From Eubacterium sp. (GTDB taxonomy: Bacteria; Bacillota; Clostridia; Oscillospirales; Ruminococcaceae): a stretch of DNA of 39,407 bases. A program made the translations under genes and the position numbers. The stretch lies in contig JAFLRX010000024.1 in assembly GCA_022511265.1 (NCBI GenBank), positions 1 to 39,407 on the forward strand, given 5' to 3'. A model generated the notes under the pieces. That model made no database searches. It worked only from the letters and a program-made list of their open reading frames with translations, and was not told where the DNA came from. Below, piece after piece: positions 1 through 39,407 of this stretch; within the stretch, counting starts at the first letter, position 1; every line of letters begins with the position of its first letter.

Positions 1-116
1 CATACTGTCGTATGTCAAGAAATTTTGGTGCAAGATGGCGGAAAATATGCAAGCAGATTTTGCGCAAAGCCGCCAGGCGGTCTTTGTGCGGTGTTGCCCA
101 AGGTTTTTCTGTTATT

Positions 117-145
117 ATTTTAGCACATTTTGATGGGCAATTCAA
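117..145 (-). promoter_or_regulatory. Putative sigma-A promoter reading out of the window
   Basis: On the minus strand TTGAAT (145-140) is separated by 17 bp from TAAAAT (122-117). Transcription would run left off the window. No gene start is visible in the remaining 110 bases. Confidence 0.5.
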
Positions 146-180
146 GAGGACGGAAGAATTAGGCAGTGAGTAAAATGATT

Positions 181-210
181 ACCCCTATGGTTATATTTTA
201 CCATAGGGGT
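181..210. terminator. Hairpin downstream of the Na/Pi transporter gene
   Basis: A perfect 11-bp stem (ACCCCTATGGT / ACCATAGGGGT) closes an 8-nt AT loop. It lies about 100 bp past the stop codon of the leftward transporter gene, so it probably ends that operon. No strong U-run follows on the minus strand, so the call is moderate. Confidence 0.55.
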
Positions 211-314
211 TGGATTATATTTGGGACAGAGATTTTTTGTTTGCAATCTCATATCCGATAACGTAAGAAACTAATTCTTCTTATTCACACCGCTTTAGCC
301 TTACCCAAAGCATT

Positions 315-2060
315 TCACTGCTCCAGCGAGAACTGTGCGCTGTACTCTTTGTATTTGCGGGTGTAGTCGTCCTCGGTTTTAACTTCCTCCAGATATTCGT
401 GGGCGGCAAAAGAGCTGTAATTTATCTCGATTACTGCGACCGCGATGTTAGAGCAATGTCCGGCGACACGCTCGCAGCTGGTCAAAATATCGCTCAGCAT
501 AAAGCCCAGATCTGTCGTGCAGTCGCCTGTTTGTAACCGCTGTACGTGATTATTTTTGATCTTTCGGATGAGCTTGGATATAACGCGACGCAGCGGCTCT
601 ACCGATGACGCAAGCTCGAAATCATTCGTCTTAAAGGCTGTTGACGTCATGGTCAGTATTTCCTGTGCCGCAGAGGTCAGCTTTTCCAGCTCTTTAAATG
701 CGTCATCCGAGAATGTCATTTCCTTATCATACAACTGACGTCCGACATTTGTGATATACAGAGCGTGGTCTCCGATACGCTCAAAATCGTCTATAGTATG
801 CAGGATCTTGGTAACGGTTTTCAGATCTTCCTCAGCTATACTGATCTTGTACAGCTTGGTCATATAGGTGGCAAGCTGGTCCTTGTACCTGTCCAGCTCA
901 ACCTCTATATCCGTGATCTCGTTGGCTTTTTCCGCATCAAAATCATTGATCTGCTCTATCGCGCCGAGAAAAGCTTTTTTAGCCCTGGAACACATATATA
1001 ATGCCACGTCGAGGGATTTTTTTACAGCCATAGAGGGGACGGTTAACAGGCGGTCGTCCAATATGACCGTCGGCTGATCGCTGTCCTTGCTGTCGGGGAT
1101 AATTTTGTTTGCCAACTGCTCCAGCTGCTTGCAAAACGGCAGCAGAACCAGCGTCGTCAGAATATTAAAGATACTGTGTACCACCGCAATCATAAACGGT
1201 GAAATGGTCTCACGCATGAACGGCATATCGAATACCGCAGTGCAGATATAAAACGGTATCATGAATATCAGCGTGCCTAAAATGTTGATGGCAAGGTGCA
1301 TTACAGCTACCTTTTTCGCCTTGCGGTTTACACCTATGCTGGAAATAAGCGCGGTTATACATGTACCGATATTTTGTCCCATAATGATAGGGATAGCCAT
1401 ACCGTATGTGACGCCGCCGGTCATTGACATAGCCTGCAAAATACCGACAGAGGCGGCGGAGCTTTGAATGATACCTGTAAATATCGCACCGACCAAAACC
1501 GCCAGCAGCGGGTTTTCAAAGGCGGTGAGCAGCTCGGTAAATTCCGGCATTTCGGAAAGCGGTTCCATCGCGCTGGACATAAGGTGCATTCCGAACATAA
1601 GTATCGCAAAGCCGATAAACGCATTGCCTATGCCCTGTAATTTCGGCTTTTTCATCATTACCATGATGATGCCTGCGACCGCGAATATCAATGAGATATA
1701 TGCCGGCTTCAGCATATTTATCCATACAACATCGCTGTCGATACCGGCAAGACTGGATATCCACGAGGTAAACGTCTTACCGATGTTTGCGCCCATCAGC
1801 ATACCGATGGTCTGATTAAATTCGATTATACCCGAATTTACAAGACCGACCAGCATGACCGTGACCGCGGATGAAGATTGAACGGCAAAGGTTATGCCCG
1901 CGCCGAACAGCATGGCTAAAATACGGTTGTCCGTAAATTTCTTAAAGCTTTTACTAAGCTTGCCGTTGGCGGATTTTTCAAGTCCGTCGGACATAACTTT
2001 CATACCGTAAAGGAAGAAAGCCAAACCACCAAATAAAGTTATAAATGAGAATATATCCAT
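315..2060 (-). CDS. Na+/phosphate symporter family protein with C-terminal PhoU-like domain
   Basis: Predicted integral membrane protein of 581 residues that couples sodium entry to phosphate uptake (NptA / Na-Pi cotransporter family). The membrane half carries the family's inverted repeat: QSSSA at 61-65 with GANIGKT at 90-96, and QSSAAS at 199-204 with GQNIGT at 228-233. After about residue 340 the protein becomes soluble and helical with PhoU-like heptads, as in bacterial two-domain members. The ATG at 2060 is preferred over upstream in-frame codons because GGGAG lies 8 nt before it. A perfect 7-bp hairpin (2076-2092) sits just upstream of that ribosome binding site. It is the last gene of the leftward run, 95 bp after lysS. 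The ion and substrate are inferred from the family. Confidence 0.88.
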   Translation of the reverse strand: MDIFSFITLFGGLAFFLYGMKVMSDGLEKSANGKLSKSFKKFTDNRILAMLFGAGITFAVQSSSAVTVMLVGLVNSGIIEFNQTIGMLMGANIGKTFTSWISSLAGIDSDVVWINMLKPAYISLIFAVAGIIMVMMKKPKLQGIGNAFIGFAILMFGMHLMSSAMEPLSEMPEFTELLTAFENPLLAVLVGAIFTGIIQSSAASVGILQAMSMTGGVTYGMAIPIIMGQNIGTCITALISSIGVNRKAKKVAVMHLAINILGTLIFMIPFYICTAVFDMPFMRETISPFMIAVVHSIFNILTTLVLLPFCKQLEQLANKIIPDSKDSDQPTVILDDRLLTVPSMAVKKSLDVALYMCSRAKKAFLGAIEQINDFDAEKANEITDIEVELDRYKDQLATYMTKLYKISIAEEDLKTVTKILHTIDDFERIGDHALYITNVGRQLYDKEMTFSDDAFKELEKLTSAAQEILTMTSTAFKTNDFELASSVEPLRRVISKLIRKIKNNHVQRLQTGDCTTDLGFMLSDILTSCERVAGHCSNIAVAVIEINYSSFAAHEYLEEVKTEDDYTRKYKEYSAQFSLEQ

Positions 2061-2155
2061 ATATTCGTCTCCCTTGTCGGTCCCCGACCGACTTAACCGC
2101 ACCTAAAACATTCAGAATCGTTGCTCTGACTGTTCGGTTATGAGCTTTCTACACT

Positions 2156-3664
2156 TTAGTTTGTAGGACGCATAGTCGGGAACAACAATACATCCCTTAT
2201 CGACGCGCTATCGGTCAGCAGCATGATAAATCTGTCAAGACCGAGGCCGAGACCGCCTGTGGGCGGCAGACCGTATTCCAGCGCGGTGAGGAAGTCCTCG
2301 TCAACCTCTGCGTTGGCGCCCTGCTTTCTCTTTTCCGCTGCCTGCTTGGTAAAGCGCTCGCGCTGATCCATCGGGTCGTTCAGCTCGGAGAACGCGTTGC
2401 CGAACTCACAGCCGTTGATGAAATATTCAAAACGCTCGGTAAACGCAGGGTCGCTCGGCTTGCGCTTTGCAAGGGGCGAGCCCTCAACAGGATAATCATA
2501 TATGATAGTCGGCTGTATAAGCTTGTCCTCGGCGAATTCCTCAAACAGCGCGGTCAGTACCTCGCCCTTGGTAGCGGTAGCGGGTACTTCGACATTCTTG
2601 CGCTTTGCCGCGTCTCTTGCGGCTGCGTCGTCCGCCCACGCGTCATAATCTTCACCCGCGTACTGCTTGACAGCGTCCTTCATGGTGACGCGCGCCCACG
2701 GCTTGCCCACGGCTATTTCTTTGCCCTGATAGGTCACTGTGTCGGTGCCGCAGATGTTTACCGTAACGGTACGGTAAAGCTCTTCTATCAAGTCCATCAT
2801 ACCGAGATAGTCGGTGTATGCCTGATACATCTCTATTGAGGTAAACTCGGGGTTGTGGGTGGAATCCATACCCTCGTTGCGGAATATTCTGCCTACCTCG
2901 TATACCTTGTCAAAGCCGCCTACGATAAGCCGCTTCAGATACAGCTCGGTCTCGATGCGCAGATACATATCAATGTCCAGCGCGTTGTGGTGGGTCTTGA
3001 ACGGTCTTGCCGCCGCGCCTATCTCCAACGTATGCAGCACGGGGGTGTCCACCTCGATAAAGCCCTTGCTGTCCATAAAGTTGCGTATCTCGCGGATTAT
3101 GCGAGAGCGCATAACAAAGGTGTCCTTTATCTCGGGGTTGGCTATCAGGTCAAGATAACGCTTGCGATAGCGTTCTTCCTTGTCGCGCAGACCGTGCCAC
3201 TTTTCGGGCAACGGCAGCAGCGACTTTGCCAGCAGCTGTATCTCCTTTGCGTGTACGGAGATCTCGCCGCGCTTTGTCCTGAACACAAAGCCCTTTATAC
3301 CCGCTATATCTCCGAGATCCCACTTCTTAAAGCCCTTGAACACATCCTCGCCGACGTCGTCGATGCGGACGTACACCTGCATCCTGCCGCTGCCGTCACG
3401 GATATCAATGAAGTTTGCCTTACCCATGTCGCGCTTGCTGGTTATTCTGCCCGCGATGCAAACGTCCTTGCCCTCAAGCTCGTCAAAGTTGTTTCTTATC
3501 TCCTCGGAGGAGTGGGTGACATCATACTTTGTCACGGTATAGGGGTCATAGCCGCCCGCCTTCAAATCGTTCAGCTTTTCTATTCTTATACGGTGCTGCT
3601 CGTCCAGCTGCAAAAGCAGCTCTTCCTCGGTCAGCTCCTGTTCGATGTTTTCGTTTTCTGCCAT
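2156..3664 (-). CDS. lysS: Lysine--tRNA ligase, class II
   Basis: Charges tRNA-Lys with lysine in the cytoplasm. The 502-residue length is normal for bacterial class II LysRS. An N-terminal OB-fold anticodon-binding domain (about 60-165, with the stretch VCIAGRITSKRDMGKANF) is followed by the class II core. Motif 2 contains FRNEGMDSTHNPEFT and motif 3 contains GLGLGLDRFIMLL close to the C terminus. GreA lies upstream, separated by about 250 bp that hold an imperfect tandem repeat, so co-transcription is possible but not assured. The start ATG is preceded by GAAGGGAAA on the coding strand. Nothing in the catalytic motifs looks damaged. Confidence 0.97.
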   Translation of the reverse strand: MAENENIEQELTEEELLLQLDEQHRIRIEKLNDLKAGGYDPYTVTKYDVTHSSEEIRNNFDELEGKDVCIAGRITSKRDMGKANFIDIRDGSGRMQVYVRIDDVGEDVFKGFKKWDLGDIAGIKGFVFRTKRGEISVHAKEIQLLAKSLLPLPEKWHGLRDKEERYRKRYLDLIANPEIKDTFVMRSRIIREIRNFMDSKGFIEVDTPVLHTLEIGAAARPFKTHHNALDIDMYLRIETELYLKRLIVGGFDKVYEVGRIFRNEGMDSTHNPEFTSIEMYQAYTDYLGMMDLIEELYRTVTVNICGTDTVTYQGKEIAVGKPWARVTMKDAVKQYAGEDYDAWADDAAARDAAKRKNVEVPATATKGEVLTALFEEFAEDKLIQPTIIYDYPVEGSPLAKRKPSDPAFTERFEYFINGCEFGNAFSELNDPMDQRERFTKQAAEKRKQGANAEVDEDFLTALEYGLPPTGGLGLGLDRFIMLLTDSASIRDVLLFPTMRPTN

Positions 3665-3700
3665 TTTTTATTTCCCTTCTGTTAAACAAAAATGTTCCAA

Positions 3701-3885
3701 GGCGTGTCGCCTTTGACATTTCGTTTCAAACTTTGAACAATCCCAAAGGTCGATGCTCGATGGTACGATACTCCTACATCGCACCCCTACTTAGGCGAAC
3801 CGCCTTTGGCAATTCGTCCCAACGCGGAACAATGTCAAAGGTGGTCGCTCGAAACGTCCGATACTTCCGTATCACACGTCTCCCA
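3701..3885. repeat. Imperfect 93-bp tandem repeat between greA and lysS
   Basis: Two diverged copies lie head to tail with a 93-bp period. Copy 1 begins GGCGTGTCGCCTTTG at 3701 and copy 2 begins GGCGAACCGCCTTTG at 3794. Both continue with a GAACAAT...CAAAGGT block and then GCTCGA...CGATACT. Each copy starts with a small GGCG/CGCC hairpin. The beginning of a third unit may be visible near 3885. No gene is called here; any frame crossing the repeat also runs antisense to lysS. Confidence 0.65.
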
Positions 3886-3916
3886 ACACGCGGAACATTT
3901 CCGAATATGCCGTAGA

Positions 3917-4393
3917 TTACTTATCTATTTCGAGTATTTCGTATTTCTTTATTCCCGCGGGTGCTTCTACCTCGACCGTCTCGCCGAGCTTTTTGCCTAT
4001 GCATGCCTTGCCTATCGGGGACTCGTCGGATATCTTGCCGTTTTTCATATCTACCTCTTTAGAGCCTACAAGGTAAAGGCTTAAATTTTTGCCGCCGTCG
4101 AGAGGTTTTAACACTACCTTGTTGCCGAGGCTGACATGCTCGGTGGACAGCTCGTCTACATCCAGCACCTTAACATTTTTCAGAGTAGCCTCTATCTCGG
4201 CGATACGTGCCTCAACTATACCCTGTTCGTTTTTTGCCTCGTCGTATTCGGAGTTTTCCGAAAGGTCACCGAAAGAAAGAGCTACCTTTATCTTATCCGC
4301 TATCTCACGTCTGGTGACGGTCTTTAACTGTTCAAGCTCTCTTTCAAGGTCCTCCAGACCCTCACGAGTCATTACTGTCTGCTTTCCTGCCAT
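3917..4393 (-). CDS. greA: Transcription elongation factor GreA
   Basis: Rescues backtracked RNA polymerase by stimulating cleavage of the nascent transcript 3' end. The 158-residue length is typical. The N-terminal coiled coil (about 1-75) carries the acidic tip region LSENSEYDEAKNEQ. The C-terminal FKBP-like domain includes SDESPIGKACIGKKLGETVEV. It starts with ATG at 4393, after a GGAGGAAAAGAAC ribosome binding site on the coding strand. It lies 62 bp after the S41 peptidase gene and upstream of lysS in the same orientation. A greA-lysS pairing is common in Firmicutes. Confidence 0.96.
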   Translation of the reverse strand: MAGKQTVMTREGLEDLERELEQLKTVTRREIADKIKVALSFGDLSENSEYDEAKNEQGIVEARIAEIEATLKNVKVLDVDELSTEHVSLGNKVVLKPLDGGKNLSLYLVGSKEVDMKNGKISDESPIGKACIGKKLGETVEVEAPAGIKKYEILEIDK

Positions 4394-4455
4394 TGTTCTT
4401 TTCCTCCGTATAAAGATTTATAGTTTATCTGTGCGCATCTGATGATGCGAATAAT

Positions 4456-5640
4456 TTACTGTGCCGCGACTACCTCAAGCGCTCTTTGCAGCTGGAAGTC
4501 ATTGTCGGGGTTGCCTATCTGTACGACCTGTTCCGGGGGCGCCTCTACATCATAATCGGGGATTAGCCCCGTGTCGGTAAAGATATCCGAGCGCGCGGGC
4601 TTTACCCGAGAGGTAGATACCGATACCGCACTGCCGTCCTTAAAGCTCTGGGTGGTTTGCAGCTCGGACTTTCCTGCGGTGAACTGACCCACCAGCGACG
4701 CGCCCGCGAAATCTCTCAAAGATGCCGCGAACAGCTCAGCAACGCAGGCTGTGCCGTTATCCACCAGCACCGCCATAGGCTTTTCTATCGCAGAGCTGCC
4801 GTCTGTCTCCACAAGGTTGGTCTCTGTTCCGTCCGCCTCGATATCGGTGGCGATTATCCCCGCGGGCAGCAGCTTGTTAAGCATCTGCTCCAGCGGTGTT
4901 ATTATGCCGCGCGAGCAGCCCCTGACATCAAATACATAGCCTAATACCGACTGCGCCTCGTATTTTTCTATCTCCTCGATAAACTGCGCCGCGGTAAGCT
5001 CGTTAAAGGTGCTTATACTTATATAAGCGTACCCGTTTATCAGGTCGGAATGTACCGACTGTATTTCTATCTGCTGGCGTATCAGCACCGCGCTGCGCTG
5101 TGTGCCGTCGGGGTCCTGCATCGTTACCGATACTCTTGTACCATCCTCGCCCAGCAGCATATTCTGCGCTGTTTCGGTGTCATATTCCAACAGGCTCTGA
5201 CCGTTTACCGCCACTATCCTGTCGCCGACCTGTATTCCCTCTATCTCAGCGGGAGAGCCCTCGTAAACATACGTCACCTCAAGGTACTGTCCGCTTATCT
5301 GCGTCTCCATACCCGTACCGATGATCACACCGCTTTCCTCCTGCTGTAGGCGGTAATATTCTTCCGCGGTATAATAGCGGGCGTACTCGTCCGATGTGCC
5401 GGCAATATAACCGTTCATGATACCGTTTATCAGTGTTTCTTCTTCAATATCATATATCGACGACGCACGCACAAAGGAGTCTATCTCCCTTATCTTATTA
5501 TAGATGTTTTCCCGCTCTTGTATGCCGGAAACCATCGAATTGTACATATTAAGCGAGACCGTCATCGTCAGCACGAAGGTTATCGCGCACGCAACCGCGA
5601 TAAGGCTGATGGTAACGCCTAGACTTACTTTTTTATTCAT
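4456..5640 (-). CDS. S41-family (CtpA/Prc-like) peptidase with Cys at the nucleophile position
   Basis: Predicted membrane-anchored carboxyl-terminal processing protease homologue of 394 residues. One N-terminal membrane segment (about 8-32) places the rest outside the membrane. A PDZ domain follows (about 103-190) and then the S41 fold. Aligning by eye to E. coli Prc, the Ser of the SASAS block is replaced by Cys299 (NGTACVAEL), while the partner Lys324 (TAGKS) is kept at the same 25-residue distance. The RGNPGG loop is also altered to RGCSRG (240-245). The protein may therefore be a Cys-Lys peptidase or a non-catalytic scaffold. It sits 22 bp after an M23 hydrolase gene and downstream of ftsEX, as in many Clostridia, so a role in activating or clearing septal hydrolases is likely but inferred. 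Confidence 0.88.
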   Translation of the reverse strand: MNKKVSLGVTISLIAVACAITFVLTMTVSLNMYNSMVSGIQERENIYNKIREIDSFVRASSIYDIEEETLINGIMNGYIAGTSDEYARYYTAEEYYRLQQEESGVIIGTGMETQISGQYLEVTYVYEGSPAEIEGIQVGDRIVAVNGQSLLEYDTETAQNMLLGEDGTRVSVTMQDPDGTQRSAVLIRQQIEIQSVHSDLINGYAYISISTFNELTAAQFIEEIEKYEAQSVLGYVFDVRGCSRGIITPLEQMLNKLLPAGIIATDIEADGTETNLVETDGSSAIEKPMAVLVDNGTACVAELFAASLRDFAGASLVGQFTAGKSELQTTQSFKDGSAVSVSTSRVKPARSDIFTDTGLIPDYDVEAPPEQVVQIGNPDNDFQLQRALEVVAAQ

Positions 5641-5662
5641 AAAATGTCCTTTACGTCTTTAA

Positions 5663-6994
5663 TCAATACGGTACAGACACATATCCGAGCGCGTCGGTGG
5701 CGTCTCCGTTTATTCTTATCTCAAAGTGGAGATGAGGACCGCTTGCCCAGCCGGTATCACCTACATAACCGAGTACATCGCCCTGTGATACTTCCTGACC
5801 CTCGTATACCGCTACTCCGCTCATGTGCGCATACAGAGAGGTATATCCGCCGCCGTGGTCCACAACGACATACATACCGTATCCGCCGTTATAGCCGTAA
5901 GAGGCGTTGGCAACTATTACCGTGCCGCCCTTGGTGGCATAGATGTTGGCGCCGTATATTCCGCCGCCGGCGATGTCGGTACCGTTGTGCCATCTGCCCC
6001 AGTCGGCATCCCAGCCGTAATGGCAGGTTATCATGGTAAACCCGGTGCTGAGCGGCCACATCCACTCCGCGCCGTCCTGAAGCTCGGACGAATCCGCAGG
6101 CTTTTGCTGTGCAAGGATAAGCTGCTTAATCTCATATTCAAGCGCCTCTATCTCCTCATTGCTTACGCTGATAAGATAGCTGAGGTGGCTTTGCTGGCTT
6201 TCCAGCTCTTTAATAGCCGCCTGATAGTTATTGTAATCGTTCTGATAGCTGTTTACCGCGGCCTGACTGTCATCCTGCAAAGAGATAAGCTCGTCTCTCT
6301 CGTCTTCCAGCTTTTGCTGCTGCGCTATGTAATCTTCTTTTGTATCGGCAAGCTGCTGCTTTTGCGTCTCAAGCTGTGATTTGTATTCAGCCAGCTGCTC
6401 AATATCCGCGGTCAGCTGATTCATAAACTCGAGATTCTTTTCAGTAATGTTGTTCAGCACCTCTGTGCCGACCGACATCTCATAGAAATTGTTCGAGCCT
6501 GCCAGTATGCCGAAAAGGTCGGCGTCGCTCTGCATATACATTGCGCGGACTATTTCGGCGAATTTTTCAAGGTTTTCGGCGTTTTCCGCCTCCAGCTCGG
6601 CGACCTGCTGCTCTGCCTCGGCTATCTGCGCCTCTACATCGGATATCTCCGTCTCCAGTTCGGCTATCTTCGCCTCGGTCTCTTCGATATCCAGCTCTTT
6701 ATAATATACAAGGTTGTTGTAGTAGTCTACCAGCTCTTTCTGATTGCTCAGCAGCTGGGCCACCTTTTCAAGGTTTTCCTCGTTTTCGCTTATCTCGCCC
6801 TCGATGGAATTTATCTCATCGCGGCGCTGTTCGTTTTCCTGTTCTATCTGGGCTATCTGCTGCTGTATGTCGTCAACGGTGACATTATCATCGGCAGATA
6901 CTCCGCCGTAGGACGCCGAAACGCACAGCACCGTCGCAGTGACGGTTATCATGCTGATAGCTTTTCTTATCTTTCCTGCTGTTTTATACTTCAT
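5663..6994 (-). CDS. Coiled-coil M23 peptidoglycan endopeptidase (EnvC/PcsB-type FtsEX partner)
   Basis: Secreted murein hydrolase of 443 residues. A signal peptide (about 1-35) is followed by a long Glu/Gln-rich coiled coil (about 40-300), the part that docks on FtsX in EnvC and PcsB. The C-terminal M23 domain (about 315-443) keeps its zinc and catalytic residues: HNGTDI, YAHMS and HLHFEI. Unlike E. coli EnvC, whose LytM domain lacks metal ligands, this one should be an active endopeptidase. The ATG at 6994 is chosen because GAGGTG lies just upstream; a GTG at 7009 would overlap that site. It is 19 bp after ftsX and 22 bp before the S41 gene. Confidence 0.92.
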   Translation of the reverse strand: MKYKTAGKIRKAISMITVTATVLCVSASYGGVSADDNVTVDDIQQQIAQIEQENEQRRDEINSIEGEISENEENLEKVAQLLSNQKELVDYYNNLVYYKELDIEETEAKIAELETEISDVEAQIAEAEQQVAELEAENAENLEKFAEIVRAMYMQSDADLFGILAGSNNFYEMSVGTEVLNNITEKNLEFMNQLTADIEQLAEYKSQLETQKQQLADTKEDYIAQQQKLEDERDELISLQDDSQAAVNSYQNDYNNYQAAIKELESQQSHLSYLISVSNEEIEALEYEIKQLILAQQKPADSSELQDGAEWMWPLSTGFTMITCHYGWDADWGRWHNGTDIAGGGIYGANIYATKGGTVIVANASYGYNGGYGMYVVVDHGGGYTSLYAHMSGVAVYEGQEVSQGDVLGYVGDTGWASGPHLHFEIRINGDATDALGYVSVPY

Positions 6995-7013
6995 AACGAC
7001 ACCTCGCACGACC

Positions 7014-7901
7014 TTAGCCTTTAAGGTATTTTCCGGTGCTGACCACCGTACCTATCGCGCCGAGCAGCGCACCTGCCGCACAGTATGCGGCGAGCAGATA
7101 CCAGTTTACCGTGTCAAAGGTAAGTATACGGTTTATCCCCAGTGCGTTCCACATCTGGAAGTTTTCGTATATCATCTCATACAGCCGCTCGTATATCACC
7201 CTTGTCACCAACCAAGACGCCACGCCGGACAGCAGTCCGATGAACATACCCTCAACAAAGAACGGCGTCTTGATAAATCCGTTGGTGGCACCGACGGCAC
7301 GCATTATGGCTATCTCCTTGCGGCGGGCGAAAACGCTGAGCCGCGTGGTATTTGCTATTATTATTACGCTGACGGTACCCAGTGCCGCGATAAGCACCAA
7401 GCCCACTATCGTAAAGGCGGTGCGCAGGTCACGGATGAACTTCGCAAAGTCCATCGGCGCGTTTACTCTGTACACCCCATCCAGCGTTGTCAGCATTGCG
7501 GTGGCCTCTCTGATACGGTCGATGTCCTTGACGGTGACCATATATGTCGGCGGTACGGGGTTATAGGGGAGGTTTTCAAACAGCGTGCGCTGATCCTCAT
7601 AGTTTTCTATCATCTGCTGAAGTCCCTCTTCGGGCGAGATGTAACGCACCGAGGCGGTCAGCGGATCGTTTTCTATCTTTTTGCCTATCCCCTCTATGTC
7701 AGCGTCATCATTAAGGTAAACGCTTATTTCATTCTGCTCGGACACATTGCCCAGTATTATCTCGCAGTCCAGCATCACCAACGCGGAAAGTCCCACCAGC
7801 AGCATGCTGACCGTAAGTACACAAAATCCCGCAAAGGACATAAAACGGTTTCTCCATACCGACTTTATTCCCTGCTTTATAAGATAACTGAAATTATTCA
7901 T
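7014..7901 (-). CDS. ftsX: Cell division permease FtsX
   Basis: Membrane subunit of the FtsEX complex, which uses ATP binding and hydrolysis by FtsE to switch on periplasmic or surface murein hydrolases during division. The 295 residues show the expected layout: a cytoplasmic N terminus, one membrane helix (about 22-44), an extracellular domain (about 45-165), then three more helices in the last 130 residues. The stretch KEIAIMRAVGATNGFI is typical of the FtsX/MacB permease fold. Its start overlaps the ftsE stop by 8 bp, so the two are translationally coupled. The downstream M23 gene is the likely effector. Confidence 0.95.
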   Translation of the reverse strand: MNNFSYLIKQGIKSVWRNRFMSFAGFCVLTVSMLLVGLSALVMLDCEIILGNVSEQNEISVYLNDDADIEGIGKKIENDPLTASVRYISPEEGLQQMIENYEDQRTLFENLPYNPVPPTYMVTVKDIDRIREATAMLTTLDGVYRVNAPMDFAKFIRDLRTAFTIVGLVLIAALGTVSVIIIANTTRLSVFARRKEIAIMRAVGATNGFIKTPFFVEGMFIGLLSGVASWLVTRVIYERLYEMIYENFQMWNALGINRILTFDTVNWYLLAAYCAAGALLGAIGTVVSTGKYLKG

Positions 7902-8586
7902 CTTCCGCAGTACCTCTGATATAATCGTCGAAGATTACGTCTCCCGACTGAAGGCTGATCACCCTGCCGCCGAAATATTCGACCAGGCTATGCTCGTGCG
8001 TAACCATTATTACGGTAGTGCCGCACTTGTTTATCTCCTTCAGCAGATTTACTATGTCGTAGGAAAGCGCGGGGTCGATGTTGGCGGTAGGCTCGTCCGC
8101 GATAATAAGCCCCGGATTGCTGGCAAACGCACGCGCGATGGCAACTCTCTGCATCTCACCGCCGGACAGCTTGTCAGGGTACATCTTTGCCCTGTCGGCA
8201 AGCTTTACAAGATTAAGCACATACGGCACCCTGTGGCGTATCTCACGCTTAGGGCGGTTGGTGACCCTCAGCACGAACGCGACATTTTCATATACATTCA
8301 AGTCCGGTATCAGACGGAAATCCTGGAATATCATACCCAGCGAGCGTCTGAAATACGGTATCTTTTTATTCTTTATCTTGGAGAGATTATAGCCGTTTAC
8401 GAATACACGTCCCGAGGTGGGGACAATCTCACGGGTCAGCAGCTTTAACAGCGTGGACTTGCCCGCGCCGCTGTCACCGACTATAAACACAAATTCTCCG
8501 TCCTCTATTCTCAGGTTGACGCCGTTCAGCGCGTCAACACCGCCGCCGTCCTTAAAGTGGACGTCAACGTTTTTCAGTTCTACCAT
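7894..8586 (-). CDS. ftsE: Cell division ATP-binding protein FtsE
   Basis: ABC-type ATPase of 230 residues that powers FtsX. Walker A is GDSGAGKST, the signature is LSGGEMQRVAIARA, Walker B is LIIADEPTAN, and an H-loop (VTHEH) follows. The frame stays open upstream to 8715, but the ATG at 8586 (MVELKNV) gives the normal family start and is preceded by AGGAAGGAAG. The stop overlaps ftsX. No clear promoter was found in the 185 bp before it; a hairpin at 8711-8742 separates it from the upstream regulator gene. Confidence 0.96.
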   Translation of the reverse strand: MVELKNVDVHFKDGGGVDALNGVNLRIEDGEFVFIVGDSGAGKSTLLKLLTREIVPTSGRVFVNGYNLSKIKNKKIPYFRRSLGMIFQDFRLIPDLNVYENVAFVLRVTNRPKREIRHRVPYVLNLVKLADRAKMYPDKLSGGEMQRVAIARAFASNPGLIIADEPTANIDPALSYDIVNLLKEINKCGTTVIMVTHEHSLVEYFGGRVISLQSGDVIFDDYIRGTAEDE

Positions 8587-8710
8587 ATATTGTTGTTCTT
8601 CCTTCCTGATCATGTCCGCAAAGCGGAGCTGCCAAAAGCCAAATCGGCGGAACTTAACAATTATCACCCGCGTACAGCGGTATAGATTTTGACCGCATAA
8701 CACAAACGAG

Positions 8711-8742
8711 GACATAGTAAAACTCTGCCGCTTTACTATGTC
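8711..8742. terminator. Hairpin between the CdaR-type gene and ftsE
   Basis: A perfect 11-bp stem (GACATAGTAAA / TTTACTATGTC) with a 10-nt loop lies 30 bp past the stop of the CdaR-type gene and about 125 bp before ftsE. It has no U-tract on either strand, so it could be a weak terminator or a structure in the ftsE leader. Confidence 0.4.
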
Positions 8743-8771
8743 GCCGTATTGTTATATCTCTCCCTATTATA

Positions 8772-9857
8772 TCAGAACTTAACCGGATCGGCAGAAAGAT
8801 ACTTTCTTACCATAAGCGCGATCTTGAAGATTATCGCGTGGTCGAACTGTCTTAAATCCAGTCCGGTAAGCTTTTTTATCTTATCTAATCTGTAAACAAG
8901 CGTGTTTCTGTGTACGAAAAGCTTTCTTGAGGTCTCGGAGACGTTCAGGTTGTTTTCAAAGAAACGCTGAATAGTAAACAGTGTCTCATGATCCAGCGAC
9001 TCTATCGAGCCCTTCTTGAACACCTCTCTGAGGAATGTCTCGCAAAGTGTTGTGGGCAGGTGGTAGATAAGTCTTGCTATGCCGAGGTTGTCATAGCTTA
9101 CTATCGTCTTATCGGTGTCGAACACCTTGCCTACCTCTATAGCTATCTGCGCCTCTTTGAATGAGCGCGCGAGGTCCTTGATGCCGGTAACGGGTGTGCC
9201 TATTCCGACGGTAACGCGGGTGAAGAACTCGCCCGACAGCGTATCGGAAATAGAACGTGCCAGCTTTTCAAGATCCTTGTTATCTATGTTGCTCTTTATC
9301 TCTTTTACCAGAACTATTTCAGTCTCGGTTATGTTGAATACAAAGTCCTTGTTCTTGTCCGGGAACAGGTTCTGTATAACGTCATAAGCGGATACATCAT
9401 TTGAGGTGAGTATGCTTATCAGAAATACCACACGGCTGATCTCCGCGTTGAAGTGAAGCTCGCGCGCCTTGATGGTGATATCGCCCGGCAGCACATTGTC
9501 GAGGATTATGTTCTTGACAAAATTGTTTCTGTCATATTTCTCGTCATAATACTGCTTTATACTGGACAGCGATACCGCAAGCAGCGATGCGTATTTTGCC
9601 GCCTGGTCGTCGGTGCCTTCGATAAACACCGCGTAGTCAGGCTTTACATGTACGCCGAAAGGCTTGTAGGTATATCCGTCACGGATAAACACATCATGTG
9701 AATCGCCCAGCTCTATGGTGAAGAAATCACTGTTTGTGCCTATCCTGGAAAGCTCGCTGCACGCAACTATTGTGGCGTTTTCGTCGATGACGCCGATAAC
9801 GCGTCCGATGGTATCCCTCATCTGATGCACAATGCCCTGAAATAATCTGTTTGACAT
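8772..9857 (-). CDS. CdaR/PucR-type transcriptional regulator
   Basis: Cytoplasmic DNA-binding regulator of 361 residues. The N terminus (about 1-130) resembles the sugar-diacid recognition domain of CdaR, with VIGVIDENATIVACSE and the SRIGT stretch. A degenerate cyclase-like middle domain follows. The C terminus (about 300-355) is a PucR-type helix-turn-helix: FFENNLNVSETSRKLFVHRN, then TLVYRLDKIKKLTGLDLR. The inducer and targets cannot be read from the sequence, and no sugar-acid genes lie next to it. It has its own promoter (9964-9992) in a very AT-rich upstream region. Confidence 0.85.
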   Translation of the reverse strand: MSNRLFQGIVHQMRDTIGRVIGVIDENATIVACSELSRIGTNSDFFTIELGDSHDVFIRDGYTYKPFGVHVKPDYAVFIEGTDDQAAKYASLLAVSLSSIKQYYDEKYDRNNFVKNIILDNVLPGDITIKARELHFNAEISRVVFLISILTSNDVSAYDVIQNLFPDKNKDFVFNITETEIVLVKEIKSNIDNKDLEKLARSISDTLSGEFFTRVTVGIGTPVTGIKDLARSFKEAQIAIEVGKVFDTDKTIVSYDNLGIARLIYHLPTTLCETFLREVFKKGSIESLDHETLFTIQRFFENNLNVSETSRKLFVHRNTLVYRLDKIKKLTGLDLRQFDHAIIFKIALMVRKYLSADPVKF

Positions 9858-9963
9858 TTTCGTACCTCTACTTTGCTTGTCTTATTATTTTTCGGCAGCG
9901 TCACGGAAAACAGACGCCGTCTTTTTCACGAAAAATTAACCGTGAAAATAATATACCAACTAT

Positions 9964-9992
9964 ATTTTACTAGAAAAACAGAAAAAAATCAA
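9964..9992 (-). promoter_or_regulatory. Sigma-A promoter of the CdaR-type gene
   Basis: On the minus strand TTGATT (9992-9987), a 17-bp spacer and TAAAAT (9969-9964) lie about 105 bp before the start codon. The surrounding 9890-10080 stretch is strongly AT-rich with A/T runs and holds no gene. Confidence 0.65.
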
Positions 9993-10101
9993 GAGTTTTT
10001 TAGACAAAATGCAAAAAAATTATGAATTTTTTTTATTTTTCTTCCAAAAAAGGGTCATTTTCTCTCAAATCTCTTTTTTTCATCGTATCTGATTGCTAAA
10101 A

Positions 10102-10119
10102 ATCCGCCCGAAGGCGGAT
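10102..10119 (-). terminator. Rho-independent terminator of the cyclophilin gene
   Basis: On the minus strand the stem ATCCGCC-TTCG-GGCGGAT is followed by TTTTAG. It lies just past the stop codon of the cyclophilin gene. Confidence 0.85.
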
Positions 10120-10126
10120 CATAGTT

Positions 10127-10984
10127 TTATTCGCTTGCGCTGCTTTCAGCGGCACTTTCCGTAGCCTCAAGCTCCTCAACGGTGACATATTTGTCAGCGG
10201 TGGGTTCTTCAAGATGATATTTGTCCGCGGAATAGGTGTCCAGAGTAACGGATATTATCTTCACCTCATCCAGCGGCTTCATGGTTTTGGGGTCGGTCTC
10301 GCGCCAGAGTATTTTATCCAGCACGTCAAAGCCGCTTATCACCTGTCCGAAAACGGTATAGTTGCCCGCCAGCGCCGCAACGCTGCCGCGGTCTCTCAGC
10401 GCGCCGATAAGGTCCTCCGGGATAACCTGTCGGCTGGTCTCGGTATCGGTGTAGCCTCTAAGCTCTTCCATATTTTCATCGGTCATCTCCACCGCGCCGC
10501 AGAAGAAAAATCTGCTGTCGCTGTAGCCGAGGTTGGCGTTTGTCCCGTTGGTGGAATAGCCCATCAGCGCACCCTTAAACGGCCACAGGTCCACCGAGCA
10601 TTCGTTCGGTATAAAGTTGCCGTCCTCGGTGATGCCCTCGGTGCCGTCCTCGCTGGACGAGCCGGTTATTCCGTATATGCCCTCTTGTATCGCAAAGAAA
10701 GGCTTGCCGTCATAAAAGCCCTCTTCAGCGCGCGCCTTAAAGTTAGCAATGGTCTGGGGCGCATACTCGGTATACAGCACGGCGGTCATTGTACCCTCGC
10801 TGGTCTCAAAGACAGCGACGTCCATACCCTCAGCAGGCTTTTCCAGCTGTACAAGCTTCATTTCTTCAAAGTTATAGCTGCCCATCGCATTGGTGCTCTG
10901 TCCGCCGAAAAGCGAGCAGCCGCCCAGCATTACCGCAGCCATTGCGGCAGCAGCCGCAGATATGATAATTTTTTTCAACTTCAT
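10127..10984 (-). CDS. Peptidyl-prolyl cis-trans isomerase, cyclophilin-type lipoprotein
   Basis: Predicted surface lipoprotein of 285 residues that would isomerise X-Pro bonds in exported proteins. The signal peptide ends in a lipobox (LGGC, Cys at about residue 23). The cyclophilin fold follows, with recognisable pieces TEYAPQTIANFKARAEEGFYDGKPFF near the start (about 75-100) and AGNYTVFGQVISGFDVLDKI (about 205-225). The usual catalytic F-H-R block is not well conserved (PFFAIQEG in place of FHR), so activity is uncertain. A strong promoter lies at 11046-11074 and a terminator at 10102-10119, so it is probably transcribed alone. Confidence 0.85.
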   Translation of the reverse strand: MKLKKIIISAAAAAMAAVMLGGCSLFGGQSTNAMGSYNFEEMKLVQLEKPAEGMDVAVFETSEGTMTAVLYTEYAPQTIANFKARAEEGFYDGKPFFAIQEGIYGITGSSSEDGTEGITEDGNFIPNECSVDLWPFKGALMGYSTNGTNANLGYSDSRFFFCGAVEMTDENMEELRGYTDTETSRQVIPEDLIGALRDRGSVAALAGNYTVFGQVISGFDVLDKILWRETDPKTMKPLDEVKIISVTLDTYSADKYHLEEPTADKYVTVEELEATESAAESSASE

Positions 10985-11045
10985 TTCTCCGTAACAATAG
11001 ATTTTTATGCTGTGAAAACAGTGTATGTTAAACAGTATATGTTAA

Positions 11046-11074
11046 ATTATAATTCAATACACCGAAAATGTCAA
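11046..11074 (-). promoter_or_regulatory. Strong sigma-A promoter of the cyclophilin lipoprotein gene
   Basis: On the minus strand TTGACA (11074-11069), a 17-bp spacer and TATAAT (11051-11046) form a full consensus promoter. It sits directly against the hairpin that follows proS. Confidence 0.85.
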
Positions 11075-11103
11075 GTGCGGACAAAGGTAAATTTTGTCCG
11101 CAC
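11075..11103 (-). terminator. Hairpin at the end of proS
   Basis: An 11-bp stem (GTGCGGACAAA / TTTGTCCGCAC) starts within 10 bp of the proS stop. The downstream sequence is the next gene's TTGACA promoter box rather than a long U-run. Confidence 0.6.
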
Positions 11104-11112
11104 CTAACATAA

Positions 11113-12834
11113 TTATCTGTACTTTTCCAGCATCTGATCTATCAGCTTAAGTATCTCATCTACCGCGTCGGCAACGGGTACTTTTACGCTGAAGCTCTTA
11201 TCACGCGCGGTTATCTCAACGCAGCCCTCTTTAAGGTTGCGGGGGCTTATCACCGCCCTCAGCGGTATTCCCAGCAGGTCGGCATCAGAGAACATAACGC
11301 CCGCGCTGACCTTACGGTCGTCGTACATTACCTCAGCGCCTTTGCTTTCAAGTGTTTCGTACAGGGTATCGGCGGCGGTCTTTACTTCTTCGTCATCCGA
11401 GCGTACCGCGCAGATATGCACCTGCCACGGAGCGATAGGCATCGGCCATATCGGACCGTAATCATCGTGGTGCGCCTCGCAGACAGACGCCGCAAGACGG
11501 CCCACGCCTATGCCGTAGCAGCCCATTATCGGGTTGTGAGATTCGCCGTTTGCGTCAAGGAATGTCATGCCCATGGTCTTTGTGTACTTAACGCCGAGCT
11601 GGAAGATGTTGCCCACCTCGATACCGCGGGACACCTTTATGCTATGCTTGCCGCAGTGCGGGCAGATGCCGCCGTCGGTTATCTTGGCAAAGTCGCCGTA
11701 TTCCTTTATATCAACATCGCGTGAAGGCATAAAGCCCCTATAATGATAATCAGGCTCGTTAGCGCCGCAGACAAGGCTTGTCCCGCCCTGCAGCGACTTA
11801 TCGTACAGCACGGTGCATTTATCGGTTATGCCGACAGGCCCGATAAATCCGGCATGCAGTCCGCTGTCCTCGGTGATAACCGCGGGGTGGAACTCGCAGC
11901 CGAGATAGTTTCTTACCTTGGTCTCGTTTACGTCAAGGTCGCCGCGGATGAAAACCACCACATACGCGTCGTCTTCGTTTTTCTGATATACCACCGCCTT
12001 GACGCTCTTTTTCGGGTCTGCACCCAAAAATTCGCAAACGTCCTCGATGGTGTGCTTGTCGGGGGTGTATACCTTTTCAAGTACTGTATTTTCAAGGGTG
12101 GATATGTTGTCATAAATGCACTCTGCCGCCTCCATATTGGCGCTGTAGCCGCACTCTTCACAGATTGCAATGCTGTCCTCGCCCACGGGGGTGAGCAGCA
12201 TAAACTCATGTGATACGCTGCCGCCCATCATACCGGAATCCGACGCAACCGAGATAACCTCCGGCACGCCTGCGCGGCGGAATACGTTCTCGTATGCCTG
12301 GTGGCACTTTGCGTAATATTCTTCCAGATCCTCCTGCGAGGTATGGAACGAATACGCGTCCTTCATGGTGAACTCGCGCACGCGGATGAGACCGCCCCTC
12401 GGACGTGCCTCGTCACGGAACTTGGTTTGTATCTGATATATCATAAACGGATATTTTGTATAGCTCTGACCGTACTCACGCACCAGCTGCACTGCGGCCT
12501 CTTCATGCGTCATACCCAGCACCATCGGTGCGCCGTTGCGGTCGGTAAAGCGCAGCAGCTCGCTGCCGACAGAGGTGTATCTGCCGGACTCATCCCACAG
12601 CGACGCGGGCATAGCAACCGGGAACTGTACCTCCTGCCCGTCTATCTTGTCCATCTCATCGCGGATTATCTGCTCGATCTTTCTTGTTATGCGGCGCAGC
12701 GGCATATATGACGAGAAAATACCGTTTGCCACATATTTGATATAACCGCCCCTCACCATTATTGCGTGGCTGTCTATCTGACAGTCGGAGGGTCTTTCCT
12801 TAAAGCGGTCGCCTACCAGTTTTTCCAGTTTCAT
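11113..12834 (-). CDS. proS: Proline--tRNA ligase, bacterial type with editing insertion
   Basis: Class II synthetase of 573 residues that charges tRNA-Pro. The N-terminal catalytic part includes the motif 2 region TKFRDEARPRGGLIRVREF. A middle insertion (about 225-385, YbaK-like, which in this family removes Ala from tRNA-Pro) follows. Motif 3 has GCYGIGVGRLAAS, and a C-terminal anticodon-binding domain ends the protein. The ATG at 12834 (MKLEKLVGDRF) is preferred over an upstream in-frame start because AAAGGAC lies before it and the terminator of the T-box covers the upstream codons. Expression should be controlled by the T-box at 12872-13090. Confidence 0.97.
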   Translation of the reverse strand: MKLEKLVGDRFKERPSDCQIDSHAIMVRGGYIKYVANGIFSSYMPLRRITRKIEQIIRDEMDKIDGQEVQFPVAMPASLWDESGRYTSVGSELLRFTDRNGAPMVLGMTHEEAAVQLVREYGQSYTKYPFMIYQIQTKFRDEARPRGGLIRVREFTMKDAYSFHTSQEDLEEYYAKCHQAYENVFRRAGVPEVISVASDSGMMGGSVSHEFMLLTPVGEDSIAICEECGYSANMEAAECIYDNISTLENTVLEKVYTPDKHTIEDVCEFLGADPKKSVKAVVYQKNEDDAYVVVFIRGDLDVNETKVRNYLGCEFHPAVITEDSGLHAGFIGPVGITDKCTVLYDKSLQGGTSLVCGANEPDYHYRGFMPSRDVDIKEYGDFAKITDGGICPHCGKHSIKVSRGIEVGNIFQLGVKYTKTMGMTFLDANGESHNPIMGCYGIGVGRLAASVCEAHHDDYGPIWPMPIAPWQVHICAVRSDDEEVKTAADTLYETLESKGAEVMYDDRKVSAGVMFSDADLLGIPLRAVISPRNLKEGCVEITARDKSFSVKVPVADAVDEILKLIDQMLEKYR

Positions 12835-12871
12835 TGTTGTTGTCCTTTCCAATATTTTTGTAAAAAATAAA

Positions 12872-13090
12872 GCCCTGAGCAAATTAGATTTGCTCAGGGC
12901 GAACGATTAACGTCCGCGGTACCACCTGTTTTCGGTAAAACCGCACTCATTCGCTCTGTAACGGGAGCACCCGTTCTGCCTTGTCGGCAGCGGCTCTAAG
13001 ACGGGTTGGGCGAGTACCTTTAAGGGCTTGCACCGTCCGCCCTCTCTCTGAAAAAGCACTAACGCCTACTGTTTCTTTTCACAGCCTTTG
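12872..13090 (-). promoter_or_regulatory. T-box riboswitch controlling proS
   Basis: A tRNA-sensing leader. Read on the minus strand it has the stem I landmarks AGTA, AGAGAG and GGTGCAAGCC, then the T-box core AGGTGGTACCGCGG (about 12928-12915). A strong terminator follows: GCCCTGAGCAAA / TTTGCTCAGGGC (12900-12872) followed by TTTATTTTTT. Uncharged tRNA-Pro would stabilise the antiterminator and allow proS transcription. A CCC/CCG proline codon occurs near 13000-13008 where the specifier is expected, but I did not fold the RNA. Start and end of stem I are approximate. Confidence 0.93.
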
Positions 13091-13123
13091 ATATATTCCG
13101 CAATCAGCGGTAATTATTCCTGA

Positions 13124-13534
13124 TTATTCCTGTTCGGGCTCTTCGACCTCATCGTCAAGTCCGCTGAGGTCGGGCTCGAGGTTTGCGCCGCAGTTGGGGC
13201 AGGTTATGCTACCGCTGCTGATCACGTCATAATCAACAGTTATGGAGTTGTCGCATGCGGGGCAGGTAATCTCATACATATCCTCGCAGTCGTCACAGCA
13301 GCAATCATCCTCGTCGCCGTAGATGTCATCCTCAAGCATACACAGGCTTTCCTCAACGTCGGTCATTACATCTGCGACATCGTTCAGCTCGTCGTCGATA
13401 TCCTCAAGGTCATGCGCTATATCGTCCAGTACATCAATGATCGCGGCAAGCACCTTGCCCTCCTTGGTGGAGTCATCAATGCCGAGGCCCTCTGCAAGTC
13501 CCTTGATGTAAGAAACCTTTTCAGTCACGTTCAT
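13124..13534 (-). CDS. Small acidic zinc-ribbon protein (CD1247-like)
   Basis: A 136-residue protein of unknown function. The first 45 residues (MNVTEKVSYIKGLAEGL and following) resemble the N-terminal domain seen in the Clostridia family named after C. difficile CD1247. A very acidic Asp/Glu-rich helical stretch and a short CCCDDC cluster follow. Two CxxC pairs (CPAC and CPNC, about 105-125) form a likely zinc ribbon. It lies 30 bp after efp and before T-box-proS, all in the same direction. Its stop codon is inside a duplicated GGAATAATCA 10-mer. Confidence 0.8.
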   Translation of the reverse strand: MNVTEKVSYIKGLAEGLGIDDSTKEGKVLAAIIDVLDDIAHDLEDIDDELNDVADVMTDVEESLCMLEDDIYGDEDDCCCDDCEDMYEITCPACDNSITVDYDVISSGSITCPNCGANLEPDLSGLDDEVEEPEQE

Positions 13535-13564
13535 ATTATATCTTCCTTTCTGTCTGAAGGAGCA

Positions 13565-14128
13565 TTACTTGTTTACACGCTCCATGTACTCACCTGTTCT
13601 GGTGTCGATACGGATAACTTCGCCTATGTCGATAAACAGCGGTACGCGTATCTCTGCGCCGGTCTCCAGTGTAGCGGGCTTGGTCGCGTTGGTAGCGGTG
13701 TCGCCCTTAAAGCCGGGGTCGGTCTCGGTTACTTCCAGCTCTACAAAGTTGGGGGGCTCTACGCCGAATACCTTGCCCTTGTAGGAAAGCACCTTGCATA
13801 CCATATTTTCCTTAACGAACTTGAAGTTGTCGTCCAGCTCGCTTGCGTTTATCGGAACCTGCTCGTAGGTCTCGCTGTCCATAAAATAATATAACTCGCC
13901 GTCGTTGTAGGTATACTCCATATCCTTTCTTTCAACGAACGCGGTGGGGAATTTAGCGGAAGGATTGTAGGACTTTTCTACTACCGAACCGGTAAGAACG
14001 TTTCTTACCTTAGTTCTTACGAACGCAGCACCCTTGCCCGGCTTAACGTGCTGGAACTCGATGACCTGCATTACGTTGCCGTCCTCTTCAAATGTCATTC
14101 CGTTTCTGAAATCTCCTGCTGTTACCAT
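13565..14128 (-). CDS. efp: Translation elongation factor P
   Basis: Helps the ribosome make peptide bonds at consecutive prolines. The 187-residue length with three beta-barrel domains is normal. The tip of the domain I loop reads KPGKGAAF, with Lys32 at the position that is modified in some bacteria. The C-terminal signature is seen as [18 protein letters not shown] good promoter lies at 14184-14212 and a GGAGGTAGT ribosome binding site precedes the ATG. It is the first gene of a leftward run with the CD1247-like gene and proS. Confidence 0.97.
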
Positions 14129-14183
14129 ATAAAAACTACCTCCGTATTTTCATCCGGGATTACTCGTTGTCCCTATCTTTATT

Positions 14184-14212
14184 ATTTTACATTATTTTTC
14201 TCAGGATTTCAA
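14184..14212 (-). promoter_or_regulatory. Sigma-A promoter of efp
   Basis: On the minus strand TTGAAA (14212-14207), a 17-bp spacer and TAAAAT (14189-14184) precede efp by about 55 bp. It diverges from the promoter of the MetRS-like gene. Confidence 0.75.
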
Positions 14213-14274
14213 CCCCTTTTTGAAAATTTTTTATTTTTTCTGACCGACCTGTACCCCGCCTGCCTTCTCTCCCG

Positions 14275-14303
14275 TTGACATTACTGTTTTTTTGTGGTAA
14301 AAT
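14275..14303 (+). promoter_or_regulatory. Sigma-A promoter of the MetRS-like gene
   Basis: TTGACA, a 17-bp spacer ending TGTGG, and TAAAAT lie about 50 bp before the ATG at 14355. Confidence 0.85.
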
Positions 14304-14354
14304 AAGGGCATATTATTGAACAAAAGTAAAGATAAAAAGAGGAGTGTTATATTT

Positions 14355-16373
14355 ATGGAGAACAACGACTACAAAAATAAAAAGCCCTCAAAGGACAACC
14401 GTCCCGAATTCCCCGCAAAGGCGGTAATAACCGGCGGTATGCCCTACGGCAATAAAGAGCTGCACTTCGGCCATGTCGGCGGTGTGTTCGTGTTCGCGGA
14501 CACCTACGCGCGGTTTTTGCGGGACAGGATAGGAAAGGATAATGTCATTTTCGTTTCCGGCACCGACTGCTACGGCTCGCCGATAGCGGAAAGCTATCGC
14601 GCGAAGGTCGCCGCGGGAGAGTTTGACGGCAGTATAGAGGATTTTGTGCGCAAAAACCACGAAAGCCAGAAAAAGACGCTGGACGACTATAACATCAGCC
14701 TGAACCTGTTCGGGGCGAGCGCGCTGGGCGACGCCGCAAAGCACCACGCCAAGGTCAGCGAGGAGCTGATAAAGCGGCTGTACGACAACGGACAGCTTGA
14801 AAAGATAACCACCTCGCAGTTTTTTGATGAAAAGGCGGGTGTGTTCCTCAACGGCAGACAGGTTGTCGGCAAATGCCCGGTAGACGGCTGTCAGTCGGAC
14901 AAAGCGTACGCGGACGAATGTTCGCTGGGACATCAGTATATGCCCTCTTCCCTTATAGACCCGAAAAGCACGCTGACCGGCGAAACGCCCGTTATGAAAG
15001 ACGTTGTCAACTGGTACTTCCGTCTGACAGACTACACAAAGCTGCTGACCGAATATGTGGAAGAAATAAAGCGTCAGCCGAATGTGCGCCAGCTGGTATC
15101 CAAAACTATCGGCGAGTTTCTCGAGCCGCCGGTGATACACATCAAAAAAGAGCTTATGGAGGACTATGAGCAGATAAAGGACAAGCTTGCGCCCCATACA
15201 ATCGAAAATGAGGAGAAAAAGCCGTCCTTTACCATCTGTTTTGAGACGCTGGACGCGCGCGATAAGGCGTGCGAGGTACTGGCGCAGGGCGGCATACGGT
15301 TCAGAACAGGCAAGACACTGGTGCCGTTCCGCCTGACAGGAAATATCGAATGGGGCGTAAAGGCACCCAACATCGAGGACCTGAAGGACCTCACGGTATG
15401 GGTATGGCCGGAGTCGCTGTGGGCGCCTATCTCCTTCACCGTGGCGTATCTCGAATCACAGGGCAAAAGCATTGAAGAATGGAAGGACTACTGGTGCAGC
15501 AAGAACGCGCGGGTATACCAGTTCATCGGCTCGGACAACATTTATTTCTACGGCGTGGCGCAGACCGCGATGTTCGCGGCACTGCAGAGCGGCGAGATAA
15601 CCTGCGACATCCCCGACGGAGAATTGCAGCAGTCCACGCTGGTGGCAAACCACCACATACTTTTCCTTGATAAGAAAGCAAGCAGCAGCGGCGATATCAA
15701 GCCGCCTATGGCAGCCGACCTGCTGAACTACTACACCGCCGAGCAGCTGCGCATGCACTGGCTGAGCCTCGGCCTCGGCAGGGGCAGCGTAAGCTTTCAG
15801 CCCAAGCCCTATAACCCCGCCGCAAAGCCGGAGGACAACGACCCCGTCGTTAAAGAGGGTTTTCTGCTGTCCAACGTGTACAACCGCGTTATTCGCTCCT
15901 GCTTCTACTGCGCGCAGAAATACTTCGACGGTAAAATGCCTGTGGGCGAGCCGGACGCGGAGGTCATCGCCGACAGCGAAAAGGCAATACTTGAATACGA
16001 GCGATTTATGTATAAGTTCGAGTTTCATCAGGTCACCTATGTGCTGGATTCTTATATCAGAAAGTCCAACAAGATATGGGCGAAGAACATGACCGAGGCG
16101 GACAAGACCGACAATGCCGAGCTGCGCCGTCAGACGTTGATAAACGTGTTCCATTATGTGCGTACCGCGGCGGTGCTGCTGCACCCGCTGGCGCCGGTCG
16201 GCACCGAGATGGTGAGAGAATATCTCGGATTCGGCGAGGATTTTTGGAGCTGGGATAACATCTTCGAGGGTATGGAATATTTCTGTAAGGGCGAGACCGA
16301 GCACCCGCTGAAGTTCCTCGAGCCGAGGGTGGATTTCTTCACCAGACACCCCTCGCAGTTTGCCGAAAAGTAA
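14355..16373 (+). CDS. Methionyl-tRNA synthetase-like class I tRNA ligase (divergent)
   Basis: A 672-residue class I synthetase closest in layout to MetRS. The nucleotide-binding HIGH motif reads HFGH (37-40) within PYGNKELHFGH. A zinc knuckle is visible (C174, C179, C189, with H193 nearby). The usual WPESLWAPISF and FIGSDNIYFYG blocks follow at about 351-361 and 390-400. Two features are odd. The KMSKS loop is KASSS (441-445), missing the second lysine that stabilises the transition state. An extra domain of roughly 70 residues (about 257-325) interrupts the catalytic core. It may be a second MetRS, a paralogue with another job, or a lineage-specific main enzyme. The ATG at 14355 is chosen because AGAGGAG precedes it. 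Confidence 0.85.
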   Translation: MENNDYKNKKPSKDNRPEFPAKAVITGGMPYGNKELHFGHVGGVFVFADTYARFLRDRIGKDNVIFVSGTDCYGSPIAESYRAKVAAGEFDGSIEDFVRKNHESQKKTLDDYNISLNLFGASALGDAAKHHAKVSEELIKRLYDNGQLEKITTSQFFDEKAGVFLNGRQVVGKCPVDGCQSDKAYADECSLGHQYMPSSLIDPKSTLTGETPVMKDVVNWYFRLTDYTKLLTEYVEEIKRQPNVRQLVSKTIGEFLEPPVIHIKKELMEDYEQIKDKLAPHTIENEEKKPSFTICFETLDARDKACEVLAQGGIRFRTGKTLVPFRLTGNIEWGVKAPNIEDLKDLTVWVWPESLWAPISFTVAYLESQGKSIEEWKDYWCSKNARVYQFIGSDNIYFYGVAQTAMFAALQSGEITCDIPDGELQQSTLVANHHILFLDKKASSSGDIKPPMAADLLNYYTAEQLRMHWLSLGLGRGSVSFQPKPYNPAAKPEDNDPVVKEGFLLSNVYNRVIRSCFYCAQKYFDGKMPVGEPDAEVIADSEKAILEYERFMYKFEFHQVTYVLDSYIRKSNKIWAKNMTEADKTDNAELRRQTLINVFHYVRTAAVLLHPLAPVGTEMVREYLGFGEDFWSWDNIFEGMEYFCKGETEHPLKFLEPRVDFFTRHPSQFAEK

Positions 16374-16740
16374 GCGGCGTGCCGCCGCACCCTTTTGCGC
16401 CTTTTTATCACTTTATATATGAGGACAACCTCGAGCGACGGCGTACTGAAAGTTTGTTAAGATATATCAGGTTATTATGATACTCCTGTACCATGCCGAT
16501 AATTTAGTTAAGTTTCTTAATATTGTCGAATAATTTACTATTTTTGTAATAATTTTCACACAATCAACACATTCTCATTTAAACTTTTTCACTTAACTGA
16601 ATTATACTGAATAGTGCGGTCGGTGAAAAGTCGGCTGCGCCGACACTTGTTCGGCTTACAGGAGTCTGAGTCGCGATGGCTTAACGCGGTTTACGCTCCG
16701 ACTACTATCTTCGATTTTTCATATATATTTCCCCAACCGA

Positions 16741-16768
16741 GAAATCCCGACCTAATGGTCGGGATTTC
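16741..16768 (+). terminator. 12-bp hairpin, probable terminator
   Basis: The stem GAAATCCCGACC-TAAT-GGTCGGGATTTC is perfect. A short T-containing tail (TTGGGTT) follows on the plus strand. It could serve either a small RNA or read-through from the MetRS-like gene. Confidence 0.6.
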
Positions 16769-16787
16769 TTGGGTTATATAGAAGTTT

Positions 16788-16821
16788 ACCCCAAAGCGGT
16801 TGTTGTCAGCCGCTTTGGGGT
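16788..16821 (+). terminator. Second hairpin, probable terminator
   Basis: The stem ACCCCAAAGCGG / CCGCTTTGGGGT with a 10-nt loop is followed on the plus strand by TGTGTTTTT. It lies about 100 bp past the CPBP gene stop, so it could also act for that leftward gene. Confidence 0.65.
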
Positions 16822-16923
16822 TGTGTTTTTGCTTAGACGGTAATTTATTAAACCGATGCTTGCAGGCGCATCGCCACGGTAGCGGAATAACCTTTGTTAT
16901 TTCCCGTCGGCTTTACGTTCTGT

Positions 16924-17823
16924 CTATTCTTTTTGTTTACCCGATTTGAAAAATAATATCGCCGCAATCACGATATTCGGCAGCCCTGCAATGATTCCTA
17001 TCGGTGCAGGTCCAAGCAGTATCGCCGAACCTGTATTTGTTATGCAAAGAGCAAGAGTAATCCCCGCTATCGCGTTGATTGCCCCGTGAAAAAGCGACGG
17101 GATCCATATACAGCCGCTTTTCTCATATAACCAATCACACAGAATACCCGTGGCTATCGTAAAGACGCAGAAGATAAGCATACCGACAACGGGAAATCCT
17201 ACATAATCCTTACCGTATTCGTATCCGATAAGCCACATTAACGGCCAGTGCCATATTCCCCAGATGACGCCGCCGAAAATCAAGCCTTTTCTTTTTCCGA
17301 ATTTTGCTTTCAGCTGAGGATAAAGAAATCCTCGCCAGCCAACCTCTTCACCCATAGCCATAAACATATTGAACAGCGGACCGTATGTCACGCAGCTTAC
17401 AACGCTTGCCAAAATAAGCAGCGGATAAGTCAATCCCTGTTCTTCCATCTGCTCCAGAACTTCATTACCGGCAGTTGCCGCAAGATATTCGCCGCTTAAA
17501 TCAAAGTGTGACGGAAATACGATAAAATACAAAACAGCACCCACCGCAGTCAATACCGCAGGGAGAAACCATGCTATAAGCAATATTTTGGCTTTTCCTT
17601 TCAGCAAGGGTTTCCATCCCATACCCGAAAGCGACTGTCCGGAAAGAATCACACCCAGCAGCGGCGTAAACATCATCAACGCCGTTATAAGCTGACTGAC
17701 CAAAGCAAGTCCGTTCCAATTAAAAACCGCCACAACGATCTGTAAGATCCATGCGATCAAAAAAGTCGAGATAAGATATTTTATTATTGCTTTTTTATCA
17801 AAAACCGTATTATTCACGAGCAT
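16924..17823 (-). CDS. CPBP-family intramembrane metalloprotease
   Basis: A 299-residue protein with about eight membrane segments, of the CPBP (CAAX protease and bacteriocin-processing / Abi) family. The catalytic motifs are complete: EEVGWR (E159, E160, R164), GIWHWP (H192) and SLFHGAIN (H246). Members cleave within or near the membrane; the substrate here is unknown. Its start overlaps the stop of a MerR-type regulator that itself has two membrane segments, which makes that regulator an attractive substrate (inference). The ATG at 17823 is listed; a GTG at 17817 would have better spacing (6 nt) to the AGGGGG ribosome binding site. Confidence 0.9.
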   Translation of the reverse strand: MLVNNTVFDKKAIIKYLISTFLIAWILQIVVAVFNWNGLALVSQLITALMMFTPLLGVILSGQSLSGMGWKPLLKGKAKILLIAWFLPAVLTAVGAVLYFIVFPSHFDLSGEYLAATAGNEVLEQMEEQGLTYPLLILASVVSCVTYGPLFNMFMAMGEEVGWRGFLYPQLKAKFGKRKGLIFGGVIWGIWHWPLMWLIGYEYGKDYVGFPVVGMLIFCVFTIATGILCDWLYEKSGCIWIPSLFHGAINAIAGITLALCITNTGSAILLGPAPIGIIAGLPNIVIAAILFFKSGKQKE

Positions 17824-18541
17824 CCCCCTCTCTCGCAGTCTCCACGCAATAGCCACGATGACCGCAGCCGGTACAGGTCAGCTTACGGGCAACAGGTGTA
17901 TGTACCGCAAAAAACGTCTCTTTGAACGTGGGGCGGAAAACCGCATGACATTGCGGACAGATATAGGCTACGCTCTTAAAATAATACCGCGAGGCCCAAA
18001 TTGCATAGGGGATGGCAATGACTGCCCATATAACAAACAGCCACCAAAAACCATTCGTTATCCACAGTATAATGGATAACCACTGAAGTATACCGACCGG
18101 AACGCCGGTAAACAGTAAAGTCATTCGGAGTTTTTTCAATTTCTCCCTGCTTGACATCGTGTACGCTATGTCACCAATAGATTCGACAGAGACCGTCTTT
18201 ACACTTTTCAGCTCACGTTTCAGCGTCTCCAGCTTGTCAAGCTTTTCCTGACACTCCGAAATCTCCTCTTTCAGCAGCTGTTCCTGCTGTTCCAAAAGCA
18301 TCGAGATAACACCGCTTGGATATTCCTCAACAAGAATACGGGAAATAGAGTCGATTGAAAGACCAAGATCCCTGAGAAAACAGATGATCTTCATACGCTT
18401 TAGGTCATCTTCCGAGTACAGGCGTCTGCCGCCTTCCGTAAGATCTGTCGGGACAAGAATACCTCGTGTATCATAATACTGCACTGTCCTAACAGTTACA
18501 CCGCATAGCTTTGCGACCTCTCCTGTCGTGTATTTTGACAT
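17810..18541 (-). CDS. MerR-family regulator with two membrane helices and a zinc ribbon
   Basis: A 243-residue protein. The N terminus (5-72) is a MerR winged helix: TTGEVAKLCGVTVRTVQYYD, then GGRRLYSEDDLKRM. A long coiled coil (about 80-115) would mediate dimerisation. After it come two hydrophobic helices (about 140-160 and 164-184) and a C-terminal zinc ribbon (C195, C198, C223, C226). Such an architecture would hold the regulator at the membrane with both ends in the cytoplasm. The ATG at 18541 has an AAGGAGGTG site 7 nt upstream. The promoter has a 19-bp spacer and an exact dyad, so autoregulation is likely. The next gene, a CPBP protease, overlaps by 14 bp. Confidence 0.9.
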   Translation of the reverse strand: MSKYTTGEVAKLCGVTVRTVQYYDTRGILVPTDLTEGGRRLYSEDDLKRMKIICFLRDLGLSIDSISRILVEEYPSGVISMLLEQQEQLLKEEISECQEKLDKLETLKRELKSVKTVSVESIGDIAYTMSSREKLKKLRMTLLFTGVPVGILQWLSIILWITNGFWWLFVIWAVIAIPYAIWASRYYFKSVAYICPQCHAVFRPTFKETFFAVHTPVARKLTCTGCGHRGYCVETAREGDARE

Positions 18542-18563
18542 AGCTTTCACCTCCTTTATGTCA

Positions 18564-18594
18564 AGTATAACTCATGACGCAGCGTCACAAGCAA
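18564..18594 (-). promoter_or_regulatory. MerR-type promoter/operator with 19-bp spacer
   Basis: On the minus strand TTGCTT (18594-18589) and TATACT (18569-18564) are separated by 19 bp, the overlong spacing typical of MerR-controlled promoters. The spacer contains the perfect dyad TGACGC-T-GCGTCA (18587-18575). It lies just upstream of the merR-CPBP pair. Confidence 0.85.
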
Positions 18595-18667
18595 GCCCTG
18601 ACGCAGGGGGATTTTTTATTTTTTATAATTTTTCGGCTTTATATGTCATAATATGTGTTAGAAGTTG

Positions 18668-20413
18668 TCATTTCTTCTCCAACCGACAGATAATATTCCC
18701 TGCCGCGCCGGAAACCTCGACCTCGGTCATTCCCTGCCCGAGATAATAATTCTTAAACTCGGTATATCTGCCCCACCGCTTATCCAGTAAGACAACATCC
18801 GCGACGGGCGCACTTTTCTCGTTCGGCTCACCGGAGGAGGATATAGAATATAACTCCTTTTGGCTGTACAGCGCGGGTACAAGGAAGGTATCAGCGGTTA
18901 TGCTGCCGTCTGTGTCAAGGCTTTCAAGATAGCTTATCGCGGCTGCCTTGTCGTCATCACCGAACACCGACAGGTTGTTAGTCAGCCCCCAATGGCAGGC
19001 GCCGAACACCGCCACACACGCCAGCGCGCTGAACGCCACCGCAACGCGGCGGGTGTTGTACTTCATATCCGCGCCGTTCATGATAAAGAGCCATATCATT
19101 ATCGCCGAGCTGCCGAAAACGTACTGGAAATTTATGCTGTACTGATAAACATAGCTTGTCATTAGATTTATCAAGATAAACGGGATAAGCAGTATAACAC
19201 GGCTGAACTTTTTGCAGGCGAGCGGTATACATCCCAGCGGCAGCAGCATTTGCAGGATAAACAGTATTTTTTCCTCAGTGACCAGATTGCTGACCGCATA
19301 GGCGGGGTTTATCAGCACTGACTTTATCACGCTGAACAGTCCGCCGCCGTCATAGATATAGTTATCGTACCGCCAGGACATAACGCCCAGCCCTTGACTG
19401 TCAAGATACGCACAAACCGCAAGAAAATACAGCACCGCGCCGCCGAGCATTATGCCGCCCGCTATCTTCATTTTCTTGCCGCGGTCGGAAAACAGCAGGT
19501 ACAGCGCGACAACGCTGACGTATACCGCCGCGTCTTCTTTTACGGTGAGGGTCAGCGCGGCGAATATCCCGATAAGCGGGAATTTTTCCCGCTCTATCGC
19601 CCAAAACAGCCACATCAACAGCGGAACCAGCAGACAGTTTTCGTGTATATCATAGCGGCAGCCGCCGACCAAAGCGGGATAAAGGCAGAAGATAAAGCCT
19701 ATCACCGCGCAGGTTGGCTTTGACAGCCCATATTTGCGCGCGATAAGAAAAGTCGGGATAACCCCGCTGGTTATCGCCAGCCCCTGTAATATCTCCAGAG
19801 TGACAGGATGCGGACACAGCATATAAAACGGCAGAAGCAGATAATACGCGGGCGAAAAATGCACCGCAAAGTGCGACAGCTCGTACCCGCGCTCGACAGT
19901 CGTTATCGGCTGAAAGCTGTCCTTCATATTCTCAAACATCTGGGTGAAAATGCCGAAGTCGAACGCCGGAGCAACCATTCCGTAATACCGTGCGGCAATC
20001 AGCACACCCGCGAAAAACAGCATGATAAGACCGCCGATGACGATAACGGCGACCCACAGCTTTTTGCTCCACGCGGGCAGCCGCAGGCTGTCTTTACCGA
20101 GCGTAAAGTACACCGCCGCCAAAATAAACGGCAGCACCGCAAAGCAGCTGTAGCTGTCCAGCCTGCCCGCCGCCAGCAGCACGGTAATCGCCACGGTGAT
20201 AAACAGCAGCCAGCCGCTGTCTGTCTTATATTTATTATCAAACAATGACGCTGTAAAGGTCAGCAGAATAAACGCAGAAACAAAGCCCAATATCAGCAGC
20301 AGAAAGTTTACCGACAGCGGAAAATCCTTTGTAAGTATTTTTTCCTGCGGGGAGAAAAGATATGTCACAAACACCGCAGTCAGCCACGCGGAGATAAGCC
20401 GCTTTACCAGCAT
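18668..20413 (-). CDS. DUF2079 family polytopic membrane protein
   Basis: A 581-residue protein with about a dozen membrane segments, resembling DUF2079 proteins, which look like GT-C type glycosyltransferases or related membrane enzymes. The stretch FDFGIFTQMFENMKDSF and then AVHFSPAYYLLLPFY are the recognisable family blocks. The first ATG (20413) is listed and has a weak AAGG site. However the frame stays open to an ATC at 20485, which has a much better AAAGGAGG site 7 nt upstream and lies downstream of a good promoter. The protein may therefore be 24 residues longer. Function and substrate are unknown. Confidence 0.8.
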   Translation of the reverse strand: MLVKRLISAWLTAVFVTYLFSPQEKILTKDFPLSVNFLLLILGFVSAFILLTFTASLFDNKYKTDSGWLLFITVAITVLLAAGRLDSYSCFAVLPFILAAVYFTLGKDSLRLPAWSKKLWVAVIVIGGLIMLFFAGVLIAARYYGMVAPAFDFGIFTQMFENMKDSFQPITTVERGYELSHFAVHFSPAYYLLLPFYMLCPHPVTLEILQGLAITSGVIPTFLIARKYGLSKPTCAVIGFIFCLYPALVGGCRYDIHENCLLVPLLMWLFWAIEREKFPLIGIFAALTLTVKEDAAVYVSVVALYLLFSDRGKKMKIAGGIMLGGAVLYFLAVCAYLDSQGLGVMSWRYDNYIYDGGGLFSVIKSVLINPAYAVSNLVTEEKILFILQMLLPLGCIPLACKKFSRVILLIPFILINLMTSYVYQYSINFQYVFGSSAIMIWLFIMNGADMKYNTRRVAVAFSALACVAVFGACHWGLTNNLSVFGDDDKAAAISYLESLDTDGSITADTFLVPALYSQKELYSISSSGEPNEKSAPVADVVLLDKRWGRYTEFKNYYLGQGMTEVEVSGAAGNIICRLEKK

Positions 20414-20520
20414 ATCAAAGCCTTGACAGGAAAGTGCGTCCGTCAGTCTCTCGACTATGCTTTTTTTATCATTTGCAGTTCTGATTTTTCTCCCTCCTTT
20501 GCAGGAAATTTTACTTATTC

Positions 20521-20549
20521 AGTATAGCACATCATACAAAAATATGCAA
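20521..20549 (-). promoter_or_regulatory. Sigma-A promoter of the DUF2079 gene
   Basis: On the minus strand TTGCAT (20549-20544), a 17-bp spacer and TATACT (20526-20521) lie about 25 bp before an AAAGGAGG ribosome binding site (20500-20493). Confidence 0.7.
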
Positions 20550-20573
20550 TATTTTTTGCCGTGCCGTTTACTC

Positions 20574-21338
20574 TTAAATATGAATTTGAAAAGAGCCGAA
20601 ATCAAAGATACCGTTTCCTTGCTTTAGCTGACCTTGTTTTACCAATTTATCAAATGCATGTTCAATCTCATCAATTATACCTACGGTAATATTTAATTGA
20701 TGATGTCCCGGCATAATTCGTTCTATTGCCAAAGCTTGGACTTTTTTTACCGACTGCCAAAACAGCAACGGATCGGTCGTCGGGTAAAATGCATACAGGC
20801 AGCCGCTGTATATCAGGTCGCCGGAATATAAGTATTTTCTGTCCTCTTCATAAAAGCAGCAATGCCCGGGAGAGTGACCGGGAGTATGTATTGTCTTTAT
20901 TTTTCGATTATCTAAGTCAATACAATCACCGTCCTGCAAAACTCTATGCGGAACGCCTTGAAAAATCCGATAATCGTCAATGCTGAAATTTTCGGGAAAA
21001 TCGCAACGCTCTTTTAGGAGATTTTGCTTTACCGCTTGTAACGGGATAGGAAATTTTTCGGCAATCCAATTTACTTCTTTTTCATGCACCGCAATATCGT
21101 TGAAATGCTTATGCCCGCCGATATGGTCCCAATGCACATGAGTTGTTATTACCGTAACGGGAAGCTTAGTCAAGCTGTCTACGGCACTTTTGATATCACC
21201 GACACCTAACCCCGTGTCAATAAGGACGGCTTTTTCTGTCCCCAGCAGCAAATAGCAATGAGTTTCTTCCCAATGCCCGTATTCGCTTATTGCGAAAGTG
21301 TCTTCGTCTATTTTTTCAATTGTAAACCAATTTTCCAA
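20574..21338 (-). CDS. MBL-fold metallo-hydrolase
   Basis: A 254-residue cytoplasmic hydrolase of the metallo-beta-lactamase fold. The metal motif is THVHWDHIGGH (about 85-95), with further ligands in HTPGHSPGHCCFY (about 151-163), YSGDLIYSG and MPGHHQ. The layout fits the glyoxalase II-like branch, but the substrate cannot be told. It follows an isochorismatase-family gene by 27 bp in the same direction. The pair is visibly richer in A+T and in AAA/ATA/TTT codons than both flanks, which suggests recent acquisition. Confidence 0.88.
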   Translation of the reverse strand: MENWFTIEKIDEDTFAISEYGHWEETHCYLLLGTEKAVLIDTGLGVGDIKSAVDSLTKLPVTVITTHVHWDHIGGHKHFNDIAVHEKEVNWIAEKFPIPLQAVKQNLLKERCDFPENFSIDDYRIFQGVPHRVLQDGDCIDLDNRKIKTIHTPGHSPGHCCFYEEDRKYLYSGDLIYSGCLYAFYPTTDPLLFWQSVKKVQALAIERIMPGHHQLNITVGIIDEIEHAFDKLVKQGQLKQGNGIFDFGSFQIHI

Positions 21339-21365
21339 GGTATTGTTACTCCTGTAAATTTGAAT

Positions 21366-21890
21366 TTAACGTTTCATCAGTTCCAAAGTTTGCTCTATAG
21401 AAATACAGTCAGCATATCTTCCATTCCACATAAACTCGTTATAATAATTATAAGTTTCTTTCGCAGACATATATTTATTGTCAAAAGTAGAATTGGTTCC
21501 ATTGGGTACTATAATTTTAAATCCATGTTCAAAACCGCACTTGACGGTTGCGTCAATGCAGTAATCTGTCTGCAAACCTACAACAATAATTTGTTTTGTT
21601 TGTATTTTTATAAGATATTCCAACAATCCGGTATCCTTAAAAGGGCTATTTACTGTTTTATCAAAAATTTTTTCATCTTTATGCGGCTCAAATTCTTTAT
21701 ATATTTCAAATCCGTCTTTTCCTTTTGTCAGCTCTTGTCCAACTCCATCGTCATGGCGAACATAAATAATTTCAATATTATTTTCTCTTGCCGTCTTTAT
21801 CAACTTTTTTATGTTAGATACAAATATATCAAAATTGTATAAATCGGCATTTGTTATAAGTTTTTGTGTGTCAACAACTAACAATACCAT
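21366..21890 (-). CDS. Isochorismatase-family cysteine hydrolase
   Basis: A 174-residue enzyme of the isochorismatase-like fold. The start MVLLVVDTQKLITN carries the catalytic Asp. The nucleophile region reads GLQTDYCIDATVKCGFEHGF, with Cys in TDYC. Relatives include nicotinamidases and other small amidases; the substrate here is not evident. The ATG at 21890 is chosen because AAGGAGGT lies upstream; an earlier in-frame start would cover that site. It is the most AT-rich gene of the window and forms a pair with the MBL hydrolase. Confidence 0.88.
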   Translation of the reverse strand: MVLLVVDTQKLITNADLYNFDIFVSNIKKLIKTARENNIEIIYVRHDDGVGQELTKGKDGFEIYKEFEPHKDEKIFDKTVNSPFKDTGLLEYLIKIQTKQIIVVGLQTDYCIDATVKCGFEHGFKIIVPNGTNSTFDNKYMSAKETYNYYNEFMWNGRYADCISIEQTLELMKR

Positions 21891-21989
21891 ATCTGATACC
21901 TCCTTAAAGGAATGAAGAGTTATATAGTCCGCGCGGCACACCCGCGCACCATGACTGTTCGATATTCACTATTCAATATTCACTCAAAA

Positions 21990-22009
21990 AATCCGCCCGC
22001 AGGCGGATT
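21990..22009 (-). terminator. Rho-independent terminator of the lon-engB-rlmN-aroB operon
   Basis: On the minus strand the stem AATCCGCC-TGCG-GGCGGATT is followed by TTTTGAG and preceded by an A-run. It lies directly past the aroB stop codon. Confidence 0.9.
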
Positions 22010-22012
22010 TTT

Positions 22013-23122
22013 TTACATCATATCAATTATCTCAGCGATATACTCCTCTGCTATCTCCTTGCCGTACTGATTTTTGCCGAAGCACATCATATCGCCTATT
22101 TCCTTTTGGAACACAAAGCGCAGCTTGCCGTCGCGCACCTTTTTGTCGGTGTACAGCTTTTGCACAAGCTCTCTTTTATCAATGTATTCGGGGATAGAAA
22201 CCGGCAGTCCTGCTCTGGACAGCAGTGCCTTTACACGCTCGGCGTTTTTCGGGGATATATACCCCAGCCTCATTCCGAGCATAACCTGTGCCATAAGACC
22301 TATAGCCACCGCCTCGCCGTGCAGTAGCTCGTAACCGCTGACCGTCTCTATCGCTCTGCCGACGGTGTGACCGAGGTTCAGCACCTCGCGCAGACCTGAC
22401 TCGCGCTCGTCCTTCATGACTACCTTATATTTTACCTCGCAGTTCATATTCGCGATATATTCACAGGCGTGGTCGTCACAGACAAATATCTTTTCGATAT
22501 TATCCTCAAGGAATGTAAACAGCGAGCCTGAGCCAAGGCAGCCGTGCTTTATCGTCTCGGCAAGACCGCTGCGCAACTCGCGCTCGGGCAGGGTCTTCCA
22601 TGTATTGATGTCTATGTACACCTTCTTCGGCTGATTGAACAATCCGATAAGATTGGTGGCAAGCGGGGTATCCACCGCGGTCTTGCCGCCGATAGACGCG
22701 TCCGCCGCCGCCAGCAGCGTGGTAGAGTAAATTATGAACGGTATTCCTCTGCCGAAGGTCCCCGCGGTAAAGCCCGCAAGGTCGGACACCACTCCGCCGC
22801 CCACCGCGATGATACAGCAGTCGCGGCGATAGCCCTTTTCCAGCATAGAATCCTCGATAAACTCCTTCATCGCGCGGGTCTTGGATTTTTCTCCGGCGGG
22901 TATCTCAAATATATCAGAGGAAAAGCCCGCGTCGGTCAGCTTTTTACGGATAGGCTCGGCGTACAGAGGGCGCACCGTGCTGTCGGTGACTATCGCGTAC
23001 TTTTTTACCCCTTTGATCAAGCCTCTTGTAAGGTCGCGTGTCAGCTCATCGGATAGGTCTCTGCCTATCTCTATCTGGTAAGAATCGTCAACTACCCTTC
23101 TCAGTTCGCAATTAAATCTCAT
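22013..23122 (-). CDS. aroB: 3-dehydroquinate synthase
   Basis: Second enzyme of the shikimate pathway: converts DAHP to 3-dehydroquinate, using NAD and a divalent metal. The 369-residue length is normal. The nucleotide-binding block is GGGVVSDLAGFTAGTFGRG (about 108-126), followed by the catalytic stretch STTLLAAADASIGGKTAVD. The metal ligand regions include ETIKHGCLG and LNLGHTVGRAIE, then LLHGEAVAIGL. Its start overlaps the rlmN stop by 4 bp (ATGA). No other shikimate genes lie nearby, so its place at the end of a lon-engB-rlmN operon looks like a housekeeping arrangement. Confidence 0.96.
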   Translation of the reverse strand: MRFNCELRRVVDDSYQIEIGRDLSDELTRDLTRGLIKGVKKYAIVTDSTVRPLYAEPIRKKLTDAGFSSDIFEIPAGEKSKTRAMKEFIEDSMLEKGYRRDCCIIAVGGGVVSDLAGFTAGTFGRGIPFIIYSTTLLAAADASIGGKTAVDTPLATNLIGLFNQPKKVYIDINTWKTLPERELRSGLAETIKHGCLGSGSLFTFLEDNIEKIFVCDDHACEYIANMNCEVKYKVVMKDERESGLREVLNLGHTVGRAIETVSGYELLHGEAVAIGLMAQVMLGMRLGYISPKNAERVKALLSRAGLPVSIPEYIDKRELVQKLYTDKKVRDGKLRFVFQKEIGDMMCFGKNQYGKEIAEEYIAEIIDMM

Positions 23123-24138
23123 GTCATGTCCCTTTCGTTAGCACTTTTCAGCTGCCCGCAGGCCGCGTTTATCTCCGTCCCGAATTTTCTCCGCACCGTT
23201 ACGCGGATATTGTGTTTTTTCAGCTCGTCGTAAAACTCAAAAAACCTCGCGCTTTTTTCAAAGTCGCTGCCCTCTGTCGGGTTGTATTCTATCAGGTTGA
23301 CGGTAAACCCGCCGCCCAGTATCAGCGCGGACAGCCTGTCCGCGTCATCGGCGCGGTCGTTTACGCCGCCGAGCAGCGTATACTCCAGCAGCACCCGCCC
23401 GCCTGTTATGGCGATATATTCCCGCGCCGCTTTCATAAGCAGCTCCAGCGGGTATTTTTTATTTATCGGCATAAGCGACGAGCGCAAGCTGTCATCAGCC
23501 GCATGCAGGCTTATCGCCAGTGAGCAGGGTCGCTGTCTTTTCGCGAACTCGGTTATTTTATCCGCTATGCCGCAGGTTGATACCGTCACCCGCAACGGCG
23601 AGATCGCAAGCCCGTTGTCGTCGGTCACTATATCGCAAAAATCGCATACCGCGTCAAAGTTGTCAAACGGCTCGCCGATGCCCATCACCGCGGCGTTGGT
23701 TATCGTTATCCCCTGCTCTTTTGAGATAAACAGCAGCTGGGACACCATCTCGCCCGCGGTTAGGTCTCTCACACGTTTGTGCCTGCCGCTCTCGCAAAAG
23801 GCGCAGCCCATATTGCAGCCCACCTGAGATGACACGCAGACGCTGCTGCCGTACTTCTGCCGCATCAGCACCGATTCTATCAGGTTGCCGTCGTTCAGCC
23901 GAAACAGGTATTTTACGCTGTCCTCGCACTCTTGCTTTTTGACAAGCTGCGGCATTATAAACTCATATTCGCTTTGCAGTGCCGCCTTTACCTTTGCCGA
24001 GGTGCGGGTCATCCGCGCATAGCTTTCCGCGCCGTCACGGTAGATATCCTTAAAGATATTGTCCGCCCGCGCGGTCGAAGCACCCTCACAGAACAACTCG
24101 CGCGCGGCTTTCGGCGTAAGTGAATATATACTTTTCAT
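23119..24138 (-). CDS. rlmN: Dual-specificity rRNA/tRNA adenine C2 methyltransferase RlmN
   Basis: Radical SAM enzyme of 339 residues that methylates A2503 of 23S rRNA and, in studied members, A37 of some tRNAs. The iron-sulfur motif is CNMGCAFC (C108, C112, C115). The SAM-binding region AVMGIGEPFDN follows, and the C-terminal methyl-carrier Cys lies in NAACGQL near residue 328. Its start codon overlaps the engB stop (TAATG). Within the Cfr/RlmN family, position in a housekeeping operon favours RlmN over Cfr. Confidence 0.93.
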   Translation of the reverse strand: MKSIYSLTPKAARELFCEGASTARADNIFKDIYRDGAESYARMTRTSAKVKAALQSEYEFIMPQLVKKQECEDSVKYLFRLNDGNLIESVLMRQKYGSSVCVSSQVGCNMGCAFCESGRHKRVRDLTAGEMVSQLLFISKEQGITITNAAVMGIGEPFDNFDAVCDFCDIVTDDNGLAISPLRVTVSTCGIADKITEFAKRQRPCSLAISLHAADDSLRSSLMPINKKYPLELLMKAAREYIAITGGRVLLEYTLLGGVNDRADDADRLSALILGGGFTVNLIEYNPTEGSDFEKSARFFEFYDELKKHNIRVTVRRKFGTEINAACGQLKSANERDMT

Positions 24139-24728
24139 TATGCGTCCAATACGGATTCGAGATATGCCTTCAGCTCGTCTATGCCCTCGCCGTTTTGGCT
24201 GGACAGCTCGAACTTTTTGATATCCTCATACCCCGCCAGTTCGGTCACCAGCGCGGCGCGCCGCTTTTCACGCTCGGTCTTTTTCAGCTTATCGGCTTTA
24301 GTCAGCGCGATAATGAAATCTCTGCCGCTGCGCCGCAGATAATCCAGCATCATCATATCGTCCGCTGACGGCTTGTGCCGAAAGTCTATCAGCTGCACCA
24401 CCAGCCGCAGTCCGCGCGGCGCAGCAAAATAGCCGTCCACCAGCCCCGACCAGCGGCGCTGTTCGTCACGCGAGGCTTTGGCATAGCCATAGCCGGGCAG
24501 GTCTACAAAGTATATCTCATCTACCGTGTAGAAATTTACGGTTATCGTCTTGCCCGGCACACCGCTGACGCGTGCCAGCGACTTGCGGTTTAACAGCTTG
24601 TTTATCAGCGAGCTTTTGCCTACGTTGCTGCGCCCCGAAAAGGCTATCTCCGCCCTGTCGGGCGCGGGCAGCTGTTTTGTCAGCCCGCAGGAGGTGAAAA
24701 ACTCCGCCTTGTTGTAATTTATCTTCAT
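24138..24728 (-). CDS. engB: Ribosome biogenesis GTP-binding protein YsxC/EngB
   Basis: A 196-residue GTPase needed for assembly of the large ribosomal subunit. G1 is GRSNVGKSSL (about 32-41), G3 is DLPGYG, and G4 is TKADK. Length and order are typical. It starts 15 bp after lon and overlaps rlmN, an arrangement shared by many Firmicutes in which lon and ysxC are adjacent. Confidence 0.97.
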   Translation of the reverse strand: MKINYNKAEFFTSCGLTKQLPAPDRAEIAFSGRSNVGKSSLINKLLNRKSLARVSGVPGKTITVNFYTVDEIYFVDLPGYGYAKASRDEQRRWSGLVDGYFAAPRGLRLVVQLIDFRHKPSADDMMMLDYLRRSGRDFIIALTKADKLKKTEREKRRAALVTELAGYEDIKKFELSSQNGEGIDELKAYLESVLDA

Positions 24729-24743
24729 GTCTATTCCTTGTTG

Positions 24744-27173
24744 TTACGGACGGTCAGAGCGTATGCCCGCCTTGTCCCCGTTCTTTACCGCCGCGTCTAC
24801 CGCCGCCTGTACATGCGCGGGCAGCTTTTTGCGCCCGTTCAGCGAATTTGTCCTTACCAGCGCGGTATCCAGCACGGTGTTGATGTTGTCGGCAATCACG
24901 AAGTTGAGGTTGTTTAATATCACCTCGTCCAGCTCTTTCATGTCCGACTCGTTTTCCTTAGGTATGATGACGGTCTTTACGCCCGCCTTGTATGCCGCCA
25001 TGGTTTTTTCACGCAGGCCGCCTATCGGCAGCACCTTGCCGCGCAGGGTTATCTCTCCGGTCATCGCTACGTCACGGCGCACCGCCATACCCGACAGCGC
25101 GGATATCAGCGCGGTGGTCATGGTCACGCCCGCCGACGGACCGTCCTTAGGCACAGCGCCCTCCGGCGCGTGGATATGTATATCCTTATTCTTGTAGAAA
25201 TCAGGGTCTATCTCATACCTGTGTGCAAGACTTCTTGTCAGGCTGACCGCTATCTTAGCGGATTCTTTCATCACATCACCGAGCGAGCCGGTTATCTCTA
25301 TCTTGCCGCTGCCGTCCAGCACCAGCACCTCCAGCGGCATGATAACGCCGCCGACCGAGGTCCACGCAAGACCGTTAACCAGTCCTGTCTCGTCAAGCTC
25401 GGGTATATCGTCGCTGAGATATTTCGGCGCGCCGAGATAGTCAGGCAGGTTCGCGGGCTTCACCGTCACCTTTGCGTCATCCTGCACCAGCTGGCGCAGC
25501 GCCTTGCGGCAAAGCTTTGCGATGGTACGCTCCAGCGTCCTCACGCCCGCCTCTTTGGTATATTTGTCTATGATATCATACAATGCCGCATCGGTTATCT
25601 TGAACTTCGCGGTCTTTAGTCCGTGCTTTGCGTACTGCTTGGGGATAAGGTGCTTTTGCGCTATGTTGAATTTTTCCTCACGGGTATAGCTACCCAGCTC
25701 GATAACGTCCATTCTGTCCAGCAGCGGCGCGGGTATAGTGTCCAGCGTGTTCGCCGTGGTGACGAACAGCACATCGCTGAGATCTATCGGTATCTCAAGA
25801 TAATGGTCTCTGAAAGATACGTTCTGCTCACTGTCCAGCACCTCCAGCATCGCGCTGGCAGGGTCGCCCTTATAGTCGCTGCCGAGCTTATCTATCTCGT
25901 CAAGCAGCATAACGGGGTTCATGGACTTTGCCTGTGTCAGGGCTTTCGCGATACGGCCCGGCATCGAGCCGAGGTAGGTCTTTCTGTGTCCGCGTATCTC
26001 CGCCTCGTCATGCACGCCGCCGAGGGATACCCTGACATAGTTTCTGCCCAGTGCCGCCGCAATGGACTTAGCCACCGATGTCTTGCCCACGCCCGGAGGT
26101 CCGACAAGGCAGATTATCTGCCCTTTCTTATCAGCGTCCTCCCACTGGTTCAGCGCGACTATCTCAAGTATTCTTTCCTTGACCTTTTTCAGTCCGTAAT
26201 GGTCCTTTTCAAGCTGCTTTTCAGCCTTTACTATATCCTTGCGGTTGGTGGTGTAGGTATTCCACGGCAGCTCTAACACCGCGTCAAGATATGTACGCAC
26301 CACCGCCGCCTCTTGCGAGCCGGGGACAAGTCTCATCAGCTTTTCGCATTCTCTTATCAGCTTGTCGTGGGTGTCGGGGTCAAAGCCTATCTCGTCTATC
26401 CTATCCATGTATTCAAAACCCTCGGTCTGCGGGTCGTCCCCCTCGCCGAGCTGGTTTGAAATTATCCGCATCTGCTCGCGCAGATAAAAATCACGCTGGT
26501 TTTTATCGAGATTGTCGCGCACCTGCTCGCTTATCTCCTGCTCCAGCTTGATTATGCCTATCTCCTCACTCATCACCTTGATAAGCAGCTGCGCGCGCTT
26601 TTTCAGCGTGGTGCATTGCAGCAGCGCCTGCTTATCCTCCGGCTTTAAGTAGATGTTGAACACGATAAGCTCTATCATACGGGCAAGGTTTTTCTCGCCG
26701 ATTATGCCCTTGTACAGTTCTTTCGGCATCTTGGGCGATACCTCGCCGTAGTCGGAAAACACCTCTGACAGCATACGGCACATCGCGCTTTTCTCCGCGT
26801 CGGACATTCTGTCAGACGGCTCGGGCAGCTCGGTCACCGCCGCGGTAAGGTATGGGTCTTTTGTCTCCAGCACCTCCAGCCGCGCGGTCTGAAGTCCCTG
26901 TACCAGCACCCTTGTCGCGCCGTCGGGGGTGTTGAGTGTCTGTCTAATCTGCGCGATAACGCCTATCTTGTATAACTGGGACGCGCCGACGTCGTCCACC
27001 GTCTCGTCTCTCTGCGTCACAAGGAAAATACGTCTGTCGCCCTCTATCGCCGCCTTTATCGCGTCGGTAGAACGCTTTCTCGTAACGTCAAAATGTAATA
27101 TCATATGTGGAAAAATTACCAGCCCTCTGAGTGCAATGACCGGTAAATGTGTGATTGCAGTTTCTTTTTTCAT
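24744..27173 (-). CDS. lon: ATP-dependent protease Lon
   Basis: Cytoplasmic AAA+ serine protease of 809 residues that degrades misfolded and regulatory proteins. The N-terminal substrate domain begins HLPVIALRGLVIFPHM. Walker A is GPPGVGKTS and Walker B is VMLLDEIDKLG. The protease domain has the catalytic Ser in PKDGPSAGVTM and the Lys in the YKAGVKTVIIPKEN region. The ATG at 27173 (MKKETAI) is preferred because AAAGGA lies 9 nt upstream; an ATG three codons earlier overlaps that site. A promoter at 27274-27302 starts the lon-engB-rlmN-aroB run. Confidence 0.97.
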   Translation of the reverse strand: MKKETAITHLPVIALRGLVIFPHMILHFDVTRKRSTDAIKAAIEGDRRIFLVTQRDETVDDVGASQLYKIGVIAQIRQTLNTPDGATRVLVQGLQTARLEVLETKDPYLTAAVTELPEPSDRMSDAEKSAMCRMLSEVFSDYGEVSPKMPKELYKGIIGEKNLARMIELIVFNIYLKPEDKQALLQCTTLKKRAQLLIKVMSEEIGIIKLEQEISEQVRDNLDKNQRDFYLREQMRIISNQLGEGDDPQTEGFEYMDRIDEIGFDPDTHDKLIRECEKLMRLVPGSQEAAVVRTYLDAVLELPWNTYTTNRKDIVKAEKQLEKDHYGLKKVKERILEIVALNQWEDADKKGQIICLVGPPGVGKTSVAKSIAAALGRNYVRVSLGGVHDEAEIRGHRKTYLGSMPGRIAKALTQAKSMNPVMLLDEIDKLGSDYKGDPASAMLEVLDSEQNVSFRDHYLEIPIDLSDVLFVTTANTLDTIPAPLLDRMDVIELGSYTREEKFNIAQKHLIPKQYAKHGLKTAKFKITDAALYDIIDKYTKEAGVRTLERTIAKLCRKALRQLVQDDAKVTVKPANLPDYLGAPKYLSDDIPELDETGLVNGLAWTSVGGVIMPLEVLVLDGSGKIEITGSLGDVMKESAKIAVSLTRSLAHRYEIDPDFYKNKDIHIHAPEGAVPKDGPSAGVTMTTALISALSGMAVRRDVAMTGEITLRGKVLPIGGLREKTMAAYKAGVKTVIIPKENESDMKELDEVILNNLNFVIADNINTVLDTALVRTNSLNGRKKLPAHVQAAVDAAVKNGDKAGIRSDRP

Positions 27174-27273
27174 AATACTCATCCTTTCATAATAATTTGC
27201 CGCTTGTCTCTACACAATATGTCATGTCAATTTTTTCTTATTTCTTGCATCGGCTTGGTATCCGATTGCTACA

Positions 27274-27302
27274 ATTATACTATACATTACCTGCATTTGC
27301 AA
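27274..27302 (-). promoter_or_regulatory. Sigma-A promoter of lon
   Basis: On the minus strand TTGCAA (27302-27297), a 17-bp spacer and TATAAT (27279-27274) lie about 100 bp before lon. I saw no CIRCE or CtsR-type operator. Confidence 0.75.
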
Positions 27303-27334
27303 GTGTTTTTTAACGGTATTACCGCCAATATATG

Positions 27335-28660
27335 TTATTCTCCGTGACCCAGCAGTGACTTGAAATGCCTGCCGCGCTCTTCAAAGTTTTTGTAAAATCC
27401 ATAGCTTGCCGCGGCGGGCGACAGTATACAGCGCACCTTGGTATGCTCTTTTGCCAACGCGACCGCCTCTTCCATATCCTTGGCGAACATTTTTAATATT
27501 TGCGGGTTGGTGACCTCTTTCGCCGCCCTTATACCGCTGTCCGGCAGTATTATCAGGTTTCTTACCGAGGTGTCGGCATTGAGATAATCGCCCAGCGGCT
27601 TATAGGATATGCCTCTGTCCATACCGCCGATTATCAGCGTGTCGGTGTCGGGATAGGCTTTCAGCGCGGCGACCGCGGTCTCAGGCGCGGTGCTGATGCT
27701 GTCGTTGATGTACTCCGCGCCGCCCAGCTTGCAGACGTACTCCAGCCTATGCTCCAGCGGCTTGAACATCATCAGCGACAACACGCAGAAATCCGTATCG
27801 CAGCCGACTAACTGCGCCGCATACAAAGCGATAGAGATGTTATAAAGATTATGCTCGCCGCGCAGCTTGGTCTTTATCTTATCGCCGGAATAATATGTAT
27901 CAAACATATACACACCGCCGCCCCATACTCCGATGTGACCTATGCCTACGCCCGCCTCGACCACCTTTGCGGGGGTATCCGCCATCAGTGTGTCGTTCAG
28001 CGTATCGTTTATTATCAGCGTGTCGCCTTCCTTCTGATAGCGGAAAATGTTGGATTTTGCCGCCGTGTATGCCTCAAAATCCACGTAATGGTCGAGATGC
28101 TCGGGATATATGTTAAGCAGTATGGCGATATTCGGCGAAGCCTTGACGTATTCCAGCTGATGACAGGACAGCTCGCAGACGATAACGTCCATATCGGCAA
28201 ACTCATCCGCACGCTCCAGCGGCGGTACGCCGATATTGCCTATCAGCATGCTTTCCTTTTCGCAGACGGTGACAAAGTGATAGATAAGGCTGGATACCGT
28301 TGACTTGCCCTTTGTGCCGGTCACGCCGATTATCGGAGTATCGCAAAACCGCAAAAACAGGTCGGTCTGGCAGGTTATCTTTGCCTTTATCTCGTCGCTT
28401 ACATAGTTTTTCAGTCCTATGCCGGGCGCTTTCATAATGATGTCATAATCTCCGATCGCCGACAGATAGTCAGACCCGCAGTGCAGTGTGCAGCCCTCCG
28501 CCTCGGCGGGGTCTATTTCGTTCATGTCCGCTATCGCGATACAGGTGCAGCAGTCCAACTCTTTCAGCAGCTTTAGGGTGCTTTTGCCCTCTCTGCCAAA
28601 GCCGAGTATAACAACGCTTTTCCCGTCAAAAAAATCCTTTAATTTCTCTTTTATTCCCAT
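27335..28660 (-). CDS. UDP-MurNAc-L-Ala--glutamate ligase, probably the L-Glu type (MurD2)
   Basis: Mur ligase of 441 residues that adds glutamate to UDP-MurNAc-L-alanine in the cytoplasm. The ATP loop is GVTGTKGKST (112-121). The C-terminal SPAAASYGFYKNF keeps the Ser and Phe of the MurD substrate pocket. Two positions that in E. coli MurD lie at or near the D-Glu site differ: NDSKAT is NDSIST (320-325), and the Lys in GGDGK is replaced by Arg in GGMDRG (346-351). These changes, and a MurL-like epimerase gene ending 10 bp upstream, suggest a MurD2 that takes L-Glu. Canonical MurD remains possible. The ribosome binding site AAGGGG overlaps the upstream stop codon, so the two are coupled. Confidence 0.85.
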   Translation of the reverse strand: MGIKEKLKDFFDGKSVVILGFGREGKSTLKLLKELDCCTCIAIADMNEIDPAEAEGCTLHCGSDYLSAIGDYDIIMKAPGIGLKNYVSDEIKAKITCQTDLFLRFCDTPIIGVTGTKGKSTVSSLIYHFVTVCEKESMLIGNIGVPPLERADEFADMDVIVCELSCHQLEYVKASPNIAILLNIYPEHLDHYVDFEAYTAAKSNIFRYQKEGDTLIINDTLNDTLMADTPAKVVEAGVGIGHIGVWGGGVYMFDTYYSGDKIKTKLRGEHNLYNISIALYAAQLVGCDTDFCVLSLMMFKPLEHRLEYVCKLGGAEYINDSISTAPETAVAALKAYPDTDTLIIGGMDRGISYKPLGDYLNADTSVRNLIILPDSGIRAAKEVTNPQILKMFAKDMEEAVALAKEHTKVRCILSPAAASYGFYKNFEERGRHFKSLLGHGE

Positions 28661-28670
28661 TATTTTCCCC

Positions 28671-29996
28671 TTAAAGTGCCTGCTTTACAAGCTGTAACAG
28701 CTGCCGCGGCACATAATTTTCACTGTCAAAATAGTTTTCTATATCCTCGGCATCAGCGGGACGGTCGGGATATTTTTTGATATAACCGTCCAGCAGCACC
28801 GGCATTTTTTCAGTGCGAAGTTGTGCTGCCTGATACAACGCATATCGCACCTCGGATTTTGTACCGACGCACTCAAATGGCTTGTCGATATCCTCGTATA
28901 TCAAACCGTCGAATATCTCCGACAGCTTTTCGTCCTCTAGCATATTCCGTCCGAATATTCCTGTCAGCGTCTCGTCGTCCAAAAACGCCGCGAGCAAAAT
29001 GTATACGTACAGACATTTTGCGCAGTTGGCGCACCAGCTGTCGGTTTTCGAGCCGAGATTGCAGCTTTGGAACACCGGGAAATACTGCTTATATCTCACA
29101 AATATGCTTGCTATTCTGTATTCGCTCAGCGGGCGCAGCAGGCTGAAATATTCGGTGCCGTCGCTGCCGCCGAGATATTGGTCGGTATACTCTCTGAAAT
29201 CCCGCTCGAACTCGGTGCTTTTGCTGTACTGGTGGTTTACGTTTTTGCCCTTGACGTAGGTCTCGTTGGCACTGCTCTCGTTGGAAAGGGCGATGTACTT
29301 TTTGCCGTTAAGGTACGCGAACAGATACGCCGAGAACGCCACCACCGCCGAAAACGGCGTATGCCCGTTGAGATAGCCGTCCGCGTTGCGTGCGAGCAGC
29401 TCTTTATCTATCGTCCGACGCACCCCGACGATTCCGCTGTCGTCAAAGCCCGCGGCGTTGGCGCATTTCACCGTCGCGCCGCGCGGGTTGATTATGTAGC
29501 ACAATGTATCGTCGTGGTACTGCCGCAGCAGCTCTAACGACACCACACTGTCCTTTCCCCCGCCGACAGGTACAAGAAAACCTGATAAGGGCTTATCAAT
29601 TTTCGCATCGGGTGCGGCGTCACTTTGAGGGATTATCGTCATAAAATCCTCAAAATCCGCATTGATCTTATTCCGATAGAAAAACTCTCCCAAGCCGTTG
29701 AAATACAGCTTTTTCCACCACCGACACTGTTCGGCGGTAAGGCTGCCGCAATTGACCCTTACCACGGGCGGGCAGGCACACTTCCAATAGCTGACCAGCT
29801 CTGCCATGCCGATGTTGAAGATAATGTATTCACCCAGCGGCGAGATGTTTTCAAGCGATCCCTTATCGTATTTCCATGACGGGTGAAACTCATATTCACC
29901 TATCGAAAAATGAAAGGAAAAGCCGTCCTCGTCTATGGTATAGCTGTGATATATAAATTCTTTATGCTTTTGTCTTAATGTCTCGTAAAGGCTCAT
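28671..29996 (-). CDS. murL: MurL-like epimerase (UDP-MurNAc-L-Ala-L-Glu to D-Glu), PP-loop family
   Basis: A 441-residue cytoplasmic protein. An N-terminal domain of about 135 residues is followed by a PP-loop ATP-binding motif (VGGGKDS, 144-150), a SNESSANE stretch (about 238-245), an NHQYSKS stretch (254-260) and a cysteine cluster WCANCAKC (321-328). From memory this pattern matches MurL of Xanthomonas, which epimerises the terminal L-Glu of UDP-MurNAc-L-Ala-L-Glu using ATP. The following gene is a murD-type ligase only 10 bp away, which is the best context support. The alternative is an unrelated PP-loop enzyme. The ATG at 29996 is chosen for its AAGG site 9 nt upstream. Confidence 0.75.
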   Translation of the reverse strand: MSLYETLRQKHKEFIYHSYTIDEDGFSFHFSIGEYEFHPSWKYDKGSLENISPLGEYIIFNIGMAELVSYWKCACPPVVRVNCGSLTAEQCRWWKKLYFNGLGEFFYRNKINADFEDFMTIIPQSDAAPDAKIDKPLSGFLVPVGGGKDSVVSLELLRQYHDDTLCYIINPRGATVKCANAAGFDDSGIVGVRRTIDKELLARNADGYLNGHTPFSAVVAFSAYLFAYLNGKKYIALSNESSANETYVKGKNVNHQYSKSTEFERDFREYTDQYLGGSDGTEYFSLLRPLSEYRIASIFVRYKQYFPVFQSCNLGSKTDSWCANCAKCLYVYILLAAFLDDETLTGIFGRNMLEDEKLSEIFDGLIYEDIDKPFECVGTKSEVRYALYQAAQLRTEKMPVLLDGYIKKYPDRPADAEDIENYFDSENYVPRQLLQLVKQAL

Positions 29997-30005
29997 AAAA
30001 ACCAT

Positions 30006-30062
30006 CCTTTTTAATTCGGAATTATGAATTCGGAATTCGGAATTATAGGCTGCATAACCGGT
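30006..30062. repeat. AATTCGG short direct repeats
   Basis: The gap between tmcAL and murL contains GGAATTATGAATTCGGAATT and a further GAATTCGG-like unit in a row. It is a short low-complexity repeat with no obvious function. Confidence 0.4.
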
Positions 30063-31454
30063 TTAGTCCTCCCACCGCTCGCCTTTTTGATATTCCTCTG
30101 CGGCGGCTCTGCACTCTAATCCCCGTGCATAAGCTCGGCGCATTTGATTTAGACTCATAACATTTGCTCCACCTTCATAGTCGGGGTCTTTCTCCTGGAT
30201 ACCGTCATTTTGCCAATAGCATACTTCACAAATATCAAAATCGTTATAATCCTCAAAAGTATATTTGCCGCAAATCGGGCACTTACGCTTTTCCGCATTC
30301 CGTATTATTACTGGCTTTGCGGTATATTCTCCGCCGCAGGGGCGTTTATTCTCGTATGCCAGCACATAAAGGTCATGCGCCCTGCTTTGAAGCTCCGCCT
30401 GCCGTGCCGCCGTATCGCTTTTGCCAGCCAGTGCGGAAAGCGAGGTATCTATCGGTATCGGACAGCTTGCCGCCGACAGTATTTCTTTTCCCCTGCCGTT
30501 CATGCCCAGTATGCGCAGATAGGCGGGGCTTTCATCGGCAAGCTGTTTTGTTATCCCTAAAAACGCGCACATCACCAGCCGTCTTGCGCCGGACAGGGTG
30601 CTGCGCTTTGACTTTATCGCGCCGTACAGCCCGTCAAGGGTTGTCGCTTCTCTTATAGCGCGGTATATACGGTTTTCCGCGCCGTTGGATATATCCGGCA
30701 GCTGTGCCAGCTCGTCAACGCTAAGCGTCCTCAGCCTTGCGAGTATCGCCGTCTCCAGCCGTGATATACAAACGCTCTCACCGTTATTATACGGCAGAAA
30801 TGCCGAAAGGTCAAGTCCTTTTGCCAATCTTTCCCGTATTTCTTTCGCGCTTAAAAAACCTTTTTCTCCGCTTTTTCCGTCATGCTCCGCGCCGTGTCTT
30901 TTTACGGCAAAGGGAACAATCGGGCTGCCAAGTGCCGATAACGCGCGTATGTACTCTATACCTAGGATATCGTTTGGGCTGCCGAGGGCGTTTAGTACAT
31001 CATCGCTTGCCCCGTTATCCGACAGGGTCTTGGACAGAGCGGCGGGATAGCTAAGCCCGCTTTTAAGGTATTCGCCCAGCGCAGCCTTATCCGCGCCGTC
31101 TGCCGCGGCTGCGGCGGTTTTCAGCAGTTCAATATCGCCGCACTCGCTGCCAAAGCTGAGTACATCCACACAGCCCAGCATATCCAGCATACCGACCGCC
31201 GAGCGTGCAAACCGCTCCGCACTGCCAAGCGCGTACACGGCGGGCAGCTCGATAACGAGGTCTGCGCCGCATTTCAATGCGGCGGCGGTGCGCCCGTATT
31301 TATCGGCGACGGCGGTATCTCCGCGCTGGACGTAGTCCCCGCTCATCACGCAGATGATATGGGTCGCCCCGCACAGCTCGCGAGTACGCGCGATATGGTA
31401 CATATGCCCGTTGTGAAACGGATTGTATTCGGCAACTATTCCGGCGACTTTCAT
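30063..31454 (-). CDS. tmcAL: tRNA(Met) cytidine acetate ligase TmcAL fused to a CPCC zinc domain
   Basis: A 463-residue protein. The first 385 residues match TmcAL, which uses ATP and acetate to acetylate the wobble cytidine of elongator tRNA-Met. The adenylation motif is NPFHNGH (11-17), with VMSGDYVQRGD (36-46) and a DLVIELP stretch. Ordinary TmcAL ends near the segment KPVII (380-384). Here the frame continues with a cysteine-rich module: CPIC at 392-395 and CEVC at 409-412, then YWQNDG and a SLNQMRRAY helix, which looks like the small CPCC domain normally found alone. I see no frameshift at the junction. What the zinc module does is unknown; RNA or protein binding is a guess. A divergent ackA lies upstream. 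Confidence 0.88.
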   Translation of the reverse strand: MKVAGIVAEYNPFHNGHMYHIARTRELCGATHIICVMSGDYVQRGDTAVADKYGRTAAALKCGADLVIELPAVYALGSAERFARSAVGMLDMLGCVDVLSFGSECGDIELLKTAAAAADGADKAALGEYLKSGLSYPAALSKTLSDNGASDDVLNALGSPNDILGIEYIRALSALGSPIVPFAVKRHGAEHDGKSGEKGFLSAKEIRERLAKGLDLSAFLPYNNGESVCISRLETAILARLRTLSVDELAQLPDISNGAENRIYRAIREATTLDGLYGAIKSKRSTLSGARRLVMCAFLGITKQLADESPAYLRILGMNGRGKEILSAASCPIPIDTSLSALAGKSDTAARQAELQSRAHDLYVLAYENKRPCGGEYTAKPVIIRNAEKRKCPICGKYTFEDYNDFDICEVCYWQNDGIQEKDPDYEGGANVMSLNQMRRAYARGLECRAAAEEYQKGERWED

Positions 31455-31557
31455 TTCATTCTTCCTTTTGCATTTTATTATACGCCGAAAATATCAAACG
31501 GCGATTATATTCTTTAAGGGATTTTTCCCGATAATTGGCGATTTTGCAAATAACCCC

Positions 31558-31586
31558 TTGATTTTTTTTACAAATTGGTATAAAAT
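31558..31586 (+). promoter_or_regulatory. Sigma-A promoter of ackA
   Basis: TTGATT (31558-31563), a 17-bp spacer and TAAAAT (31581-31586) precede the start codon by about 45 bp, followed by a GAAAGGAC ribosome binding site. Confidence 0.75.
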
Positions 31587-31629
31587 AGATGTGTACTAAT
31601 TACTTTATAATGAAAGGACATTCATTAAC

Positions 31630-32841
31630 ATGAACATTCTTGTAGTAAACGCGGGCAGCTCTTCTCTTAAATATCAGCTGATAGATATGAAGGACGAGAG
31701 CGTTATCGCAAAGGGCAACTGTGAGCGTATCGGCATCGACGGCAAGATCACCCACAAGACCTATGACGGCAGAACATATGAGGAGAACTGCGACTTTCCT
31801 ACCCATACCGAGGCTTTTGAAAAGCTGGTAGAGGTAATGACCAAGAGCGACGCGGCTGTTATCAAAGACATGAGCGAGATAGCTGCGGTAGGTCACAGAA
31901 TAGTGCAGGGCGCAGAGGTATTCACTGAGACAACTCTCGTTACCGATGAGGTAATCGACAAGATAGACGAGCTGAGAGACCTCGCCCCGGTACACAACCA
32001 CGCTCACGCGCTGGCACTGAGAGCCTGCAAAAAGGTAGTACCCGCAAGCACCCCGCAGGCAGTAGTATTCGACACCGCATTCCACCAGACCATGCCCCCC
32101 AAGGCATTTATGTTCGGTATGCCGTATGAGGTATACGAAAAGCTGCATGTAAGAAAGTACGGCTTTCACGGCACCTCGCACCGCTATGTATCCATGAAGC
32201 TGGGCGAGGTAAAGAACGCCGACCTCAAAGACCTCAAGGTTGTTTCCTGCCACCTCGGCAACGGCTCGTCCATCACCGCTATAGACGGCGGCAAGTCGGT
32301 TGACACCTCAATGGGCTTTACCCCGCTTGACGGTCTTATCATGGGCACCCGTTCCGGCAGCGTTGACCCCTCAGCGGTTGAATTCGTTCAGGAAAAGATG
32401 GGCTTTACCCCCGCGCAGATGAGCGATTATCTTAACAAGAAGTCAGGATTTTTAGGCGTGTCTGGTCAGTTCTCCGACAACAGAGAAATTACCGACGCGG
32501 CACAGCACGGCGACGCGCGCTCGCAGCTGGTATCCGAAATGCTGGTATATGAGATAAAGAAGTACATCGGCTCTTACGCCGCAGCAATGAACGGTCTTGA
32601 CGCGGTGATATTCACCGGCGGTATCGGCGAGAACGCAGCCGACGTAAGACAGAAGGTCTGCGAGAATATGGACGTGCTGGGCATCAAGATAGACGAAGAA
32701 GTAAATGCAGGCGCACGCGGCACACTGACCAAGATATCCACGGCAGACTCTAAGACCGAGGTATGGGTTATCCCCACCAACGAGGAATTGCTTATCGCGC
32801 GTGATACTCTGAAAATCACCGGCCTTGACAAGCAGCTGTAA
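31630..32841 (+). CDS. ackA: Acetate kinase
   Basis: Makes ATP from acetyl phosphate, the last step of acetate fermentation. The 403-residue length is usual. It opens with the phosphate-binding NAGSSSLKYQL, has the catalytic region FDTAFHQTMP (about 145-154), HGTSHRYV, and the second phosphate loop CHLGNGSSITA, then GTRSGSVDP. The C-terminal TGGIGENA is also present. A terminator follows at 32886-32916, so it is probably transcribed alone; pta is not next to it. Confidence 0.97.
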   Translation: MNILVVNAGSSSLKYQLIDMKDESVIAKGNCERIGIDGKITHKTYDGRTYEENCDFPTHTEAFEKLVEVMTKSDAAVIKDMSEIAAVGHRIVQGAEVFTETTLVTDEVIDKIDELRDLAPVHNHAHALALRACKKVVPASTPQAVVFDTAFHQTMPPKAFMFGMPYEVYEKLHVRKYGFHGTSHRYVSMKLGEVKNADLKDLKVVSCHLGNGSSITAIDGGKSVDTSMGFTPLDGLIMGTRSGSVDPSAVEFVQEKMGFTPAQMSDYLNKKSGFLGVSGQFSDNREITDAAQHGDARSQLVSEMLVYEIKKYIGSYAAAMNGLDAVIFTGGIGENAADVRQKVCENMDVLGIKIDEEVNAGARGTLTKISTADSKTEVWVIPTNEELLIARDTLKITGLDKQL

Positions 32842-32885
32842 TTTATAGTATAGCATATTTTAAGCATAATTTCAATATGATCATT

Positions 32886-32916
32886 TCTCCGCACAGCCAT
32901 CATTTCTGTGCGGAGA
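32886..32916 (+). terminator. Rho-independent terminator of ackA
   Basis: The stem TCTCCGCACA / TGTGCGGAGA with an 11-nt loop is followed by TTTTGTTT. Confidence 0.9.
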
Positions 32917-32949
32917 TTTTGTTTGCAACAACGAATGTGCATTTTACAC

Positions 32950-32978
32950 TTTACAAATAACAAGAAAAGTGGTAATAT
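32950..32978 (+). promoter_or_regulatory. Sigma-A promoter of the PfkB kinase-ptsI pair
   Basis: TTTACA (32950-32955), a 17-bp spacer ending GTGG and TAATAT (32973-32978) precede the kinase start by 35 bp. Confidence 0.7.
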
Positions 32979-33013
32979 ATTAATAGGCATAAAAAGATGA
33001 AAGGAAATGCACC

Positions 33014-33922
33014 ATGATATACACCGTTACCTTTAACCCCGCACTGGATTATATAATGTCGCTTGACGGTATCTCTGTCGGTAACGTAAACCGCAGCCGC
33101 GGCGAGACTGTCACCTACGGCGGCAAGGGTATCAACGTATCGGTGGTGCTACACAGGCTGGGTGCTGAAAATACCGCGCTGGGGTTTATCGCGGGCAATA
33201 CCGGCGATATGTTAGAGCGCATGGTAAACGCCGCAGGGGTAAGCAGTGACTTTATCAAGCTGGAAAGCGGCGACACACGGATAAACGTCAAGCTGAGGAC
33301 AGACACCGTCACCGAGATAAACGCGCAAGGACCTGAGATAAGCGATACGGCGATAGACGCGCTGTATGCGAGGCTGGACAGACTGCGGGACGGAGACACA
33401 CTCGTGCTGGCGGGCAGCGTGCCGCCCACAATGCCGGACGACATATACGAAAATATATTACAGCGGCTGATCGGGAAAGGCATACGCTTTGCGGTGGACA
33501 CCACCGGCAGCCTGCTGATAAACACGCTGAAGTACAAACCGTTCGTGATAAAGCCGAACGACCTTGAACTGGAAGAAGCAACAGGTATAAAGCTTGACAG
33601 CCGCGAGGACATTATAAATGCCGCCGAAAAGCTGCATACGCTCGGCGCGCGTAACGTGCTGGTATCCATGGGGGCGCAGGGCGCAATGCTGTATGACGAG
33701 AATAAACAGGCGCACTTCTGCCCTGCTCCGTCCGGGGACGTGATAAACACCGTCGGCGCGGGCGACTCTATGCTGGCGGGCTTTATCGCGGGATATAACG
33801 AGACAAAGGATTATGACACGGCGTTAAGGTTGGGTATAGCGGCAGGCAGCGCCACCGCGTTTTCCGCAGGTCTTGCCGTAAAGGAAGATATAACAAGGCT
33901 GTACAACAAACTGAAAAAGTAA
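33014..33922 (+). CDS. 1-phosphofructokinase-like PfkB-family kinase
   Basis: A 302-residue sugar-phosphate kinase of the PfkB family, most like FruK/LacC. The N-terminal FNPALDYIM and GGKGINVSVVLHRLG (about 37-51) contact the substrate. The ATP/anion-hole motif with the catalytic Asp is NTVGAGDSMLAGFIAG (about 244-259). FruK would phosphorylate fructose 1-phosphate; tagatose 6-phosphate is the main alternative. It is followed 13 bp later by PTS enzyme I, but no fructose-specific enzyme II is in the window. The start has an AAAGGAAATG region upstream. Confidence 0.9.
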   Translation: MIYTVTFNPALDYIMSLDGISVGNVNRSRGETVTYGGKGINVSVVLHRLGAENTALGFIAGNTGDMLERMVNAAGVSSDFIKLESGDTRINVKLRTDTVTEINAQGPEISDTAIDALYARLDRLRDGDTLVLAGSVPPTMPDDIYENILQRLIGKGIRFAVDTTGSLLINTLKYKPFVIKPNDLELEEATGIKLDSREDIINAAEKLHTLGARNVLVSMGAQGAMLYDENKQAHFCPAPSGDVINTVGAGDSMLAGFIAGYNETKDYDTALRLGIAAGSATAFSAGLAVKEDITRLYNKLKK

Positions 33923-33935
33923 AGGAGGTGTCGGT

Positions 33936-35531
33936 ATGCTTAACGGGATAGGCTGTTCAAACGGCTACGCAATAGGAAAAGCTGAAGTAATAAAGGGCGA
34001 GCCTGTCATTTCTCACCAAAAAGGCAGAACTGACCCTGAAAAAGAATTATCTAAATATATCGCTGCCGTGCGTCTTTTCGAGCAGAGGATAAAAGAGCTT
34101 TCCGAGCGGCTGGATGGCGAAGATAAGGACATTCTTATCTGGCAGACATATATACTGAAGGACCCGTACATGGACGCGGAGATAAACCGTCAGATAATGA
34201 GCGGACACAGCGCAGAGCGCGCGATAATCGCCGCCTGTGAGATGTACTCAAAGGTGTTGATGATGTCCCCCAGCGAGCTTATCAGACAGCGCACCGCCGA
34301 CATCGACGATGTGAGAAACACCATGCTGGAGCTTATGTCCAACGAAAAAACTCCCGTGCAGTGGTCCGAAAATGTCGTACTTATCGCCGACACGCTCACC
34401 CCGTCCATGACGCTGGGGCTGGATAAAAAACACGTCTGCGCGGTCGCCGCTGAGACCGGCGGCATTACCTCTCACCCCGCGATACTTGCCCGCTCGATGG
34501 GCATACCCGCGGTTCTGAGCGTCGAGGGGATAACCGATATCATCAGCAGCGGAGACACCGTGATAGTGGACGGCACAAACGGCTCCATTATCCCCGCCCC
34601 CGACGAAAAGACGATAGAAGAATATCAGGCAAAGATTGAAGAATACCGCCGCCGTCAGCAGGCTATGGCGGAGTATGCCGCAAAGCCGACTGTCACCGCG
34701 AGCGGCGAAAAGATAGTATTATACGCCAACATAGTTGACCCTGAGGAGGCGGAGCAGGCAAAGGCGCTCGGCTGTGACGGGATAGGGCTGTTTCGTACCG
34801 AGTTTATGTTTATGGACAGACAGTTCCCACCGGGAGAGAACGAGCAGCTTGCCATTTACAAAAAGGCTGCATTGATAATGGGAGACAGACCGGTAATTAT
34901 CCGCACATTGGATATAGGTGCTGACAAGATCCCTCCCTGCCTTGAGACAAACGGAAGGCTGGACCCGCACTCTGACGTCAGAGGGATTCGGTACAGTCTG
35001 AAAAACATTGAGCTGTTCAAGGTGCAGCTGCGTGCATTGATGAGAGCCAGTGCGTTCGGCTATATCCGCATACTGCTGCCGATGATAGATACACCGGACG
35101 AAATACGCGAGGTGCGGAAGATAATCCGAGATATCGGCGAAGATTTCAAGAACCGCGGGATAGATTTTAACGAAAACATCACCGTCGGCGCGATGGCGGA
35201 GACGCCCGCCGCCTGTCTGACCGCGGACCTTATCGCCGCCGAGGCGGATTTTATCAGCATCGGTACCAACGACCTGACGCAGTTCATCATGGCGGCGAAC
35301 CGCGAGGAAAAGGAAATGCGCAAGCTTTGCAGAGCCTCGCAGCCGGCGGTACAGCGTGCGATAGCTCATATAATAAAAACTGCGGACGCCGCAGGCAAAC
35401 CGGTAGGAATATGCGGAGAGGCCGCCGCAAATCTTTCTTTGCTGCCGGGATTTTTAGAATACGGGGCAAAGCGGTTCAGTGTTTCGCTGTCCTCGGTACT
35501 GGACGTCAGAAAGACGATAAGCGAAATTTGA
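33936..35531 (+). CDS. ptsI: Phosphoenolpyruvate--protein phosphotransferase (PTS enzyme I)
   Basis: Takes phosphate from PEP and passes it to HPr, the entry point of PTS sugar uptake. At 531 residues it is somewhat shorter than the usual ~570. The phosphorylated His is His180 in TGGITSHPAILAR, within the swivel domain. The PEP-binding barrel has LFRTEFMFMDR, VIIRTLDIGADK and STNDLT-type SIGTNDLTQFIMAANR, and the catalytic Cys region is GKPVGICGEAAA. The sequence is rather divergent (for example GGITSHPA in place of GGRTSHSA). It has an AAGGAGGTG ribosome binding site and follows the kinase gene closely. HPr and enzyme II genes are not in the window. Confidence 0.93.
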   Translation: MLNGIGCSNGYAIGKAEVIKGEPVISHQKGRTDPEKELSKYIAAVRLFEQRIKELSERLDGEDKDILIWQTYILKDPYMDAEINRQIMSGHSAERAIIAACEMYSKVLMMSPSELIRQRTADIDDVRNTMLELMSNEKTPVQWSENVVLIADTLTPSMTLGLDKKHVCAVAAETGGITSHPAILARSMGIPAVLSVEGITDIISSGDTVIVDGTNGSIIPAPDEKTIEEYQAKIEEYRRRQQAMAEYAAKPTVTASGEKIVLYANIVDPEEAEQAKALGCDGIGLFRTEFMFMDRQFPPGENEQLAIYKKAALIMGDRPVIIRTLDIGADKIPPCLETNGRLDPHSDVRGIRYSLKNIELFKVQLRALMRASAFGYIRILLPMIDTPDEIREVRKIIRDIGEDFKNRGIDFNENITVGAMAETPAACLTADLIAAEADFISIGTNDLTQFIMAANREEKEMRKLCRASQPAVQRAIAHIIKTADAAGKPVGICGEAAANLSLLPGFLEYGAKRFSVSLSSVLDVRKTISEI

Positions 35532-35560
35532 AAAAAACTTGGATATTTTTCAAAAAATGC

Positions 35561-35589
35561 TTGACAAACCATTTTGATTGTGGTAAAAT
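35561..35589 (+). promoter_or_regulatory. Consensus promoter of tRNA-Gln
   Basis: TTGACA (35561-35566), a 17-bp spacer ending TTGTGG and TAAAAT (35584-35589). The start point would be near 35596, just before a 9-bp leader hairpin (35598-35622). Confidence 0.88.
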
Positions 35590-35629
35590 AAATAAGTCTC
35601 AGGCGGACAGTTACCGCCTGAGCGAATAT

Positions 35630-35705
35630 TGGGGTGTCGCCAAGCGGTAAGGCAGCGGACTCTGACTCCGTTATTTCGAGGGTTCAAATCCTTCCACCCC
35701 AGCCA
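35630..35705 (+). tRNA. tRNA-Gln (anticodon CUG), CCA encoded
   Basis: The acceptor arms TGGGGTG / CACCCCA pair over 7 bp, and CCA is encoded at 35703-35705. The D arm is GCCAAGCGGTAAGGC. The anticodon arm GCGGA-CTCTGAC-TCCGT presents CTG, which reads CAG (Gln). The T arm is GAGGG-TTCAAAT-CCTTC. It stands alone with its own promoter and terminator. Confidence 0.97.
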
Positions 35706-35706
35706 G

Positions 35707-35739
35707 AAAAAAGCACTTGCAATTTGCAAGTGCTTTTTT
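35707..35739 (+). terminator. Terminator of tRNA-Gln
   Basis: The arms AAAAAAGCACTTGC and GCAAGTGCTTTTTT pair perfectly with a 5-nt loop. A near copy follows the tRNA-like sequence at the right edge of the window. Confidence 0.95.
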
Positions 35740-35743
35740 AACT

Positions 35744-35896
35744 AAATCCGTCCTTACGGACGGGTGAAATCCCCTGCTGGGATGAAATCACTTCGTGGTT
35801 AAATCCCGCTTCGCGGGGAGAATGGACGGATTTAATTTCATCTGCGCCGGCAGATTTCATCCGAACGTGTTCGGATTTCATCGCACAATGTGCGAT
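35744..35896. repeat. Array of seven small hairpins in a conserved GAAATC/GATTTC frame
   Basis: Directly after the tRNA-Gln terminator lie consecutive short palindromes: 35748-35763 (CCGTCC/GGACGG), 35769-35783 (ATCCC/GGGAT), 35787-35799 (ATCAC/GTGGT), 35805-35817 (CCCGC/GCGGG), 35840-35855 (ATCTGC/GCAGAT), 35859-35876 (ATCCGAAC/GTTCGGAT) and 35880-35896 (ATCGCAC/GTGCGAT). The first four are joined by TGAAAT or TTAAAT, the last three by ATTTCA. An outer inverted repeat, AAATCCGTCC (35744) and GGACGGATTT (35824), encloses the first four. The stems differ in sequence while the linkers are constant. A gene frame runs through it by chance but has no start signal. No function is known to me. Confidence 0.85.
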
Positions 35897-36034
35897 TTCA
35901 TTAATATTTTTTCGATTGCCTTAATTCACCATATAAAATCCCCTCAAAATTTTAACAAAAACAGCCGTATTTTGATATTTTCAACTCCGCGTAAATGTTA
36001 TTATTATATCAACAACCATACGGAGGTAATTGTA

Positions 36035-36934
36035 ATGAAAAGAACAAGTGCATTTCTTTCTATAATTTTAGCTGCGCTGATGATAACCGCCTGTGACGAT
36101 ACTCAGACATCGGAAAGCAGCGCACAGTCATCAGAGCCTGTGTCCGCTGTTGAAAGTTCATCCGAGGTATCGTCCAAGGAAGAGCAGACTTCTGAAGAAG
36201 AGACATCTTCCGAAGCCGAAAGCTCTGAAGAATCCGAAGAACAATCCTCAGAAGAATCCGAGCCTGAGGACACCGACAACAGCGCGATGTATGCCGACCT
36301 TTCAAACGGTATGCCTGAGACCTTTGAGGCATCCGACGGCTGGACCAACGGAAGTATGTTCAACGTGTTCTGGAGAGCGGGCAACGTCACATTTGAGGAC
36401 GGCAAAATGCAGCTTATCATCGACAAGGACAGCGACCCGCAGGAGGGTATCCCCTACTCCGGCGGAGAGTTCCGCAGTAAGGATTATTATGGCTACGGCC
36501 GCTATGAGGTCAGCATGAAGGCGATAAAGAACGACGGTGTGGTTTCCTCGTTCTTCACCTACACAGGTCCTTACGACGGCGACCCGTGGGACGAGATAGA
36601 TGTTGAGATACTCGGCAAGGACACCACAAAGGTGCAGTTCAATTACTTCACCGACAGCGAGGGCGAGCATGAATATATGCACGACCTAGGCTTTGACGCG
36701 GCGGAGGATTTTCACACCTTTGGATTTGAGTGGCATAAGGATAAAATAATATGGTTTGTAGACGGTGAGGAAGTGTACAGCGCGGACGAAAATATCCCCG
36801 TAACTGCAGGCAAGATAATGATGAACGCATGGTGCGGAACAGGCGTTGACGGCTGGCTGAACGCCTTTACAGATGAGGGCATCCCGCTTTCTGCGGAATA
36901 TCAGTGGGTGAGATTTACCCCATTTGATGAATAA
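36035..36934 (+). CDS. GH16 beta-glucanase lipoprotein
   Basis: Predicted surface-anchored licheninase/laminarinase-type enzyme of 299 residues that cuts beta-1,3(-1,4)-glucans. The signal peptide ends with a lipobox-like ITAC (Cys20). A Ser/Glu-rich linker (about 25-82) would span the cell wall. The GH16 domain (about 85-297) has the catalytic block DEIDVE with Glu187 as nucleophile and Glu191 as acid/base, and typical surrounding pieces [18 protein letters not shown] and [19 protein letters not shown]. The ATG at 36035 has CGGAGG 9 nt upstream; the frame is open further left through the hairpin array but lacks a start signal. A GH5 gene follows 20 bp later. Confidence 0.93.
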
Positions 36935-36954
36935 AAAGGAAAGAAGGTATCATT

Positions 36955-37914
36955 ATGATAATGAAGGAAAAAGGCTTTTACAGAGGTGTAAACCTCGGCG
37001 GCTGGCTCTCGCAATGCAGTTATTCCGAGGACAGGCTCAACAATTTTATCACCGAGCCGGATTTTGAAAAAATAGCGTCATGGGGACTGGACCATGTGCG
37101 CATACCCGTTGACTATAACGTCCTTGAAAACGAGGACGGTACATATAAAGACGACGGCTTTGACCGACTGGACAACGCGGTCAAGCTGGCAAAGAAATAC
37201 GGTCTTAACACAATTATTGATCTGCATAAGACAGCGGGATTTTCGTTTGATGATTACAGTGAAAACGAGCACGGTTTTTTTGAAAGCGAAAAGTATCAGG
37301 AGCGGTTTTACCGCCTGTGGGAAAAGCTGGCGGAGAGGTTCGGCAAATACAGTGAAAACGTCGCCTTCGAGCTGCTGAACGAGGTGACAGATAAAGAGTT
37401 TATCGGCGTATGGAACAAGGTCATTCACGAGTGCATAAAGCGTATCCGCGAATATGCCCCCGATACCGTGATATTGGTAGGCAGCTATTGGAACAACAGC
37501 CCAGAGGCGGTAAAGGACCTAGACCCTCCGTATGATGAAAAAATCGTGTATAACATACATTGCTATTCTCCGATACAGTTTACCCATCAGGGCGCGCCGT
37601 GGGCGCAAGCGGTGATAAAGCTGGAGGAACGGTACAGCTTTGACGAGCTGGACATCACACCCGAATATTTTGAAAAGCAATTTACAAATGCACTGGAAAA
37701 GGCAAAGCAATACGGCGTGGATATTTACTGCGGAGAGTACGGCGTTATCGACGTTGCCACCCCTGAGGACACCGTAAAATGGTTCAAGGTGATAAACAGC
37801 GTATTTGAAAAACACGGCATCGCAAGAGCAGCATGGAGCTATAAGCAAATGGACTTCGGCATCTCGGACAGCCGAATGGACGGCGTGAGAGACGAACTTC
37901 TGAAATATCTTTAA
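36955..37914 (+). CDS. GH5 family glycoside hydrolase, cytoplasmic
   Basis: A 319-residue (beta/alpha)8-barrel hydrolase without signal peptide, so it should act on imported oligosaccharides. Acid/base Glu143 lies in ELLNEV and nucleophile Glu261 in YCGEYGV. Other family marks are RGVNLGGWL near the start, DHVRIPVDY (about 46-54) and IDLHKTAG. The RGVNLGGWL opening is typical of GH5 members active on beta-glucosidic chains. With the upstream secreted GH16 enzyme it suggests a two-step mixed-linkage or beta-1,3-glucan pathway, but no transporter is seen here. A terminator follows at 37921-37945. Confidence 0.92.
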   Translation: MIMKEKGFYRGVNLGGWLSQCSYSEDRLNNFITEPDFEKIASWGLDHVRIPVDYNVLENEDGTYKDDGFDRLDNAVKLAKKYGLNTIIDLHKTAGFSFDDYSENEHGFFESEKYQERFYRLWEKLAERFGKYSENVAFELLNEVTDKEFIGVWNKVIHECIKRIREYAPDTVILVGSYWNNSPEAVKDLDPPYDEKIVYNIHCYSPIQFTHQGAPWAQAVIKLEERYSFDELDITPEYFEKQFTNALEKAKQYGVDIYCGEYGVIDVATPEDTVKWFKVINSVFEKHGIARAAWSYKQMDFGISDSRMDGVRDELLKYL

Positions 37915-37920
37915 TGCAAA

Positions 37921-37945
37921 GCAAGCAGGCAAATAACCTGCTTGC
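37921..37945 (+). terminator. Terminator of the GH16-GH5 operon
   Basis: The stem GCAAGCAGG / CCTGCTTGC is followed by TTTTTATT. Its 3' arm overlaps the -35 box of the next promoter. Confidence 0.88.
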
Positions 37946-37970
37946 TTTTTATTATATATTGTGGTAAACT
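37942..37970 (+). promoter_or_regulatory. Putative promoter of the AraC-type regulator
   Basis: TTGCTT (37942-37947), a 17-bp spacer ending TTGTGG and TAAACT (37965-37970) lie about 28 bp before the GTG start codon. Confidence 0.6.
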
Positions 37971-37997
37971 TAAATCAAAAGAAAGGGGGCGGCATCG

Positions 37998-38738
37998 GTG
38001 GATATAGAGCAGGCTCTTGCCGAAACAGCCTTTTACAATCGTGAATATATGCTCCCGCATCTTCCGTACGAGCGGGAAATGGAATTTTACCAAAGCATAA
38101 AAACAGGAAATATAAAAGAAGCGCAGCGACTTTTCACACCGCTGTGCAGCGACGGCATGGGAAAACTCAGCGACGACCCGCTCCGCAATCTGAAATATCA
38201 CCTTATCATCACCGTGGCATTCATCACCAGATACTGCATAGAGGGCGGAATGGAAATGGAGCACGCCTATAATTTAAGCGATGCTTATATACAGCAAATA
38301 GACAGATGTCAAACCGAAAAGGACATCCACGCCATACACCGCGAGATGGTGGAGGATTACGCGCACCGTATGCATGTAATAGTCCGGGAAAAGCTGTTTT
38401 CAAAGCCTGTAGTACAGTGTGTGGACTACATTTACAACCATCTGCACTATAAAATAACATTGAAAGAGCTGGCAAAAACAACCGGGCTGAGCGAATCCTA
38501 TCTGTCCAAGCTGTTCCGTAAAGAAATGGGCGTGACCCTTTCGCAATATATCTCTCAAAAACGGGTGGAGGCAGCCGAAAACTTGCTGAAATATTCCGAT
38601 TTTTCCTGCGTTGAGATATCCGATTATCTATGCTTCAGCTCAGAGAGTTATTTTATTCAGGTGTTCAAAGCTTATACCAAAATGACGCCGAGAGAATACC
38701 GCAGCAGATACTTTCGGACGCGTTGGGGTAGTAAGTGA
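37998..38738 (+). CDS. AraC-family transcriptional regulator
   Basis: A 246-residue DNA-binding protein. The N-terminal 140 residues are helical with no clear cupin fold. The C-terminal AraC domain (about 145-243) has two helix-turn-helix units: ITLKELAKTTGLSESYLSKLFRKE is split over the first, and the second ends with the family signature SSESYFIQVFKAYTKMTPREYR. The GTG at 37998 is chosen for its AAAGGGGG site. It lies just downstream of the GH16-GH5 genes and most likely controls them, though it has its own promoter. A terminator follows. Confidence 0.92.
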   Translation: MDIEQALAETAFYNREYMLPHLPYEREMEFYQSIKTGNIKEAQRLFTPLCSDGMGKLSDDPLRNLKYHLIITVAFITRYCIEGGMEMEHAYNLSDAYIQQIDRCQTEKDIHAIHREMVEDYAHRMHVIVREKLFSKPVVQCVDYIYNHLHYKITLKELAKTTGLSESYLSKLFRKEMGVTLSQYISQKRVEAAENLLKYSDFSCVEISDYLCFSSESYFIQVFKAYTKMTPREYRSRYFRTRWGSK

Positions 38739-38746
38739 TATAAAAC

Positions 38747-38772
38747 AAAATCCCGTCTTATGGCGGGATTTT
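38747..38772. terminator. Terminator between the AraC gene and the ribbon-helix-helix gene
   Basis: The arms AAAATCCCG / CGGGATTTT form a hairpin with flanking A- and T-rich sequence on both sides. It can end the rightward AraC gene and perhaps also the leftward ribbon-helix-helix gene. Confidence 0.8.
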
Positions 38773-38815
38773 GAGTTTTACACATATCCAAAGCGCGTTT
38801 TTGCTGCTCATCATC

Positions 38816-39211
38816 TTAAAGAGACATACCGAAATGCTTTTTCACCATGTCAGAGCATACTACCTTGCCCCTGACCGCAATGCTTTCTACGTTTTCAATT
38901 ACAAGCTCGTCCAGCTCGCCGTTGATACCCAGTAATCCGTAACCCTTGATTTTTATTTTGGTTTGATTTTCCTTTGCCTTCAGCAATTCTTCTTTATCAA
39001 GCGACATTACGCCGATGAACCATCTGAAATCCAGCTCGCTCTGCCTTTTTCCCGCCTCTTCGATAATAGACTTTTTTTCGTCCAGTGCTTGTCTTACAGC
39101 TTGATTGATAAAGTCGCTGCGGTTGGAATAATATCCTTTATCGACCAGCAGGTCGATTTGAGAGATCGTCGCAATGTTCATATTGACCGACACCTTTTCA
39201 CTTGTTTCCAT
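38816..39211 (-). CDS. Ribbon-helix-helix (CopG-like) DNA-binding protein
   Basis: A 131-residue protein. The N-terminal 50 residues form a ribbon-helix-helix: VSVNMNIATISQIDLLVDKG as the strand and first helix, then YSNRSDFINQAVRQALDE as the second. The C-terminal 70 residues (with MSLDKEELLKAKENQTKI and a likely beta-rich end) are of a type I do not recognise and may sense a ligand. An extended near-perfect palindrome covers its -10 box, so it probably represses itself. No toxin gene is adjacent, which argues against a classical toxin-antitoxin pair. Confidence 0.87.
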   Translation of the reverse strand: METSEKVSVNMNIATISQIDLLVDKGYYSNRSDFINQAVRQALDEKKSIIEEAGKRQSELDFRWFIGVMSLDKEELLKAKENQTKIKIKGYGLLGINGELDELVIENVESIAVRGKVVCSDMVKKHFGMSL

Positions 39212-39223
39212 ACAAGTTCCTCC

Positions 39224-39285
39224 ATATTATAATTATGCTCCGGTTGGAGTATAATTATAATATCATGTTTATCCGGTTTTGTCAA
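39224..39285 (-). promoter_or_regulatory. Promoter and 40-bp operator palindrome of the ribbon-helix-helix gene
   Basis: On the minus strand TTGACA (39285-39280), a 17-bp spacer and TATTAT (39262-39257). Two 18-bp arms (39224-39241 and 39246-39263) pair with a single mismatch around a 4-bp centre. The palindrome covers the -10 box and the start point and reaches the GGAGG ribosome binding site. Confidence 0.85.
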
Positions 39286-39323
39286 GAGGGTTTTCTGTTT
39301 TATGTGTCGGACGGATTTAATTG

Positions 39324-39355
39324 AAAAAAGCACTTGCATTCGCAGGTGCTTTTTT
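39324..39355 (-). terminator. Terminator next to the tRNA remnant
   Basis: On the minus strand AAAAAAGCACCTGC, a GAAT loop and GCAAGTGCTTTTTT. It is nearly identical to the tRNA-Gln terminator and is likewise followed by TAAATCCGTCC. Confidence 0.9.
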
Positions 39356-39356
39356 C

Positions 39357-39407
39357 TGGCGTCCACGAGGGGATTCGAACCTCCGACCTACCGCTTAGGA
39401 GATACCG
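39357..39407 (-). tRNA. 3' part of a tRNA-Arg(CCU)-like gene, possibly an attachment-site remnant
   Basis: On the minus strand the sequence from the anticodon loop CTCCTAA (39401-39395) to the encoded CCA (39359-39357) fits tRNA-Arg with anticodon CCU. It includes GCGGT, the T loop TTCGAAT and the acceptor end CGTGGAC. The six bases before the loop (CGGTAT) do not pair with GCGGT, where ACCGC would be needed, and the T stem has an A-C mismatch. The gene is cut by the window edge, so a complete but unusual tRNA cannot be excluded. A displaced 3' end left by an integrated element is a good alternative. Confidence 0.6.

Follow-up and report, generated by a model that had tools for sequence, protein, structure and literature searches.

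The minus strand of the window, as we call the whole 39,407-nt stretch of DNA analysed here (contig JAFLRX010000024.1 of the Eubacterium sp. assembly GCA_022511265.1), carries a murL homologue followed by a gene for a predicted MurD2 ligase, and it is very probably through this pair, by the MurD2-MurL route, that the organism makes the D-glutamate of its peptidoglycan, no other source being recognisable. Both reactions of this route have been shown with the Xanthomonas oryzae enzymes (PMC8788868). In the window organism, MurD2 would add L-Glu to UDP-MurNAc-L-Ala, MurL would then epimerise L-Glu to D-Glu on the UDP-MurNAc dipeptide in an ATP-dependent reaction that forms AMP, and the other steps of the pathway, those of MurE, MraY and MurG among them, would run as usual. 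These activities are predicted from homology, gene pairing, a residue signature in the ligase, the missing usual D-Glu enzymes and the grouping of the ligase with Xanthomonas MurD2. The first-pass annotation had proposed the same route in a Firmicute, and the proposal is supported by the MurL match, the lack of MurI, the single murD and the grouping with Xanthomonas sacchari.

The murL-murD2 locus

Both ORFs are intact, and 10 bp separate the murL stop codon from the murD2 start (Table 1), in agreement with the earlier description of a PP-loop protein with GGGKDS and WCANCAKC motifs directly ahead of a Mur ligase. A longer reading of murL starts at an ATG at 30005 (28671-30005, minus strand, 444 aa). 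The start at 29996, also chosen in the first-pass annotation, appears to be the better choice, because an AAAGGA sequence precedes it by 8 nt and overlaps the ATG at 30005, and because the database protein P0005, which matches 99% of the query with 100% identity, is likewise 441 aa long. In the window, the pair is flanked by a TmcAL-like gene, 57 bp upstream of the 444-aa murL reading, and by lon. It has these two neighbours in part of the genus and other surroundings in the remainder. The 152-bp gap between murD2 and lon contains a promoter-like consensus match at 27302-27274.

Table 1. Features of the murL-murD2 locus, in window coordinates
Feature	Position	Strand	Basis or remark
murL homologue	28671..29996	-	441 aa, ATG at 29996; NF041275 match, ribosome binding site
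murD2, predicted UDP-MurNAc-L-Ala:L-glutamate ligase	27335..28660	-	441 aa; TIGR01087 279 bits, tree
murL ribosome binding site AAAGGA	30005..30010	-	sequence
murD2 ribosome binding site AAGGGG	28667..28672	-	sequence; overlaps murL stop codon
MurL PP-loop motif GGGKDS	29547..29564	-	residues 148-153 of the 444-aa reading
MurL WCANCAKC	29013..29036	-	residues 324-331; with Cys315, possible metal or Fe-S site
Codon of MurD2 Glu187	28100..28102	-	E. coli Asp182, X. oryzae MurD2 Glu197
Codon of MurD2 Arg349	27614..27616	-	E. coli Lys348, X. oryzae MurD2 Arg358
Codon of MurD2 Ile322	27695..27697	-	E. coli Lys319; not diagnostic
Upstream neighbour, PRK13670-type nucleotidyltransferase (TmcAL-like)	30063..31454	-	309 bits, under the model cut-off of 360; context only
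Downstream neighbour lon	24744..27182	-	context only

The PP-loop protein is a MurL homologue

The only NCBIfam match of the PP-loop protein was NF041275 (MurL_Xanthmoales), an NCBI equivalog named for Xanthomonadales, which aligned to residues 71-441. The comparison with the MurL family suggested in the first-pass annotation thus favoured MurL in extent and significance (371 residues, E 2.1e-72), whereas the score of 244 bits falls short of the curated cut-off of 700, by which the protein is not a member. The same model scored 836 bits with X. sacchari MurL and 323 bits with one Pseudonocardia plasmid protein, exceeded its cut-off in 0/60 near genomes and 0/391 class-sample genomes, and had no match in the 14 control genomes (0/14). 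The window and X. sacchari MurL proteins are 31% identical, and the database matches of MurL carry the Pfam accessions PF26298 and PF26299.

When 49 chosen MurL rows were aligned (40 of set A3, six more Clostridia, X. sacchari and two Pseudonocardia), all of them kept GGG-x-DS and W-C-x2-C-x-K-C, with GGGRDS in the two Pseudonocardia plasmid copies. Cys315, Cys325, Cys328, Cys331, Cys379, His215, His258 and Glu243 were invariant throughout, and the Cys cluster formed by WCANCAKC and Cys315 may constitute a metal or Fe-S site.

No solved structure matched the single MurL sequence at E 1e-3. The 40-row MurL profile matched the PP-loop of TtuA, an enzyme that thiolates tRNA (E 3.6e-4, positions 144-181); MurL has a GGKDS-type loop in common with TtuA and other PP-loop ATP pyrophosphatases, and the likeness is confined to the loop region. 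In PP-loop enzymes, the group that is adenylated is usually a carboxyl or carbonyl, and MurL of the window organism would be expected to use its loop for an adenylation. The presence of the loop fits the published MurL reaction, in which ATP is converted to AMP (PMC8788868).

murL is mostly paired with, or fused to, murD

Among 127 distinct MurL rows, 110 had a murD immediately downstream in the same orientation, four were fused to a murD, that of X. sacchari overlapped its murD, and 12 had no full murD in the stretch examined. The four fusions (L040, L039, L169 and L041) are single ORFs with frames of 840-1019 aa, and their positions at different places in the MurD tree suggest separate events. 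As for the 12 rows without a full murD, four belong to the genus and have MurD2 elsewhere, three (L131, L140 and L196) reach contig ends, one (L155) ends 2 kb on, two are orphans on Pseudonocardia plasmids, and L124 and L149 fall into none of these groups.

Specificity residues of the ligase

The ligase exceeds the cut-off of the murD model TIGR01087, as does X. sacchari MurD2 (279 and 298 bits, respectively), and thus this model cannot tell MurD from MurD2. Mutants have shown that L-Glu use by X. oryzae MurD2 is set by Glu197 and Arg358, which correspond to Asp182 and Lys348 of E. coli MurD, and that Lys319 of the E. coli enzyme affects it, K319T admitting L-Glu (PMC8788868). At E. coli positions 182-319-348, the window ligase has the signature Glu-Ile-Arg (Glu187, Ile322 and Arg349). 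It thus holds Glu and Arg at the two positions characteristic of MurD2 and, encoded as it is in a genome without MurI, does not fit a canonical MurI-dependent MurD.

Residues were surveyed in 114 MurL-linked MurDs, one of which was too short to align. Glu-Ile-Arg was present in 107/113 and Asp-Ile-Arg in 6/113, whereas Glu-Ile-Arg was found in 0/22 MurDs of MurI-positive Clostridia, although these rows share ancestry and the counts are not independent. The latter 22 comprised Asn-Ile-Lys (16), Ala-Lys-Arg (3), Asp-Lys-Lys (2) and Asp-Ile-Lys (1), which amounts to Ile at position 319 in 17, Arg at 348 in three and Glu at 182 in none. Glu-Ile-Arg was also carried by all four unlinked MurDs of the genus and by X. 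sacchari, and Asn-Ile-Lys by the second murD of each of three MurL-positive genomes and by two MurDs from genomes lacking both MurL and MurI.

The first-pass annotation had relied on two cues, NDSIST and GGMDRG, which occupy the places of NDSKAT and GGDGKS in E. coli MurD and which fared differently. GGMDRG, which brings Arg to the position of Lys348, held up (3/22 among the controls), but Ile at 319 is ordinary in Clostridia (17/22), so that NDSIST carries no weight and was discarded as a MurD2 marker. Judged by these alignments, the marker is the combination of Glu at 182 and Arg at 348. Glu187, absent from the first-pass annotation, is informative too.

D-glutamate sources and wall genes in the genome

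The assembly (2.26 Mb, 57 contigs, 99.87% complete) contains no MurI-type racemase, with neither a PF01177 nor a TIGR00067 match at E 1e-3, and no D-amino-acid transaminase over the cut-off, a strict threshold that was exceeded in 1/14 control genomes. The sole class IV transaminase was rejected as a candidate, as it is IlvE (496 bits with NF009897, 53 bits with the D-amino-acid transaminase model). The window ligase is the one murD over the cut-off; the other Mur-like matches all fall under it and were dismissed as a second murD. Thus, none of the three genes for which the first-pass annotation had advised a search of the whole genome (murI, a D-amino acid aminotransferase and a second murD) was recovered at these thresholds. 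PF01168 has two members only, in frames of 400 and 262 aa.

MurE, MraY, MurG, MurA and FtsZ score over their cut-offs, and an FtsW-like protein reaches 316 bits against a cut-off of 337.5. The mraY and ftsW-like ORFs adjoin with no murD between them, where E. coli has murD. This empty slot was rejected as a sign of displacement, since the MurI-positive sisters G198 and G352 also have murD off the contig of the mraY match, the match of G198 being itself under the cut-off.

MurL and MurI exclude each other in the sampled genomes

Of 60 near genomes, 38 have MurL and 19 have MurI over the cut-off. All 36 genomes of the genus that were searched have MurL (cut by a contig end in G015) and none has MurI over the cut-off of 146.65 bits, the three weak matches in G006, G010 and G024 scoring 22-36 bits. 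In a class sample of 391 genomes, MurL was present in 16 and MurI over the cut-off in 328. None of the 16 was among the latter: two (G156 and G367) had weak matches, with E about 1e-8, and 14 had no match; for seven of the 14, this was concluded from missing entries in the list of matching genomes (the missing entries number 17, equal to the 17 genomes stated as unlisted). In the union of both sets, added by hand to 445 genomes with six in common and compared by a Fisher test, MurI was over the cut-off in 0/52 MurL-positive and 343/393 MurL-negative genomes, a comparison among related and hence not independent genomes. The other 50/393 MurL-negative genomes include incomplete ones and ones with a lower-scoring MurI.

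MurL is a minority trait in the class (12/222 genera), although the pair occurs here and there in many clostridial families. Seven family codes (f1, f29, f31, f51, f54, f62 and f75) hold both MurL-positive genomes without MurI over the cut-off and MurI-positive genomes without MurL, and both types occur within a single genus in g39 and g112 (G290 versus G065 and others; G284 versus G151 and G389). Thus, the exchange between MurI and MurL was repeated.

In a named genome collection, the best 80 of 570 MurL loci included rabbit MAGs named uncultured Ruminiclostridium sp., other Oscillospiraceae, Lachnospiraceae, Erysipelotrichales and Bacteroidota. Ten MurL-positive genomes from these best 80 of 570 loci were searched, and none (0/10) had MurI over the cut-off. 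Five of the ten are cultured strains (Eubacterium sp. ER2, Clostridiales bacterium 1_7_47_FAA, Mordavella massiliensis An582, Pseudobutyrivibrio xylanivorans DSM 14809 and Ruminococcus flavefaciens Y1), and each of these gave weak matches of 21-44 bits; the other five gave none. Such matches, far under 146.65 bits, are probably other members of the MurI superfamily; a glutamate racemase may be among those of the relatives, whereas the window genome has no such match.

A D-amino-acid transaminase over the cut-off was found in 0/40 genomes tested, 31 of them MurL-positive; G044 has a D-amino-acid-transaminase-like match under it (225 bits, cut-off 277). Three of the 31 MurL-positive genomes searched (G088, G120 and G290) have a second, canonical-type murD over the cut-off with no MurI found, which the MurL-MurD2 route does not explain and which counts against it.

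MurD2 groups apart from canonical MurD, and the MurL and MurD trees agree

A first MurD tree, in which 87/114 linked rows were left after thinning and only X. sacchari came from outside Clostridia and Bacteroidota, could not place X. sacchari. A second tree was built from 45 of the 119 earlier rows and the MurDs of E. coli, Sphingomonas, Bernardetia, Bacteroides and Pusillibacter. Here a single branch (100/99) separates 30 MurD2 rows, the window ligase and X. sacchari MurD2 among them, from 21 canonical rows, in a tree whose root was not inferred and in which the X. sacchari branch is long. The identification of the ligase as MurD2 in the first-pass annotation is thereby supported. MurDs of MurI-positive sister genera of the same family lie on the canonical side, and thus the genus holds a different MurD and did not convert its family's own. 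The MurL and MurD trees of 114 pairs have 56/111 splits in common, against a mean of 0.19 after shuffling.

We lean towards the view that MurL-MurD2 is a travelling cassette that, on many occasions in Bacillota and Bacteroidota, has taken the place of the racemase and usually of the native murD as well, and that in the natural fusions the ligase hands the L-Glu intermediate straight to the epimerase.

Alternative explanations

The ligase could be an ordinary D-Glu-adding MurD supplied by an unrecognised racemase or transaminase, the MurL-like protein doing something else. TIGR01087 indeed calls it murD over the cut-off, but does the same for X. sacchari MurD2; the MurL-negative genomes without MurI over the cut-off (50/393) and the D-amino-acid-transaminase-like match in G044 indicate that other sources may exist. 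Against this stand the presence of Glu187 and Arg349, which correspond to the residues for L-Glu use in Xanthomonas MurD2, the grouping with that enzyme, the mutual exclusion of MurL and MurI in the sampled genomes, and the adjacency and fusions of the two genes, and we consider such an arrangement quite unlikely.

An L-Glu-adding MurD2 is also compatible with a wall that keeps L-Glu or with a MurL that acts on a later precursor, and the identity of just 31% to X. sacchari MurL leaves some room for a changed role. The full conservation of the motifs in the 49 aligned rows, the ordinary scores of MurE and later enzymes, and the in vitro confirmation of actinobacterial orthologues by others (PMC8788868) make this very improbable. 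Reliance on external or recycled D-Glu, with a vestigial pair, gains some plausibility from the gut samples in which several close relatives were found and where free D-Glu may be available. It has only a marginal chance, as MurL is kept in 36/36 genus genomes searched, the MurL and MurD trees agree, and the MurD2 signature predicts L-Glu use. The MurD2-MurL route is thus the preferred reading.

Relation to known systems and implications

The closest described counterpart is the X. oryzae pair MurD2-MurL (XOO_1320 and XOO_1319), which resembles the window pair in the Glu and Arg specificity residues, the MurL motifs and the lack of MurI; the gene order, murL then murD, is as in X. sacchari. 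The window pair, with its predicted activities, differs in its Bacillota host, its distance from X. sacchari MurL and its genomic neighbourhood. The Micromonospora sp. and Salinispora tropica orthologues, whose function was confirmed in vitro (PMC8788868), form the same predicted pair in another phylum, as judged from their published description. On the canonical MurI-MurD route of E. coli and most Clostridia sampled, the racemase makes D-Glu before ligation; the window genome lacks MurI, and canonical MurDs lie across the tree branch from its MurD2.

A 2021 review gives the route only from Gammaproteobacteria, Alphaproteobacteria and rare actinobacteria (PMC8788868), and a 2018 review adds low-similarity orthologues in a fungus, cyanobacteria and an amoeba (PMC5808125). 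Term searches of these two texts brought up neither MurL in Firmicutes or Bacteroidetes nor a fusion, and no report of MurL in Clostridia or of a MurL-MurD2 fusion was found in the open-licence PMC literature; in PMC2650404, murL is a name for the ordinary glutamate racemase of Brachyspira. The chemistry is thus already known, and what is new is the occurrence in Bacillota and Bacteroidota, the repeated replacement of MurI and the fusions, although some databases may already hold the Bacillota link: a JGI protein close to a Bacillota MurD2 bears the name L-glutamate ligase.

If the route operates in Clostridia such as R. flavefaciens and P. xylanivorans, MurI inhibitors should spare them, whereas inhibitors of MurD2 or MurL, proposed as narrow-spectrum agents, should hit them. 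The existence of cultured strains and natural fusions opens the mechanism to direct tests. In the source databases, such genes are mostly named D-glutamate ligase and hypothetical protein, so that D-Glu metabolism is probably misannotated in these species.

Genomic arrangements of murL and murD2

MurL and MurD2 are joined in one natural fusion ORF of 840-1019 aa at four loci (L039, L040, L041 and L169), and these fusions occupy four separate positions in the MurD tree. At loci L055, L060, L062 and L068, from four genomes of the window's genus (G009, G003, G006 and G020), murL and murD2 are separated, and the corresponding MurD2s form a single group in the same tree. MurL-like genes are also present on Pseudonocardia plasmids (L189 and L190), where a search for an adjoining murD found none; a WD40-repeat gene adjoins each of them on the opposite strand. 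MurL-MurD2 pairs were found, among others, in the Bacteroidota-named records L161, L162, L172, L181, L185 and L186. L129, from a record named Alistipes, is positioned among Clostridia in the tree and may represent a misnamed assembly.

Three genomes, G088, G120 and G290 (loci L088, L090 and L084), carry MurL-MurD2 and have retained a canonical-type murD with the residues Asn-Ile-Lys (E. coli MurD positions 182, 319 and 348); searches of these genomes for MurI and a D-amino-acid transaminase found no MurI and no transaminase over the cut-off. Neither MurI nor MurL was found in genome G044 (L207), in which a D-amino-acid-transaminase-like match scored 225 bits, under the cut-off of 277.

MurL similarity and other elements

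Residues 294-348 of MurL show weak similarity to DUF6395 (PF19932) in 36 of the 40 MurLs scanned; the MurL of the window scored under that family's cut-off. Elsewhere in the window, the ORF downstream of a T-box leader looks by eye like prolyl-tRNA synthetase, and the Gut-1 RNA scored just above the gathering score.

Coordinates of plasmid MurL-like genes and of additional elements in the window
Feature	Location	Positions	Strand	Context
MurL-like gene	L189, Pseudonocardia plasmid	4764-6164		
MurL-like gene	L190, Pseudonocardia plasmid	3845-5239		
T-box leader	window	12892-13091	-	upstream of ORF 11113-12882
Short AATTCCG repeat units	window	about 30013-30045	-	between murL and TmcAL-like gene
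tRNA gene	window	35630-35702	+	
Gut-1 RNA	window	35739-35809	+	after tRNA gene
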